From: Chloroflexi bacterium HGW-Chloroflexi-8
GTDB taxonomy: Bacteria; Chloroflexota; Anaerolineae; Anaerolineales; Anaerolineaceae
Reading direction: 5' to 3'
Length of the DNA stretch: 45,594 nucleotides
Assembly (NCBI GenBank): GCA_002841995.1
Contig: PHBS01000008.1
Coordinates: 1 to 45,594 of the forward strand
The notes beneath the pieces are model-generated. The model worked only from the letters and a program-made list of their open reading frames with translations. It was not told where the DNA came from and did not search any database. The stretch's first letter is position 1; each line of letters starts with the position of its first letter. Both the position numbers and the translations under genes were made by a program. Positions 1-45,594 of the stretch are shown here, in pieces.

Positions 1-186
1 GGTGTTCTTGATTGTGAAAACCAGCTCGATCAATTGTTGTGGTTGAGTCCCTAATTCTTGTAACGCTGGCTCAACGCTGATCTTTGGTGCTTTATTGTTG
101 CAAGCGGAAAGAAGACTTACAACCAATAATCCCAATAGGAGAAAGGCTAACCTTTGTTTTATTTTATTAATATGAAATTTGGCCAT
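1..186 (-). CDS. Lipoprotein with DUF1573-like N-terminus (truncated by window edge)
   Basis: Open minus frame from ATG at 186: MAKFHINKIKQRLAFLLLGLLVVSLLSACNNKAPKISVEPALQELGTQPQQLIELVFTIKNT; lipobox LLSAC followed by a DUF1573-like 'LGTQ...FTIKNT'. Confidence 0.6.
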   Translation of the reverse strand, partial: MAKFHINKIKQRLAFLLLGLLVVSLLSACNNKAPKISVEPALQELGTQPQQLIELVFTIKNT

Positions 187-206
187 TTACTAATCTTCCC
201 TCAAAT

Positions 207-671
207 CTAAGGATTTGTTTCCACCGGGTAACCAGCATCATTCCAAGCTCGAAAACCACCCAGAATAGGTGTAACTTTCTTGAAACCGTTTTCTATCAAG
301 ATACGCGCCGCACGGGCGCTCGATTCTTCTGACGGTCAAGTACAATACGTTATGATCCAGGCATTCGGGTCAAGCTCTTTTCCCTGGCTTTCCAGTTGTC
401 CAAGTGGAATTGAGAGGGCTCCCGGGATATGAGCTTCTGCAAAAGCGCTATTATCCCGGACATCTACGAATACAGCTGACCCAGCTGTGAACGCTGAAAA
501 AGCGTCATTTAATGAAACACGGGGCAATTCCGGAAAAGACTCTTCTTCAGATACTGGGGGATTAAGAGAAGTTGTTTTAGGGCGCGGTTGAATGCTAATT
601 ATGATCGCCATAATGATGAGCATTGCCCCGATGCCGATCATAAACAACGATAAATTCGATAATTTTTTCAT
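207..671 (-). CDS. Rhodanese-like domain protein, candidate selenoprotein (in-frame TGA at 336-338)
   Basis: N-part ...VFVDVRDNSAFAEAHIPGALSIPLG...WIITYCT, then TGA, then PSEESSARAARILIENGFKKVTPILGGFRAWNDAGYPVETNP*. The TGA replaces the second Cys of the common YCTCP motif, and the post-TGA sequence completes the rhodanese fold. Confidence 0.8.
305..319 (-). promoter_or_regulatory. Putative bacterial SECIS-like hairpin
   Basis: Minus strand GCGCC-CGTGC-GGCGC, 5-bp stem starting 16 nt after the TGA, G/U in loop. Confidence 0.45.
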
Positions 672-823
672 AGGATTTTTCCCTTCTTTCGATAATGAAT
701 CAGAAGCAACAAAAGTCAGAAATTAACGGTATTTCTTCCTGACAATTCATTCAGAAAATAAACGTAACGAAACACCAATTGAATAATCAATAGATGGATT
801 CGAATACGCTTAATTCAGTTGTA

Positions 824-1144
824 TTAGGCTATTGGGGGGTGGTAAAAAGTAAATAGATGTCCAAGTGCAATTAATGGATTAACTGTTATCGCATTGCTAA
901 TGTAAGCAAGAGAATGTGCAACCACTTGTTGGGGTGACCATACCCCTACTTGTAAAGTACAAACCAAACAATCAGTATCACCGGCTGACCCTGGGGGTTC
1001 TTGAACCGTACAGCATGAGGAAGGCGCAGTGATATGGCTGGCCACATTGAAGACGGTTAGTATCAAGAGAATGATTAAGAGTGATCGTTGGACTGTTGTA
1101 ACCATGAGTGTAAAAAGTGTACCGTGATTTTTTTTCCTTGTCAA
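824..1144 (-). CDS. Small Cys-rich membrane protein (paralogue of 1570-1851)
   Basis: TM segment followed by TAPSSCC..VQEPPG..GD.DCLVCTLQVGVW; close paralogue downstream. Confidence 0.6.
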   Translation of the reverse strand: MTRKKNHGTLFTLMVTTVQRSLLIILLILTVFNVASHITAPSSCCTVQEPPGSAGDTDCLVCTLQVGVWSPQQVVAHSLAYISNAITVNPLIALGHLFTFYHPPIA

Positions 1145-1569
1145 TTCTATTCTGCTAACATTCTATTCTGTGCATTAAATTTTACACTGTACATCCTAAA
1201 CCGCCAAAACGGTTGAATCCAACCACGCGGTGGGGAATGTCGATATCATTAGTTGCCCTGGATCCAATCTACTCATTCGATTATACCGAAATTGGAATTC
1301 ACCCAGATGGTATCTTGCTCTTGGTACTGCCTCTGATCCAGATATTCCAAAGGGTGTAGCCGGCGCGCGGTGATATGAAGTGTCAGGTATTTGGTGGAAT
1401 ACGGTTGAAAGATTATCCTGGACGATGGTGGGCAAGCCAGCAGCGTATGGGTGTAAGTTTAGACAAGTTCAAACCAGGGCGAGGTAAATATGAGCCCATC
1501 ATTAGAAGTATTTCTGTCGTTCTATCCTGGAAATTATCTTGTAGATCGAGCCCGATTAAATTAGTGTTG

Positions 1570-1851
1570 TTAGGCTATTGGAGGATGGTTAAAATTAAAC
1601 AGATGTCCAACCGCAATTAACTGATTATCTGTTATCGCTTTGCTAATGAAAGTATTAGAATTAGCAACGACTAATTGGCGTAACCATACACCTACTTGCA
1701 AAGTGCAAACCAGGCAATCGGCATCACCAACTAATCCAGGATTTTCTTGAACCATGCAGCAGGACGAAGGCGCAGTGATATAGCCAGCTAAATTGATTGC
1801 AGTTAGTAGTAAAAGTATGATTAAAAGGGATCGTTGAGCTATTGTAAGCAT
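1570..1851 (-). CDS. Small Cys-rich membrane protein (paralogue of 824-1144)
   Basis: Shares QRSLLIILL.LT, ITAPSSCC.VQE.PG, DCLVCTLQVGVW and the C-terminal GHLF.F.HPPIA. Confidence 0.6.
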   Translation of the reverse strand: MLTIAQRSLLIILLLLTAINLAGYITAPSSCCMVQENPGLVGDADCLVCTLQVGVWLRQLVVANSNTFISKAITDNQLIAVGHLFNFNHPPIA

Positions 1852-2122
1852 AGATTGGGGAAAGTGTACCTTGGTTTTATAGCTATGTCTAACTTCAGAG
1901 GGTAATTGTATTTATTAATAATTCATTATTCATTTATAACTAAGTTAGTGAAAATTATTATTATCCAATACCTACTCACTAGCTACTCAGAAAAAAATGT
2001 GCCCATCCATTAGACAGGCACTCACAATTTACGATTCACGAATTACTAAGCTTTCATCACCGGCCTAAACTTATACCCATATATACGACTTGGTCCGCGC
2101 AATTGATTTGAGATTGCAGAAC

Positions 2123-2242
2123 TAACGGTTTGCGTTACTGACACTGGGGCGGGCGTGAATTCTGTTTGGGAGCTGAAAAAACTCGAAGCCACGCTATGCG
2201 AAATACTCGCCGTAGGTGCCGTACGCTGCGAAACCGCAAACC
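2123..2242. repeat. attC-like / structured intergenic repeat, copy 1
   Basis: Starts taacGGTTTGCGttac...GGGGCGGG, ends aaacCGCAAACC (inverted GGTTTGCG ends); related to 2843-2984. Confidence 0.35.
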
Positions 2243-2322
2243 TCAAGGTCTAGTGCATTCGGTAATGGATGCATTTGTGCATTGATTCGTTAGTTTCTGA
2301 TCTCGCCTGAGCATTATACTTT

Positions 2323-2847
2323 TCAACTGCTGTTTTTAGCTCGTGCATTTCCGAAAAACAACCTGTAGTACCACGATCCAAGACACCAGAGCGAAGTGGT
2401 GAGGATTATACCTCCTATAACGACCATTACTCCCAAGATAAACCCCAACCATGATAGCCCGAAATAGAAGGACAAGGCTGAACCCGCCAGCAAGGAAGTG
2501 GAAAGAAGGTAGGAAAACCGTCGTGGCTTTGGCGTTGGTGGCAGCGGAGGTGCATGGAATAAATGGCGAACACTGAGATTGTAAACCAGATCAATAAGCA
2601 TACCTTTTGGGAAAAGGGCTCCACTCAAGGCTACGAGAGCCATTGCCCCAAGCCAAATAGGAGACTGGAAGGCCAATCCAATCACAATCAATATGGTGCC
2701 TACTCCAGGCGAGAACCGCAGTGGCAACGCATAGCAGGATTTAGCCTCATCATCAAGAGTTTCAAATCCTTGCTTATTTAAGTTGTTTTTCGTAAAAGCA
2801 CTAAGTTTTGCCATTTCAAAATTCTGTTTCCGAATATTAGCACTCAA
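2323..2847 (-). CDS. DUF4395-like membrane protein
   Basis: 174-aa ORF with several TM segments and DUF4395-like pattern (LPLRFSPGVGTILIVIGLAFQSPIWLGAMALVALSGALFP); ATG at 2814 is an alternative start. Confidence 0.6.
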   Translation of the reverse strand: MSANIRKQNFEMAKLSAFTKNNLNKQGFETLDDEAKSCYALPLRFSPGVGTILIVIGLAFQSPIWLGAMALVALSGALFPKGMLIDLVYNLSVRHLFHAPPLPPTPKPRRFSYLLSTSLLAGSALSFYFGLSWLGFILGVMVVIGGIILTTSLWCLGSWYYRLFFGNARAKNSS

Positions 2848-2984
2848 TGGTTTGCGTTACCTGCGCTTGGGCGGGGAGGGCTTCGCCGTCCAATTGGAAA
2901 AAGGGTAAGGTGTAGAAAACTGCTTGAGATAACCTCACGCCGCTAAGCGGCAGTCTTTAGCATCAGATACACGCTTTGTTGGGC
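2843..2984. repeat. attC-like / structured intergenic repeat, copy 2
   Basis: Minus strand GCCCAACAAAGCGTGTATCTGA...GCGGCGTGAGGTTATCTC...GCCCAAGCGCAGGTAACGCAAACCATTGAG; GTTGGGC end at 2978-2984 resembles an attC core. Confidence 0.4.
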
Positions 2985-3643
2985 ATTGTTTGAACTGGAA
3001 GGCTCTCGACTTTCTGAAGATGCCTTCACTTTTACACCTCATCGAACATTATAACTCTCACAGAGATTCCACGCCAAATAATTTTGCCATCATTTTCACT
3101 CAAACCGGGTGAAGATTGTGGCTGAACCTTCTTAAGTGTAGCATTATTTTTGTTATTGCGCATAACTTTTTGTCAACAATTTCTCAAAATAGAATGTTTT
3201 AAAAAGTTTTTACATTCCTGATTAAATAGAAAGAACAGTCCATGGTTCTGAGGCTGCTATCTGATGGTATATGCTGGGTTTTTTTCGCCGCCTATTTGGC
3301 TGTAATTGCGGATTCTTTTTTGGCGTATACTTTCCAATCTCATTGAGCAGCGATGGTGGACTGCCTGTTGAAAGGCGGCGTGAATATGCCTGCCTGTCTA
3401 TGTCTACCACAAGATTCGATAGAACAAGTAAAATTTGACTAATCTGAAGAATATTTGCAAATCAGAGCATACATCGATGTCAACTTTTCTAGATTATTAC
3501 TCACATTGAAAATATACAAAGTTTTTCAGAGTGTTTTTATTTCAGTTCAGGTTTATTATCACAGGTTTTTTTAAGACAAGAAGCGCTAGATCGCCAAGTG
3601 GTCCAGAAAAATGCTTTTCCAATATAATCAAAAGAGGGCATTT

Positions 3644-4174
3644 CCCCGCAGCTTGCTGAGAAAAATAGTAAGATAGAAGAATGAGTGAAACATGGAGGAA
3701 GAGTCACAAAATCTCGATCTTGATCTACCACTTTGTTTGTCCAGCAAAGTACTGGAAAGTGGTATTTGGAAATGAAGTAGACGAGGTGATGAAAGAGACA
3801 TGTTTGGAAATAGAAAAACGATATGAAATAAAATTCATTGAGATTGGGACAGACAAAGGCTATGTGCATTTTCTAATCCAATCAGTTCCTATGTACAGCG
3901 CGAAGAAAGTAATACAAATAGTAAAGAGCATAACAGCGAGAGAAATATTTGAAAAAGTACCAGAAGTAAAGAAGAAATTATGGGGAGGGGAATTTTGGAC
4001 AGACGGATATTATGTAAGTACGGTAGGACAACGAGGAAGTGAAGAAACGATCAGGAAATATGTACAAGAGCAAGGGATTGAAAAGGAATACAAACAATTA
4101 CATTATGACGAGCAGCTTAAATTGTTTTAGCAAGGAAAAAATCTAAAGTCGATACCCCGCAGCTTGCTGCGGGG
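3644..4174 (+). mobile_element. IS200/IS605-family element with end hairpins
   Basis: TnpA ORF flanked by ccccgcagcttgctgag (3644-3660) and perfect hairpin CCCCGCAG-CTTG-CTGCGGGG (4155-4174). Confidence 0.7.
3681..4130 (+). CDS. tnpA: IS200/IS605 TnpA-like (Y1, HUH-family) transposase
   Basis: KRYEIKFIEIGTDKGYVHFLIQSVP...SITAREIF...LWGGEFWTDGYYVSTVGQRGSEETIRKYVQEQ. Confidence 0.85.
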   Translation: MSETWRKSHKISILIYHFVCPAKYWKVVFGNEVDEVMKETCLEIEKRYEIKFIEIGTDKGYVHFLIQSVPMYSAKKVIQIVKSITAREIFEKVPEVKKKLWGGEFWTDGYYVSTVGQRGSEETIRKYVQEQGIEKEYKQLHYDEQLKLF

Positions 4175-4191
4175 AGGATTCATTTATTGTC

Positions 4192-4419
4192 ATGAAAAAT
4201 CCTTTGCAAGAGGGTAGCGGTCGTAGTTTCTGGCTGGTCGTTGCCATGTCATCTGCTGCGCGCTTATTCTTAGAAGCTTTCAGAGGCGACAGCATAATTT
4301 GGACTGGTTTTCGGGCATCTCAGATCATCGCGCTAATCGTTTTAGCTGTTTCGTTTTGGATGTTGCCTAAATGGGTTGATCTTCCAAGTCAAAACAAAGG
4401 GTTTGTAAAGAAATTATAA
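4192..4419 (+). pseudogene. C-terminal fragment of prolipoprotein diacylglyceryl transferase (lgt remnant)
   Basis: SSAARLFLEAFRGDSIIWTGFRASQIIALIVLAVSFWML resembles the Lgt C-terminus; starts right after the IS end hairpin. Confidence 0.55.
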
Positions 4420-4483
4420 AGAAATGGAACAAAAATTACCGTTCAATTTCAATAGGCAATGAAAAGGAACAGGTAAGAATTCT

Positions 4484-6052
4484 CTAATGAATTCGGTAGT
4501 TCCTCATCATCCCACCATCTTCATGTTCTAAATTGTGACAATGATATAAATATAATCCGGTGTAGTTGTCAAATCGTACCAGTACTCGCACTCGCTCACC
4601 AGGCCATACAAGCATAGTGTCTTTCCAGCCATCATTCACAAAGCCTTCATTGATAGTTTCATATTCTTGGAGATTTTGCTTGTCAATTTGACGATTTAAC
4701 ACCTGAAACTGTACACCATGAATATGCATTGGATGGGGGTGGCCGCCGCCTCCCATCATACCCATTCCTCCTTTTTCAGAATTATAAAATTCCCAGACCT
4801 CTAAATCTCCAAGCTGTACATTTTCATCATTGGCTACTTGATCCATGACAAAACTTCGCCCGTTGAGTGTACCATTCGTCATTTGCATGGATAGGGTAAT
4901 CTGACGAGGTGATAGACGATTTATTGCATCTTTTTCTAAATAGAATCCAGGCTTTGACAAAAGATCTGGCAAATTAGGCGATTGATCGCTGGTTTTCTTT
5001 ACAACTTCGAATGCCAGAATTTCCATAGCTTCTCCGTTGGGCAATCCGCTATTGTTTCCCATCATACCTCCCATCATTGTTCCACTGGAAACCTTAAATG
5101 GTAAGCTTTTTAAACGTATTTTTTGGCCAGGTTGATAGGAATTAAAATTAACCCAAAGTTCAACTCGTTCGCCAGGAGCAAGGGTGAGATATTTTCGTTG
5201 TACAGACTTTACTAGCAAGCCGCCGTCAGTAGCGATTACATTTAACAGCGTATCATCTTCCCATGCAAGTTTATAAATACGGGCATTTGAGCCGTTTAAC
5301 AAACGTAAGCGATATGGCCTAGGTTGTACCTGCCAAGTATGTTGCGATTGTCCGTTGACCATAACTTGGTTGCCGAAAAATCCGTTCATGGTATCAGGTA
5401 CATACACCAATTGATTCTGATTATCGAAAGTGCGATCTTGAATGACCAATGGCAGATCGAATTCACCCGAGGGAAGTCCCAGTTTGGCTTCCTCATCATC
5501 TGAAATGATCAACAAACCAGCCATTCCATAATATACCTGCGGACCTGTACGTCCATGTGGGTGAGGGTGATACCAATAAGTACCTGCTCGATTCAGTATT
5601 GGATATTCATAATCATATGTTTGACCCTCTGATATAGCAAAACGCGGATGCCCATCTGATTGATCCGGAACGTGCATCCCGTGCCAATGGATTATTGAAT
5701 CATCAGGGATCTGGTTTTTAAAATGTAACTTGAGATTTTGTCCACGCGTTAAACGAATGATTGGGCCCAAGAAGGATTCGGGAATAACTTGTAAGCTGCT
5801 GGAAGATCCCTGGAGTATCTGTCCCTGGTACTGCCATATTCGTGTTGCATCACCGGGTCTTAATTGAATAGTTGTTGGAGAGGCAATCAAATTAAGAACT
5901 ACATCTTCGCCCGAGGTCAAGGCTTGAGTGGTCGTTAAAGCATCTTTTGTAGGAGTTGGAGTGTTGTTGCAAGATGAAAGCACCAGCGCACCTGCGCCAA
6001 CTCCAATCAGGCGAATAAATTCACGTCGCGAAATAGATGTCAGGATTTTCAT
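4484..6052 (-). CDS. Multicopper oxidase, Tat signal
   Basis: SRREFIRLIGVGAGA signal; HWHGMHVP, YWYHPHPHG, HPHPMHIHG, YLYHCHNLEHEDGGMM copper motifs. Confidence 0.93.
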   Translation of the reverse strand: MKILTSISRREFIRLIGVGAGALVLSSCNNTPTPTKDALTTTQALTSGEDVVLNLIASPTTIQLRPGDATRIWQYQGQILQGSSSSLQVIPESFLGPIIRLTRGQNLKLHFKNQIPDDSIIHWHGMHVPDQSDGHPRFAISEGQTYDYEYPILNRAGTYWYHPHPHGRTGPQVYYGMAGLLIISDDEEAKLGLPSGEFDLPLVIQDRTFDNQNQLVYVPDTMNGFFGNQVMVNGQSQHTWQVQPRPYRLRLLNGSNARIYKLAWEDDTLLNVIATDGGLLVKSVQRKYLTLAPGERVELWVNFNSYQPGQKIRLKSLPFKVSSGTMMGGMMGNNSGLPNGEAMEILAFEVVKKTSDQSPNLPDLLSKPGFYLEKDAINRLSPRQITLSMQMTNGTLNGRSFVMDQVANDENVQLGDLEVWEFYNSEKGGMGMMGGGGHPHPMHIHGVQFQVLNRQIDKQNLQEYETINEGFVNDGWKDTMLVWPGERVRVLVRFDNYTGLYLYHCHNLEHEDGGMMRNYRIH

Positions 6053-6123
6053 TGGATCAATATTCCTTAATTATCGAAAGCAGTGGATGATTGCCCACTG
6101 CTTTGAGGGAAAATTAGTTATCT

Positions 6124-6798
6124 TTACGGTTTTGGCTGTTGGTCAGGTGTGGTACCTGTCCAGTTACCATGGCAACCACCGAAACCTACCTGTCCGCCCA
6201 TCATATTGCCGAAGCCCATATTGTCAATCATCCATTCATAACTACCAGTCATTTGAGCCAGAATGTTGTCAGCCTGGTCTTGGGTCAAATTCCCATCCGC
6301 GACTGCCTGGTTGAGAACATCAACATGTGCCATTTCTAAAGTGGCTACCAGGTCTGTAATTGTGATACCTTTCGATTCCGCTATCTGGGCGATCGTTCTG
6401 CCATTATTAACTTGTTCATAAAGTTCATCATTGGACAGTTCTAGTTTTTCAGCCAGTGTATTCCAAACAAAGGTATGCATGCCCCCGCTGGTATTCATCC
6501 ACTGGTGCATATAGTTCATTGATTCCCAATCACTGCCATTCATAGTTAATCCACCCATCATGCCATTACCGTATCCGTTCTGTGTATTGTCACCCATCAT
6601 GCCATAACCGTATCCGTTCTGTGTATTGTCAACCATCATGCCATAACCGTATCCGTTCTGAGTATTACCATCCATCATCCAGCCCGGACCGTATCCTGTG
6701 GTTGGAGTGGAAGCCTGAGCAAGAACTGCGCCTACGCTGAGGGTAGCGACTACCAGAACACCTAAAGCGATAATTGTGATTTTAATTTTTTGATTCAT
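6124..6798 (-). CDS. Secreted Met/Gly/Tyr/Asn-repeat protein (putative metal-related)
   Basis: Signal peptide, GYGMM.DNTQN repeats, helical C-terminal domain. Confidence 0.7.
   Translation of the reverse strand: MNQKIKITIIALGVLVVATLSVGAVLAQASTPTTGYGPGWMMDGNTQNGYGYGMMVDNTQNGYGYGMMGDNTQNGYGNGMMGGLTMNGSDWESMNYMHQWMNTSGGMHTFVWNTLAEKLELSNDELYEQVNNGRTIAQIAESKGITITDLVATLEMAHVDVLNQAVADGNLTQDQADNILAQMTGSYEWMIDNMGFGNMMGGQVGFGGCHGNWTGTTPDQQPKP
6548..6675 (-). repeat. 39-bp tandem coding repeat (about 3 copies)
   Basis: 'ccgtatccgttctgtgtattgtcacccatcatgccataa' repeated, encoding NGYGYGMMGDNTQ. Confidence 0.85.
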
Positions 6799-6867
6799 TT
6801 CTAGAACTCCTTTTTCGTTGTTCCTGGAAACCAGGTATTATTTTATATTGTTATTCTATCAAGCTTA

Positions 6868-6907
6868 AGTAAAGGATTCTTGGAGGTATTGTAAATTTTC
6901 TCTAAAG
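6868..6907 (+). promoter_or_regulatory. Putative OmpR/PhoB-type operator: four heptamers at 11-bp phase
   Basis: AGTAAAG-GATT-CTTGGAG-GTAT-TGTAAAT-TTTC-TCTAAAG, 70-109 bp upstream of the 6798 start. Confidence 0.55.
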
Positions 6908-6954
6908 ATAATTAGCTGCCACTTCCGGATTATGAAACACCATAATATATTTGC

Positions 6955-7062
6955 CTATTTTTTAAATAACCTTCCTGGCTTCCATGGAGTGCCTAATAAT
7001 GGTAGAAGCCACCGATCTCCTCCCCACCAACCAGCAGTTTTCCAAGCCAGGATGGTCAATCG
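6955..7062 (-). pseudogene. DoxX-like C-terminal remnant
   Basis: RLTILAWKTAGWWGGDRWLLPLLGTPWKPGRLFKK* parallels ILAWKTAGWWGLDRFVLPALGTPWQPGKVFQGKK of the 26338-26976 DoxX. Confidence 0.65.
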
Positions 7063-7069
7063 CCCCCTG

Positions 7070-7480
7070 CTTCAACCGCCTCAAATCCTACCGCTGTAAT
7101 TGCACGGCGAAGGTCGGTTTGACTTACCAATGTAGGAATGTAATGCAACGGGACTTTTTCAGTCTTGAAACTGACAAGCACTTCACTTAAACCTTCAATA
7201 GATGAGACCGTTTTTCAAGGCAGCGCGTGCCATTATCAATACTCATACGTTTGATGATCTAATCGGGTTCACCTTCGGCGATGCAGTAACCTGCACGCTC
7301 CAAGCGGCTTAGTAAGTCAGTTTAAGTGGAAACCTGTGGATCAAAATCCACAGTTACCCGTTCTGATGATAGGTTCACTAAAGCACGCTTCACTCCATTG
7401 GCTATCTTAAATGCGCGTTCTACAGCAGTCGAACAATTGGCGCAAGTCACACCGGTTAGAGGGAGTGAAATTAGTCAATA
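7070..7480 (-). pseudogene. Remnant of HMA-domain protein (probable CopA-type ATPase N-terminus)
   Basis: SLPLTGVTCANCSTAVERAFKIANGVKRALVNLSSERVTVDFDPQVST followed by stop-interrupted sequence. Confidence 0.6.
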
Positions 7481-7594
7481 TTGGTCATAAGGTCCTCGTT
7501 GTTAGAAAATTTTGACCAAAAATAATGGTTTTGATTGCAATAAATCTTATTCAAAAGAACTGATCGCTTTAATAGACCATACAGTCATATATGA

Positions 7595-7610
7595 CAGGCA
7601 ATTATGCCTA
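7595..7610. promoter_or_regulatory. 16-bp palindromic operator candidate, site A
   Basis: CAGGCA-ATTA-TGCCTA. Confidence 0.5.
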
Positions 7611-8037
7611 TTCATTGGATCAAAGAGAAATGATAAACTCAACCAAATGATGAGTTTTATTTTTATTGATTAAAACTGGAGTACGAATTGAATAGTATAC
7701 TGATTGCCACCCAATTGGGTCACTGAAGAACAAATCAAAAATGAAGTGAATCATTCGGGTTATGACGTTTATTAAATTAGGTTATAAAATATTTTTACGG
7801 AACCAACAATAACCAAATCAAGATGAAGGCGTCATTTTATTAAAATCCACCTACTTCAACAATATGAAGATTAACAGATCACTCAAACCGATTAAGAATG
7901 ATTAGAAATTGCAGGTAGATTGTCCTCGAAATTTTTAGACTTATCTAAACACACATTACCTTCTTCATCATTACAATCGAATGAGAAAACAACATTGTAT
8001 CTGACCAAGTGGATAATTCTTTTAAGGAGATTTACAC

Positions 8038-9204
8038 ATGAAAAGTAAACAACATTTTGAGACTCTTGCTATACATGAAGGCCAAGCTCCCGACTCCGCC
8101 ACTGGAGCCATTATTACACCTATCTATCAAACATCCACCTATGCTCAAGAGCAGATAGGCATCACAAAGGGATTTGATTACAGTCGTACTGCGAACCCAA
8201 CTAGGCTTGCACTTGAACAATGCTTGGCGGCTCTCGAAAATCCTGAACAATTACAACCTACCTACTCACTGGCATTCTCTTCTGGTTTGGCTGCAACTGA
8301 TACATTGCTACGCTTAATTAAACCAGGAGAGCACGTCCTGGCATCAAATGATGTTTACGGTGGGACTTTTCGTTTGTTCGATAAGATAGTAAAAAACTAT
8401 GGGGTTCAATTCTCATACACTGATATCACAGACCCCAACCTCGTTGAAACTGCTCTACGGCCTGAAACACGCTTGGTTTGGCTGGAGACTCCGACTAACC
8501 CGTTACTTAAAATCGCAGATATCGCAGAAATTTCAAGACGAGTGAAAGCTCGTTATGCCCAAACCTTGATTGCGGTGGATAACACCTTTGCCTCCCCATA
8601 TTTACAGCAGCCGCTCAGTCTTGGAGCGGATTTTGTGGTGCATTCCACAACCAAATATCTGAGCGGACATTCCGACGTGATAGGCGGGGCAATCATAATA
8701 AAAGATATAGGATTATATGAAAAATTAAAGTTCCTCCAGAATGCTATCGGTGCCATTCCCGGACCCCAGGACTGCTGGTTGACCTTGAGAGGCATCAAGA
8801 CGCTCGCTCTACGAATGGAACGCCATTCATCCAATGCAACAGAAGTTGCCAATTTTCTCGGTAACCATTCCGCCATTGAGAGTGTGATCTATCCCGGTCT
8901 CGAAAGGCACCCCGGACACATCGTGGCCAAAAAGCAAATGAAATTATACGGCGGCATGCTTTCTGTGATTCTAAAAGGCGGTGCACCGGCTGCCAAAAAA
9001 CTGGTGGAAGGGACCAAGATATTCACACTCGCAGAAAGCTTGGGCGGTGTGGAATCGTTGATAGAAGTGCCTGCCGTGATGACGCATGCCTCTGTAGCTG
9101 GCAGCGCCTTGGAAGTGCCTGCTGGATTAGTTCGCTTATCGGTGGGCATCGAAAACATCACAGACCTGATCCAGGATTTGGAACAGGCTTTAACTGCGAT
9201 ATAG
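8038..9204 (+). CDS. Cystathionine gamma-synthase/gamma-lyase family PLP enzyme
   Basis: FSSGLAATDTLLRLIKPGEHVLASNDVYGGT...VVHSTTKYLSGHSDVIGG...SLGGVESLIEVPAVMTHAS; preceded by RBS aaggag. Confidence 0.95.
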   Translation: MKSKQHFETLAIHEGQAPDSATGAIITPIYQTSTYAQEQIGITKGFDYSRTANPTRLALEQCLAALENPEQLQPTYSLAFSSGLAATDTLLRLIKPGEHVLASNDVYGGTFRLFDKIVKNYGVQFSYTDITDPNLVETALRPETRLVWLETPTNPLLKIADIAEISRRVKARYAQTLIAVDNTFASPYLQQPLSLGADFVVHSTTKYLSGHSDVIGGAIIIKDIGLYEKLKFLQNAIGAIPGPQDCWLTLRGIKTLALRMERHSSNATEVANFLGNHSAIESVIYPGLERHPGHIVAKKQMKLYGGMLSVILKGGAPAAKKLVEGTKIFTLAESLGGVESLIEVPAVMTHASVAGSALEVPAGLVRLSVGIENITDLIQDLEQALTAI

Positions 9205-9224
9205 GAATCAATTTTTACCGATGG

Positions 9225-9265
9225 ACAGAAAAGGCACTTGGTTTCATTAAAAGTGCCTTTTCTGT
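9225..9265. terminator. Bidirectional intrinsic terminator
   Basis: Perfect 15-bp stem ACAGAAAAGGCACTT / AAGTGCCTTTTCTGT, 11-nt loop, between convergent genes. Confidence 0.85.
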
Positions 9266-9278
9266 TGTGTTTTGGCCA

Positions 9279-10733
9279 CTAGTTGATTTTGCCAGTCAGA
9301 TAATCGATCAAATCGATCTTGGTGAGCATACCCACGGGCTGCCCTTCATTATTAATCACAATTACCACTTTCCCGCGTTCAAAAGCGGGCAGCACCTTTT
9401 CAATGCTGGAATCCGGGGTAACGGACAGCACATTGGGGTTGATGATCGAGGCAATTGTCTCCAACGGATCATGAATATGCGTGGATTTCAACAGGTGGTC
9501 AAGCACATCCGCCTCACCCACCATACCGATTAATTTGTCCTGATCATCCACCACCGGCAACTGCGAGATGTCATATTGATTCATTTTGCTGACCACTACA
9601 TTCATCTCTTCGTTGGATCGAGCCACCACCAAAGGCAATTTCTGACGTGTTTCAATGAGTGCCATGACTGTATCGGTTACTTTTTTATCTGGCAAAAAAC
9701 CATTCTCACGCATCCAGTTATCATCAAATAATTTTGACAGGTAACGATTGCCAGAATCTGGTAAAATCACCACCACAATTTGTCCGGGTTTAAGCGATCT
9801 TACAATCTCAGATTTTAGCACTCCCGCGACTGCTGACCCGGATGACCCGCCTGCAAAAATGCCTTCTTCACGAACCAGGCGCCGCGCCAGTTGGAAAGAT
9901 TCTTTGTCGCTGACCTGAACCACTTCGTCCACCAGCGAAAGATCCAGCGTGCTTGGGAGAAAATCCTCGCCAATACCCTCAATCTTGTAGGTCTTGGGAT
10001 GAGAATCGCTCGGCATCTTGCCCTCTTTCCAGGTATCAAAAAGGAGAGAACCTTCGATATCTACACCCACTACTTTAATATTGGGGTTGTGTTCTTTTAA
10101 GTAGCGTGCGGTACCGGTGATCGTTCCGCCGGTGCCCATACCCGCCACCAGCACATCAATCTTACCGGCTGTTTGTTCCCATAATTCGGGGCCGGTGAAT
10201 TGGTAGTGAGCTTCAGGGTTTGATTGGTTATGGTATTGATTCGCCAGCATGCTGTTGGGAGTTTCTTTTACGATGCGGGCAGCCACGCTGTAATAACTGC
10301 GCGGATCTTCCGGTGCAACAGCTGTCGGTGTAATCACAACCCGAGCGCCAAAGGCACGCAAAAAACGGATTTTTTCTTCGCTCATCTTGTCTGGCATGAC
10401 AAATATGGTTTTGTAGCCCTTGATCGAAGCGGCCAGCGCCAGACCTGCCCCTGTGTTGCCGGATGTAGCTTCAACAATGGTGCCGCCAGGCAGCAAACGG
10501 CCTTCTTTTTCAGCGTTCTTAATAATGCTCAATCCGATGCGGTCTTTGATCGAACCTGCCGGGTTGAAAAATTCCACTTTGGCCAGGATGGTAGCAGAGC
10601 AGTTGCCGAAAACGATTTGATTAAGGCGCACCAGCGGAGTGTTGCCGATGGTTTCCAGAATGTTCTTATGAAATTGAGATTGAGTATTTTGGGTGGTGAC
10701 ACCCATAATGGTTTGTGCAGTTGCGTTCGTCAT
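9279..10733 (-). CDS. Cystathionine beta-synthase with CBS-domain pair
   Basis: NTPLVRLN...GSIKDRIG...EATSGNTGAGLALAA...GTGGTITGTARYLKE...GGSSGSAVAG plus two C-terminal CBS domains. Confidence 0.95.
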   Translation of the reverse strand: MTNATAQTIMGVTTQNTQSQFHKNILETIGNTPLVRLNQIVFGNCSATILAKVEFFNPAGSIKDRIGLSIIKNAEKEGRLLPGGTIVEATSGNTGAGLALAASIKGYKTIFVMPDKMSEEKIRFLRAFGARVVITPTAVAPEDPRSYYSVAARIVKETPNSMLANQYHNQSNPEAHYQFTGPELWEQTAGKIDVLVAGMGTGGTITGTARYLKEHNPNIKVVGVDIEGSLLFDTWKEGKMPSDSHPKTYKIEGIGEDFLPSTLDLSLVDEVVQVSDKESFQLARRLVREEGIFAGGSSGSAVAGVLKSEIVRSLKPGQIVVVILPDSGNRYLSKLFDDNWMRENGFLPDKKVTDTVMALIETRQKLPLVVARSNEEMNVVVSKMNQYDISQLPVVDDQDKLIGMVGEADVLDHLLKSTHIHDPLETIASIINPNVLSVTPDSSIEKVLPAFERGKVVIVINNEGQPVGMLTKIDLIDYLTGKIN

Positions 10734-10775
10734 TTAGTCACCAATCGATATTTTTTTGCTATTGCCAACTGGAAT

Positions 10776-10895
10776 AAAAAAACGGCAGAGAGTTTCACCG
10801 TAACAAAAGAAATTTTGCGGAGAAACTTTCTGCCGCCAGGCAGTTGGCTAATAATCGTCAGGAACGATAACCAGGCGGTAAAGAGCATCCCCGCC
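10776..10895 (-). promoter_or_regulatory. Attenuator-like leader with intrinsic terminator upstream of CBS gene
   Basis: Minus: CGGCAGAAAGTTTC...GAAACTCTCTGCCG-TTTTTTT (10776-10835); upstream GGCGG(10891-10895)/CCGCC(10874-10878)/GGCGG(10833-10837) mutually exclusive pairings. Confidence 0.55.
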
Positions 10896-11105
10896 GGATA
10901 CAGGAGCAACAGACAATCAATTGGCCAAAATGAATCGACTTCATATTAATATTATTATATCCTAAATTGGTAAAATATAATGAAAGAAATTCTTGACAAA
11001 AGAAATTCTCGATCTCTATGACTCAAGATCGGTCTTAGTATAAGTTAATAATTGACTGATTGATCTAGATTCCCTAATGTGGGTGCTTTCACTAATACAT
11101 ATTCT

Positions 11106-11951
11106 TTAAAGCGCACTTTTCGGTCTACATACTTCACATACACAATTTTCAATAACTTTGTTAAGTGAATGAGCTTTTGATTTTGCGGTATAAAGCCGAA
11201 TATCCGCCTTTTCGAGTAGAGTATTCCTGTCTTCACCGTCAATTGGAAATGTAGCTGCGCCAAAACTCATAGAAACAGGTGCTTGCTTTAGCGCATCACA
11301 TAATCTAGCAATTATTATTTCAGTCCCACTTTGATCAATATCAATGCAAAATATAGCAAATTCATCACCGCCATATCTAGCGAGCTCATCAATTGCCCGG
11401 CATTGCTCAGAAAGGATCTTTGTAACAACCTTCAAAGCTTCATCTGCAGCTGGATGACCATGTGTGTCGTTATATTCTTTTAATACATCGATATCGCCTA
11501 GAATTATAGAAAAATTACGGTTTTGTTCTTGGCCCCGTTTTATGTTCATCTCAAATAATTGGTCAAATCCAGCTCTGTTCCATACGCCAGTCAAGCCATC
11601 GCTAAGAGCTTGGGTTTGGGATATTGTTAATTTTGCTTGGACTTGTGCCAAAATTATTTTTTGTTGAAATATACGCCGTATTGCAAAGGTTGCTATAAAG
11701 ATCGCCGACAACCATAGACTAAGACTAATTAGATGGTCAGGAACAGAAGATATTATTGATTGGATGAAAGAGTATGATTCGTCCATATGTTGACTATGTT
11801 CAAAATCAAAAAGAACCATATGTACAACAAAAAGTGGTAACCCAACCAAAAATGCCCATCCCAACGCAATTAAGACATCTTTAGTTATTGTTTGTTTATT
11901 TGAATCACCTGATTTGGTTTTTCGATGGGAAAGTTGTTTCATTTTTTCCAA
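11106..11951 (-). CDS. Diguanylate cyclase (GGDEF), membrane-anchored
   Basis: LTGVWNRAGFDQLF, ARYGGDEFAIF. Confidence 0.9.
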   Translation of the reverse strand: MEKMKQLSHRKTKSGDSNKQTITKDVLIALGWAFLVGLPLFVVHMVLFDFEHSQHMDESYSFIQSIISSVPDHLISLSLWLSAIFIATFAIRRIFQQKIILAQVQAKLTISQTQALSDGLTGVWNRAGFDQLFEMNIKRGQEQNRNFSIILGDIDVLKEYNDTHGHPAADEALKVVTKILSEQCRAIDELARYGGDEFAIFCIDIDQSGTEIIIARLCDALKQAPVSMSFGAATFPIDGEDRNTLLEKADIRLYTAKSKAHSLNKVIENCVCEVCRPKSAL

Positions 11952-13128
11952 ATAATTTAGAATTTTGATCTAATAATTCATTCGAAGTCGGATTACTTAC
12001 TTGTTCAAAAGCGTTGAGAAATGCATTCACTATTTCTGGATCAAATTGACTATTTGCACATTGTTGAATCTCCTCTAATGCCTTTTCTGGATAAAATGCT
12101 TTTCGGTAGGGTCGATCATTGGTCATGGCATCATAAGTATCTGAGATTGCAAAAATCCGAGCAGCAAGTGGAATAGCTTTACCAGATAATCCAGATGGAT
12201 ACCCGGTGCCGTCATATTTTTCGTGGTGATGTAAGACAACATCTAGAGAAGGAGCAAGAAAGGGGATTTTTTTTAACATTTCATAACCAACTAGTGGATG
12301 AGTTCTCATTACAATCCATTCTTCGTCTGTCAATTTACCTGGTTTTCGCAAAATGTGATCAGGAATACCAATTTTTCCAACATCGTGAAGCAGCGCACCC
12401 CATTGAATTTCCTGAATTACTTTTTCATCTAATTTAAGTTGTCTGGCGATAAACAGAGCTATTTGTGTTACTCTTTCCGAATGTCCACCAGTTTCACTAT
12501 CTCTCGTATCCAAGGCTTTGACCAGAGCATGCAAAGTTTCATTATATGACCGATTCAATTCTTCATTGATATCAGCACGTGATTTTAAAGCTGCTTCCCT
12601 CTGCTTACTCAAAGCACCAACAATGAACGCTGATGCAAAAAAGGAACCTCCAATGGCAAATATTTCAAAGTCAACACCCAAGCCTTCATACAGGGTAAGC
12701 AACAACCCATTACTTAACGCAGCAAGTAGGGCAGCGAAAATTCCTTGTGGGGTTCCCCAGCGGGCAGATATGCCAATTATAGCTAAGGTAAAAATAATTT
12801 CTGTATGGATAAAAAAGGAACTCAATCTGAAATAGCCAATAACCGCAATCATCACGGCAGCAAAGGCAATAAAGTATCCTTGGTATTTATATTTCTCGAG
12901 TGTTCTCGTTAGTCCGATTAACAAAACCATCAAGACACTTACAAAGGCAAGATTAATCGCGTGATTCTTTCCATTTTCCATGAAAGTCATTAATGCTATA
13001 AACCATAAAGCAAGCAAACCTATAGCTAAAAAGATCGCAATTTCAATAGAAAAATGGCGATCTTTCATTTTCAATCCTTGAAACAATCTTTGCATGATTC
13101 GTCCTTGAATTATCTTTATTATTAACAC
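11905..13128 (-). CDS. HD-GYP domain phosphodiesterase, membrane-anchored
   Basis: LLHDVGKIGIPDHIL...HHEKYDGTGYPSGLSG; overlaps the GGDEF gene. Confidence 0.92.
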   Translation of the reverse strand: MLIIKIIQGRIMQRLFQGLKMKDRHFSIEIAIFLAIGLLALWFIALMTFMENGKNHAINLAFVSVLMVLLIGLTRTLEKYKYQGYFIAFAAVMIAVIGYFRLSSFFIHTEIIFTLAIIGISARWGTPQGIFAALLAALSNGLLLTLYEGLGVDFEIFAIGGSFFASAFIVGALSKQREAALKSRADINEELNRSYNETLHALVKALDTRDSETGGHSERVTQIALFIARQLKLDEKVIQEIQWGALLHDVGKIGIPDHILRKPGKLTDEEWIVMRTHPLVGYEMLKKIPFLAPSLDVVLHHHEKYDGTGYPSGLSGKAIPLAARIFAISDTYDAMTNDRPYRKAFYPEKALEEIQQCANSQFDPEIVNAFLNAFEQVSNPTSNELLDQNSKLFGKNETTFPSKNQIR

Positions 13129-13201
13129 CTACCCAGTTCCTTTTGAGAAAAGGATAGGTGAATATTTAGCAACCGATAATCAAAACAAAAAATCTTTAAG
13201 T

Positions 13202-13579
13202 CTATTCAACAATCAATTTCCCTCTCAACATTCCCATCTGACATTGGAAGCCATACTCACCAGGTTTTTTGGGAGTAAATTCCACTAGCACTTCCTGTCC
13301 TTCAGGCAATTTTGCGCTCTGATTAAAATCTGGAAACAACACCATTTCAGAACAGGTCGAACTTTCATGACGAGTAAACCTCATGCGCAACGGTTGCCCG
13401 GCTTTTACCACAATGATATCCGGAGTGTACCCCCCTTTTACGGTGATAGCCACTTCCTGGACACCGCCTGCGCCAGAGTTTATTCTTGTCTGACCTTTTG
13501 GTGCTAGCCAGAAAAACCAGGCGATAAATAAACTGAGGGCGATGCCCCCAAGGGTTATGAATATCTGAATAAGTGTCAT
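13202..13579 (-). CDS. Cupredoxin-domain protein
   Basis: KGGYTPDIIVVKAGQPLRMRFTRHESSTCSEMVLFPDF...GEYGFQCQMGMLRGKLIV. Confidence 0.85.
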   Translation of the reverse strand: MTLIQIFITLGGIALSLFIAWFFWLAPKGQTRINSGAGGVQEVAITVKGGYTPDIIVVKAGQPLRMRFTRHESSTCSEMVLFPDFNQSAKLPEGQEVLVEFTPKKPGEYGFQCQMGMLRGKLIVE

Positions 13580-13902
13580 TTCGCTATTTCCTTATCTTTT
13601 CTGATGTCAATTAACTTTTTGCGAAGCATCTCGACGGTTGGCCAACCCTTCAATCCACTGGGTGTTTTATACACTCGGCAGTTCATAGAATAGGTAGTTC
13701 GGTTTTCTGGCCAGAAATCCTTTCCATCAATCTGGAAGGAAGGCGATCCAAGAAATTTTGCAGTAGCCGCCTCCTGGTCAGTTAAAATTCTAATCGGGTT
13801 GATTGAATAATCCAGTTGTTCTTTCTTTAATGCAAATTGAAGATTGGTCAGGGCTGTTTTCCACGACGGGCAGCCATCAAAATACAACAGATTGATCGTC
13901 AT
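13576..13902 (-). CDS. Thioredoxin-like small protein
   Basis: MTINLLYFDGCPSWKTALTNLQ...FLGSPSFQIDGKDFW...CRVYKTPSGLKGWP. Confidence 0.7.
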   Translation of the reverse strand: MTINLLYFDGCPSWKTALTNLQFALKKEQLDYSINPIRILTDQEAATAKFLGSPSFQIDGKDFWPENRTTYSMNCRVYKTPSGLKGWPTVEMLRKKLIDIRKDKEIAK

Positions 13903-13909
13903 GCATACC

Positions 13910-16591
13910 TCATTTGGCGCTGAATTTTGGGCGAAAACCCCGTAAGCGATTGGCGTTGCTGATCACCGTCACGGACGAGAAAGCCATGGCAGCACCTGCC
14001 AGCAGGGGGCTGAGTAGCAGCCCAAAGAAGGGGAACAAAACACCCATGGCGATCGGGACCCCCAACGTGTTATAGACGAACGCGCCAACCAGGTTTTGTT
14101 TGATGTTGCGCATGGTGGCCCGGCTAACCTCGATGGCAGTGACCACACCCTTGAGGCTGCCCTTGATCAGGGTAATATCCGAGGCTTCGATGGCCACATC
14201 TGTGCCGGTTCCGATCGCCAAACCAACATCGGCCTGCGCCAGTGCCGGGGCGTCGTTGATCCCATCCCCAACCATCGCAACCTTTTTGCCTTCAGCTTGC
14301 AGCAGGTGAACGTTGTGGGCCTTATCTTCTGGCAGTACTTCAGCCAGGACGCGATCCAAACCCACCTGGCGGGCAATCGCTTCGGCAGTGCGGCGGTTAT
14401 CGCCGGTAATCATCACCACCTCAATTCCCATCTGGTGCAATGCAGCGATAGCTTCTTTGGAGTCTTCTTTGACAGTATCGGCTACGGCGATGATGCCGGC
14501 TGCCTTGCCATTCACGGCGATAAACATGGGCGTTTTCCCATCGTTTGCCAGGATTTCAGATTTTGCTTCCAAGTTGCCGAGATCTACGTTCAAGCGCTTC
14601 ATCATCTTTAGATTACCGAGTGCTACCTTACGTCCATCGACTGTTGCTGTGACGCCATGCCCTGGAATCGCTTCGAAGGCTTCCGGTTTGCCCAATGCCA
14701 AACCTTTGGTCTTCCCGCCTTCTACGATTGCTTCGGCCAGAGGGTGTTCACTGACCGTTTCCACTGAAGCTGCCAATCTCAAGAGTTCGTCACTCAGGAT
14801 TGATTGTTGAACTGCAACGATAACATCGGTTAGTTCAGGCTTGCCCTTGGTAATTGTGCCAGTTTTATCCAAGACGACGATTTTGATAGATTGCGCGGTT
14901 TGCAGCGCTTCACCTGAACGGATTAGAATGCCATTCTCAGCGCCTTTGCCGATCCCAACCATCAGGCTCATCGGGGTAGCCAGACCTAGCGCGCACGGGC
15001 AGGCAATGATCAGCACCGATACAGCGGTGACCAGTCCGTAAACAAGCTGCGGCTGCGGGCCGAAGTCGAACCAGACTACGAAGGTCAGAACAGCCAGGAT
15101 CATTACGATGGGTACGAAGTATCCTGAGATGGTATCCGCCAGGCGTGCAATTGGTGCCTTGCTGTTCTGTGCATCCTGCACCATTTTAACGATTTGAGCC
15201 AGGGCGGTGTCCTTGCCGACTTTGGTTGTGCGGAACTTGAATGCTCCGGTTTTGTTGAACGTTGCACCAATGACTTCATCCCCCACTTTCTTAGAAGCCG
15301 GCAGACTTTCCCCTGTCAGCATGGATTCGTCAACAGCTGAGCTGCCTTCCAAAATGACACCGTCCACTGGCACCTTTTCACCGGGGCGTACCTGTACGAC
15401 ATCTCCGACAAGCACTTCTTCAACTGGAATATCCATTTCCACGTCATTGCGTATCACGCGTGCGGTTTTTGGTTGCAAGCCCATAAGTTTTTTGATGGCT
15501 TCGCTGGTTCGTCCTTTTGCCCGAATCTCCAGCGCCTGCCCTAAAACGACCAGGGCGATGACCACCGCTACCACGTCAAAGAAGGGCTCGGATGTTCCTT
15601 CCGGGAAAATCCCTGGGAAGACAATTGCCACGATTGAATACAGCCAGGCAGCGCCTGTGCCCAACGCAATCAACGTGTTCATATTGGCGGCGCGATGTTT
15701 GAGCGCAGCCCAGGCTCCAGTGAAGAAATCACTACCTGACCAGAAGAGGACCGGTAAGGTCAGCAGTGCTGCTCCAAACCAGGTGATCCGTAGGGTTTCC
15801 ATTGACCAATCTTTTACAATGGGGATAAATTTGGGGTAGGCGGTGATCAACACCGGGATCGATACCAAAGCGGCGAACCAGAATTTGCGCATCAAGCGTT
15901 GGTATTCCTTCTCGTGGGCTGCCTGCTGTTGGTCGACCGATTCTTCGCTGGAGGCCGGCCGGGTCTTATATCCCCAGCTTTCAATCGCGGTATTCAGCTC
16001 ATTGAGTGTTGTTTGTTCGGGCAGATAATCAACCGTTGCTTCCTGTGTCCCCAGGCTAATCGATGCGTTTAACACACCGGGAGTGGTTTTTAACTCGTCT
16101 TCGATGGAACCTACGCAAGAAGCGCACCGGATATTTTCTATCCCAATCCGTTTTTGCGCACCGCCCACTTGGTAACCAGTTTTTTTTATTGCTGCCACAA
16201 TATCTAAGATTTTGATCGTTTCAGGGTCATAATTGACCACGGTGATTCCAGCCTTAGCATTCATGACTACTCTCTCAACTCCGTGCAGTTTTTCGAGCGC
16301 CGAACGGATCAAAACTCCACCAGGCAACCCTTCCTTAGCGAGGCCGAGTATGGGAAGCTCGACCTGCAGCACGGTAGAATCCGGGTTGAAGCCAGTCGTT
16401 GCAGAGGTAGCGGGTTGACTAAGAACAAGAGCATACTGGTCGGGATTGGCATCGAATTGTTTGACGCAATCTTCCGAGCAGAAATAATACGCTTGCCCAC
16501 GGTGCTCTCGAGTGGCAAATGATGAGTTCCTCTCTATTTTCATTCCGCAAACTGGATCTTTTTCCATAAATCGCCTCTTTCTAAATTTCAA
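13910..16591 (-). CDS. copA: Cu+-type heavy-metal P-ATPase with YHS and HMA domains
   Basis: YHS (KDPVCGMKI...[12 protein letters not shown]), HMA (IRCASCVGS), CPC ([13 protein letters not shown]), [22 protein letters not shown]. Confidence 0.95.
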
Positions 16592-16650
16592 TTTTGATAT
16601 CTATCTTTTCATCATAGCATACCGTTCAACAAGCGTGATGCGTTAAACAG

Positions 16651-16678
16651 CGAGGGTATCGTTAGGCCGATACCCTCG
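16651..16678 (-). terminator. Strong hairpin, probable terminator
   Basis: CGAGGGTATCG-TTAGGC-CGATACCCTCG perfect 11-bp stem between genes. Confidence 0.65.
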
Positions 16679-16752
16679 TTAGAAAATAAGCCATTAAGCC
16701 TATTCTGTAGGCTGTTGAAATTATCCATCTATCACAAAGGGTAATCTACCCA

Positions 16753-17457
16753 TCAAATCTCAAAGTTAGTATCATTGTCATATATCTCTTCCGGAAGTTG
16801 TATTAATCCCAAGGATATTCCTCGCATAACGGCTTCTGTCCGGCTGTCGGCCAGCAATTTTTCAAAGATCCGTGCGATGTGACCTTGTACCGTTCGGTCA
16901 CTGATTTTGAGTTTGATTCCGACTACCTTGTTGGTTAATCCCCTGGCAACCAGGGAAAGGATTTCGATTTCGCGGTCCGTCAAAGGCTCGTAAAACGGTG
17001 CAGGGGTCGGATTGGCGATCTTCGCCAAAACTTTAGGTAAAATCTCCGCGTCGAGAACAGATTTTCCTTGGTAGACGTCCCGTACTGCATTAATTATCTC
17101 GTCAGGCGATGCAGTCTTGAGCACGTAACCGTTCGCGCCGGTCTTTAAAACGGCAGAAATGTACGGATCATCATCATAAGATGTAAGGATGAGTACACCA
17201 ATTGGCCATCGGTGAGCGCGAATCTCGCGCGAAACTTCAATGCCGGTTGCTTTCGGCATCTGGATATCAAGGATGGCAACGTCAGGAGCCATCCTCCCAA
17301 TCATCTCAATTGCCATTGCACCATCCGAGGCTTCGGCGATCACGTCAATATCACCGGCTTGCTCCAGGAACTGACGAATGCCAGCCCGTACAACCGCATG
17401 GTCATCGGCCAGCACCACTCGAATCATTGGTTTCATCTGTTCATTGTCATTCGACAT
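16753..17457 (-). CDS. NarL/FixJ-family response regulator
   Basis: Receiver plus LuxR HTH (LTDREIEILSLVARGLTNKVVGIKLKISDRTVQGHIARIFEKL). Confidence 0.93.
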   Translation of the reverse strand: MSNDNEQMKPMIRVVLADDHAVVRAGIRQFLEQAGDIDVIAEASDGAMAIEMIGRMAPDVAILDIQMPKATGIEVSREIRAHRWPIGVLILTSYDDDPYISAVLKTGANGYVLKTASPDEIINAVRDVYQGKSVLDAEILPKVLAKIANPTPAPFYEPLTDREIEILSLVARGLTNKVVGIKLKISDRTVQGHIARIFEKLLADSRTEAVMRGISLGLIQLPEEIYDNDTNFEI

Positions 17458-18301
17458 TATTCACCTTTACTTCTGAGTCATTAATCGGGTTCAATCCGTC
17501 TTGCCCGCGAATATCAGCGTTATACAGTCGTGCGAGATTGGTTTTCCCTTCTTTCAACAAAAATTGTTGTTGGTATTTATATTTTACGACTTCTGCCGCA
17601 TCTGTAGCCGCGACATGGATATAGGGAAAACCAAACCAAACAATACCCAGACCAAATAAAATACCCGTTACCATACGCATCCAGGCGTTGAAAGAACCCC
17701 AAGCATCCCCGGCATAAAAAGAAGACGCAAGGGCATTGTTTGTCAATGTCGCCAGCCAGGCATTGGTGTCGCGAAAACCTTGCCCTAGACCAGCCAGATC
17801 GCTGAAGAAGTGGGTAGTACCATCGATTACCATAGGTAAGAGTAAGAAGGATAGTCCCCACCAAGGTATTGGGCGTATTTTCTTCTTGAATAATCCCCAC
17901 AAGATCCCAAATACCCAGAGACTGGTAAACATTGATACCATCCGGTCAGACCAGGCCACTTTCCAGCCCATTTGCTGATCTCCTATATACTGTCGAAGTA
18001 CAGTAATATCATTGGTGTTCTTCCATACAGATTGAATCTCGCCGATGGAATATGAAATCTTTGAACCAAATAAAAAATACGAGCGTTCTGGCAGCTGATG
18101 ACAGAGGTAGGAATATATCCAGTAGATGGTCTTTCCTGGCAAGGTTAATCCTGCACTCATAAATACAGGTGCAAGGAATGGACTCAAAACATAGATTCCC
18201 AAAAAGATGCTAACAACCAGCACCCAGTACCTACTGAACCAAAGAATGAATTGGTCAGATTTTCTTACAGGGATAGAGGATAATCGAATAGATGAGGTCA
18301 T
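17447..18301 (-). CDS. DUF2085-like membrane protein
   Basis: YSYLCHQLPERSYFLFG motif, multiple TM. Confidence 0.75.
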   Translation of the reverse strand: MTSSIRLSSIPVRKSDQFILWFSRYWVLVVSIFLGIYVLSPFLAPVFMSAGLTLPGKTIYWIYSYLCHQLPERSYFLFGSKISYSIGEIQSVWKNTNDITVLRQYIGDQQMGWKVAWSDRMVSMFTSLWVFGILWGLFKKKIRPIPWWGLSFLLLPMVIDGTTHFFSDLAGLGQGFRDTNAWLATLTNNALASSFYAGDAWGSFNAWMRMVTGILFGLGIVWFGFPYIHVAATDAAEVVKYKYQQQFLLKEGKTNLARLYNADIRGQDGLNPINDSEVKVNNVE

Positions 18302-18371
18302 TATGAAATTTCTCCATTCTGTGGTGCGTTCATTTTACGAACTCACCACAGAATCTAAAACAGCAGTAAGA

Positions 18372-18776
18372 TCATGGAATCTTTAACTCAAAATCCTTTC
18401 TCACATCCAGACCATCTTTTCGAACATAGGCGGTAATTTTCCATGTTCCCGACATGCTGAAATCTGCGGTGATCGCATACTTGCCATCTTCTTGTTCTGT
18501 CGCCGAGCCGTTCATAGTCATGCCAGACATGTCTGTGTGATCGGCGCTTACATCCACAGTCGCCCCAGTCAGAGGTTTTCCATCTTTATCTTGAAGGTTC
18601 AAGATGATTTCGTTTTTCCCTGTGATCGGTGGGTCAGGGTTGGTCCCGAGAGTGAAATTAACCTGGCCAATTGCTTCCTTTTTTGTTTGGGCAGCACATC
18701 CTGCCACCAGTGTAGCCAGGATCAAGATCACAACAATCACAATCAATCGCGGTTTCATGTTTTTCTCCTCTTTCAA
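18372..18776 (-). CDS. FixH/YtkA-like lipoprotein
   Basis: Lipobox LVAGC; NPDPPITGKNEIILNLQDKDGKPLTGATVDVSADHTDMSGMTM...GTWKITAYV. Confidence 0.75.
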   Translation of the reverse strand: MKEEKNMKPRLIVIVVILILATLVAGCAAQTKKEAIGQVNFTLGTNPDPPITGKNEIILNLQDKDGKPLTGATVDVSADHTDMSGMTMNGSATEQEDGKYAITADFSMSGTWKITAYVRKDGLDVRKDFELKIP

Positions 18777-19834
18777 TTAGTTACATTAATCATTAGCATC
18801 AATCCACCAGGTTCCACATTATCGTTGGTGGTATGGTGCAAAATATGGCAGTGCAACATCCATTGCCCGGTTTCCGTGGCGACAAACTCAATGTCGTACC
18901 GCTCGCCCGGTGAAACCAGTACGGTGTCTTTGGTCAGTTGGGCTGCTTCTGGAACCGGATGACCATCCGTTGCCACGATTTTGAATGGAACTCCATGTAA
19001 ATGGATGGGGTGGACAAACTGCCCAATCCCCATTAGGCGTAAACGGACGAGCTGACCCTTCTTGACATTGATCGTCTCTGTGTCCGGAAAAGACTTCCCA
19101 TTAATGGTGAAATAATTAGGCTCCATGCCAGCCATTGGCATGGCAGCATATGTTTCTCCATTCTTAACCAGCCACTCGGAAATCATCAAATCGACATCCA
19201 CATCTGTTTTAAGTACTTCTGCTTCTTTAGGGTCAATAATGAAAGGCGCGTACAGCCCTGCCGAAACCTGAACATCACCCTCATAATGCGAGTGATACAT
19301 GTAAGTGCCAGCTGGCTGGGCGATAAATTCGTATGTAAATGTCTCCCCCGGTTGAATCGGTTTTTGAGTAACGTCCGGTATCCCATCCATAGCATTAGGT
19401 ACAGCGATGCCGTGCCAATGAATGGTTGTGGGCTCAGGAAGGTCATTCATAACGATGATTCGAACTGAATCGCCTTCCATCACGCGGATCATTGGTCCGG
19501 GCACAGTTCCGTTGTAAGTCCAGGCGGTGACAGAAACATCACTGGTGATAGGCCAGATGACCGGTTTGGCGGTCAAATCGAATACCTTGACATCTCCATC
19601 CATGCGGTAGGTCAGCGGTTGTCCGCCAATGTTTTCTGTAGCTGGTTGGATATTTTCGCCGCTTATTGGCTGCATCATGTGGGAACTTTCCGACGAGGAC
19701 ATCATTGATCCTGGAGTTGCAGTAGGATTCATCATACTTCCTGTACCCAACGTTGTTCTAGAACTGGGAGTGCAAGCGGCCAACAGGAATATCCCTGCGA
19801 TAATAATTGGCAAAAACCAGAGCGGTCTTTTCAA
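18773..19834 (-). CDS. Multicopper oxidase (two-domain-sized)
   Basis: TIHWHGIAVPN, YMYHSHYEGDVQ, HPIHLHGVPF, WMLHCHILHHT. Confidence 0.93.
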   Translation of the reverse strand: MKRPLWFLPIIIAGIFLLAACTPSSRTTLGTGSMMNPTATPGSMMSSSESSHMMQPISGENIQPATENIGGQPLTYRMDGDVKVFDLTAKPVIWPITSDVSVTAWTYNGTVPGPMIRVMEGDSVRIIVMNDLPEPTTIHWHGIAVPNAMDGIPDVTQKPIQPGETFTYEFIAQPAGTYMYHSHYEGDVQVSAGLYAPFIIDPKEAEVLKTDVDVDLMISEWLVKNGETYAAMPMAGMEPNYFTINGKSFPDTETINVKKGQLVRLRLMGIGQFVHPIHLHGVPFKIVATDGHPVPEAAQLTKDTVLVSPGERYDIEFVATETGQWMLHCHILHHTTNDNVEPGGLMLMINVTN

Positions 19835-19926
19835 GAGTTTCCTCCTTGGGAATTACGAATGTGATTCATTCCCTAAGGGTAGACGAATTGGCATGAGAAG
19901 AAAAGCGCACAATTACTTATAGCAGA

Positions 19927-19942
19927 TGGGCAATTATGCCTA
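19927..19942. promoter_or_regulatory. 16-bp palindromic operator candidate, site B
   Basis: TGGGCA-ATTA-TGCCTA, about 100 bp upstream of the MCO start; weaker neighbour AGCGCACAATTACTTA at 19904-19919. Confidence 0.6.
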
Positions 19943-19960
19943 ATGTCATCCAAATTGTAG

Positions 19961-20335
19961 TCAAATGTCATGTTGGGTTTCGATGCCGGTCGGATTGTTA
20001 AAATTGCTTTCAGGCAATGGATCAACTGTCGCTGCAATAGAGGATAATAATGTGGTAAATCTGGCTCGGGAGCTGCGTTCCGGTTCATTCTCCAGGAAAA
20101 TAGATGTAGATAAGTCGTCGCCATCCAGGATAATTGTTATGGGTGGGCCGTCCTGTCCATAAACCAAAAGAACAATCATTTGACAGAAGCATTTGGAGTG
20201 CCTGGCCAACGCTGAAAGCAGATTGAAGGATTGAACCACCGCATATCCGGCTGTACTTAATTGATCGGTCACCTGGGTGACAATACAACTACATGCCTGA
20301 TTTACTACCAATATCGGTTGACTTCCAGCGTTCAT
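19961..20335 (-). CDS. Conserved-looking hypothetical protein
   Basis: ILVVNQACSCIVTQVTDQLSTAGYAVVQSFNL...CFCQMIVLLVYGQDGPPITIILDG; plausible globular Cys-containing protein. Confidence 0.5.
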   Translation of the reverse strand: MNAGSQPILVVNQACSCIVTQVTDQLSTAGYAVVQSFNLLSALARHSKCFCQMIVLLVYGQDGPPITIILDGDDLSTSIFLENEPERSSRARFTTLLSSIAATVDPLPESNFNNPTGIETQHDI

Positions 20336-20404
20336 TTTATATCTCCGATTTGAGTATAGGAGGTTTGAGTTAACATGCGTACAGCAAAATCACAGAATAA
20401 GATG

Positions 20405-20420
20405 TAAGTGATTCTGCCTA
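20405..20420. promoter_or_regulatory. 16-bp palindromic operator candidate, site C
   Basis: TAAGTG-ATTC-TGCCTA, about 78 bp upstream of the 20335 start. Confidence 0.5.
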
Positions 20421-20702
20421 TCAATGGCAGCCATGCTTACGCTCGTTCTCGACCGGGACAGGGCTAACTTGATCATGCGAATTGGATAGGGACGTTTGTT
20501 CTTGGTGTTGGCCGTTGCCGGCATGACCTGCATGCATCCAGAAATGGCTCAAGATTATCGCTCCGATCAGACTATAATTGATGACCAGGCCAACTGCTAC
20601 TTTGAAAACAAAGATTGCTACTAAAGCAGCTAGCAATCCGGCGACCGTGGTTAGCACAAGAGGCTGAATTCGAACTTTGTTTGTGGGGGTAGATTGGTTC
20701 AT
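20421..20702 (-). CDS. Small DUF2933-like membrane protein with His-rich tail
   Basis: Two TM segments, then FWMHAGHAGNGQHQEQ...KHGCH. Confidence 0.6.
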   Translation of the reverse strand: MNQSTPTNKVRIQPLVLTTVAGLLAALVAIFVFKVAVGLVINYSLIGAIILSHFWMHAGHAGNGQHQEQTSLSNSHDQVSPVPVENERKHGCH

Positions 20703-20789
20703 GAAATGTCTCCTTCGTATCTTTAATATAGTGAGGTTGGAGACTTTCGATAAGCGCTGTTCCGCGTGTCCCTGATCCAGCAGAAATAC

Positions 20790-21839
20790 CTATTCCGGCT
20801 TAAGCTGACTGAGAAAAACGCTTGCAAGAGGGTATTGATTACCTAAGACTCTCTGTAATTTACCATGGAGGTTTTTCGAATCCGCGATTATCTCACTGTA
20901 TGGGAATAATAGCGATTGGGTGATTGCCAGATCCATTGCGATTTGTAAATTTTTTTGAGGGCTTTCAGCAAACAAGCCAGAACCCATTTGCGACCAAGAA
21001 TTGGATAAATAAACCATTCCGTCAAGCAGCATGTTGCTTGAATAATTGGAGACAACTTTCTGCAAGATTTGTTGTATCTGTAATATGGGGAGCAAAGCCG
21101 ATGGAAGCCGGTGCAAAATAATCATCACCTTCCGAAAAGCCCTTTGTGGGTCTCTGATGAACGAACGGATCAAACGTTTCTCTCTCAAGGGATCCGTGCT
21201 CACTCTATCGATTGTTTGGCGACCGGTTTTTTTCATTGGCACACAATCGATGATCGTGGTCTGAGAGAGCAGGTCAGCATCCGACCAGCGGAATTGGAGT
21301 ATGTCCATGGTACCGATAATGGCGAGATTGGAAGGAAATGGGATCGGATCTGAGAAATGAGAAGTGGGCAAGCGCATTAACTGTCCATGGCGAAGTTGAA
21401 ATGCTGTTTCTGAAAAATACTCCTGTAATTCACCGGGACTAATCCGGCTGATATTAGCAATGTATAGCCGATCCAGATTGCCTGGCAGTCCGGCCTCTTC
21501 GATCATCATTTCCAATTTGAGTGTATTGAACCGCGATTGGGTTTGCGTGAACGTGGCAACATCAGCGGTCTGGGAAGCCCACCAGGGGTGGCCTAGCATC
21601 GGTTGATACTGATACGAATCACGTCCCATCAGCACCTTGCTAAATCCTTCGACCAGAGCTTCTTTCTCGGCTTCTGGTGGGCCAATCAGGATCATCAATG
21701 GCTTGGATTTGAGTGCGACGAGAAAGTTGGCTGTCCAAACCCTCGGGAGCGAGAAGCCCTGCTTATAGAGTTGCTCTTGAGTATCATCAAGTAGCGTGAT
21801 TTCAGGATCAAAAGAGGGATCTTTTTCTCGTTTGATCAT
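20790..21839 (-). CDS. MoxR/McrB-like AAA protein with degenerate Walker A
   Basis: SKPLMILIGPPEAEKEALVEGF...LPGNLDRLYIANISRISPGELQEYFSE...FPSNLAIIGTMD. Confidence 0.6.
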   Translation of the reverse strand: MIKREKDPSFDPEITLLDDTQEQLYKQGFSLPRVWTANFLVALKSKPLMILIGPPEAEKEALVEGFSKVLMGRDSYQYQPMLGHPWWASQTADVATFTQTQSRFNTLKLEMMIEEAGLPGNLDRLYIANISRISPGELQEYFSETAFQLRHGQLMRLPTSHFSDPIPFPSNLAIIGTMDILQFRWSDADLLSQTTIIDCVPMKKTGRQTIDRVSTDPLREKRLIRSFIRDPQRAFRKVMIILHRLPSALLPILQIQQILQKVVSNYSSNMLLDGMVYLSNSWSQMGSGLFAESPQKNLQIAMDLAITQSLLFPYSEIIADSKNLHGKLQRVLGNQYPLASVFLSQLKPE

Positions 21840-22486
21840 AAATCCTCATGAAATGAGCGGTAATGGACCAGTTCTCCGAAAAGTGTTTTAAAGCGCCCAA
21901 CCTCGGAGGCATTGGATAGGCCAGCACATCGTAGCATTTCTGGAAGCAAGCCACGGATATTGTCACCAGCTTCCTCGAGACGGGCAATCGGTATGGAGAT
22001 AATCTTCATAATTAGGCTGGTCGGTTTCCCAAAGTCCAATAAGTGGAATTCACCCCCGGGTTTCAATACTCGAAAAACTTCCTTGAAGGCTTTGACCTTA
22101 TTCGAAGCTGTGAGGTGATGGATCACAAGACAGGAAACCACACGGTCGAATGAAGCCTCGGGGTAAGGTAGCTCCGTTGCAAGCCCTTCCTTCCATTGGA
22201 TGGATATGCCGGCGGCTTCGGCTTTGTGTCCGGCTATTTGTAGTACAGTAGCGTCGCCGTCCAGCCCAATCAACTCGATCGATGGGAAGTGCTGTTTGAT
22301 CTGGATGGTCAATGTACCTGTGCCGCAGCCCAGGTCAAGAACCTTGTGGTCGTTCGCAAGGTTGGAATATTCGATCAGGTGGCGTTTGAACGTATCTTCC
22401 CGCATTCCCCATTTGAGCAAGGGATCATACAGCGGGGTCAACCACCTTCGGTTCAATGCCGGGATGTACTGTTCTTTCTTTTCCAT
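21836..22486 (-). CDS. Class I SAM-dependent methyltransferase
   Basis: VLDLGCGTGTLTIQIKQHFPSIELIGLDGD...VLKPGGEFHLLDFGKP. Confidence 0.9.
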   Translation of the reverse strand: MEKKEQYIPALNRRWLTPLYDPLLKWGMREDTFKRHLIEYSNLANDHKVLDLGCGTGTLTIQIKQHFPSIELIGLDGDATVLQIAGHKAEAAGISIQWKEGLATELPYPEASFDRVVSCLVIHHLTASNKVKAFKEVFRVLKPGGEFHLLDFGKPTSLIMKIISIPIARLEEAGDNIRGLLPEMLRCAGLSNASEVGRFKTLFGELVHYRSFHEDL

Positions 22487-22490
22487 GCAG

Positions 22491-22628
22491 TTACAATGTT
22501 TCCAGAATGGTGAAAATTCCTAGCACGAGGAAATAGACGCCAAATCCCAAAAGCATACTTGCCAGTAGGAAATGTGCCACCTTTAGAGATTTGGTTGGGT
22601 GAGATAAGTCGACATACGGCTTTTCCAT
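22491..22628 (-). CDS. 45-aa single-TM small protein
   Basis: MEKPYVDLSHPTKSLKVAHFLLASMLLGFGVYFLVLGIFTILETL*; below ORF-track cutoff, fits between methyltransferase and lgt. Confidence 0.5.
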   Translation of the reverse strand: MEKPYVDLSHPTKSLKVAHFLLASMLLGFGVYFLVLGIFTILETL

Positions 22629-22643
22629 TTGAGACCTCCAATA

Positions 22644-23435
22644 TCAGGCATTCACGGAAAGCTGAAGGTTCTTCATTATTGTGATCGCGAGGAGTGGCAG
22701 ACTGATTGCAAATACGACAACGCTGATCAGTTGGGCCTGGTTCAAACCCAGGGCAATGATCTTATACGTACTCGTAAAAGCGATGAAAAAACGGACAAAA
22801 GAGTACAGCGCCAGGTAGATCAAAGTCAAAATTCCATCCTTCAAACGTTTTTTGCGCAGGTTCCACAGCACGGCAAAAATTGCCAGGTTCATCAGGATTT
22901 CATAGACGGGAGTGGGAGTGTAGTAAACGCCGAGTTGGGGGACCATTGCGTTGGGACTGATATATGCGAAGCCAAACGGACCACTGGTCGGTTTGCCTAT
23001 AGCATCCCCAGTGATGATGCAGGCGATTCTCCCGACAGCCTGGGCCAGGACCACGCCAGGAACAAAGGCATCCAGCAGGAGAGGTAATTTCCAGCGATAG
23101 ATACGAGCGAGCACTGCTGTAGCCACGAGTCCGCCCAGCACGCCGCCCCAGATCGCCAGGCCGCCTTCCCAGATGTACAACGCACGAACGGGATTAGCAG
23201 CAAACACATCCGACCAGTGGTCGAGTACGTGGAAGAGTCGTGCGCCGACCAAACCGGTAATGACAACCCACAGAACGCTTTCCGAAATTTTTTCGGTATT
23301 GAAGCCTTTTCGTCCAGCTTCCTTGACCGCCAGCCAGGTACCGATAATTATGGCGACAGTTACAATCAAGCTGTACCACCGGAGATGGAAGTGTCCTATT
23401 GAAAACAGAATCGGGTCGATGGGGATAGTGATCAT
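22644..23435 (-). CDS. lgt: Prolipoprotein diacylglyceryl transferase
   Basis: FHLRWYSLIV..., VGARLFHVLDHW, IWGGVLGGLVA, PGVVLAQAVGRIACIITGDAIGKPT, FVRFFIAFTS. Confidence 0.9.
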   Translation of the reverse strand: MITIPIDPILFSIGHFHLRWYSLIVTVAIIIGTWLAVKEAGRKGFNTEKISESVLWVVITGLVGARLFHVLDHWSDVFAANPVRALYIWEGGLAIWGGVLGGLVATAVLARIYRWKLPLLLDAFVPGVVLAQAVGRIACIITGDAIGKPTSGPFGFAYISPNAMVPQLGVYYTPTPVYEILMNLAIFAVLWNLRKKRLKDGILTLIYLALYSFVRFFIAFTSTYKIIALGLNQAQLISVVVFAISLPLLAITIMKNLQLSVNA

Positions 23436-23497
23436 GATACCTTCTAAAAGTATCCCCGTTTGCTATTCTGCCAAACGGGGAAGTGGGAGGAAGAATT

Positions 23498-23674
23498 TTA
23501 GTGGTTGTGTCCTGAGTGGCTGTTCTCAGCCTTCCCTACATATTTTTGGGGTTCTTTGTCGAAGGCTTTCTTGCAGCCTGATGAGCAGAAGTAAAAAGTC
23601 GTTCCCTGATAATCCGATTTCCCTGCGGCCGTCTTGGGATCGACGTCCATACCACAGACTGGGTCTTTTTCCAT
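23498..23674 (-). CDS. 58-aa YHS-domain protein
   Basis: [58 protein letters not shown]; absent from the supplied ORF track. Confidence 0.88.
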   Translation of the reverse strand: MEKDPVCGMDVDPKTAAGKSDYQGTTFYFCSSGCKKAFDKEPQKYVGKAENSHSGHNH

Positions 23675-23786
23675 CGTTTTCTCCTTTTGGTCTATGTGAT
23701 AGACCGAATTAATTGAATCTCACTTACAAATAAAAGTATAAGACGCTGGTCGAACATTGAACAGCGCTAAGTTGCCGGATTTGAGG

Positions 23787-23802
23787 TAAGCGATAATGCC
23801 TA
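23787..23802. promoter_or_regulatory. 16-bp palindromic operator candidate, site D
   Basis: TAAGCG-ATAA-TGCCTA, about 120 bp upstream of the YHS start. Confidence 0.6.
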
Positions 23803-25527
23803 CTTTACTTGTAAGGTGATAATGGTCCCCAGACCTGGTGTAGAGAGGATGACTAACTTAGCATTGATAATTTCAGCCCGTTCTTGCAGGCCTAACAAAC
23901 CGAAATGACCCTTTTCTGGGAATTCAGCCGGATTGGCCGGAACAATGAATCCTTTTCCATCATCTCGAATCTGAATAAGGACTTCCGAATCGGTGAAATC
24001 CAGTTCCACCCAGGCGTGTTTTGCCTGGGCATGGCGGATCACATTATTGAGCGACTCTTGGACGATGCGATACACCGACATCGCCTTTTGTGCATCCAAA
24101 CCGCGCTCTTGACCCCTTACTTTATAGGCAATTGGGATGGTGGCGGCTTGTCCCATCTCCTGAACCAGCATTTCCAAAGAAGCGACCAATCCCAGGTCTT
24201 CAAGATAAATTGGGCGCAAACCGCGGATCATGCGGCGAAGATTAGTCATGGCTTGCTGGACCAATGTTTGCAGTTCACTCAGAGAGCCTTTTTGTGTCTC
24301 AGGGGAATTGATCGAGATCAAATGAAGGCGCTGGTTGAGTGCGATCAACGTCTGGATGGTGTCATCATGCAGTTCGCGTGCTAGGCTGCGTCTTTCATTT
24401 TCCACTCCAGCCGTGATCGCGCCTATATAAATGCGCAGGCTATGTTGTGCAGCCTTTAATTTATCTGCCATATCAATCAATTCAAATTGCAAATTACGGA
24501 TCTCTTCGATCCCGCCAACTTGCTGCCGAATTGCTTCGAAATTCCCCTCGGCGAGACCCGCGGCTTGTTTCTCTAATTTTTGCAGAGGTGTGACAATCCG
24601 GCGATAGCCAAACCAGATTGTGAAGATTGCCAACACAAAAATTGGGACGATGATCAAAGGGGCTGACTGAGTGGTCATCAAATAAGGGCTGGCAATATCC
24701 TCCCAGGCTTCTTCGATCACCAGTCCCCAACCAATCGGACGAATTGAGGTAAAGGCAACGACGTGTTCGCCTTGACTTCCTTGATAATAATTAATTCCAC
24801 TTTCGCCATTAAGAGCTTCGTTAATTCCGGGATGGGATCGGACGTACTCGTCCATTTTAATAGGCCCGGCACGAAAAAGAACTTCGTACTCCTTATTTGT
24901 GTTCGTTGGGCTAATAACCAACACTGTGATCTGGCTGGACCTTGCTAAATCCCCAACCGCGGTTTCTATCAACATTTGGGGAGAAAACGCCCCAAGAAGT
25001 ATTTCCCCCTCCCCCGTCTGTGTGATCAGAAAGATATAGGACTGGGTTGTTCCAGGTGGCTTGACCAGGTTTGAAAAGAATGGTGTTTTAGTGCTTTGCC
25101 CTGGGGGTTTGAATAGGCTGGGAATTAGGGCTGGGATGGTCGGCCAATCCATATTTGTTGTTGAGGCACGAATCAGGTAGCCATCCTTGGTATAGAGTGC
25201 AATCCCTCCCACAAATGTAGACGCGATTTCATCTGGCGTAAGGTGCAAAGAAGAAAAATCAGACTGATTTTCCATTTCCCGCGCGATCTGCTGGAAGGTG
25301 CTAGTCAGATGAGTTATTTCAAGTTCGATTGTGGAGGATGCGGCGCGAACGGTTCTTAGATCGCGATCTCCGACCAGGCTGCGCATGGCTTCATGATGCA
25401 GCGTCTGGCTTCCGAAGGCAACAACTAAGAGCAATACGGTCAAAGGCAAAATGGTAATCAAAATTAATTGGAGGGTAAACCCCCTCCAATTTGATTTCTT
25501 TACGGCAGCGTGACTGAATTCTGACAA
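23800..25527 (-). CDS. Sensor histidine kinase (HisKA_3/NarX-DegS type) with extracytoplasmic sensor
   Basis: LARELHDDTIQTLIALNQRL; VYRIVQESLNNVIRHAQAKHA; IRDDGKGF. Confidence 0.92.
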   Translation of the reverse strand: MSEFSHAAVKKSNWRGFTLQLILITILPLTVLLLVVAFGSQTLHHEAMRSLVGDRDLRTVRAASSTIELEITHLTSTFQQIAREMENQSDFSSLHLTPDEIASTFVGGIALYTKDGYLIRASTTNMDWPTIPALIPSLFKPPGQSTKTPFFSNLVKPPGTTQSYIFLITQTGEGEILLGAFSPQMLIETAVGDLARSSQITVLVISPTNTNKEYEVLFRAGPIKMDEYVRSHPGINEALNGESGINYYQGSQGEHVVAFTSIRPIGWGLVIEEAWEDIASPYLMTTQSAPLIIVPIFVLAIFTIWFGYRRIVTPLQKLEKQAAGLAEGNFEAIRQQVGGIEEIRNLQFELIDMADKLKAAQHSLRIYIGAITAGVENERRSLARELHDDTIQTLIALNQRLHLISINSPETQKGSLSELQTLVQQAMTNLRRMIRGLRPIYLEDLGLVASLEMLVQEMGQAATIPIAYKVRGQERGLDAQKAMSVYRIVQESLNNVIRHAQAKHAWVELDFTDSEVLIQIRDDGKGFIVPANPAEFPEKGHFGLLGLQERAEIINAKLVILSTPGLGTIITLQVK

Positions 25528-25559
25528 GGTCTACCTCTCAATTCATCCTGAAAGGATGA

Positions 25560-26282
25560 CTACGATCCCCTATCAGCGATATTAGCGGTAATCAGGCCAA
25601 GCGATACTGCTCGCATGACCGCTTCTGTACGACTTTCGGCGTTAAGTTTCTGGAAGATATTAGCCAGGTGATTTTGCACGGTCCGGTCACTGATTCCTAA
25701 CTGTACGGCGATTGCCTTATTGGTATATCCCTTTGCGGTCAGAGATAAAATTTGTAATTCTCGTTCCGTGAGGGGTTCGACAAGGGCTGTTTCATCTTGC
25801 TTGGCAAGTTTTACAAGCAATTTTTGGGTCAGGGCTACATCCAAAACGGATTTTCCGTGGAACACGTCGCGTATGCCCTCGATGATCTCACGCGGATCTG
25901 CGGTTTTTAGTATATAGCCATTCGCCCCGGAGCGAAGTACCGCTTGGACGTAGGGAATATCGTCGTATGCGGTCAACATCAAAACGCCAACTGGTAGCCG
26001 GTTAGCACGAATCCAACGGACAACTTCAATCCCGCTCATCACGGGCATTTGGATATCCAGAACAGCAACATCGGGATTGAATTGCTTCAATAATTCGCAA
26101 GCCTCCTGCCCATTGGAGGCTTGCGCGACGACTTGTAGATCCGGACTTAGCTCTAAAAATTTCCGAATCCCAGCACGTACCACGATGTGGTCGTCGGCCA
26201 GAAGTACGCGGATTATCCTGGGAAAATTTTGTGATAACATGGCGTTGATTATACACCTTTCATGGATACAACCGTGAAACAA
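25560..26282 (-). CDS. NarL/FixJ-family response regulator
   Basis: Receiver plus LuxR HTH (LTERELQILSLTAKGYTNKAIAVQLGISDRTVQNHLANIFQKL); adjacent to the kinase. Confidence 0.93.
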   Translation of the reverse strand: MFHGCIHERCIINAMLSQNFPRIIRVLLADDHIVVRAGIRKFLELSPDLQVVAQASNGQEACELLKQFNPDVAVLDIQMPVMSGIEVVRWIRANRLPVGVLMLTAYDDIPYVQAVLRSGANGYILKTADPREIIEGIRDVFHGKSVLDVALTQKLLVKLAKQDETALVEPLTERELQILSLTAKGYTNKAIAVQLGISDRTVQNHLANIFQKLNAESRTEAVMRAVSLGLITANIADRGS

Positions 26283-26337
26283 CCATATATCTTCATTTTA
26301 AGATAGTTTCTACTTTTATACCCAATCAGGTTGAATG

Positions 26338-26976
26338 TCAGGTATTTTCTAGCTTTTTCCCTTGAAAAACCTTACCAGGTTGCCAGGGTGTACCTAACGC
26401 AGGCAACACAAAGCGATCTAGCCCCCACCATCCTGCTGTCTTCCACGCCAGAATGAGAAGAATAGAAAGGGTGAATAAAACTGGATTGGTGCTGGCGGAG
26501 CCGGCCATCATAAAATTCCAGTTCATGAATCCACCCAGGAAAGCTGCGATTCCGGTAAATAAGCCCAGGATTAATGCTACGCCGATCACGATTTCCCCGA
26601 TATAAACCAGTTTTGAGAACCAGGTGTAGGCTTGGGCGTCGATCATCGCTTGAAGAAAACCACGGTACCAATCGAAAGCGATCAATGGACGGGCCGGCGC
26701 ATCGGGGATAGCTACTGCGCGTTCCCAAAAACCTTTAAGGGCTTCACCTGTTTGAGTCCAGGCAGGGTTTGAGAGTTTACCAAGTCCAGAGGTCAACCAC
26801 GAATAACCGACATACAACCTTGCAATGACCCATAACCAGGCCCATTTTGGATTGTTAAAAAGACTGTTAGCAAAGGGTGGGTCACGAAAACCCACAGATG
26901 CAGAACCGCTTGTACTTGACATGTAATCCTCCTTGATCCATCTAAAATATGAGTAAGTCGATTTATATTTTATCAC
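26338..26976 (-). CDS. DoxX-family membrane protein
   Basis: ARLYVGYSWLTSGLGKL...LVYIGEIVIGVALILGLFTGIAAFLGGFMNWNFMMAG... Confidence 0.8.
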   Translation of the reverse strand: MIKYKSTYSYFRWIKEDYMSSTSGSASVGFRDPPFANSLFNNPKWAWLWVIARLYVGYSWLTSGLGKLSNPAWTQTGEALKGFWERAVAIPDAPARPLIAFDWYRGFLQAMIDAQAYTWFSKLVYIGEIVIGVALILGLFTGIAAFLGGFMNWNFMMAGSASTNPVLFTLSILLILAWKTAGWWGLDRFVLPALGTPWQPGKVFQGKKLENT

Positions 26977-27057
26977 TTGAGAATTATTGTTTATCTGTCA
27001 TTAACCTCCTTTTGGTTTCATTTGTACCTGTTATAAACGCCAATTACAGCAATGCGC

Positions 27058-28095
27058 TTAATTGGAGGGACCTCTGGGCTGTTCTTGTGAATGGAACGAG
27101 AAGGTATATAAGTAACTGATCACTGCTTGAATCTGTTCACTGGTAAAAATCGGCCCCCAATAAGGCATACCTGTACCCATTCCACCGCGGATGATCTTCC
27201 CTTCAAGCAGCGCTGGGCTTACGCCGAGAAGAACCTTCGGATCGGTAAAATCTGGCGGGCTGACCAGTCCTTCGCCAGTCGGCTGGTGGGTCACATCGCC
27301 GGAGGTGTGCAAACTCGGATCCCAGACCGGCAGGCCGCGCACCATGACCCCATCGCCTTTTCCACTTTCACCGTGACAAGCAGCGCAGTTTGTGGCATAC
27401 AATTCCTGTCCGCTCTTCAGTGCTTCAGGCGTGGCATGCTGCTGCCAGATCCAGGCGACGGCGTCCCATACATCATCGTCGCTCAATGAAGATAGGAATG
27501 TTTCAGCTCGTAATCTTAGCCAGACTTTAGCCGGGCTGTTTGAGAGATAAATATCTTTTTCTAGTGCATAGGCAGGCAACTGACTTGCGAACAATGCCCC
27601 CCGCCCAGCGGAAGCGGTCATACCGGGAGTAACTTCAGCAGTCTGTGGTGCATCGATATCGATTCCCAATTTTAGGAATAACGGCTGCGGGTCGGGCGGG
27701 ATTGGGTCGCCCTCTCCCGTAACCTCGATTGTCCCGCGCATGCGCCAATGGTTGGCGCCGCACCAGCGGCTACAATAAAAGGTGTACTTTCCGGGCTGGT
27801 CAAAGGTCAGGGTTGTGTCGGTGAATTCACCCGGAAGAATATCCAGAGCCGGATGGTCTGATCGACCAACCGCAAAACCGTGCACTACATCATCACTGGT
27901 GAGGCGCAAATGAATCGGCTGTCCAACTTTTGCCTGGATGGTATTGACGCTCCAGCCGCCGTTTTCTGGCATACGCGCGTGCAACTCAAGTGTTGCTGCC
28001 AGATCTTTGGACAGCCACCAGCCAACCAGCGGGACGCCGACCGCAGCCAGTACCAGGAGAATAACGATCCAACGGGCAAGTCCTTCTTTTTTCAT
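27058..28095 (-). CDS. CuA-domain (COX II-like) protein fused to cytochrome c
   Basis: CuA motif FYCSRWCGANHWRM (CxxxCxxxHxxM); haem c motif CAACH. Confidence 0.9.
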   Translation of the reverse strand: MKKEGLARWIVILLVLAAVGVPLVGWWLSKDLAATLELHARMPENGGWSVNTIQAKVGQPIHLRLTSDDVVHGFAVGRSDHPALDILPGEFTDTTLTFDQPGKYTFYCSRWCGANHWRMRGTIEVTGEGDPIPPDPQPLFLKLGIDIDAPQTAEVTPGMTASAGRGALFASQLPAYALEKDIYLSNSPAKVWLRLRAETFLSSLSDDDVWDAVAWIWQQHATPEALKSGQELYATNCAACHGESGKGDGVMVRGLPVWDPSLHTSGDVTHQPTGEGLVSPPDFTDPKVLLGVSPALLEGKIIRGGMGTGMPYWGPIFTSEQIQAVISYLYTFSFHSQEQPRGPSN

Positions 28096-28100
28096 CGGAT

Positions 28101-29429
28101 TTAACCTACCAGCAGCCAGAGCATGGCCAGCGTGAATAAACCTGAAAAGGCTATTAATGGTGCAGCCTGGCGAATGGTTTCACTAATGCGGCACGCGACC
28201 CGGCTGGACCAATAGAGTCCAACCATCAGAATAGCTACCTGTAAATTCAGGCTGAAGGAAGTGGCCTCTCCCACCCCGGCTGTCTTGGAAAGTCCAATCA
28301 AATTCCAGCCCCAACCAAGCGGATCTGAAACCGCCGGGAGGACGTAACCAAATTTGACGAAGGCAAATGAGATGGTAAACGCAATCCAGGCCATCAATCC
28401 GAGCGGCACGAGTACTTGGCTGTAATGTGCCAGTGATTGGCGCAGGTTCACATGGGTTGTACCGAGTCGATTAGCGGCCCAGGCAGCGCCGAGGTAAAGA
28501 CCCGGAAGAATCCCCAATGCAGTGAGCAGGAAGGATCCCGAAAACAGGAACCAGGCCGGGCTGCCGATAGCATACGCTGCCGATTTCAACTGTCCCCATG
28601 GTCCCAGAAAAACAGCCGAGTCGACCAGCGCGCTGGCAAGCATGACCAGTCCAAGGAAAGCTTCATCCAGACGGTGTTTCGTTTTCGGTCCCAGGTCACT
28701 GCCCCATGGGCGCAGGTTGACAGCGATATTATCCGAGGGGCAAACACGTAAACATTCCATGCAAAGACCGCAGTTGGCGCTTGATTTCAATGCCAGAGGG
28801 TATTGACCCCACGGGCAGGCGGTATAGCAGGTTTTTTCGCTGTGAGCAGCGCAGATATCAACGTCTTTGACGCGTAATTCCACCGGACCGGCCTGCGCAT
28901 AAAGACCGGTAAACCCGCCAATTGGGCACAGGTAGTTGCAAAAGGAGCGACGTTCGAAGACCAGGCTTAGGGCGAGTGCGAGAATCAGGATGAATAACAA
29001 AACGATCGCAGTGATTTTTGCTGAGGTCAGCGTCATTGCACCGAACAGCCCTATCAGCAAGAAACCACCAGCCTGCATCCAGGATCCTTTAAGGAATCTT
29101 GGCCAGCGTTTGCCTAGGCCAAAGCCCGTGCCACCGCGCGGTTGCAAGATACCACCGTTTTGCAGCCATTCGCCAGGCAATGGAATGGGGCAAATGCTGC
29201 ACCAGGAACGACCACCAAAAGGGATGAAGACGAGTTTAAGGGTTGTCCACCAGGCGATCCAAACAAATATGATGGCGAAATTATGGCTGCCCACCACTGA
29301 ACCCATCAATCCGGAGAGAATGGTAAAAACAAATCCTGCCAACGTGATAGCGCGGAGTAAGAATTGCGGCCATCGGCTACGCAACAGGGCGAGTGCCCTC
29401 GGAGAACGGGTAAGGTCCAGGCGGGTCAC
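28101..29429 (-). CDS. NapH/NosR-like membrane 4Fe-4S protein
   Basis: SWCSICPIPLPGEW, CNYLCPIGGF, CGLCMECLRVCP, multi-TM. Confidence 0.85.
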   Translation of the reverse strand: MTRLDLTRSPRALALLRSRWPQFLLRAITLAGFVFTILSGLMGSVVGSHNFAIIFVWIAWWTTLKLVFIPFGGRSWCSICPIPLPGEWLQNGGILQPRGGTGFGLGKRWPRFLKGSWMQAGGFLLIGLFGAMTLTSAKITAIVLLFILILALALSLVFERRSFCNYLCPIGGFTGLYAQAGPVELRVKDVDICAAHSEKTCYTACPWGQYPLALKSSANCGLCMECLRVCPSDNIAVNLRPWGSDLGPKTKHRLDEAFLGLVMLASALVDSAVFLGPWGQLKSAAYAIGSPAWFLFSGSFLLTALGILPGLYLGAAWAANRLGTTHVNLRQSLAHYSQVLVPLGLMAWIAFTISFAFVKFGYVLPAVSDPLGWGWNLIGLSKTAGVGEATSFSLNLQVAILMVGLYWSSRVACRISETIRQAAPLIAFSGLFTLAMLWLLVG

Positions 29430-29920
29430 ATCCTCCTCCTGGGAGCTTTTCGGAGCGAAACGAGCGCTGCCGCGATCGCCAGCAGTCCTAAGGCAATACC
29501 GCGAAAGAGAAGAAGATTTACTCCCACCTGCAGTTTGCCGATCATAAAGGGGTGCAGGTTACCGCAAGCCACCGAACAGCGAAAACGGAAGACCCCTGCT
29601 TTACCTGCGGTAAACGTGCCCGTTGCTGTTTGTCCCGGGTCGGCTTTCAATTCAAAGCTGTAGCCATCCAAGGAAAACCCGTGCACCACATCGGTCGAGA
29701 CCAATTCCACGGTCACACGGTCTCCGGGATTGATTTGGATCTCACCAGGTATGAACTGAAAGCTGCTAGCCTCGATGCGGATTAACCTGTCCTTTGGAAT
29801 TTGGACCGGTTGCGGCAGTGGGGCGAAGAAGATCAGCAGAGACATACCAATGAAAAGAAGCACCCAGCTCCTGCTCTTCCAATTCGTTTTTGCGACAATG
29901 TTGGACGGCAATGATTCCAT
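29426..29920 (-). CDS. CuA-type cupredoxin membrane protein
   Basis: VVHGFSLDGYSFELKADPGQ...FRFRCSVACGNLHPFMIG (CxxxCxxxHxxM). Confidence 0.85.
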   Translation of the reverse strand: MESLPSNIVAKTNWKSRSWVLLFIGMSLLIFFAPLPQPVQIPKDRLIRIEASSFQFIPGEIQINPGDRVTVELVSTDVVHGFSLDGYSFELKADPGQTATGTFTAGKAGVFRFRCSVACGNLHPFMIGKLQVGVNLLLFRGIALGLLAIAAALVSLRKAPRRRM

Positions 29921-29923
29921 CGG

Positions 29924-30400
29924 CTATTGAACGGGCGGCATGTTGGATGGACCGTATTGCGAATAGGTCTGATCGATAACCGTCCGAATCTCCTCGAGCG
30001 CTTTTCCATCTCGCGTCATTTTCATCACATCCTGGGCGATATCCACACAAATCGAGCAGCCCAGCGCGTGTTGATCAAAGACAACTTCGCCCGAAGATTT
30101 CACTTCCTTTACGTAACAAGAATAATTTGAAGTATGCCCTGCCGCGCCGCAGCCGCAATAGCAAGGTACATTTTTTAAAGCATCCGGATTCGCCACTGCA
30201 AATTGATAGCCTTCCTGAACGGTGACTGCCGCCTTTTGTACTTCAGCCGGCATATCGGACATGGGGGCCATTATTAAATCCTGACTCGCGTTCAAATTGC
30301 TGATGCTGCAGCCTGACAGGACAGAAATGAGAGGGATCAAGGCAACGAAAAGTAGTGACCAATGATGGCTTGAAAAGAAACGAGTTGAGGAATTTTTCAA
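29924..30400 (-). CDS. PCYCGC-motif lipoprotein
   Basis: Lipobox VLSGC; NVPCYCGCGAAGHTSNYSCYVKE...HALGCSICVDIAQD. Confidence 0.85.
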   Translation of the reverse strand: MKNSSTRFFSSHHWSLLFVALIPLISVLSGCSISNLNASQDLIMAPMSDMPAEVQKAAVTVQEGYQFAVANPDALKNVPCYCGCGAAGHTSNYSCYVKEVKSSGEVVFDQHALGCSICVDIAQDVMKMTRDGKALEEIRTVIDQTYSQYGPSNMPPVQ

Positions 30401-30495
30401 TTTAAGCTCCCGATTTCAGTATTTGTAGTGAGTATTCAAAGCAAGTATAGTAGGTGGGCAGATATCTAGTTAGGGCGAAACTGCTTGCAAGTAAG

Positions 30496-30511
30496 TAGGC
30501 ACAATTGCTTA
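30496..30511. promoter_or_regulatory. 16-bp palindromic operator candidate, site E
   Basis: TAGGCA-CAAT-TGCTTA, about 103 bp upstream of the PCYCGC gene. Confidence 0.6.
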
Positions 30512-30613
30512 TACTATCGGCAGAGCGTATTTTCAACAAAGAAGACTGAGGCAGAAAAATGATTGTGCCTCTGTCATTTCATACGCGATCAAATTTCTAA
30601 AAATGTCTATGGA

Positions 30614-31108
30614 TCATGGAACCCAGTTCGAGAGCACGGTAAGGGTAAAGTCTTTTAGGTATGTGTCGTTGTTGGGAATATGAACTCGAAAGTCATGTTT
30701 CCCGCCCATATCGCCATGCATCATGAACTGCATCGAAAGGGTCGTCGTTTCACCAGGTTTGAGGGTCATCGAACCGATGACAGGGGCGGGAGGTCAACAT
30801 CCCTCCTTGACTTCGATGTAAGGAGCCTTGGAAAATATGAGGGGTTGGTCACCAACGTTAATGATTTCAAATGATACCTGAACGGTTTGGCCTAATTTGA
30901 CATCCCCTAAATCCACCTTCTCTTTGTCCACCTTAAGACTGGGACCGCCGGTAACCTCGGGGGTAAAAGATGCCGGTTTCTTTTGGAACGCAAAAAAGGC
31001 AGCAATGAGCAGGATCGCCGCAATTGCCAGCGCCATAATCAGCGGCAACTTTTTTTGTTTGCGCTGAACTTTCCGGTGTTTCGAAAAACCTCTATTTACT
31101 TTAGACAT
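30614..31108 (-). CDS. DUF1573-like membrane-anchored protein, candidate selenoprotein (TGA at 30794-30796)
   Basis: ...KVDLGDVKLGQTVQVSFEIINVGDQPLIFSKAPYIEVKEGC, then TGA, then PPAPVIGSMTLKPGETTTLSMQFMMHGDMGGKHDFRVHIPNNDTYLKDFTLTVLSNWVP*; the domain continues without frameshift. Confidence 0.85.
30765..30781 (-). promoter_or_regulatory. Putative bacterial SECIS hairpin
   Basis: Minus strand GTCATCG-GTT-CGATGAC, perfect 7-bp stem, GUU loop, stem begins 12 nt after the TGA. Confidence 0.7.
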
Positions 31109-31177
31109 TCAAATTTTGTTCCTTTAAAGTTGATATAACTCTGATGAAATTGTAAAAGTGGTGGAGACAAATCACAA

Positions 31178-31193
31178 TAGGCTATTCTGCCTG
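31178..31193. promoter_or_regulatory. 16-bp palindromic operator candidate, site F
   Basis: TAGGCT-ATTC-TGCCTG, about 77 bp upstream of the 31108 start. Confidence 0.55.
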
Positions 31194-31489
31194 TTCAAGC
31201 ATCAGCATTTTTACGCAGGTTCAATTGCCAGATGATATTTAAGAAAAGAATATTTTTGGAAAAGCCTGTTTATGCCAAACTTTATTTTCACAAAAAATAA
31301 AAAACAACACTTAACCCAACATGAAGTTTTCGATAAGATTTGGACCATCCTGGTGGTTTTGCGTTTGGCGATTATGATCGTCTACGGTATCGTGATTCAA
31401 ATCTTGCATCCCCCCTGGATTCCATTTGGATTCAACACAGACAACGCAAGATCGAAAAGCTATTGGGATTCGGCTTCGCTTGAATACTT

Positions 31490-32219
31490 TCTTCCATGCT
31501 GAGCTGTTTGTGCTCGGATTTTCAGTGATATTTATCGTCGGTTGGGGCAGTGCGACCACTGCTCTCAGACATGTGTTAGGAATCTATAAATCCATTTTAG
31601 GGCGAATCGGCTGGACGATCGTGATCTTGTTAGGGCTATTCACGCTCAAACTCATCAATCTTCCATGGTTGAATTATGATATGCGTGCTTACTGAAATCC
31701 CGGCAAGGGCGGGCCGATCCTTTCTTTTGTGATGATGGATGTTTCATCGCTGCTGGTTGGACGCCAAGCATCGGGACAACGCTTGGAGCCATACTCACCG
31801 TAGGAATGAGCCAGCAATCCGCGACTCAAGCTATGGTGCTGTCCAGTGGTTATGCTATCGGCTTGGGATATCCCTTCCTGGCCATTGGATTTGGGATGGA
31901 AAAAGCCATCCGGTTTAGGTCCGTTTTAGAAGGTATCAACGGTGATCGAGATCGTTAGCGCAACGCTCTTGATCCTCGTCAGATTGCTTATGGAGTTCGA
32001 TCGGATGACTCTCATTTCCTTCAAGGCGTTGCAGCGACGATATTTTATCGACTGGCCCCTGAGGGGCTCGATCATGTCAACTTTCATCATTGCTGTTTTC
32101 GCTGGTCTTCTGTCGTTTCTATCCCCCTGCGTTTTACCATTGGTGCCTGCCTACGTCGGATATTTGAGCGGACGGGTAGTCAGAGATCTGCCGGGAACGG
32201 TGAAGGAGACTCTTACTTA
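31490..32219 (+). pseudogene. Scrambled CcdA-like remnants (middle/C-term part followed by an N-term part)
   Basis: LFVLGFSVIFIVGWGSATTALRHVL..., GWTPSIGTTLGAIL in another frame, VIEIVSATLLILVRLLM, then MSTFIIAVFAGLLSFLSPCVLPLVPAYVGYLSG and a stop. Confidence 0.7.
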
Positions 32220-32362
32220 GAAGGATTTACAGGAGATATTAAATAATGCGAGTCTTCATCCGCCAGGATATTGCTTTTCAAATGCTTTCCCTTAGCCTGG
32301 GGGGGAGCCACCTGGCGGATATTCCTTAGTCGGTGGATGCTTATGCAAGCGTTAAATAAACT

Positions 32363-33200
32363 ATGAAACCAGATTTTTCCATTACAAACGGTGAATTGAA
32401 TGCACCGCGAAATATCGCGATCGGAATTGATGGCAGTATTTACGTTGTGGATAGCGGGAATTCAAGGATTGTAAAATACAACGCGAGGCGCGAGATGCTG
32501 TCATCCTGGGGTAACCGGATACCAGAGGGTCAGTTGCCGCCTGCAGAAGGAACATTTAATGAACCTTGGGGAATTGCATTGGACGATAGCGGTAATGTTC
32601 TGATCGCGGATACCTGGAACCACCGCATCCAGAAATTTGACCGGAAGGTAAGTTCTTGCTTGAGTGGGGGTAATCCGGCCTGGCAAGCGATGGGCTGAAT
32701 CGCTTATGGGGACCGCGCGGCATTGCGGTTGCCCGTGACGGTCGGGTCTATGTCACGGACACTGGTAATAAACGCGTAGTTGTTTTTTCTTCTGATGGCG
32801 AAGCCTTTTTTGAATTTGACTCTGCTGGCGATGCCCAGATGGATGAGCCGGTTGGTATCGCGGTCGGTCATGATGGGAATATTTATATTGCTGACACCTG
32901 AAACCTGAGCGTGGCGGTCTTTTCACCAGATGGAAAATTAGTCTCTAGCTTTATCGTCCAGGGTTGGGATAGTATTTCGTTGGACAATAAACCTTGCCTG
33001 ACGGTAGGGGCAGACAATCGCATCTATATGACCGACCCGGGGGGTTACCGGGTGCTTGTATTCTCACAGACTGGTGAACCTCTGGCCACCATTGGTCAGT
33101 ATGGACCAGAGGAAGGTTCCTTTGGATGACCAAATGGGTTAATTTTGAACCCGGACGGCAGCTTATGGATTGTAGACGCAGGCATAACCAGATTGTTAAG
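32363..33200 (+). pseudogene. NHL-repeat protein remnant
   Basis: NHL repeats (PRNIAIGIDGSIYVVDSGNSRIVKY; WGIALDDSGNVLIADTWNHRIQKF; PRGIAVARDGRVYVTDTGNKRVVVF) with frameshift, TAA at 32671 and TGA at Trp positions 32899 and 33127. Confidence 0.8.
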
Positions 33201-33559
33201 TACCAGCCAATCTTGCCTTAGCGATCCGATGTACTACAAAACTAGTAATATCCTCTCTTGGCAGTATGTCTCAGTCATCGGAATGATTGGCATTCTAACA
33301 TTATACCGGTTATCCGCCCCTGCCCAGGCAAGAAATGAGCTGAACAACGGTATTACACCAATACAGATTTCCCTTGTGGATGATTTGATTAACCTATCGA
33401 TTTGCCTGTGTTTGCTTTTTCTCCAAAGGTGGACTCGATAAATCGCCTTGCCGATTTGCATACATTTCGGCCAGAACGCCCAAGGTTTGCTGTACTTCAA
33501 TATATAGTGGAAAGTGAAGATAAGGCCTGGACGGTTGCAAAGAAATAAAATATTCAACC

Positions 33560-34260
33560 AGAAACAATTTTATAGAGGTATGAGGGGAAAAGTACCAACG
33601 CCGGCTCGTTACACATCGAGGCTGCGCAAAATAATTAACTTGTCGATGGGGTTCTCCAAACCGTTCGCGCGGGAGAAACCTTTAAAGAATTCAAGAGTTA
33701 TACGGCATTTCGATTGATGAAATTGTTAATTTTATTGGGAATGATTTTCGAGGAAAAGCGCCAACAGAATTATTAGCCAGGAGTCGGTTTGTTATTCCAG
33801 GAGAGCGAAAACAAATTGTGTGACAGGAACCGTGTTCCAATGTCTTACCAGGTCAAGTGAGAAAATCTCCCGGCTATTATTCTGGGCATCTGTTTATATT
33901 GGTAGTGGATATTTCATCTTGCTCATTTCTCCAATCCTAATTACGCAACTTTATTGGAGTAGACATCTTTGAATTGATGTCGGCACTTATAAGCGCCAGA
34001 CCATTTTTGCGTCCGATTGTGGAACCTACTTTTCTCTGGTTTGGATACAACTGGTTTTGGGAACCTGGTAATCATTGACCATGGCAATGGATACTGGAGC
34101 TTTAAAAGACATAATATTCCCAATCGTAATCGCGAAGGGCAAGGCGTGGTACTAGGTCAGCAAATCGCAGAATCAGGTAGCACTGATATTTCCACTGGGA
34201 ACATATTGATTTCCACATTCGTTTAGATGCCGGTGGATTCCTAAATCCCGCGGATTTCTT
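33560..34260 (+). pseudogene. M23 metallopeptidase remnant (possibly LysM-containing)
   Basis: LVIIDHGNGYWSFKRHN...REGQGVVLGQQIAESGSTDISTGN followed by a frameshifted HFHIRLDAGGFLNPADFLQ. Confidence 0.6.
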
Positions 34261-34519
34261 ACAGTAGTTATAGTCAGTGTAGGAGGATAGTTGGAAAACT
34301 AAGGTAATCAATAAGAAGGAATAAAAACTGCGTTTGGCGGTATCATCCGTAACCCGGAGAGTTTTCCATCGGCGATTTATCAGGGTGTCCGAGTGTATTT
34401 TTGCACCATGGTATGACTTAGAGTTTACTAGCAAACCCCAGATGCTTTTATGCGAGGTGAATTAGAGCACCCAACCGAAGAGGATTGAAGGTGTGGAATT
34501 GAGTGACCATTAGCAGCAT

Positions 34520-34559
34520 CAAAAAATCGCAGCCTCAGTTGAAATCGAAAGGCTGCGAT
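34520..34559 (-). terminator. Intrinsic terminator after SHOCT gene
   Basis: Minus ATCGCAGCC...GGCTGCGAT followed by TTTTTT. Confidence 0.75.
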
Positions 34560-34579
34560 GATTTGTTTTCGGTACAGTT

Positions 34580-34798
34580 CTATTGAATGTCTTTCTGCAT
34601 TTGCAGGAATTGTTCCTTTGTGATTTCACCTCTGGCGTATCGCTGTTCAATAATTTCTAAGGCTGAAAGAGGAGCATTCGCATGCTTGTTGCCAACTGAT
34701 TGATTCGATTGGAACAGGCCCCGTACCACTAAAACGGCCAGAACGATCAGTACGACCCAAAATAAGAACATGCCACTCAGCATTCCAAATTCCATCAT
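34580..34798 (-). CDS. SHOCT-domain small membrane protein
   Basis: LSALEIIEQRYARGEITKEQFLQMQKDI. Confidence 0.85.
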   Translation of the reverse strand: MMEFGMLSGMFLFWVVLIVLAVLVVRGLFQSNQSVGNKHANAPLSALEIIEQRYARGEITKEQFLQMQKDIQ

Positions 34799-34810
34799 GA
34801 TACACCTACC

Positions 34811-35065
34811 TTAGCGGCCCAGATCCGATAAAATCTGTTGGTATTCTTCCTGGTTAATTTCCCCCTTGGCGTAGCGAGCCTGGGAAATATCTCGGGCCGA
34901 CTGCCCGGTCAAATTTTGGGAAATAGACTGAGCATTATTCCCGCTCATCCGGCGAACCACCCACACAACCAATAATACTAGCCCAATGATTACAGCGATA
35001 GTAATCACCAGACCCAGGATCATTCCGATCCAACCCATCCCACCATTTCCAAAATTACCCATCAT
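34811..35065 (-). CDS. SHOCT-domain small membrane protein
   Basis: MMGNFGNGGMGWIGM...ARDISQARYAKGEINQEEYQQILSDL; upstream extension to 35167 overlaps operator repeats. Confidence 0.8.
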   Translation of the reverse strand: MMGNFGNGGMGWIGMILGLVITIAVIIGLVLLVVWVVRRMSGNNAQSISQNLTGQSARDISQARYAKGEINQEEYQQILSDLGR

Positions 35066-35146
35066 AGTGTTCCATCCTTTTTCCGGATCTAATCCGTTGT
35101 TCAAATTGTATTTTCTTGTTCTTACTTTTAAATGATAACTTAGCAG

Positions 35147-35186
35147 GGTAAAGTATCTTTGAAGCAAATGTAAAGCTTTGATGAAG
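35147..35186 (+). promoter_or_regulatory. Putative OmpR/PhoB-type operator: four heptamers at 11-bp phase
   Basis: GGTAAAG-TATC-TTTGAAG-CAAA-TGTAAAG-CTTT-GATGAAG. Confidence 0.6.
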
Positions 35187-35209
35187 ATATTCGTAAAAGC
35201 AAAAATGGA

Positions 35210-36355
35210 TTATCCAGCCGCCGGGAGCGTAAAATGAAATGAGCTGCCTTTACCTTCGCCTGCGCTTTCTGCCCAGATGCGGCCATGGTGCGCCTTGACA
35301 AGCGCTTGCGCAATAGTCAATCCAATCCCGCTTCCCCCGCTGGCGCGCGTTCTGGATTTATCCGTGCGGTAAAAGCGATTGAAAATGAAGGGCAGATGAT
35401 CCAGAGCGATGCCGATGCCGGTATCCGAAATGGAGATGAGAATCTCGGATTTGTCCCTGGCAGCTTGGATTGATACCTTTCCACCACTCGGCGTATATTG
35501 CAATGCGTTTCCGACCAAATTAGTCAGCACTTGAAGAATCCGATCTTTGTCAACCATGATATTCGGGAGATGTGGTTCCACTTGCGTTTCAAGCTGGATA
35601 CCTTTATCCTCAAACTGATGCCAAAGATTTCCCCTGATGGTTTCGATGAGGCCAGAAAGTGAGACTGATACGGGCTTTAGTTGGAATGCCCCAGCTTCCA
35701 TCCGGCTAAGCTCCTGCAAATCGTTTACCAAACGCTGCAGGCGATCGATTTCTGTGTGGACTTGCTGGTAGGTGTTCGGCTCTGCTGCCAGAACTCCGTC
35801 CATCAATCCTTCCAAATAGCCTTTGATTGCCGCAAGAGGTGTGCGCAGTTCGTGGGTTACATCGCCAATCAACTGCCGGCGCATGGTTTCTGTCTTTTCG
35901 AGCTTGTCAGCCATCTGATTGAAGCTCAATGCCAATTGGTCCAATTCATCCAATTGATTTGGCTGCTCGCCCCTCGAGACTGTGAGCCTTTCTTCGTATT
36001 CTCCTTCCGCGATTCGGTGGCTAAGCTTCATCATGCGCTGAACAGGGGTGACGACCTGACGGCTGATGAAAAAACTGGCGAGCACTGATGCGATCAAAGC
36101 CGCAATTGCAGCCAGGGAAAGTGCCTCTTTGACAGATGCAGTATAGTTGGTGAATAATTCCATCTCCATTAGTTGGGCGTCATTTCCCATCATATCCCCA
36201 CCGGAGATCATTGCGCCCATCCCAGTCATATGTCGATCGAAAGCGGCTGGAATGGATAAACTGGTAGCAGTGGCGAGAACAACGACACCAACCAGAACGA
36301 CCACCACGTACGAAAAGAATACTTTCCACGCGAGATGTGTGCGTAGTAGTTTCAT
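35210..36355 (-). CDS. Sensor histidine kinase (HAMP, HisKA) with Met-rich sensor loop
   Basis: Loop HMTGMGAMISGGDMMGNDAQLMEMELF; GDVTHELRTPLAAIKGYLEG; ISDTGIGI; GGSGIGLTIAQ. Confidence 0.93.
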   Translation of the reverse strand: MKLLRTHLAWKVFFSYVVVVLVGVVVLATATSLSIPAAFDRHMTGMGAMISGGDMMGNDAQLMEMELFTNYTASVKEALSLAAIAALIASVLASFFISRQVVTPVQRMMKLSHRIAEGEYEERLTVSRGEQPNQLDELDQLALSFNQMADKLEKTETMRRQLIGDVTHELRTPLAAIKGYLEGLMDGVLAAEPNTYQQVHTEIDRLQRLVNDLQELSRMEAGAFQLKPVSVSLSGLIETIRGNLWHQFEDKGIQLETQVEPHLPNIMVDKDRILQVLTNLVGNALQYTPSGGKVSIQAARDKSEILISISDTGIGIALDHLPFIFNRFYRTDKSRTRASGGSGIGLTIAQALVKAHHGRIWAESAGEGKGSSFHFTLPAAG

Positions 36356-36366
36356 TATAAATTCAC

Positions 36367-37050
36367 CTACTTGTCTTCGAACCTATAGCCAACCCCACGA
36401 AGGGTTTCGATATAGTGGTCTTCTCCTAATTTCTGGCGGATATGACCAATGTGAACATCCACTACCCGGGTGTCGCCATAATAGTCATATCCCCAGGCTT
36501 TTTCCAACAACTGTTCCCGGCTCAGTACCATGCTATGATGCCGTGCAAGAGCAACCAACAGGTCGAACTCTACTGAGGTCAGCTCAATTATGCGCTCCTC
36601 CACCCGCACTCGGCGTGCAGAGAGGTCAATTTGAAGGTGGGCGAAATTGAGCATGGCTGGCTCATTTGCATCTGGGAGCGGGCTTTGCATCCGTCTCAGG
36701 GCGGCCTTGATCCGGGCGATCAATTCACGTGGACTGAAAGGTTTGGTCAGGTAGTCATCTGCGCCAACGGAGAGGCCAATGATTTTATCGATCTCCTCTG
36801 TTCGCGCCGTGAGCATGATCACATAAACATTCGACGCGCGCCGCAGGTTTGCTAGAATCTCAATCCCATCCATACCGGGTAGCATCACATCCAGGATAAT
36901 CACATCCGGTTTGAATGAACGGGCGGAAGCGAGACCGGATGGTCCATCCATAGCAGACTGGTATTCATAGCCCTCTGTTTTCAAATATGCAGTTACGACA
37001 TTGTGAATCGAAGGTTCATCGTCAATCAGGAGTATCTTTGCTACTGGCAT
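36367..37050 (-). CDS. OmpR-family response regulator
   Basis: Receiver plus winged-helix C-terminus (VSREQLLEKAWGYDYYGDTRVVDVHIGHIRQKLGE-like). Confidence 0.93.
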   Translation of the reverse strand: MPVAKILLIDDEPSIHNVVTAYLKTEGYEYQSAMDGPSGLASARSFKPDVIILDVMLPGMDGIEILANLRRASNVYVIMLTARTEEIDKIIGLSVGADDYLTKPFSPRELIARIKAALRRMQSPLPDANEPAMLNFAHLQIDLSARRVRVEERIIELTSVEFDLLVALARHHSMVLSREQLLEKAWGYDYYGDTRVVDVHIGHIRQKLGEDHYIETLRGVGYRFEDK

Positions 37051-37146
37051 ATTTGATTCCTTTTGAATAGGTTTGTTAATCTATTTTACACATAAACAGG
37101 GACCGGCGGAACGGACGATCCCTGAAGTTGGGCAAGTTAGATGTGA

Positions 37147-37938
37147 TTACTCAAACATTTCAATAAAAGTTCCATGCCAGGAGTGGAGGAAGACCTGCCC
37201 GCTGAAGCCGTTTACGCTGAGCATCCCAGTCGGCTGACCATCTTTCATAATATCGATAGTATAGTAGCCATAGAACGGATCGGCATCTTCGGCAGTCTTA
37301 TAGCCGGGGTACTGCTGATCCAGGTACTGCTGTGCAGCTTGAAGCGCTTGTTCCGGGATTACGGTCATGGTTGCCGAGACAGCACCGGGGTCGGTGTTAT
37401 AACCGCCCATCATGCCGCGGCTGCCCATCATTCCACCAGTACCACCCATCATCCCATTCCCGCTCATTTGACCGTATTTCAGATTCCACATCATGTTGGG
37501 ACCATATTCTGGGAAAACGGATAGGCTGAAGGGATCAACCAGTAATTCCAATGCGCCGATACCAGTGCTTTTTTCGGTGATGCGGGCATAGGCGTTGTTA
37601 TCGAAGATCATGATTTCTTTGAGGTCAAGATCGGAATTGTTCAGGCCTTTCAAATAACTATCCACAGCCTCCTTGGCCTGATCAATCGTGAGCGGCGGCG
37701 TGTTGGCCGCGCTACCATTGGTATACCCACCCATCATTCCGTTGCCACCCATCATGTTCTGGCTATTCCTCATATTCGAATAGCCTTGATAGGTGAAATT
37801 CCGTCCCATCATGGTAAAGGGACCAAAATTGGTTGACCCATAATTCGAACTTCCAACGAGCAAGCCTGCTCCAAAAATCAGAGCGCTAAGGATGAGCCCT
37901 GCAATAACTACTAACGCTATACCTATAGATTTATTCAT
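37147..37938 (-). CDS. Secreted/membrane-anchored Met-Gly-rich protein, PepSY-like character
   Basis: MMGGNGMMGGYTNGSA; TPPLTIDQAKEAVDSYLKGLNNSDL; NGMMGGTGGMMGSRGMMGGYN. Confidence 0.7.
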   Translation of the reverse strand: MNKSIGIALVVIAGLILSALIFGAGLLVGSSNYGSTNFGPFTMMGRNFTYQGYSNMRNSQNMMGGNGMMGGYTNGSAANTPPLTIDQAKEAVDSYLKGLNNSDLDLKEIMIFDNNAYARITEKSTGIGALELLVDPFSLSVFPEYGPNMMWNLKYGQMSGNGMMGGTGGMMGSRGMMGGYNTDPGAVSATMTVIPEQALQAAQQYLDQQYPGYKTAEDADPFYGYYTIDIMKDGQPTGMLSVNGFSGQVFLHSWHGTFIEMFE

Positions 37939-37997
37939 CAGTAATTTCTCCTAATCATGCTAGTTTTCAACTTTACATCCCCAGTATACTGGTCGAG

Positions 37998-38037
37998 GGT
38001 AAAGTGAACGTGAAGCATATCTAAAGCTTTTGTAAAG
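37998..38037 (+). promoter_or_regulatory. Putative OmpR/PhoB-type operator: four heptamers at 11-bp phase
   Basis: GGTAAAG-TGAA-CGTGAAG-CATA-TCTAAAG-CTTT-TGTAAAG, 60-99 bp upstream of the 37938 start; palindrome CCAGTATACTGG at 37981-37992. Confidence 0.65.
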
Positions 38038-38056
38038 ATCTGAGCTCAGTATGAAA

Positions 38057-38095
38057 ACGTGGTTCAACAAGTCTTTCGACATTGTTGAACCACGT
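38057..38095 (-). terminator. Intrinsic terminator after HMA gene
   Basis: Perfect 14-bp stem ACGTGGTTCAACAA / TTGTTGAACCACGT, minus strand followed by TTT. Confidence 0.7.
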
Positions 38096-38144
38096 CTCGA
38101 TGCCCCGAAGAGTGACCTGAGGAAAAGAGTACGGCGAGCGCTTG

Positions 38145-38441
38145 TTATTCAATCAACATTGCGGAATAACTATGAACACCATCGCCACCTGCCTTTGAGA
38201 CGATTTCTACAAAGTTGGCCGGTCGGATCAGGTCTGGGTTAAAGGTTACCTCCCCCAAACCATCGGCGTGATCGATGATAGCATCCGTCACACCGATTGA
38301 ATTGATCAGCGCATTCCTTACCCGGGTGGCACAGTTAGGACAGTTTAGTCCGGATATAGACAGATACGCATGCTGCTTCTTGTGGTTTTCCTCTTCGGAA
38401 ATTATTCTTTGGACCAGTTTGATTTTACAGGGATCATTCAT
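38145..38441 (-). CDS. HMA-domain metal-binding protein
   Basis: ISGLNCPNCATRVRNALINSIGVTDAIIDHADGLGEVTFNP. Confidence 0.8.
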   Translation of the reverse strand: MNDPCKIKLVQRIISEEENHKKQHAYLSISGLNCPNCATRVRNALINSIGVTDAIIDHADGLGEVTFNPDLIRPANFVEIVSKAGGDGVHSYSAMLIE

Positions 38442-38472
38442 AGATTCTATCCTTTCATAAATTACCGCTCAA

Positions 38473-38512
38473 AGAGTGCCATCCATATATTCCCAGAGAT
38501 GGATGGCACTCT
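38473..38512. repeat. Perfect 14-bp inverted repeat upstream of HMA gene
   Basis: AGAGTGCCATCCAT / ATGGATGGCACTCT. Confidence 0.7.
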
Positions 38513-38592
38513 CTTCACGAAGGAGGAGAAGAATAATCAAATCATATTCGGATAAAAACATCATCAAAAGCGTTATCCTGCCCAAATTCCGA

Positions 38593-38608
38593 TAGGCTTT
38601 ATTGCTTA
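38593..38608. promoter_or_regulatory. 16-bp palindromic operator candidate, site G
   Basis: TAGGCT-TTAT-TGCTTA, about 97 bp upstream of the 38697 start. Confidence 0.6.
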
Positions 38609-38696
38609 GACGAAATCGGGCGACTCGGCGCATGACATTCTCATCACGACTTCGTATGATTCTAAGAAATCGTTCTTATCGTTATTCGAGTATGTA

Positions 38697-39233
38697 ATGG
38701 AAAACACTTCGATCTTCAAACAAAAAAGAATCTTTCTACCTTTCAGCACCGGCTTATTAGGCGCAATATCGCTCATAACAATCTACTTTGGGATTGTCTC
38801 GTGGGCTGAGAGCCCGGCTCACGCAGCGGAGTTCTTTTGGCAGGATCGTTGGATTGTTCTCCCAATTATTATCGGGTTTGGGGTGCAGGCTGCCTTGTAT
38901 ACCATCCTGAAATTGAGATTGTATTTGCCGGTAACAAAGATAGGACCAGATGGATTGTCGCGCTTTCCAGCCACAGGAACCAGTATAGGCGCCAGCGGAA
39001 CTACCTCGACTGTGGCGATGGTGGCTTGTTGCGCACACCATATTACGGATGTACTGCCGATCCTGGGATTGACGGCAGCAGCTACTTTCCTGGCAAATTA
39101 CCGCCTACTCTTTATGTGGGTAGGCCTGGGCACAACCCTTCTAGGCATCAGCTATATGGTCCATCTTATCATTCGCGAAAGGCGAAGAGCAATGCCATTA
39201 CTATTTGATGCCCTCCTTGCAAAGGAATTATGA
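38697..39233 (+). CDS. Multi-TM protein with VACCAHH motif
   Basis: TTSTVAMVACCAHHITDVLPILGLTAAATFLANYR. Confidence 0.65.
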   Translation: MENTSIFKQKRIFLPFSTGLLGAISLITIYFGIVSWAESPAHAAEFFWQDRWIVLPIIIGFGVQAALYTILKLRLYLPVTKIGPDGLSRFPATGTSIGASGTTSTVAMVACCAHHITDVLPILGLTAAATFLANYRLLFMWVGLGTTLLGISYMVHLIIRERRRAMPLLFDALLAKEL

Positions 39234-39775
39234 TGAAATTTCGTTCAATTGTTGTTATCGTTACGATTGGTGCGTTTTTACTCACTGCCTGTAACGGGCA
39301 AAACCCATCGCAGGCTCTAACGGCTGAATCAACCATTCAATACGAGCCAGCCCAGTCTGAACCAACGACTGGTCCTACCCAAGGAATGGTCACAACCCTG
39401 GAAGTAGAGGTTCCTGCTAATCTTACAAAATCAGACGCTCAAGGCGCTGTGACAATGGAGATTACACCGACCAATCTAGAAAATCCCGGCGATGCCGTGA
39501 TCTTTGATGTCTTAATGGATACCCATTCGGTCGATCTCAGCATGGATCTTGCTCTACTCGCTGTTCTTTCCACGGATACCGGAAAAACCGTTCAGGCAAC
39601 CTTATGGGACGCACCGCGGGGTGGTCACCACGTGGAAGGGAAGCTTTCATTCCAATCTACTAAAGATGGATCTGATTTGCTAGACGGCGCGAAGAGCGTC
39701 ACAATCACCATTTCTAATGTGGATGCGCCAACTCGTATCTTTATCTGGTCTATATCAGGAGTTTCGGGAGGATAG
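39230..39775 (+). CDS. Lipoprotein, hypothetical
   Basis: LLTACNGQ lipobox; overlaps upstream stop (operon). Confidence 0.7.
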   Translation: MMKFRSIVVIVTIGAFLLTACNGQNPSQALTAESTIQYEPAQSEPTTGPTQGMVTTLEVEVPANLTKSDAQGAVTMEITPTNLENPGDAVIFDVLMDTHSVDLSMDLALLAVLSTDTGKTVQATLWDAPRGGHHVEGKLSFQSTKDGSDLLDGAKSVTITISNVDAPTRIFIWSISGVSGG

Positions 39776-39776
39776 A

Positions 39777-40013
39777 ATGTCCAAAAAGCATGGCCTTATC
39801 ATGATTGCTTGCTGCTTGATCGCCTTAGGCGCAGCAGCTGCTGTCTTATTTTTCAAAGTTCCAATCAATAACATGTTCATTATACTGATGTTTTTGCTGT
39901 GTCCTCTATCACATCTCATGATGATGGGTATGATGAAGAAGAATGGGCATGAGCACCTTCAATCTACTGACAATTCCTCTGTGTCTTTGCCAAAAAGCCA
40001 GGAAAAAGTCTAG
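39777..40013 (+). CDS. DUF2933-like small membrane protein
   Basis: MSKKHGLIMIACCLIALGAAAAVLFFKVPINNMFIILMFLLCPLSHLMMMGMMKK. Confidence 0.65.
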   Translation: MSKKHGLIMIACCLIALGAAAAVLFFKVPINNMFIILMFLLCPLSHLMMMGMMKKNGHEHLQSTDNSSVSLPKSQEKV

Positions 40014-40016
40014 AAG

Positions 40017-40628
40017 ATGATGAACAGAAGATCTCCGGATCATTCCATGGAAAAGCGATCCAATCCCATCTTTCGCTTTATGCGGATATTTGGAAATAAA
40101 AAACGGGATTATGTGATCCTGGGGATGGCTGGAATTGCTGTCTTGGCTTTCATATACTTCGGGATTCTCGGATTGAACCACGCAGGTCAAAAGCTTCAAT
40201 ATAGTCCCGCAGACATAGTGTATGGAAAAAAGATCCACGCCGTGCATGGAATGGATATCGACCGAAGCACCCAGGTTCTAGAAACATTCCCTGCGAATCT
40301 GAGTGAGGAACCGAAGATTCGCGTCTCTGAGACCTTCTTTGATTTCGGTGAAGTCAATTCTCATATTGTTTTGAGGCGCATATTTATCATTGCGAACACT
40401 GGTCAATCTGCATTAATCATCCAGCGCGCCTACACAACATGCGGCTGCACTGTGGCAGATCTCACGGCATCTGAGATTCCACCGGGCAAAGTTGTGTTAA
40501 TGACCCTCCAATTTGATCCGGGTTTTCATGAGATGCGCGGAACTACGGTCCGTCGTGGCATTCTGATCGAGACTAATGATCCTAATCATCCCATTCAGGA
40601 AATTTGGTTTCAGGCATCCGTTCGCTAA
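40017..40628 (+). CDS. DUF1573-domain protein
   Basis: VSETFFDFGEVNSHIVLRRIFIIANTGQSALIIQRAYTTCGCTVADL. Confidence 0.85.
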   Translation: MMNRRSPDHSMEKRSNPIFRFMRIFGNKKRDYVILGMAGIAVLAFIYFGILGLNHAGQKLQYSPADIVYGKKIHAVHGMDIDRSTQVLETFPANLSEEPKIRVSETFFDFGEVNSHIVLRRIFIIANTGQSALIIQRAYTTCGCTVADLTASEIPPGKVVLMTLQFDPGFHEMRGTTVRRGILIETNDPNHPIQEIWFQASVR

Positions 40629-40659
40629 ATTGATGTTGATTTTGCCATAGGAAATTACC

Positions 40660-41742
40660 ATGACGACATCTCTAAAGTTTTCCCGCCGTGAATTCCTGAA
40701 GAAAGTTACTGGAGGATTGGCTGTAATGGCTATGACACCTCCCAAAAAATGGCTCGCGCAGGTTTCATTTCCGCAGGAAGAAAGATTGGGTAGGGTAACT
40801 ATCGGAATGGCGGAAGTCAAGACTAAACCTGATGCAGACAGCCCTACGATAGCAAAAGTCTATGAGGATGCTATTGTCCCGTGGTTGCATGAAGTGGTGG
40901 GGCGCCGGCCCTATCGGCGGAACCAACGCTGGGTAGAGACTCCTCAAGGGTATATCTGGACGCCCTATCTCCAGCCAGTTAGAAACATAAGCAATAACCC
41001 AATAAACACCTTGTCTGAAACCGGCCTGGGGCAAGGAATGTGGGCTGAGGTAACCCAACCTTATGTCGATTTGTCTCTGGCAAACCCACCAGCTCGTTCG
41101 CCTTGGTTGAAGGAAGACCAAACCCCTCGTTTATACTTCTCGCAGGTTGTTTGGATTGACCAGATCAAGAAAAGCGATGATGATCAAACTTGGTATCGGG
41201 TGAACGAGCGTTATGGTTATGGAGATATATTCTGGGCAAAGGCTGAGGCGTTCCGCTCATTAACCAACAAAGATGTTGCGCCTATTCATCCCGAGGTGGC
41301 AAACAAACGTATTGTCGTCAACATTGCATACCAGACGATATCATGCTTCGAGGGTAAAAAGGAAATCTATTTCGCATTAGTATCAACGGGGATTCGGGAA
41401 GATATGAACGGAAAGATATCCCCACAATGGGAAACTCCCTTGGGAAACTGGCCTATATGGAGAAAAGTAATTTCGGTTCATATGTCTGGCGGATCCACAG
41501 GAGGTGGGTATGACCTCCCAGGAGTGAGCTGGGTCAGCCTGTTTGAAGCTAATGGGGTGGCTATTCATTCAACATTTTGGCACAACAACTTTGGTGAGCA
41601 AATGTCACATGGCTGTGTGAACGCAGCACCTGAAGATGCAAAATGGATATTTCGCTGGGCAAATCCAATTGTTCCTTATGACCCAGGAGATCTGACGGTC
41701 GGCATGCCGGGTGGAACAAATGTGGAAGTAATCGAGGCTTGA
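40660..41742 (+). CDS. YkuD L,D-transpeptidase, Tat-like signal
   Basis: FSRREFLKKVTGG; IHSTFWHNNFGEQMSHGCVNAAPEDAKWIF. Confidence 0.9.
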   Translation: MTTSLKFSRREFLKKVTGGLAVMAMTPPKKWLAQVSFPQEERLGRVTIGMAEVKTKPDADSPTIAKVYEDAIVPWLHEVVGRRPYRRNQRWVETPQGYIWTPYLQPVRNISNNPINTLSETGLGQGMWAEVTQPYVDLSLANPPARSPWLKEDQTPRLYFSQVVWIDQIKKSDDDQTWYRVNERYGYGDIFWAKAEAFRSLTNKDVAPIHPEVANKRIVVNIAYQTISCFEGKKEIYFALVSTGIREDMNGKISPQWETPLGNWPIWRKVISVHMSGGSTGGGYDLPGVSWVSLFEANGVAIHSTFWHNNFGEQMSHGCVNAAPEDAKWIFRWANPIVPYDPGDLTVGMPGGTNVEVIEA

Positions 41743-41882
41743 TTTTTCGTGCGATGATTCTCTGAATTCAATTAAGATCAAATTACTTCTATGGGGCATT
41801 TTATTCTCATTATTCATAGAGGCTTAATTTTCGGTATAATAAAATCGGATAGTTTATATCTACTTAAGGAGTTTAAAGATCT

Positions 41883-42722
41883 ATGTTACCTAGTTATCTA
41901 CTTGCCTTGCGTGAAGGATTGGAAGCAGCTCTGATCATTGGGATTGTTTTGAGTGTGTTGCGCAAAATGGATCACCAGATACTCAACTCTGCTGTCTGGA
42001 TTGGTGTAATAAACGCAATTGTGATCAGCGTGTTGGCTGCCTTGAGTCTAAATTGGATCGGAGCGGAATTTGAGGGAAGGGGAGAACAATTATTTGAAGG
42101 AATCACCATGTTCTTCGCTGCCGGCATTTTGACCTGGATGGTTTTTTGGATGCGAAATCAATCCATTTTAATGAAGCAAAAGATCGAATCTTCTGTGCGC
42201 CAAGCAACAGAAGTACAAAGACAGAAAGCTTTGTTTTTATTGGCTTTTCTTGCGGTGGTACGAGAGGGAATTGAACTTGCACTCTTCTTACTGGCTATCC
42301 GTGGGACAACCAATCCATTTCAGGAATACCTTGGAGCCGGTTTGGGTATAACTTCTGCGGCGCTTATCGGGTGGGCCGTTTTCGCCACGACTCGAAAGCT
42401 GAGTCTCACGCGATTCTTCCAAGGAACAAACGTTCTATTGGCGTTGTTCGCGGCGGGTTTGGTGGGACTTGGAATTCACGAATTTAATGAATTAAGTTGG
42501 ATTCCTTCGATTGTTGAAAATGTTTGGAACTTCAATTCGATGTTACCCGACCAATCAACAGTAGGGCAATTACTCAAGGCATTAGTTGGTTACAACAGTA
42601 GTCCTTCCCTGAGCCAGGTTATTGGATACTTTGGTTACTTTCTCATTTTGGCTCTGCTATTTTGGGTCAGACGGCAGAAATCACTTGAGAGAGACCTTAA
42701 AACAACTCAAAAGGTAGACTGA
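41883..42722 (+). CDS. FTR1-family iron permease
   Basis: LREGLEAALIIGIVLS and VVREGIELALFLLAI (REGxE motifs). Confidence 0.9.
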   Translation: MLPSYLLALREGLEAALIIGIVLSVLRKMDHQILNSAVWIGVINAIVISVLAALSLNWIGAEFEGRGEQLFEGITMFFAAGILTWMVFWMRNQSILMKQKIESSVRQATEVQRQKALFLLAFLAVVREGIELALFLLAIRGTTNPFQEYLGAGLGITSAALIGWAVFATTRKLSLTRFFQGTNVLLALFAAGLVGLGIHEFNELSWIPSIVENVWNFNSMLPDQSTVGQLLKALVGYNSSPSLSQVIGYFGYFLILALLFWVRRQKSLERDLKTTQKVD

Positions 42723-43168
42723 TGAAAAAAAGATTAATAGCTAATTTATTGTTTGGTTTAATGTTATTGGTGTTGACCGCTTGTCAATCAGCTGCAATTA
42801 CGCCAAGCGCTTCTATTCCGCCGGAAATTGGCAAAGTAATACAAGTGGAAGGGGGATCATATCGAGACATTTCAGTGACTGATTTATTAGGGCTAATGGA
42901 TAAAAAAGACTTTTTACTCATAAATGTACACATACCATTTGAAGGAAATTTTCCGAATACAGACGCATCCATTCCTTACGATACGATTGGTCAAAACCTG
43001 GATAAGTTACCGAATGATAAGGCTGCAAAAATTGCTTTATATTGTCGAAGTGACAGAATGAGCACTATTGCTGCCGCTGAATTGGTAAAACTCGGTTACA
43101 CCAACATTTGGAATCTGGATGGTGGAATGGCTGCGTGGGAACAAGCCGGGCAACCGATTGAAAGATAA
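42722..43168 (+). CDS. Rhodanese-like lipoprotein
   Basis: Lipobox VLTAC; KIALYCRSDRMSTIAAAELVKLGYTNIWNLDGGMAAWEQAG. Confidence 0.85.
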   Translation: MKKRLIANLLFGLMLLVLTACQSAAITPSASIPPEIGKVIQVEGGSYRDISVTDLLGLMDKKDFLLINVHIPFEGNFPNTDASIPYDTIGQNLDKLPNDKAAKIALYCRSDRMSTIAAAELVKLGYTNIWNLDGGMAAWEQAGQPIER

Positions 43169-43289
43169 AAAGAACCGTAATATGCAACTCCTATAAAGTT
43201 TCCTTTAGTAATTAAAAATTAGAACATTGTTGCCCCTTAAGACTCTAGAAGAAGGATGTAGCAAGAACGAAGTGCACACCGTTCCATTA

Positions 43290-44594
43290 TTATTTTCCCT
43301 TTCTTTGAGAAAACCAGATGCTACCATCCTTTTCGGCTCGCTTCCCATTTCGTAATCCGTGCAAATTGGTTAAGAAAGAGTTATATACCAACCCACCCAG
43401 AGAAAGATTGATCTCCCCCTGAATAGCTCTTTGGCAATTTAGATTATCACAAAACACATACAGGGTTCCATTTGAGGCTTCGTAAAACTTCATCCATTTC
43501 TGTTTTCTTGAAATTTGATCTTTACTCACATCCCGCTCCACCTCGATGAATATTACCTCACCTGTTTTGGGATCAACAGCAACAATATCCGGGATATATG
43601 TTTCACCGGTAGATAGATTAATAGACTGTGCCCGTCCTGGAATCTGGTAACCTTCATCTAATAGGATTTCCCCAGCCTGAATATTCAGAATGGTATGTTC
43701 TGGTGAAGAATGATGTCTTAACAACCTATCAAATTCATTTTCCTTCGGGGGTTTACCACTTAATGCTTGATATGCAACTTGACCATCCTGAGTCAGGTGT
43801 AACACCGCGGGTTGATTTCCGCCAGAACTTGATCCTTGCTCCAATACACCCCCAATTTGTTCAATTAAGATCGGGCATGATTTATCCTCTGTTGTCATCA
43901 GCCAATTTAAGGCTTCGTCCAGATTTTTATTTGCTGCCGATAACGAAAGACGATTAGCCATCACCTTTATGATAGTCGGTCGTAAAGCGATCCCCATTTC
44001 GCCCATCACAAGAATTGCGGTCGACGTTTTCTCAAAGGTCTTCGACTCCTTCCAGGTTTTTATCCAATCAGGAATAGTTGTGAGGGTTCCTGGATTATCA
44101 GTGGCCAGGTTTGGCGATTGAATGTCTAGAGACACAACATTTTTCTGTACCTGTCGAAGAGCAGATAGGTGGGCTTCTAAGGCAGATTTCTCAGCCAGTA
44201 ATTTCTTGTTCAAATCTTGTGCGGCCAATAATGTTTGTTCCAGATCAGCATACTTTTGGCTGAGTTCTTGCAAACTATGTTTGAGTTGAATAGCTTTATC
44301 TGGCATTTTCTTTATTGAAGCATTACCCTGCATAGCACGCAGTCGGACATGAATCAAATATGCCAGGTCATCATCGCTAAACGATTCCAACGGACGGGTC
44401 GCTTTTTCACAGGATTCATCGTAATCCTGATCCAGAAACCTCAAAAGGGCGACAAGTTGCTTATGGGCATTTTCCCATAATTTCTGAGCGTTGGTTTGCA
44501 TTTTCTGCTCGTGTTCCTCACTTTGCCCGATAATGTCTCTGGAGATCCGAATTGACTGGTTCCGTTGGAATTCCTCTAACGTGAAATCAACCAC
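43290..44594 (-). CDS. Coiled-coil protein with C-terminal PD-(D/E)XK-like domain
   Basis: Heptad region SLQELSQKYADLEQTLLAAQDLNKKLLAEKSALEAHLSALRQ; YIPDIVAVDPKTGEVIFIEVERDV...RKQKWMKFYEASNGTLYVFCDN. Confidence 0.55.
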   Translation of the reverse strand: MVDFTLEEFQRNQSIRISRDIIGQSEEHEQKMQTNAQKLWENAHKQLVALLRFLDQDYDESCEKATRPLESFSDDDLAYLIHVRLRAMQGNASIKKMPDKAIQLKHSLQELSQKYADLEQTLLAAQDLNKKLLAEKSALEAHLSALRQVQKNVVSLDIQSPNLATDNPGTLTTIPDWIKTWKESKTFEKTSTAILVMGEMGIALRPTIIKVMANRLSLSAANKNLDEALNWLMTTEDKSCPILIEQIGGVLEQGSSSGGNQPAVLHLTQDGQVAYQALSGKPPKENEFDRLLRHHSSPEHTILNIQAGEILLDEGYQIPGRAQSINLSTGETYIPDIVAVDPKTGEVIFIEVERDVSKDQISRKQKWMKFYEASNGTLYVFCDNLNCQRAIQGEINLSLGGLVYNSFLTNLHGLRNGKRAEKDGSIWFSQRKGK

Positions 44595-45139
44595 TTGTTT
44601 TTCTCCAATTCTGATTTCAACTGTCGCGCATCCGCCAAAATCTGGATAGCCTGGTCCTGGTTTTTCTGTTCAGGCGCGCTGATCCACTGCAAAGCGCTGC
44701 GGGCAGCCTCAAGGTAGCTTAGAGTGGTCGAGAGTATTTTCTCATGGAGTCCCATACCGATTGGAGGAACTCGGGTGCGGTCAACCTGTTGAGTAAGTTC
44801 AACAGCGTGCTGGAGAGTCTGCTGCGCAGACCTGGACTGTGAAAAGAGATCCCCTTGCTGTTCAGCAGCGATCACATGCGCGATCTCACCATCTAAAACA
44901 GTCAACTCTGATATCCATGTTTGAGCAGATCGCCGGTAATCCTCAACCGCCTTAACCTCGGGCAGCAAGAGAACTGGCTTCCCTTGTTCATCCAAAGGAG
45001 AAACGAGGGCACCGATAATCGTGAAAATCACAGCCAGACTCAAAAGTATCCACCCTAACTTTTGCAGCTTTTCTTCTGAAATATGGATTTCTGGATCACT
45101 CTGATTAATCACTGTCATGACTAAATTCTCCAATTTCAA
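44576..45139 (-). CDS. Membrane protein, hypothetical
   Basis: One TM segment, helical remainder; overlaps both neighbours (operon). Confidence 0.6.
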   Translation of the reverse strand: MKLENLVMTVINQSDPEIHISEEKLQKLGWILLSLAVIFTIIGALVSPLDEQGKPVLLLPEVKAVEDYRRSAQTWISELTVLDGEIAHVIAAEQQGDLFSQSRSAQQTLQHAVELTQQVDRTRVPPIGMGLHEKILSTTLSYLEAARSALQWISAPEQKNQDQAIQILADARQLKSELEKNKWLISR

Positions 45140-45569
45140 GAATCTGTGTGATGACTTCCATGTCGGAAGCAGCAGAGTTTCGTTTTTCCCTTTGTTTCAA
45201 ATCCGCAATCACCTGTTTGCCTCGCTCGTAATCGATATTGCGGATAAATTCAATTCTTTCAGCAACGACTTCGAAAACAGGGGTGGTTATATTAGGTCGG
45301 TAACGCAACTGAATATGTCCTTCCACCCCAATCCGACTGCCTTTTTGAACATGTCCATACACCAACTCGGCCAGGGTGCCGTAAATAAGTACACGTAATC
45401 CCTTCACTGGTTTCGATTCCGGGCTGCCATCGATCATCAGATATAGGCGAACATAAGGGATGGGATCTTGATTCTGGGGACGCAAATAATCAAAATAGAT
45501 ATCCCCGGTGATGTCGCCACGCTGCCATGTTAGATTGCCTTGTGCCATAATTTGTACTCTCCTCTTCAT
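45105..45569 (-). CDS. OB-fold/SSB-like protein
   Basis: GNLTWQRGDITGDIYFDYLRPQNQDPIPYVRLYLMIDG...RVLIYGTLAELVYGHVQKGSRIGVEGHIQLR. Confidence 0.5.
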   Translation of the reverse strand: MKRRVQIMAQGNLTWQRGDITGDIYFDYLRPQNQDPIPYVRLYLMIDGSPESKPVKGLRVLIYGTLAELVYGHVQKGSRIGVEGHIQLRYRPNITTPVFEVVAERIEFIRNIDYERGKQVIADLKQREKRNSAASDMEVITQILEIGEFSHDSD

Positions 45570-45594
45570 GAATGTTTGTTTGAATACGAAAGCC

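Follow-up and report, generated by a model that had tools for sequence, protein, structure and literature searches.

A probable selenoprotein with a Cys-Sec pair in a DUF1573-like domain, encoded in a copper-protein operon of Chloroflexota

Does a short gene of Chloroflexi bacterium HGW-Chloroflexi-8 end at the TGA where ordinary annotation (table 11) ends it, or is this TGA read as selenocysteine (Sec), and what would a selenoprotein do among the copper proteins encoded next to it? The window, i.e. the whole stretch of DNA analysed (contig PHBS01000008.1), has a length of 45,594 nt. The gene lies on its minus strand and starts with an ATG at 31108. A preliminary description had placed the end of the frame called by rule after IEVKEGC, at the TGA at 30796–30794, and had noted that the same frame continues. 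Sequence checks found these coordinates exact and the frame past the TGA open for 59 codons, up to a second TGA at 30616–30614. The features of the gene are as follows.

31119–31125, minus strand: Shine-Dalgarno-like AAAGGAA 5′ of the ATG, recognised from sequence
30614–31108, minus strand: predicted selenoprotein gene, 164 residues with Sec at 105; N-terminal transmembrane anchor and HYDIN/DUF1573-like Ig domain
30989–31042, minus strand: predicted N-terminal membrane helix, residues 23–40 (AlphaFold2 helix and hydrophobic stretch)
30794–30796, minus strand: in-frame TGA, codon 105, predicted to be read as Sec, between TGT (Cys104) and CCT (Pro106)
30765–30781, minus strand: bSECIS upper stem-loop GTCATCG-GTT-CGATGAC, 12 nt 3′ of the TGA, loop N1-G-U-N-N2
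30689–30721, minus strand: near-invariant motif M130-H131-x2-M134-x-G136-x-H138-x-F140, candidate metal ligands

The TGA at codon 105 is singular in its surroundings. Both strands of the window together contain 1,801 TGA triplets; a comparable hairpin is found at 13, and at four the frame is open for ≥100 codons upstream and ≥59 codons downstream. Only the codon-105 TGA combines the hairpin with both open-frame properties. The 7-bp hairpin, previously singled out for its bSECIS-like spacing from the TGA, is present, conforms to published limits and covaries. Bacterial SECIS elements have a loop of 3–9 nt, an upper stem of 4–16 bp and a UGA-to-loop distance of 16–37 nt (PMC13188914 Fig. 2), together with a G within the first two loop positions and an MFE ≤ −7.5 kcal/mol (PMC13188914). 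The window hairpin satisfies every one of these limits, with its 7-bp stem, the loop GTT (or GGTTC), a spacing of 18–19 nt and an MFE of −10.7 kcal/mol. It follows the TGA in 46 of 46 family members. Across 42 distinct family sequences, 97.6% of the hairpin cells are paired, and two-sided compensatory changes occur in all seven of the seven pairs, amounting to 59 cells versus 17.6 in shuffles. Covariation becomes clearly poorer once the alignment is slid by 1–3 columns, and shuffled or slid controls stay below the real hairpin on all measures except the count of pair types. The loop N1-G-U-N-N2 is kept by most members, and N1:N2 shifts from G-C to A-U in locus L016. The Rfam model RF00031 (SECIS_1) gives no match for the window, and the same model is silent in all 14 control genomes, so that its silence here is uninformative.

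Conservation of the codon extends over the whole family. About 85,000 species genomes were scanned with patterns from the window protein, and the 18 homologues retrieved all (18/18) carry TGA at the Sec codon; the gene occurs in about 22 of the 400 Chloroflexota genomes searched. Collectively, 46 members, the window included, have TGA at this place in 46 cases. They share 24–85% identity with the window protein, keep Cys104, Sec105 and Pro106 invariant and belong nearly all to Chloroflexota (L004 comes from a record labelled Clostridiales, possibly through misbinning). For the 59 downstream codons, dN/dS is ∼0.03–0.13 where computable, with similar values upstream; the codons 3′ of the TGA are under purifying selection, as are those 5′ of it. 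A true stop at codon 105, arising from a nonsense mutation or a sequencing error and leaving the downstream frame as a remnant, would agree with the fact that the ORF up to the TGA already covers about half of the Ig domain. This reading is very improbable given the purifying selection downstream, the covarying hairpin and the presence of the TGA in all 46 members from many assemblies; a sequencing error was likewise rejected.

Homologues with Cys aligned at the TGA, which the preliminary description had proposed to look for and whose absence it had named as a ground for refutation, were not found: neither the 400 Chloroflexota genomes nor further genome-contig matches contain a Cys form at the Sec column. 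This does not refute the selenoprotein reading, because all homologues have TGA. The query protein had Cys at the Sec position, so that Cys forms were at least as easily detectable. With a profile as query, the search also recovered DUF1573 proteins of the ordinary CGC type, plus a single additional variant that bears a TGA. Distant open-frame matches in genomes G192, G128 and G184, considered as Cys forms, were rejected as ordinary CGC DUF1573 proteins, and G300 had no such open frame when checked. The viral contigs and plasmids searched contained no relative of the gene. The subfamily is apparently Sec-only in Chloroflexota. Because no Cys form was found, the usual search for Cys/Sec pairs would miss this gene. 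Among related sequences, L118:855 (G129:C226), a second DUF1573-like frame, has a TGA in frame (GGCT-U-MSEG) along with a strong hairpin whose loop is of the GGTTC type, and is perhaps another selenoprotein variant. In G112, a genome of one contig, the cluster is found at either contig end (L060 and L094); the second copy has a frameshift after the TGA, and this duplication is probably an assembly overlap.

Decoding of the UGA requires a machinery, and a search of the genome recovered all the components looked for. In the assembly that contains the window (3.95 Mb, completeness 93%), SelA scores 537.8 bits, SelB 357.2 bits and SelD 348.8 bits, and tRNASec, with anticodon TCA, 69.1 bits. Among carriers of the gene, tRNASec is present in 13 of 13 high-quality genomes tested; in the incomplete genomes G129 and G259, tRNASec was not found and SelB is absent among the matches listed. 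SelB occurs in 311 of 400 Chloroflexota genomes, and its frequency in the phylum makes its co-occurrence with the gene weak evidence, necessary rather than strong. The SelD gene of the host genome (L065, C46) has an in-frame TGA at the GUxxK motif, and SelD is probably a selenoprotein itself. In G177, ∼4 kb separate tRNASec from this family's Sec gene (C15 13168–13262 and 17125–17544).

With the machinery present, the TGA kept, the hairpin covarying and the downstream codons under purifying selection, the earlier reading of the gene stands, and 30614–31108 is almost certainly a selenoprotein gene, as judged from sequence. SelB with tRNASec(UCA) would decode the UGA at codon 105 as Sec, directed by the bSECIS hairpin 12 nt downstream. 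That the TGA specifies another residue under a changed code would fit the open frame and nothing beyond it, and is scarcely credible, since TGA is an ordinary stop in family members (including at the Sec gene's own end), the other intact cluster genes are open under table 11, and SelA, SelB, SelD and a tRNASec with anticodon TCA are present.

The gene is followed on the minus strand by the genes below.

29924–30400, minus strand: PCYCGC lipoprotein (PF13798; CYCXC/OS_HP4-like, below cut-off), the commonest partner
29426–29920, minus strand: membrane-bound CuA-type cupredoxin (CSVACGNLHPFM)
28101–29429, minus strand: NapH-like membrane polyferredoxin
27058–28095, minus strand: cupredoxin with the CuA motif CSRWCGANHWRM, joined to cytochrome c
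26338–26976, minus strand: DoxX-like membrane protein, in a minority of loci
25560–26282, minus strand: NarL/LuxR-type response regulator, cluster end
23800–25527, minus strand: putative sensor kinase adjoining the response regulator, recognised from sequence and kept in 8 of 19 loci

A PCYCGC gene lies near the Sec gene in 34 of the 45 other loci and a CuA-motif protein in 27 of 45, with several loci truncated where contigs end. A 4-bp overlap joins the Sec gene to the gene for the cupredoxin–cytochrome c in L009. The pairing with PCYCGC is kept in the divergent loci L081, L084–L086, L088, L090 and L091, where the CuA gene was not detected, and the visible stretch of the divergent loci L083, L087, L089 and L093 shows no copper-protein neighbours. 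Taken jointly, the gene is very probably both a selenoprotein gene and a member of a copper-protein operon.

Run on the family alignment, AlphaFold2 gives a single helix at residues 23–40 and a confident Ig-like domain, with block pLDDT >90 across the domain. Among solved structures, the model best matches ASH/HYDIN/PapD-like domains and 2qsv, a protein from Porphyromonas; structure comparison excludes a thioredoxin fold in favour of the Ig-like one. The preliminary label ‘DUF1573-like’ is borne out by PF07610, passed at 35.5 bits versus a gathering score of 26.1, though the HYDIN-like Ig family PF22544 scores slightly higher (38.6 bits, above cut-off). In the M-H-x2-M-x-G-x-H motif, residues are conserved at ≥90% in one comparison and in 40–43 of 46 members in another; the motif is missing from L063. 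The N-terminal helix would hold the protein at the membrane facing outside, where Cys104-Sec105 could cycle between selenol and selenylsulfide as a redox couple or bind Cu(I) as a soft ligand; M130, H131, M134 and H138 may contribute to the Cu(I) binding.

The company of the gene suggests a function. The CuA cupredoxin and the cupredoxin–cytochrome c appear to form a route for electrons coming from the NapH-like polyferredoxin, and the Sec protein, with the PCYCGC lipoprotein, may keep these two copper proteins reduced or load them with copper. For a service of some form to the copper/CuA module the chances appear balanced, with Cu(I) delivery and the reduction of copper-site thiols about equally likely. 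The fuller proposal is tentative and somewhat doubtful: in a Sec-only Ig-fold subfamily, the Cys-Sec pair and the Met/His residues would carry Cu(I) to, or reduce, the CuA centres of an undescribed polyferredoxin–CuA–cytochrome c chain, making the protein a selenium-dependent copper-site assembly factor.

A general role in extracytoplasmic thiol–disulfide redox, as a reductant or in disulfide reshuffling fed by CcdA/TlpA and devoid of copper handling, is a possible if not a probable function of the selenoprotein. Adjacent Cys and Sec are able to form a selenylsulfide, as in thioredoxin reductase. DsbD_TM/CcdA-like and TlpA-like genes lie close upstream of the Sec gene in L001–L004 and L007, and CcdA/TlpA are absent from the visible stretch of most loci. 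In the window, a CcdA/DsbD_TM-like gene (31426–32214, plus strand) and a membrane-glycosyltransferase/NHL-repeat gene (32246–33201, plus strand) are decayed, each region showing several in-frame stops; their counterparts are intact in L001–L004 and L007. The decay of the CcdA-like gene beside an intact Sec gene implies that no dedicated CcdA relay is required in the window. CcmH is the top structural match of the PCYCGC partner (ranks 1 and 3, E-values of 2.1 and 3.1, not significant) and comes fifth in the sequence search (E-value of 0.41), a resemblance that is only suggestive but would accord with thiol redox. The Ig-like rather than thioredoxin fold argues the other way, and the Met/His motif would be left unexplained. 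In L111 and L119 (G192:C98), a single open frame joins a DUF1573 domain, a CcmH/PCYCGC-like stretch (CPCCG...CTC) and another DUF1573 domain, a fusion that may link both partner domains.

Binding of a soft metal or metalloid (Cu, Hg) by the Cys-Sec pair and the Met/His residues might instead serve defence, and not cofactor assembly. Some listed metal and organometal selenoproteins, e.g. MbdU, SaoL and HgcA (PMC13188914), have adjacent CU motifs as the window protein does, and Cu-transporting P-type ATPase and multicopper oxidase genes are found near several copies and elsewhere in the window. Defence is nevertheless unlikely: the steadiest neighbours are PCYCGC and the CuA, polyferredoxin and cytochrome genes, not efflux genes, and a single domain per membrane anchor offers little buffering capacity. 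Under the reading proposed here, that of service to the copper/CuA module, selenium would be linked to a conserved copper electron-transfer operon of Chloroflexota, to which the libraries searched assign no function. If this link is functional, a selenoprotein would take part in copper-site assembly or redox upkeep.

Several known systems offer points of comparison. By Pfam (104 bits), the neighbour at 29924–30400 belongs to the family of CYCXC/OS_HP4 (NF041379, PF13798), from which it differs by having Cys rather than Sec in the members read and by scoring 69.8 bits versus an NCBIfam cut-off of 90. Sco and PCuAC are small membrane-anchored or periplasmic proteins that act on CuA proteins by way of Cys or Met/His ligands. 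The likeness of the Sec protein to them would be an analogy of function only; the folds differ, that of the window protein being ASH/HYDIN-like, and the CxxxCP motif of Sco is missing. Known selenoproteins with adjacent CU are SaoL, HgcA, MbdU and KCU-star (PMC13188914); they resemble the window protein in the Cys-Sec adjacency, but their families and contexts are unrelated.

The closest comparison is with the DUF1573 selenoproteins already known, which have the motif UGC (PMC9312934, PMC13188914). OS_HP2 (NCBIfam NF041425, PF07610) and the window protein share the Ig-like DUF1573/HYDIN fold class and the placement of Sec in the loop that holds CGC in ordinary DUF1573 members. The window protein scores only 24.8 bits with NF041425, versus a curated cut-off of 100. 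It lacks CGC(T) and has EGCU-PP in its place, i.e. E-G-C-U-P-P where the known form reads U-G-C(-T), so that Cys and Sec are vicinal; by profile alignment, its Sec stands three residues further on. The window family has in addition the M-H-x2-M-x-G-x-H motif and apparently lacks a Cys form. The paralogue at 40017–40628 is an ordinary CGC-type DUF1573 protein with Cys (OS_HP2, 55.6 bits versus a cut-off of 100). It had been put forward as evidence that the family normally carries Cys in this region, and it does contain CGC, but it provides no Cys counterpart of the Sec position: profile alignment pairs Cys104 with the second Cys of its CGC and Sec105 with the Thr that comes next. This loop register comes from a single profile alignment, and ungapped alignment from the following PG puts Sec105 on the second Cys; under both registers, the predicted Sec differs in position from that of the known UGC form. 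A CU-PP motif in a DUF1573 domain is in none of the selenoprotein lists checked, and no report of one was found in the literature searched. Differing Sec positions are counted as separate subfamilies by a 2026 review (PMC13188914). On the evidence of its sequence, the window protein represents a new selenoprotein subfamily, with Sec predicted at a new place of a known domain.
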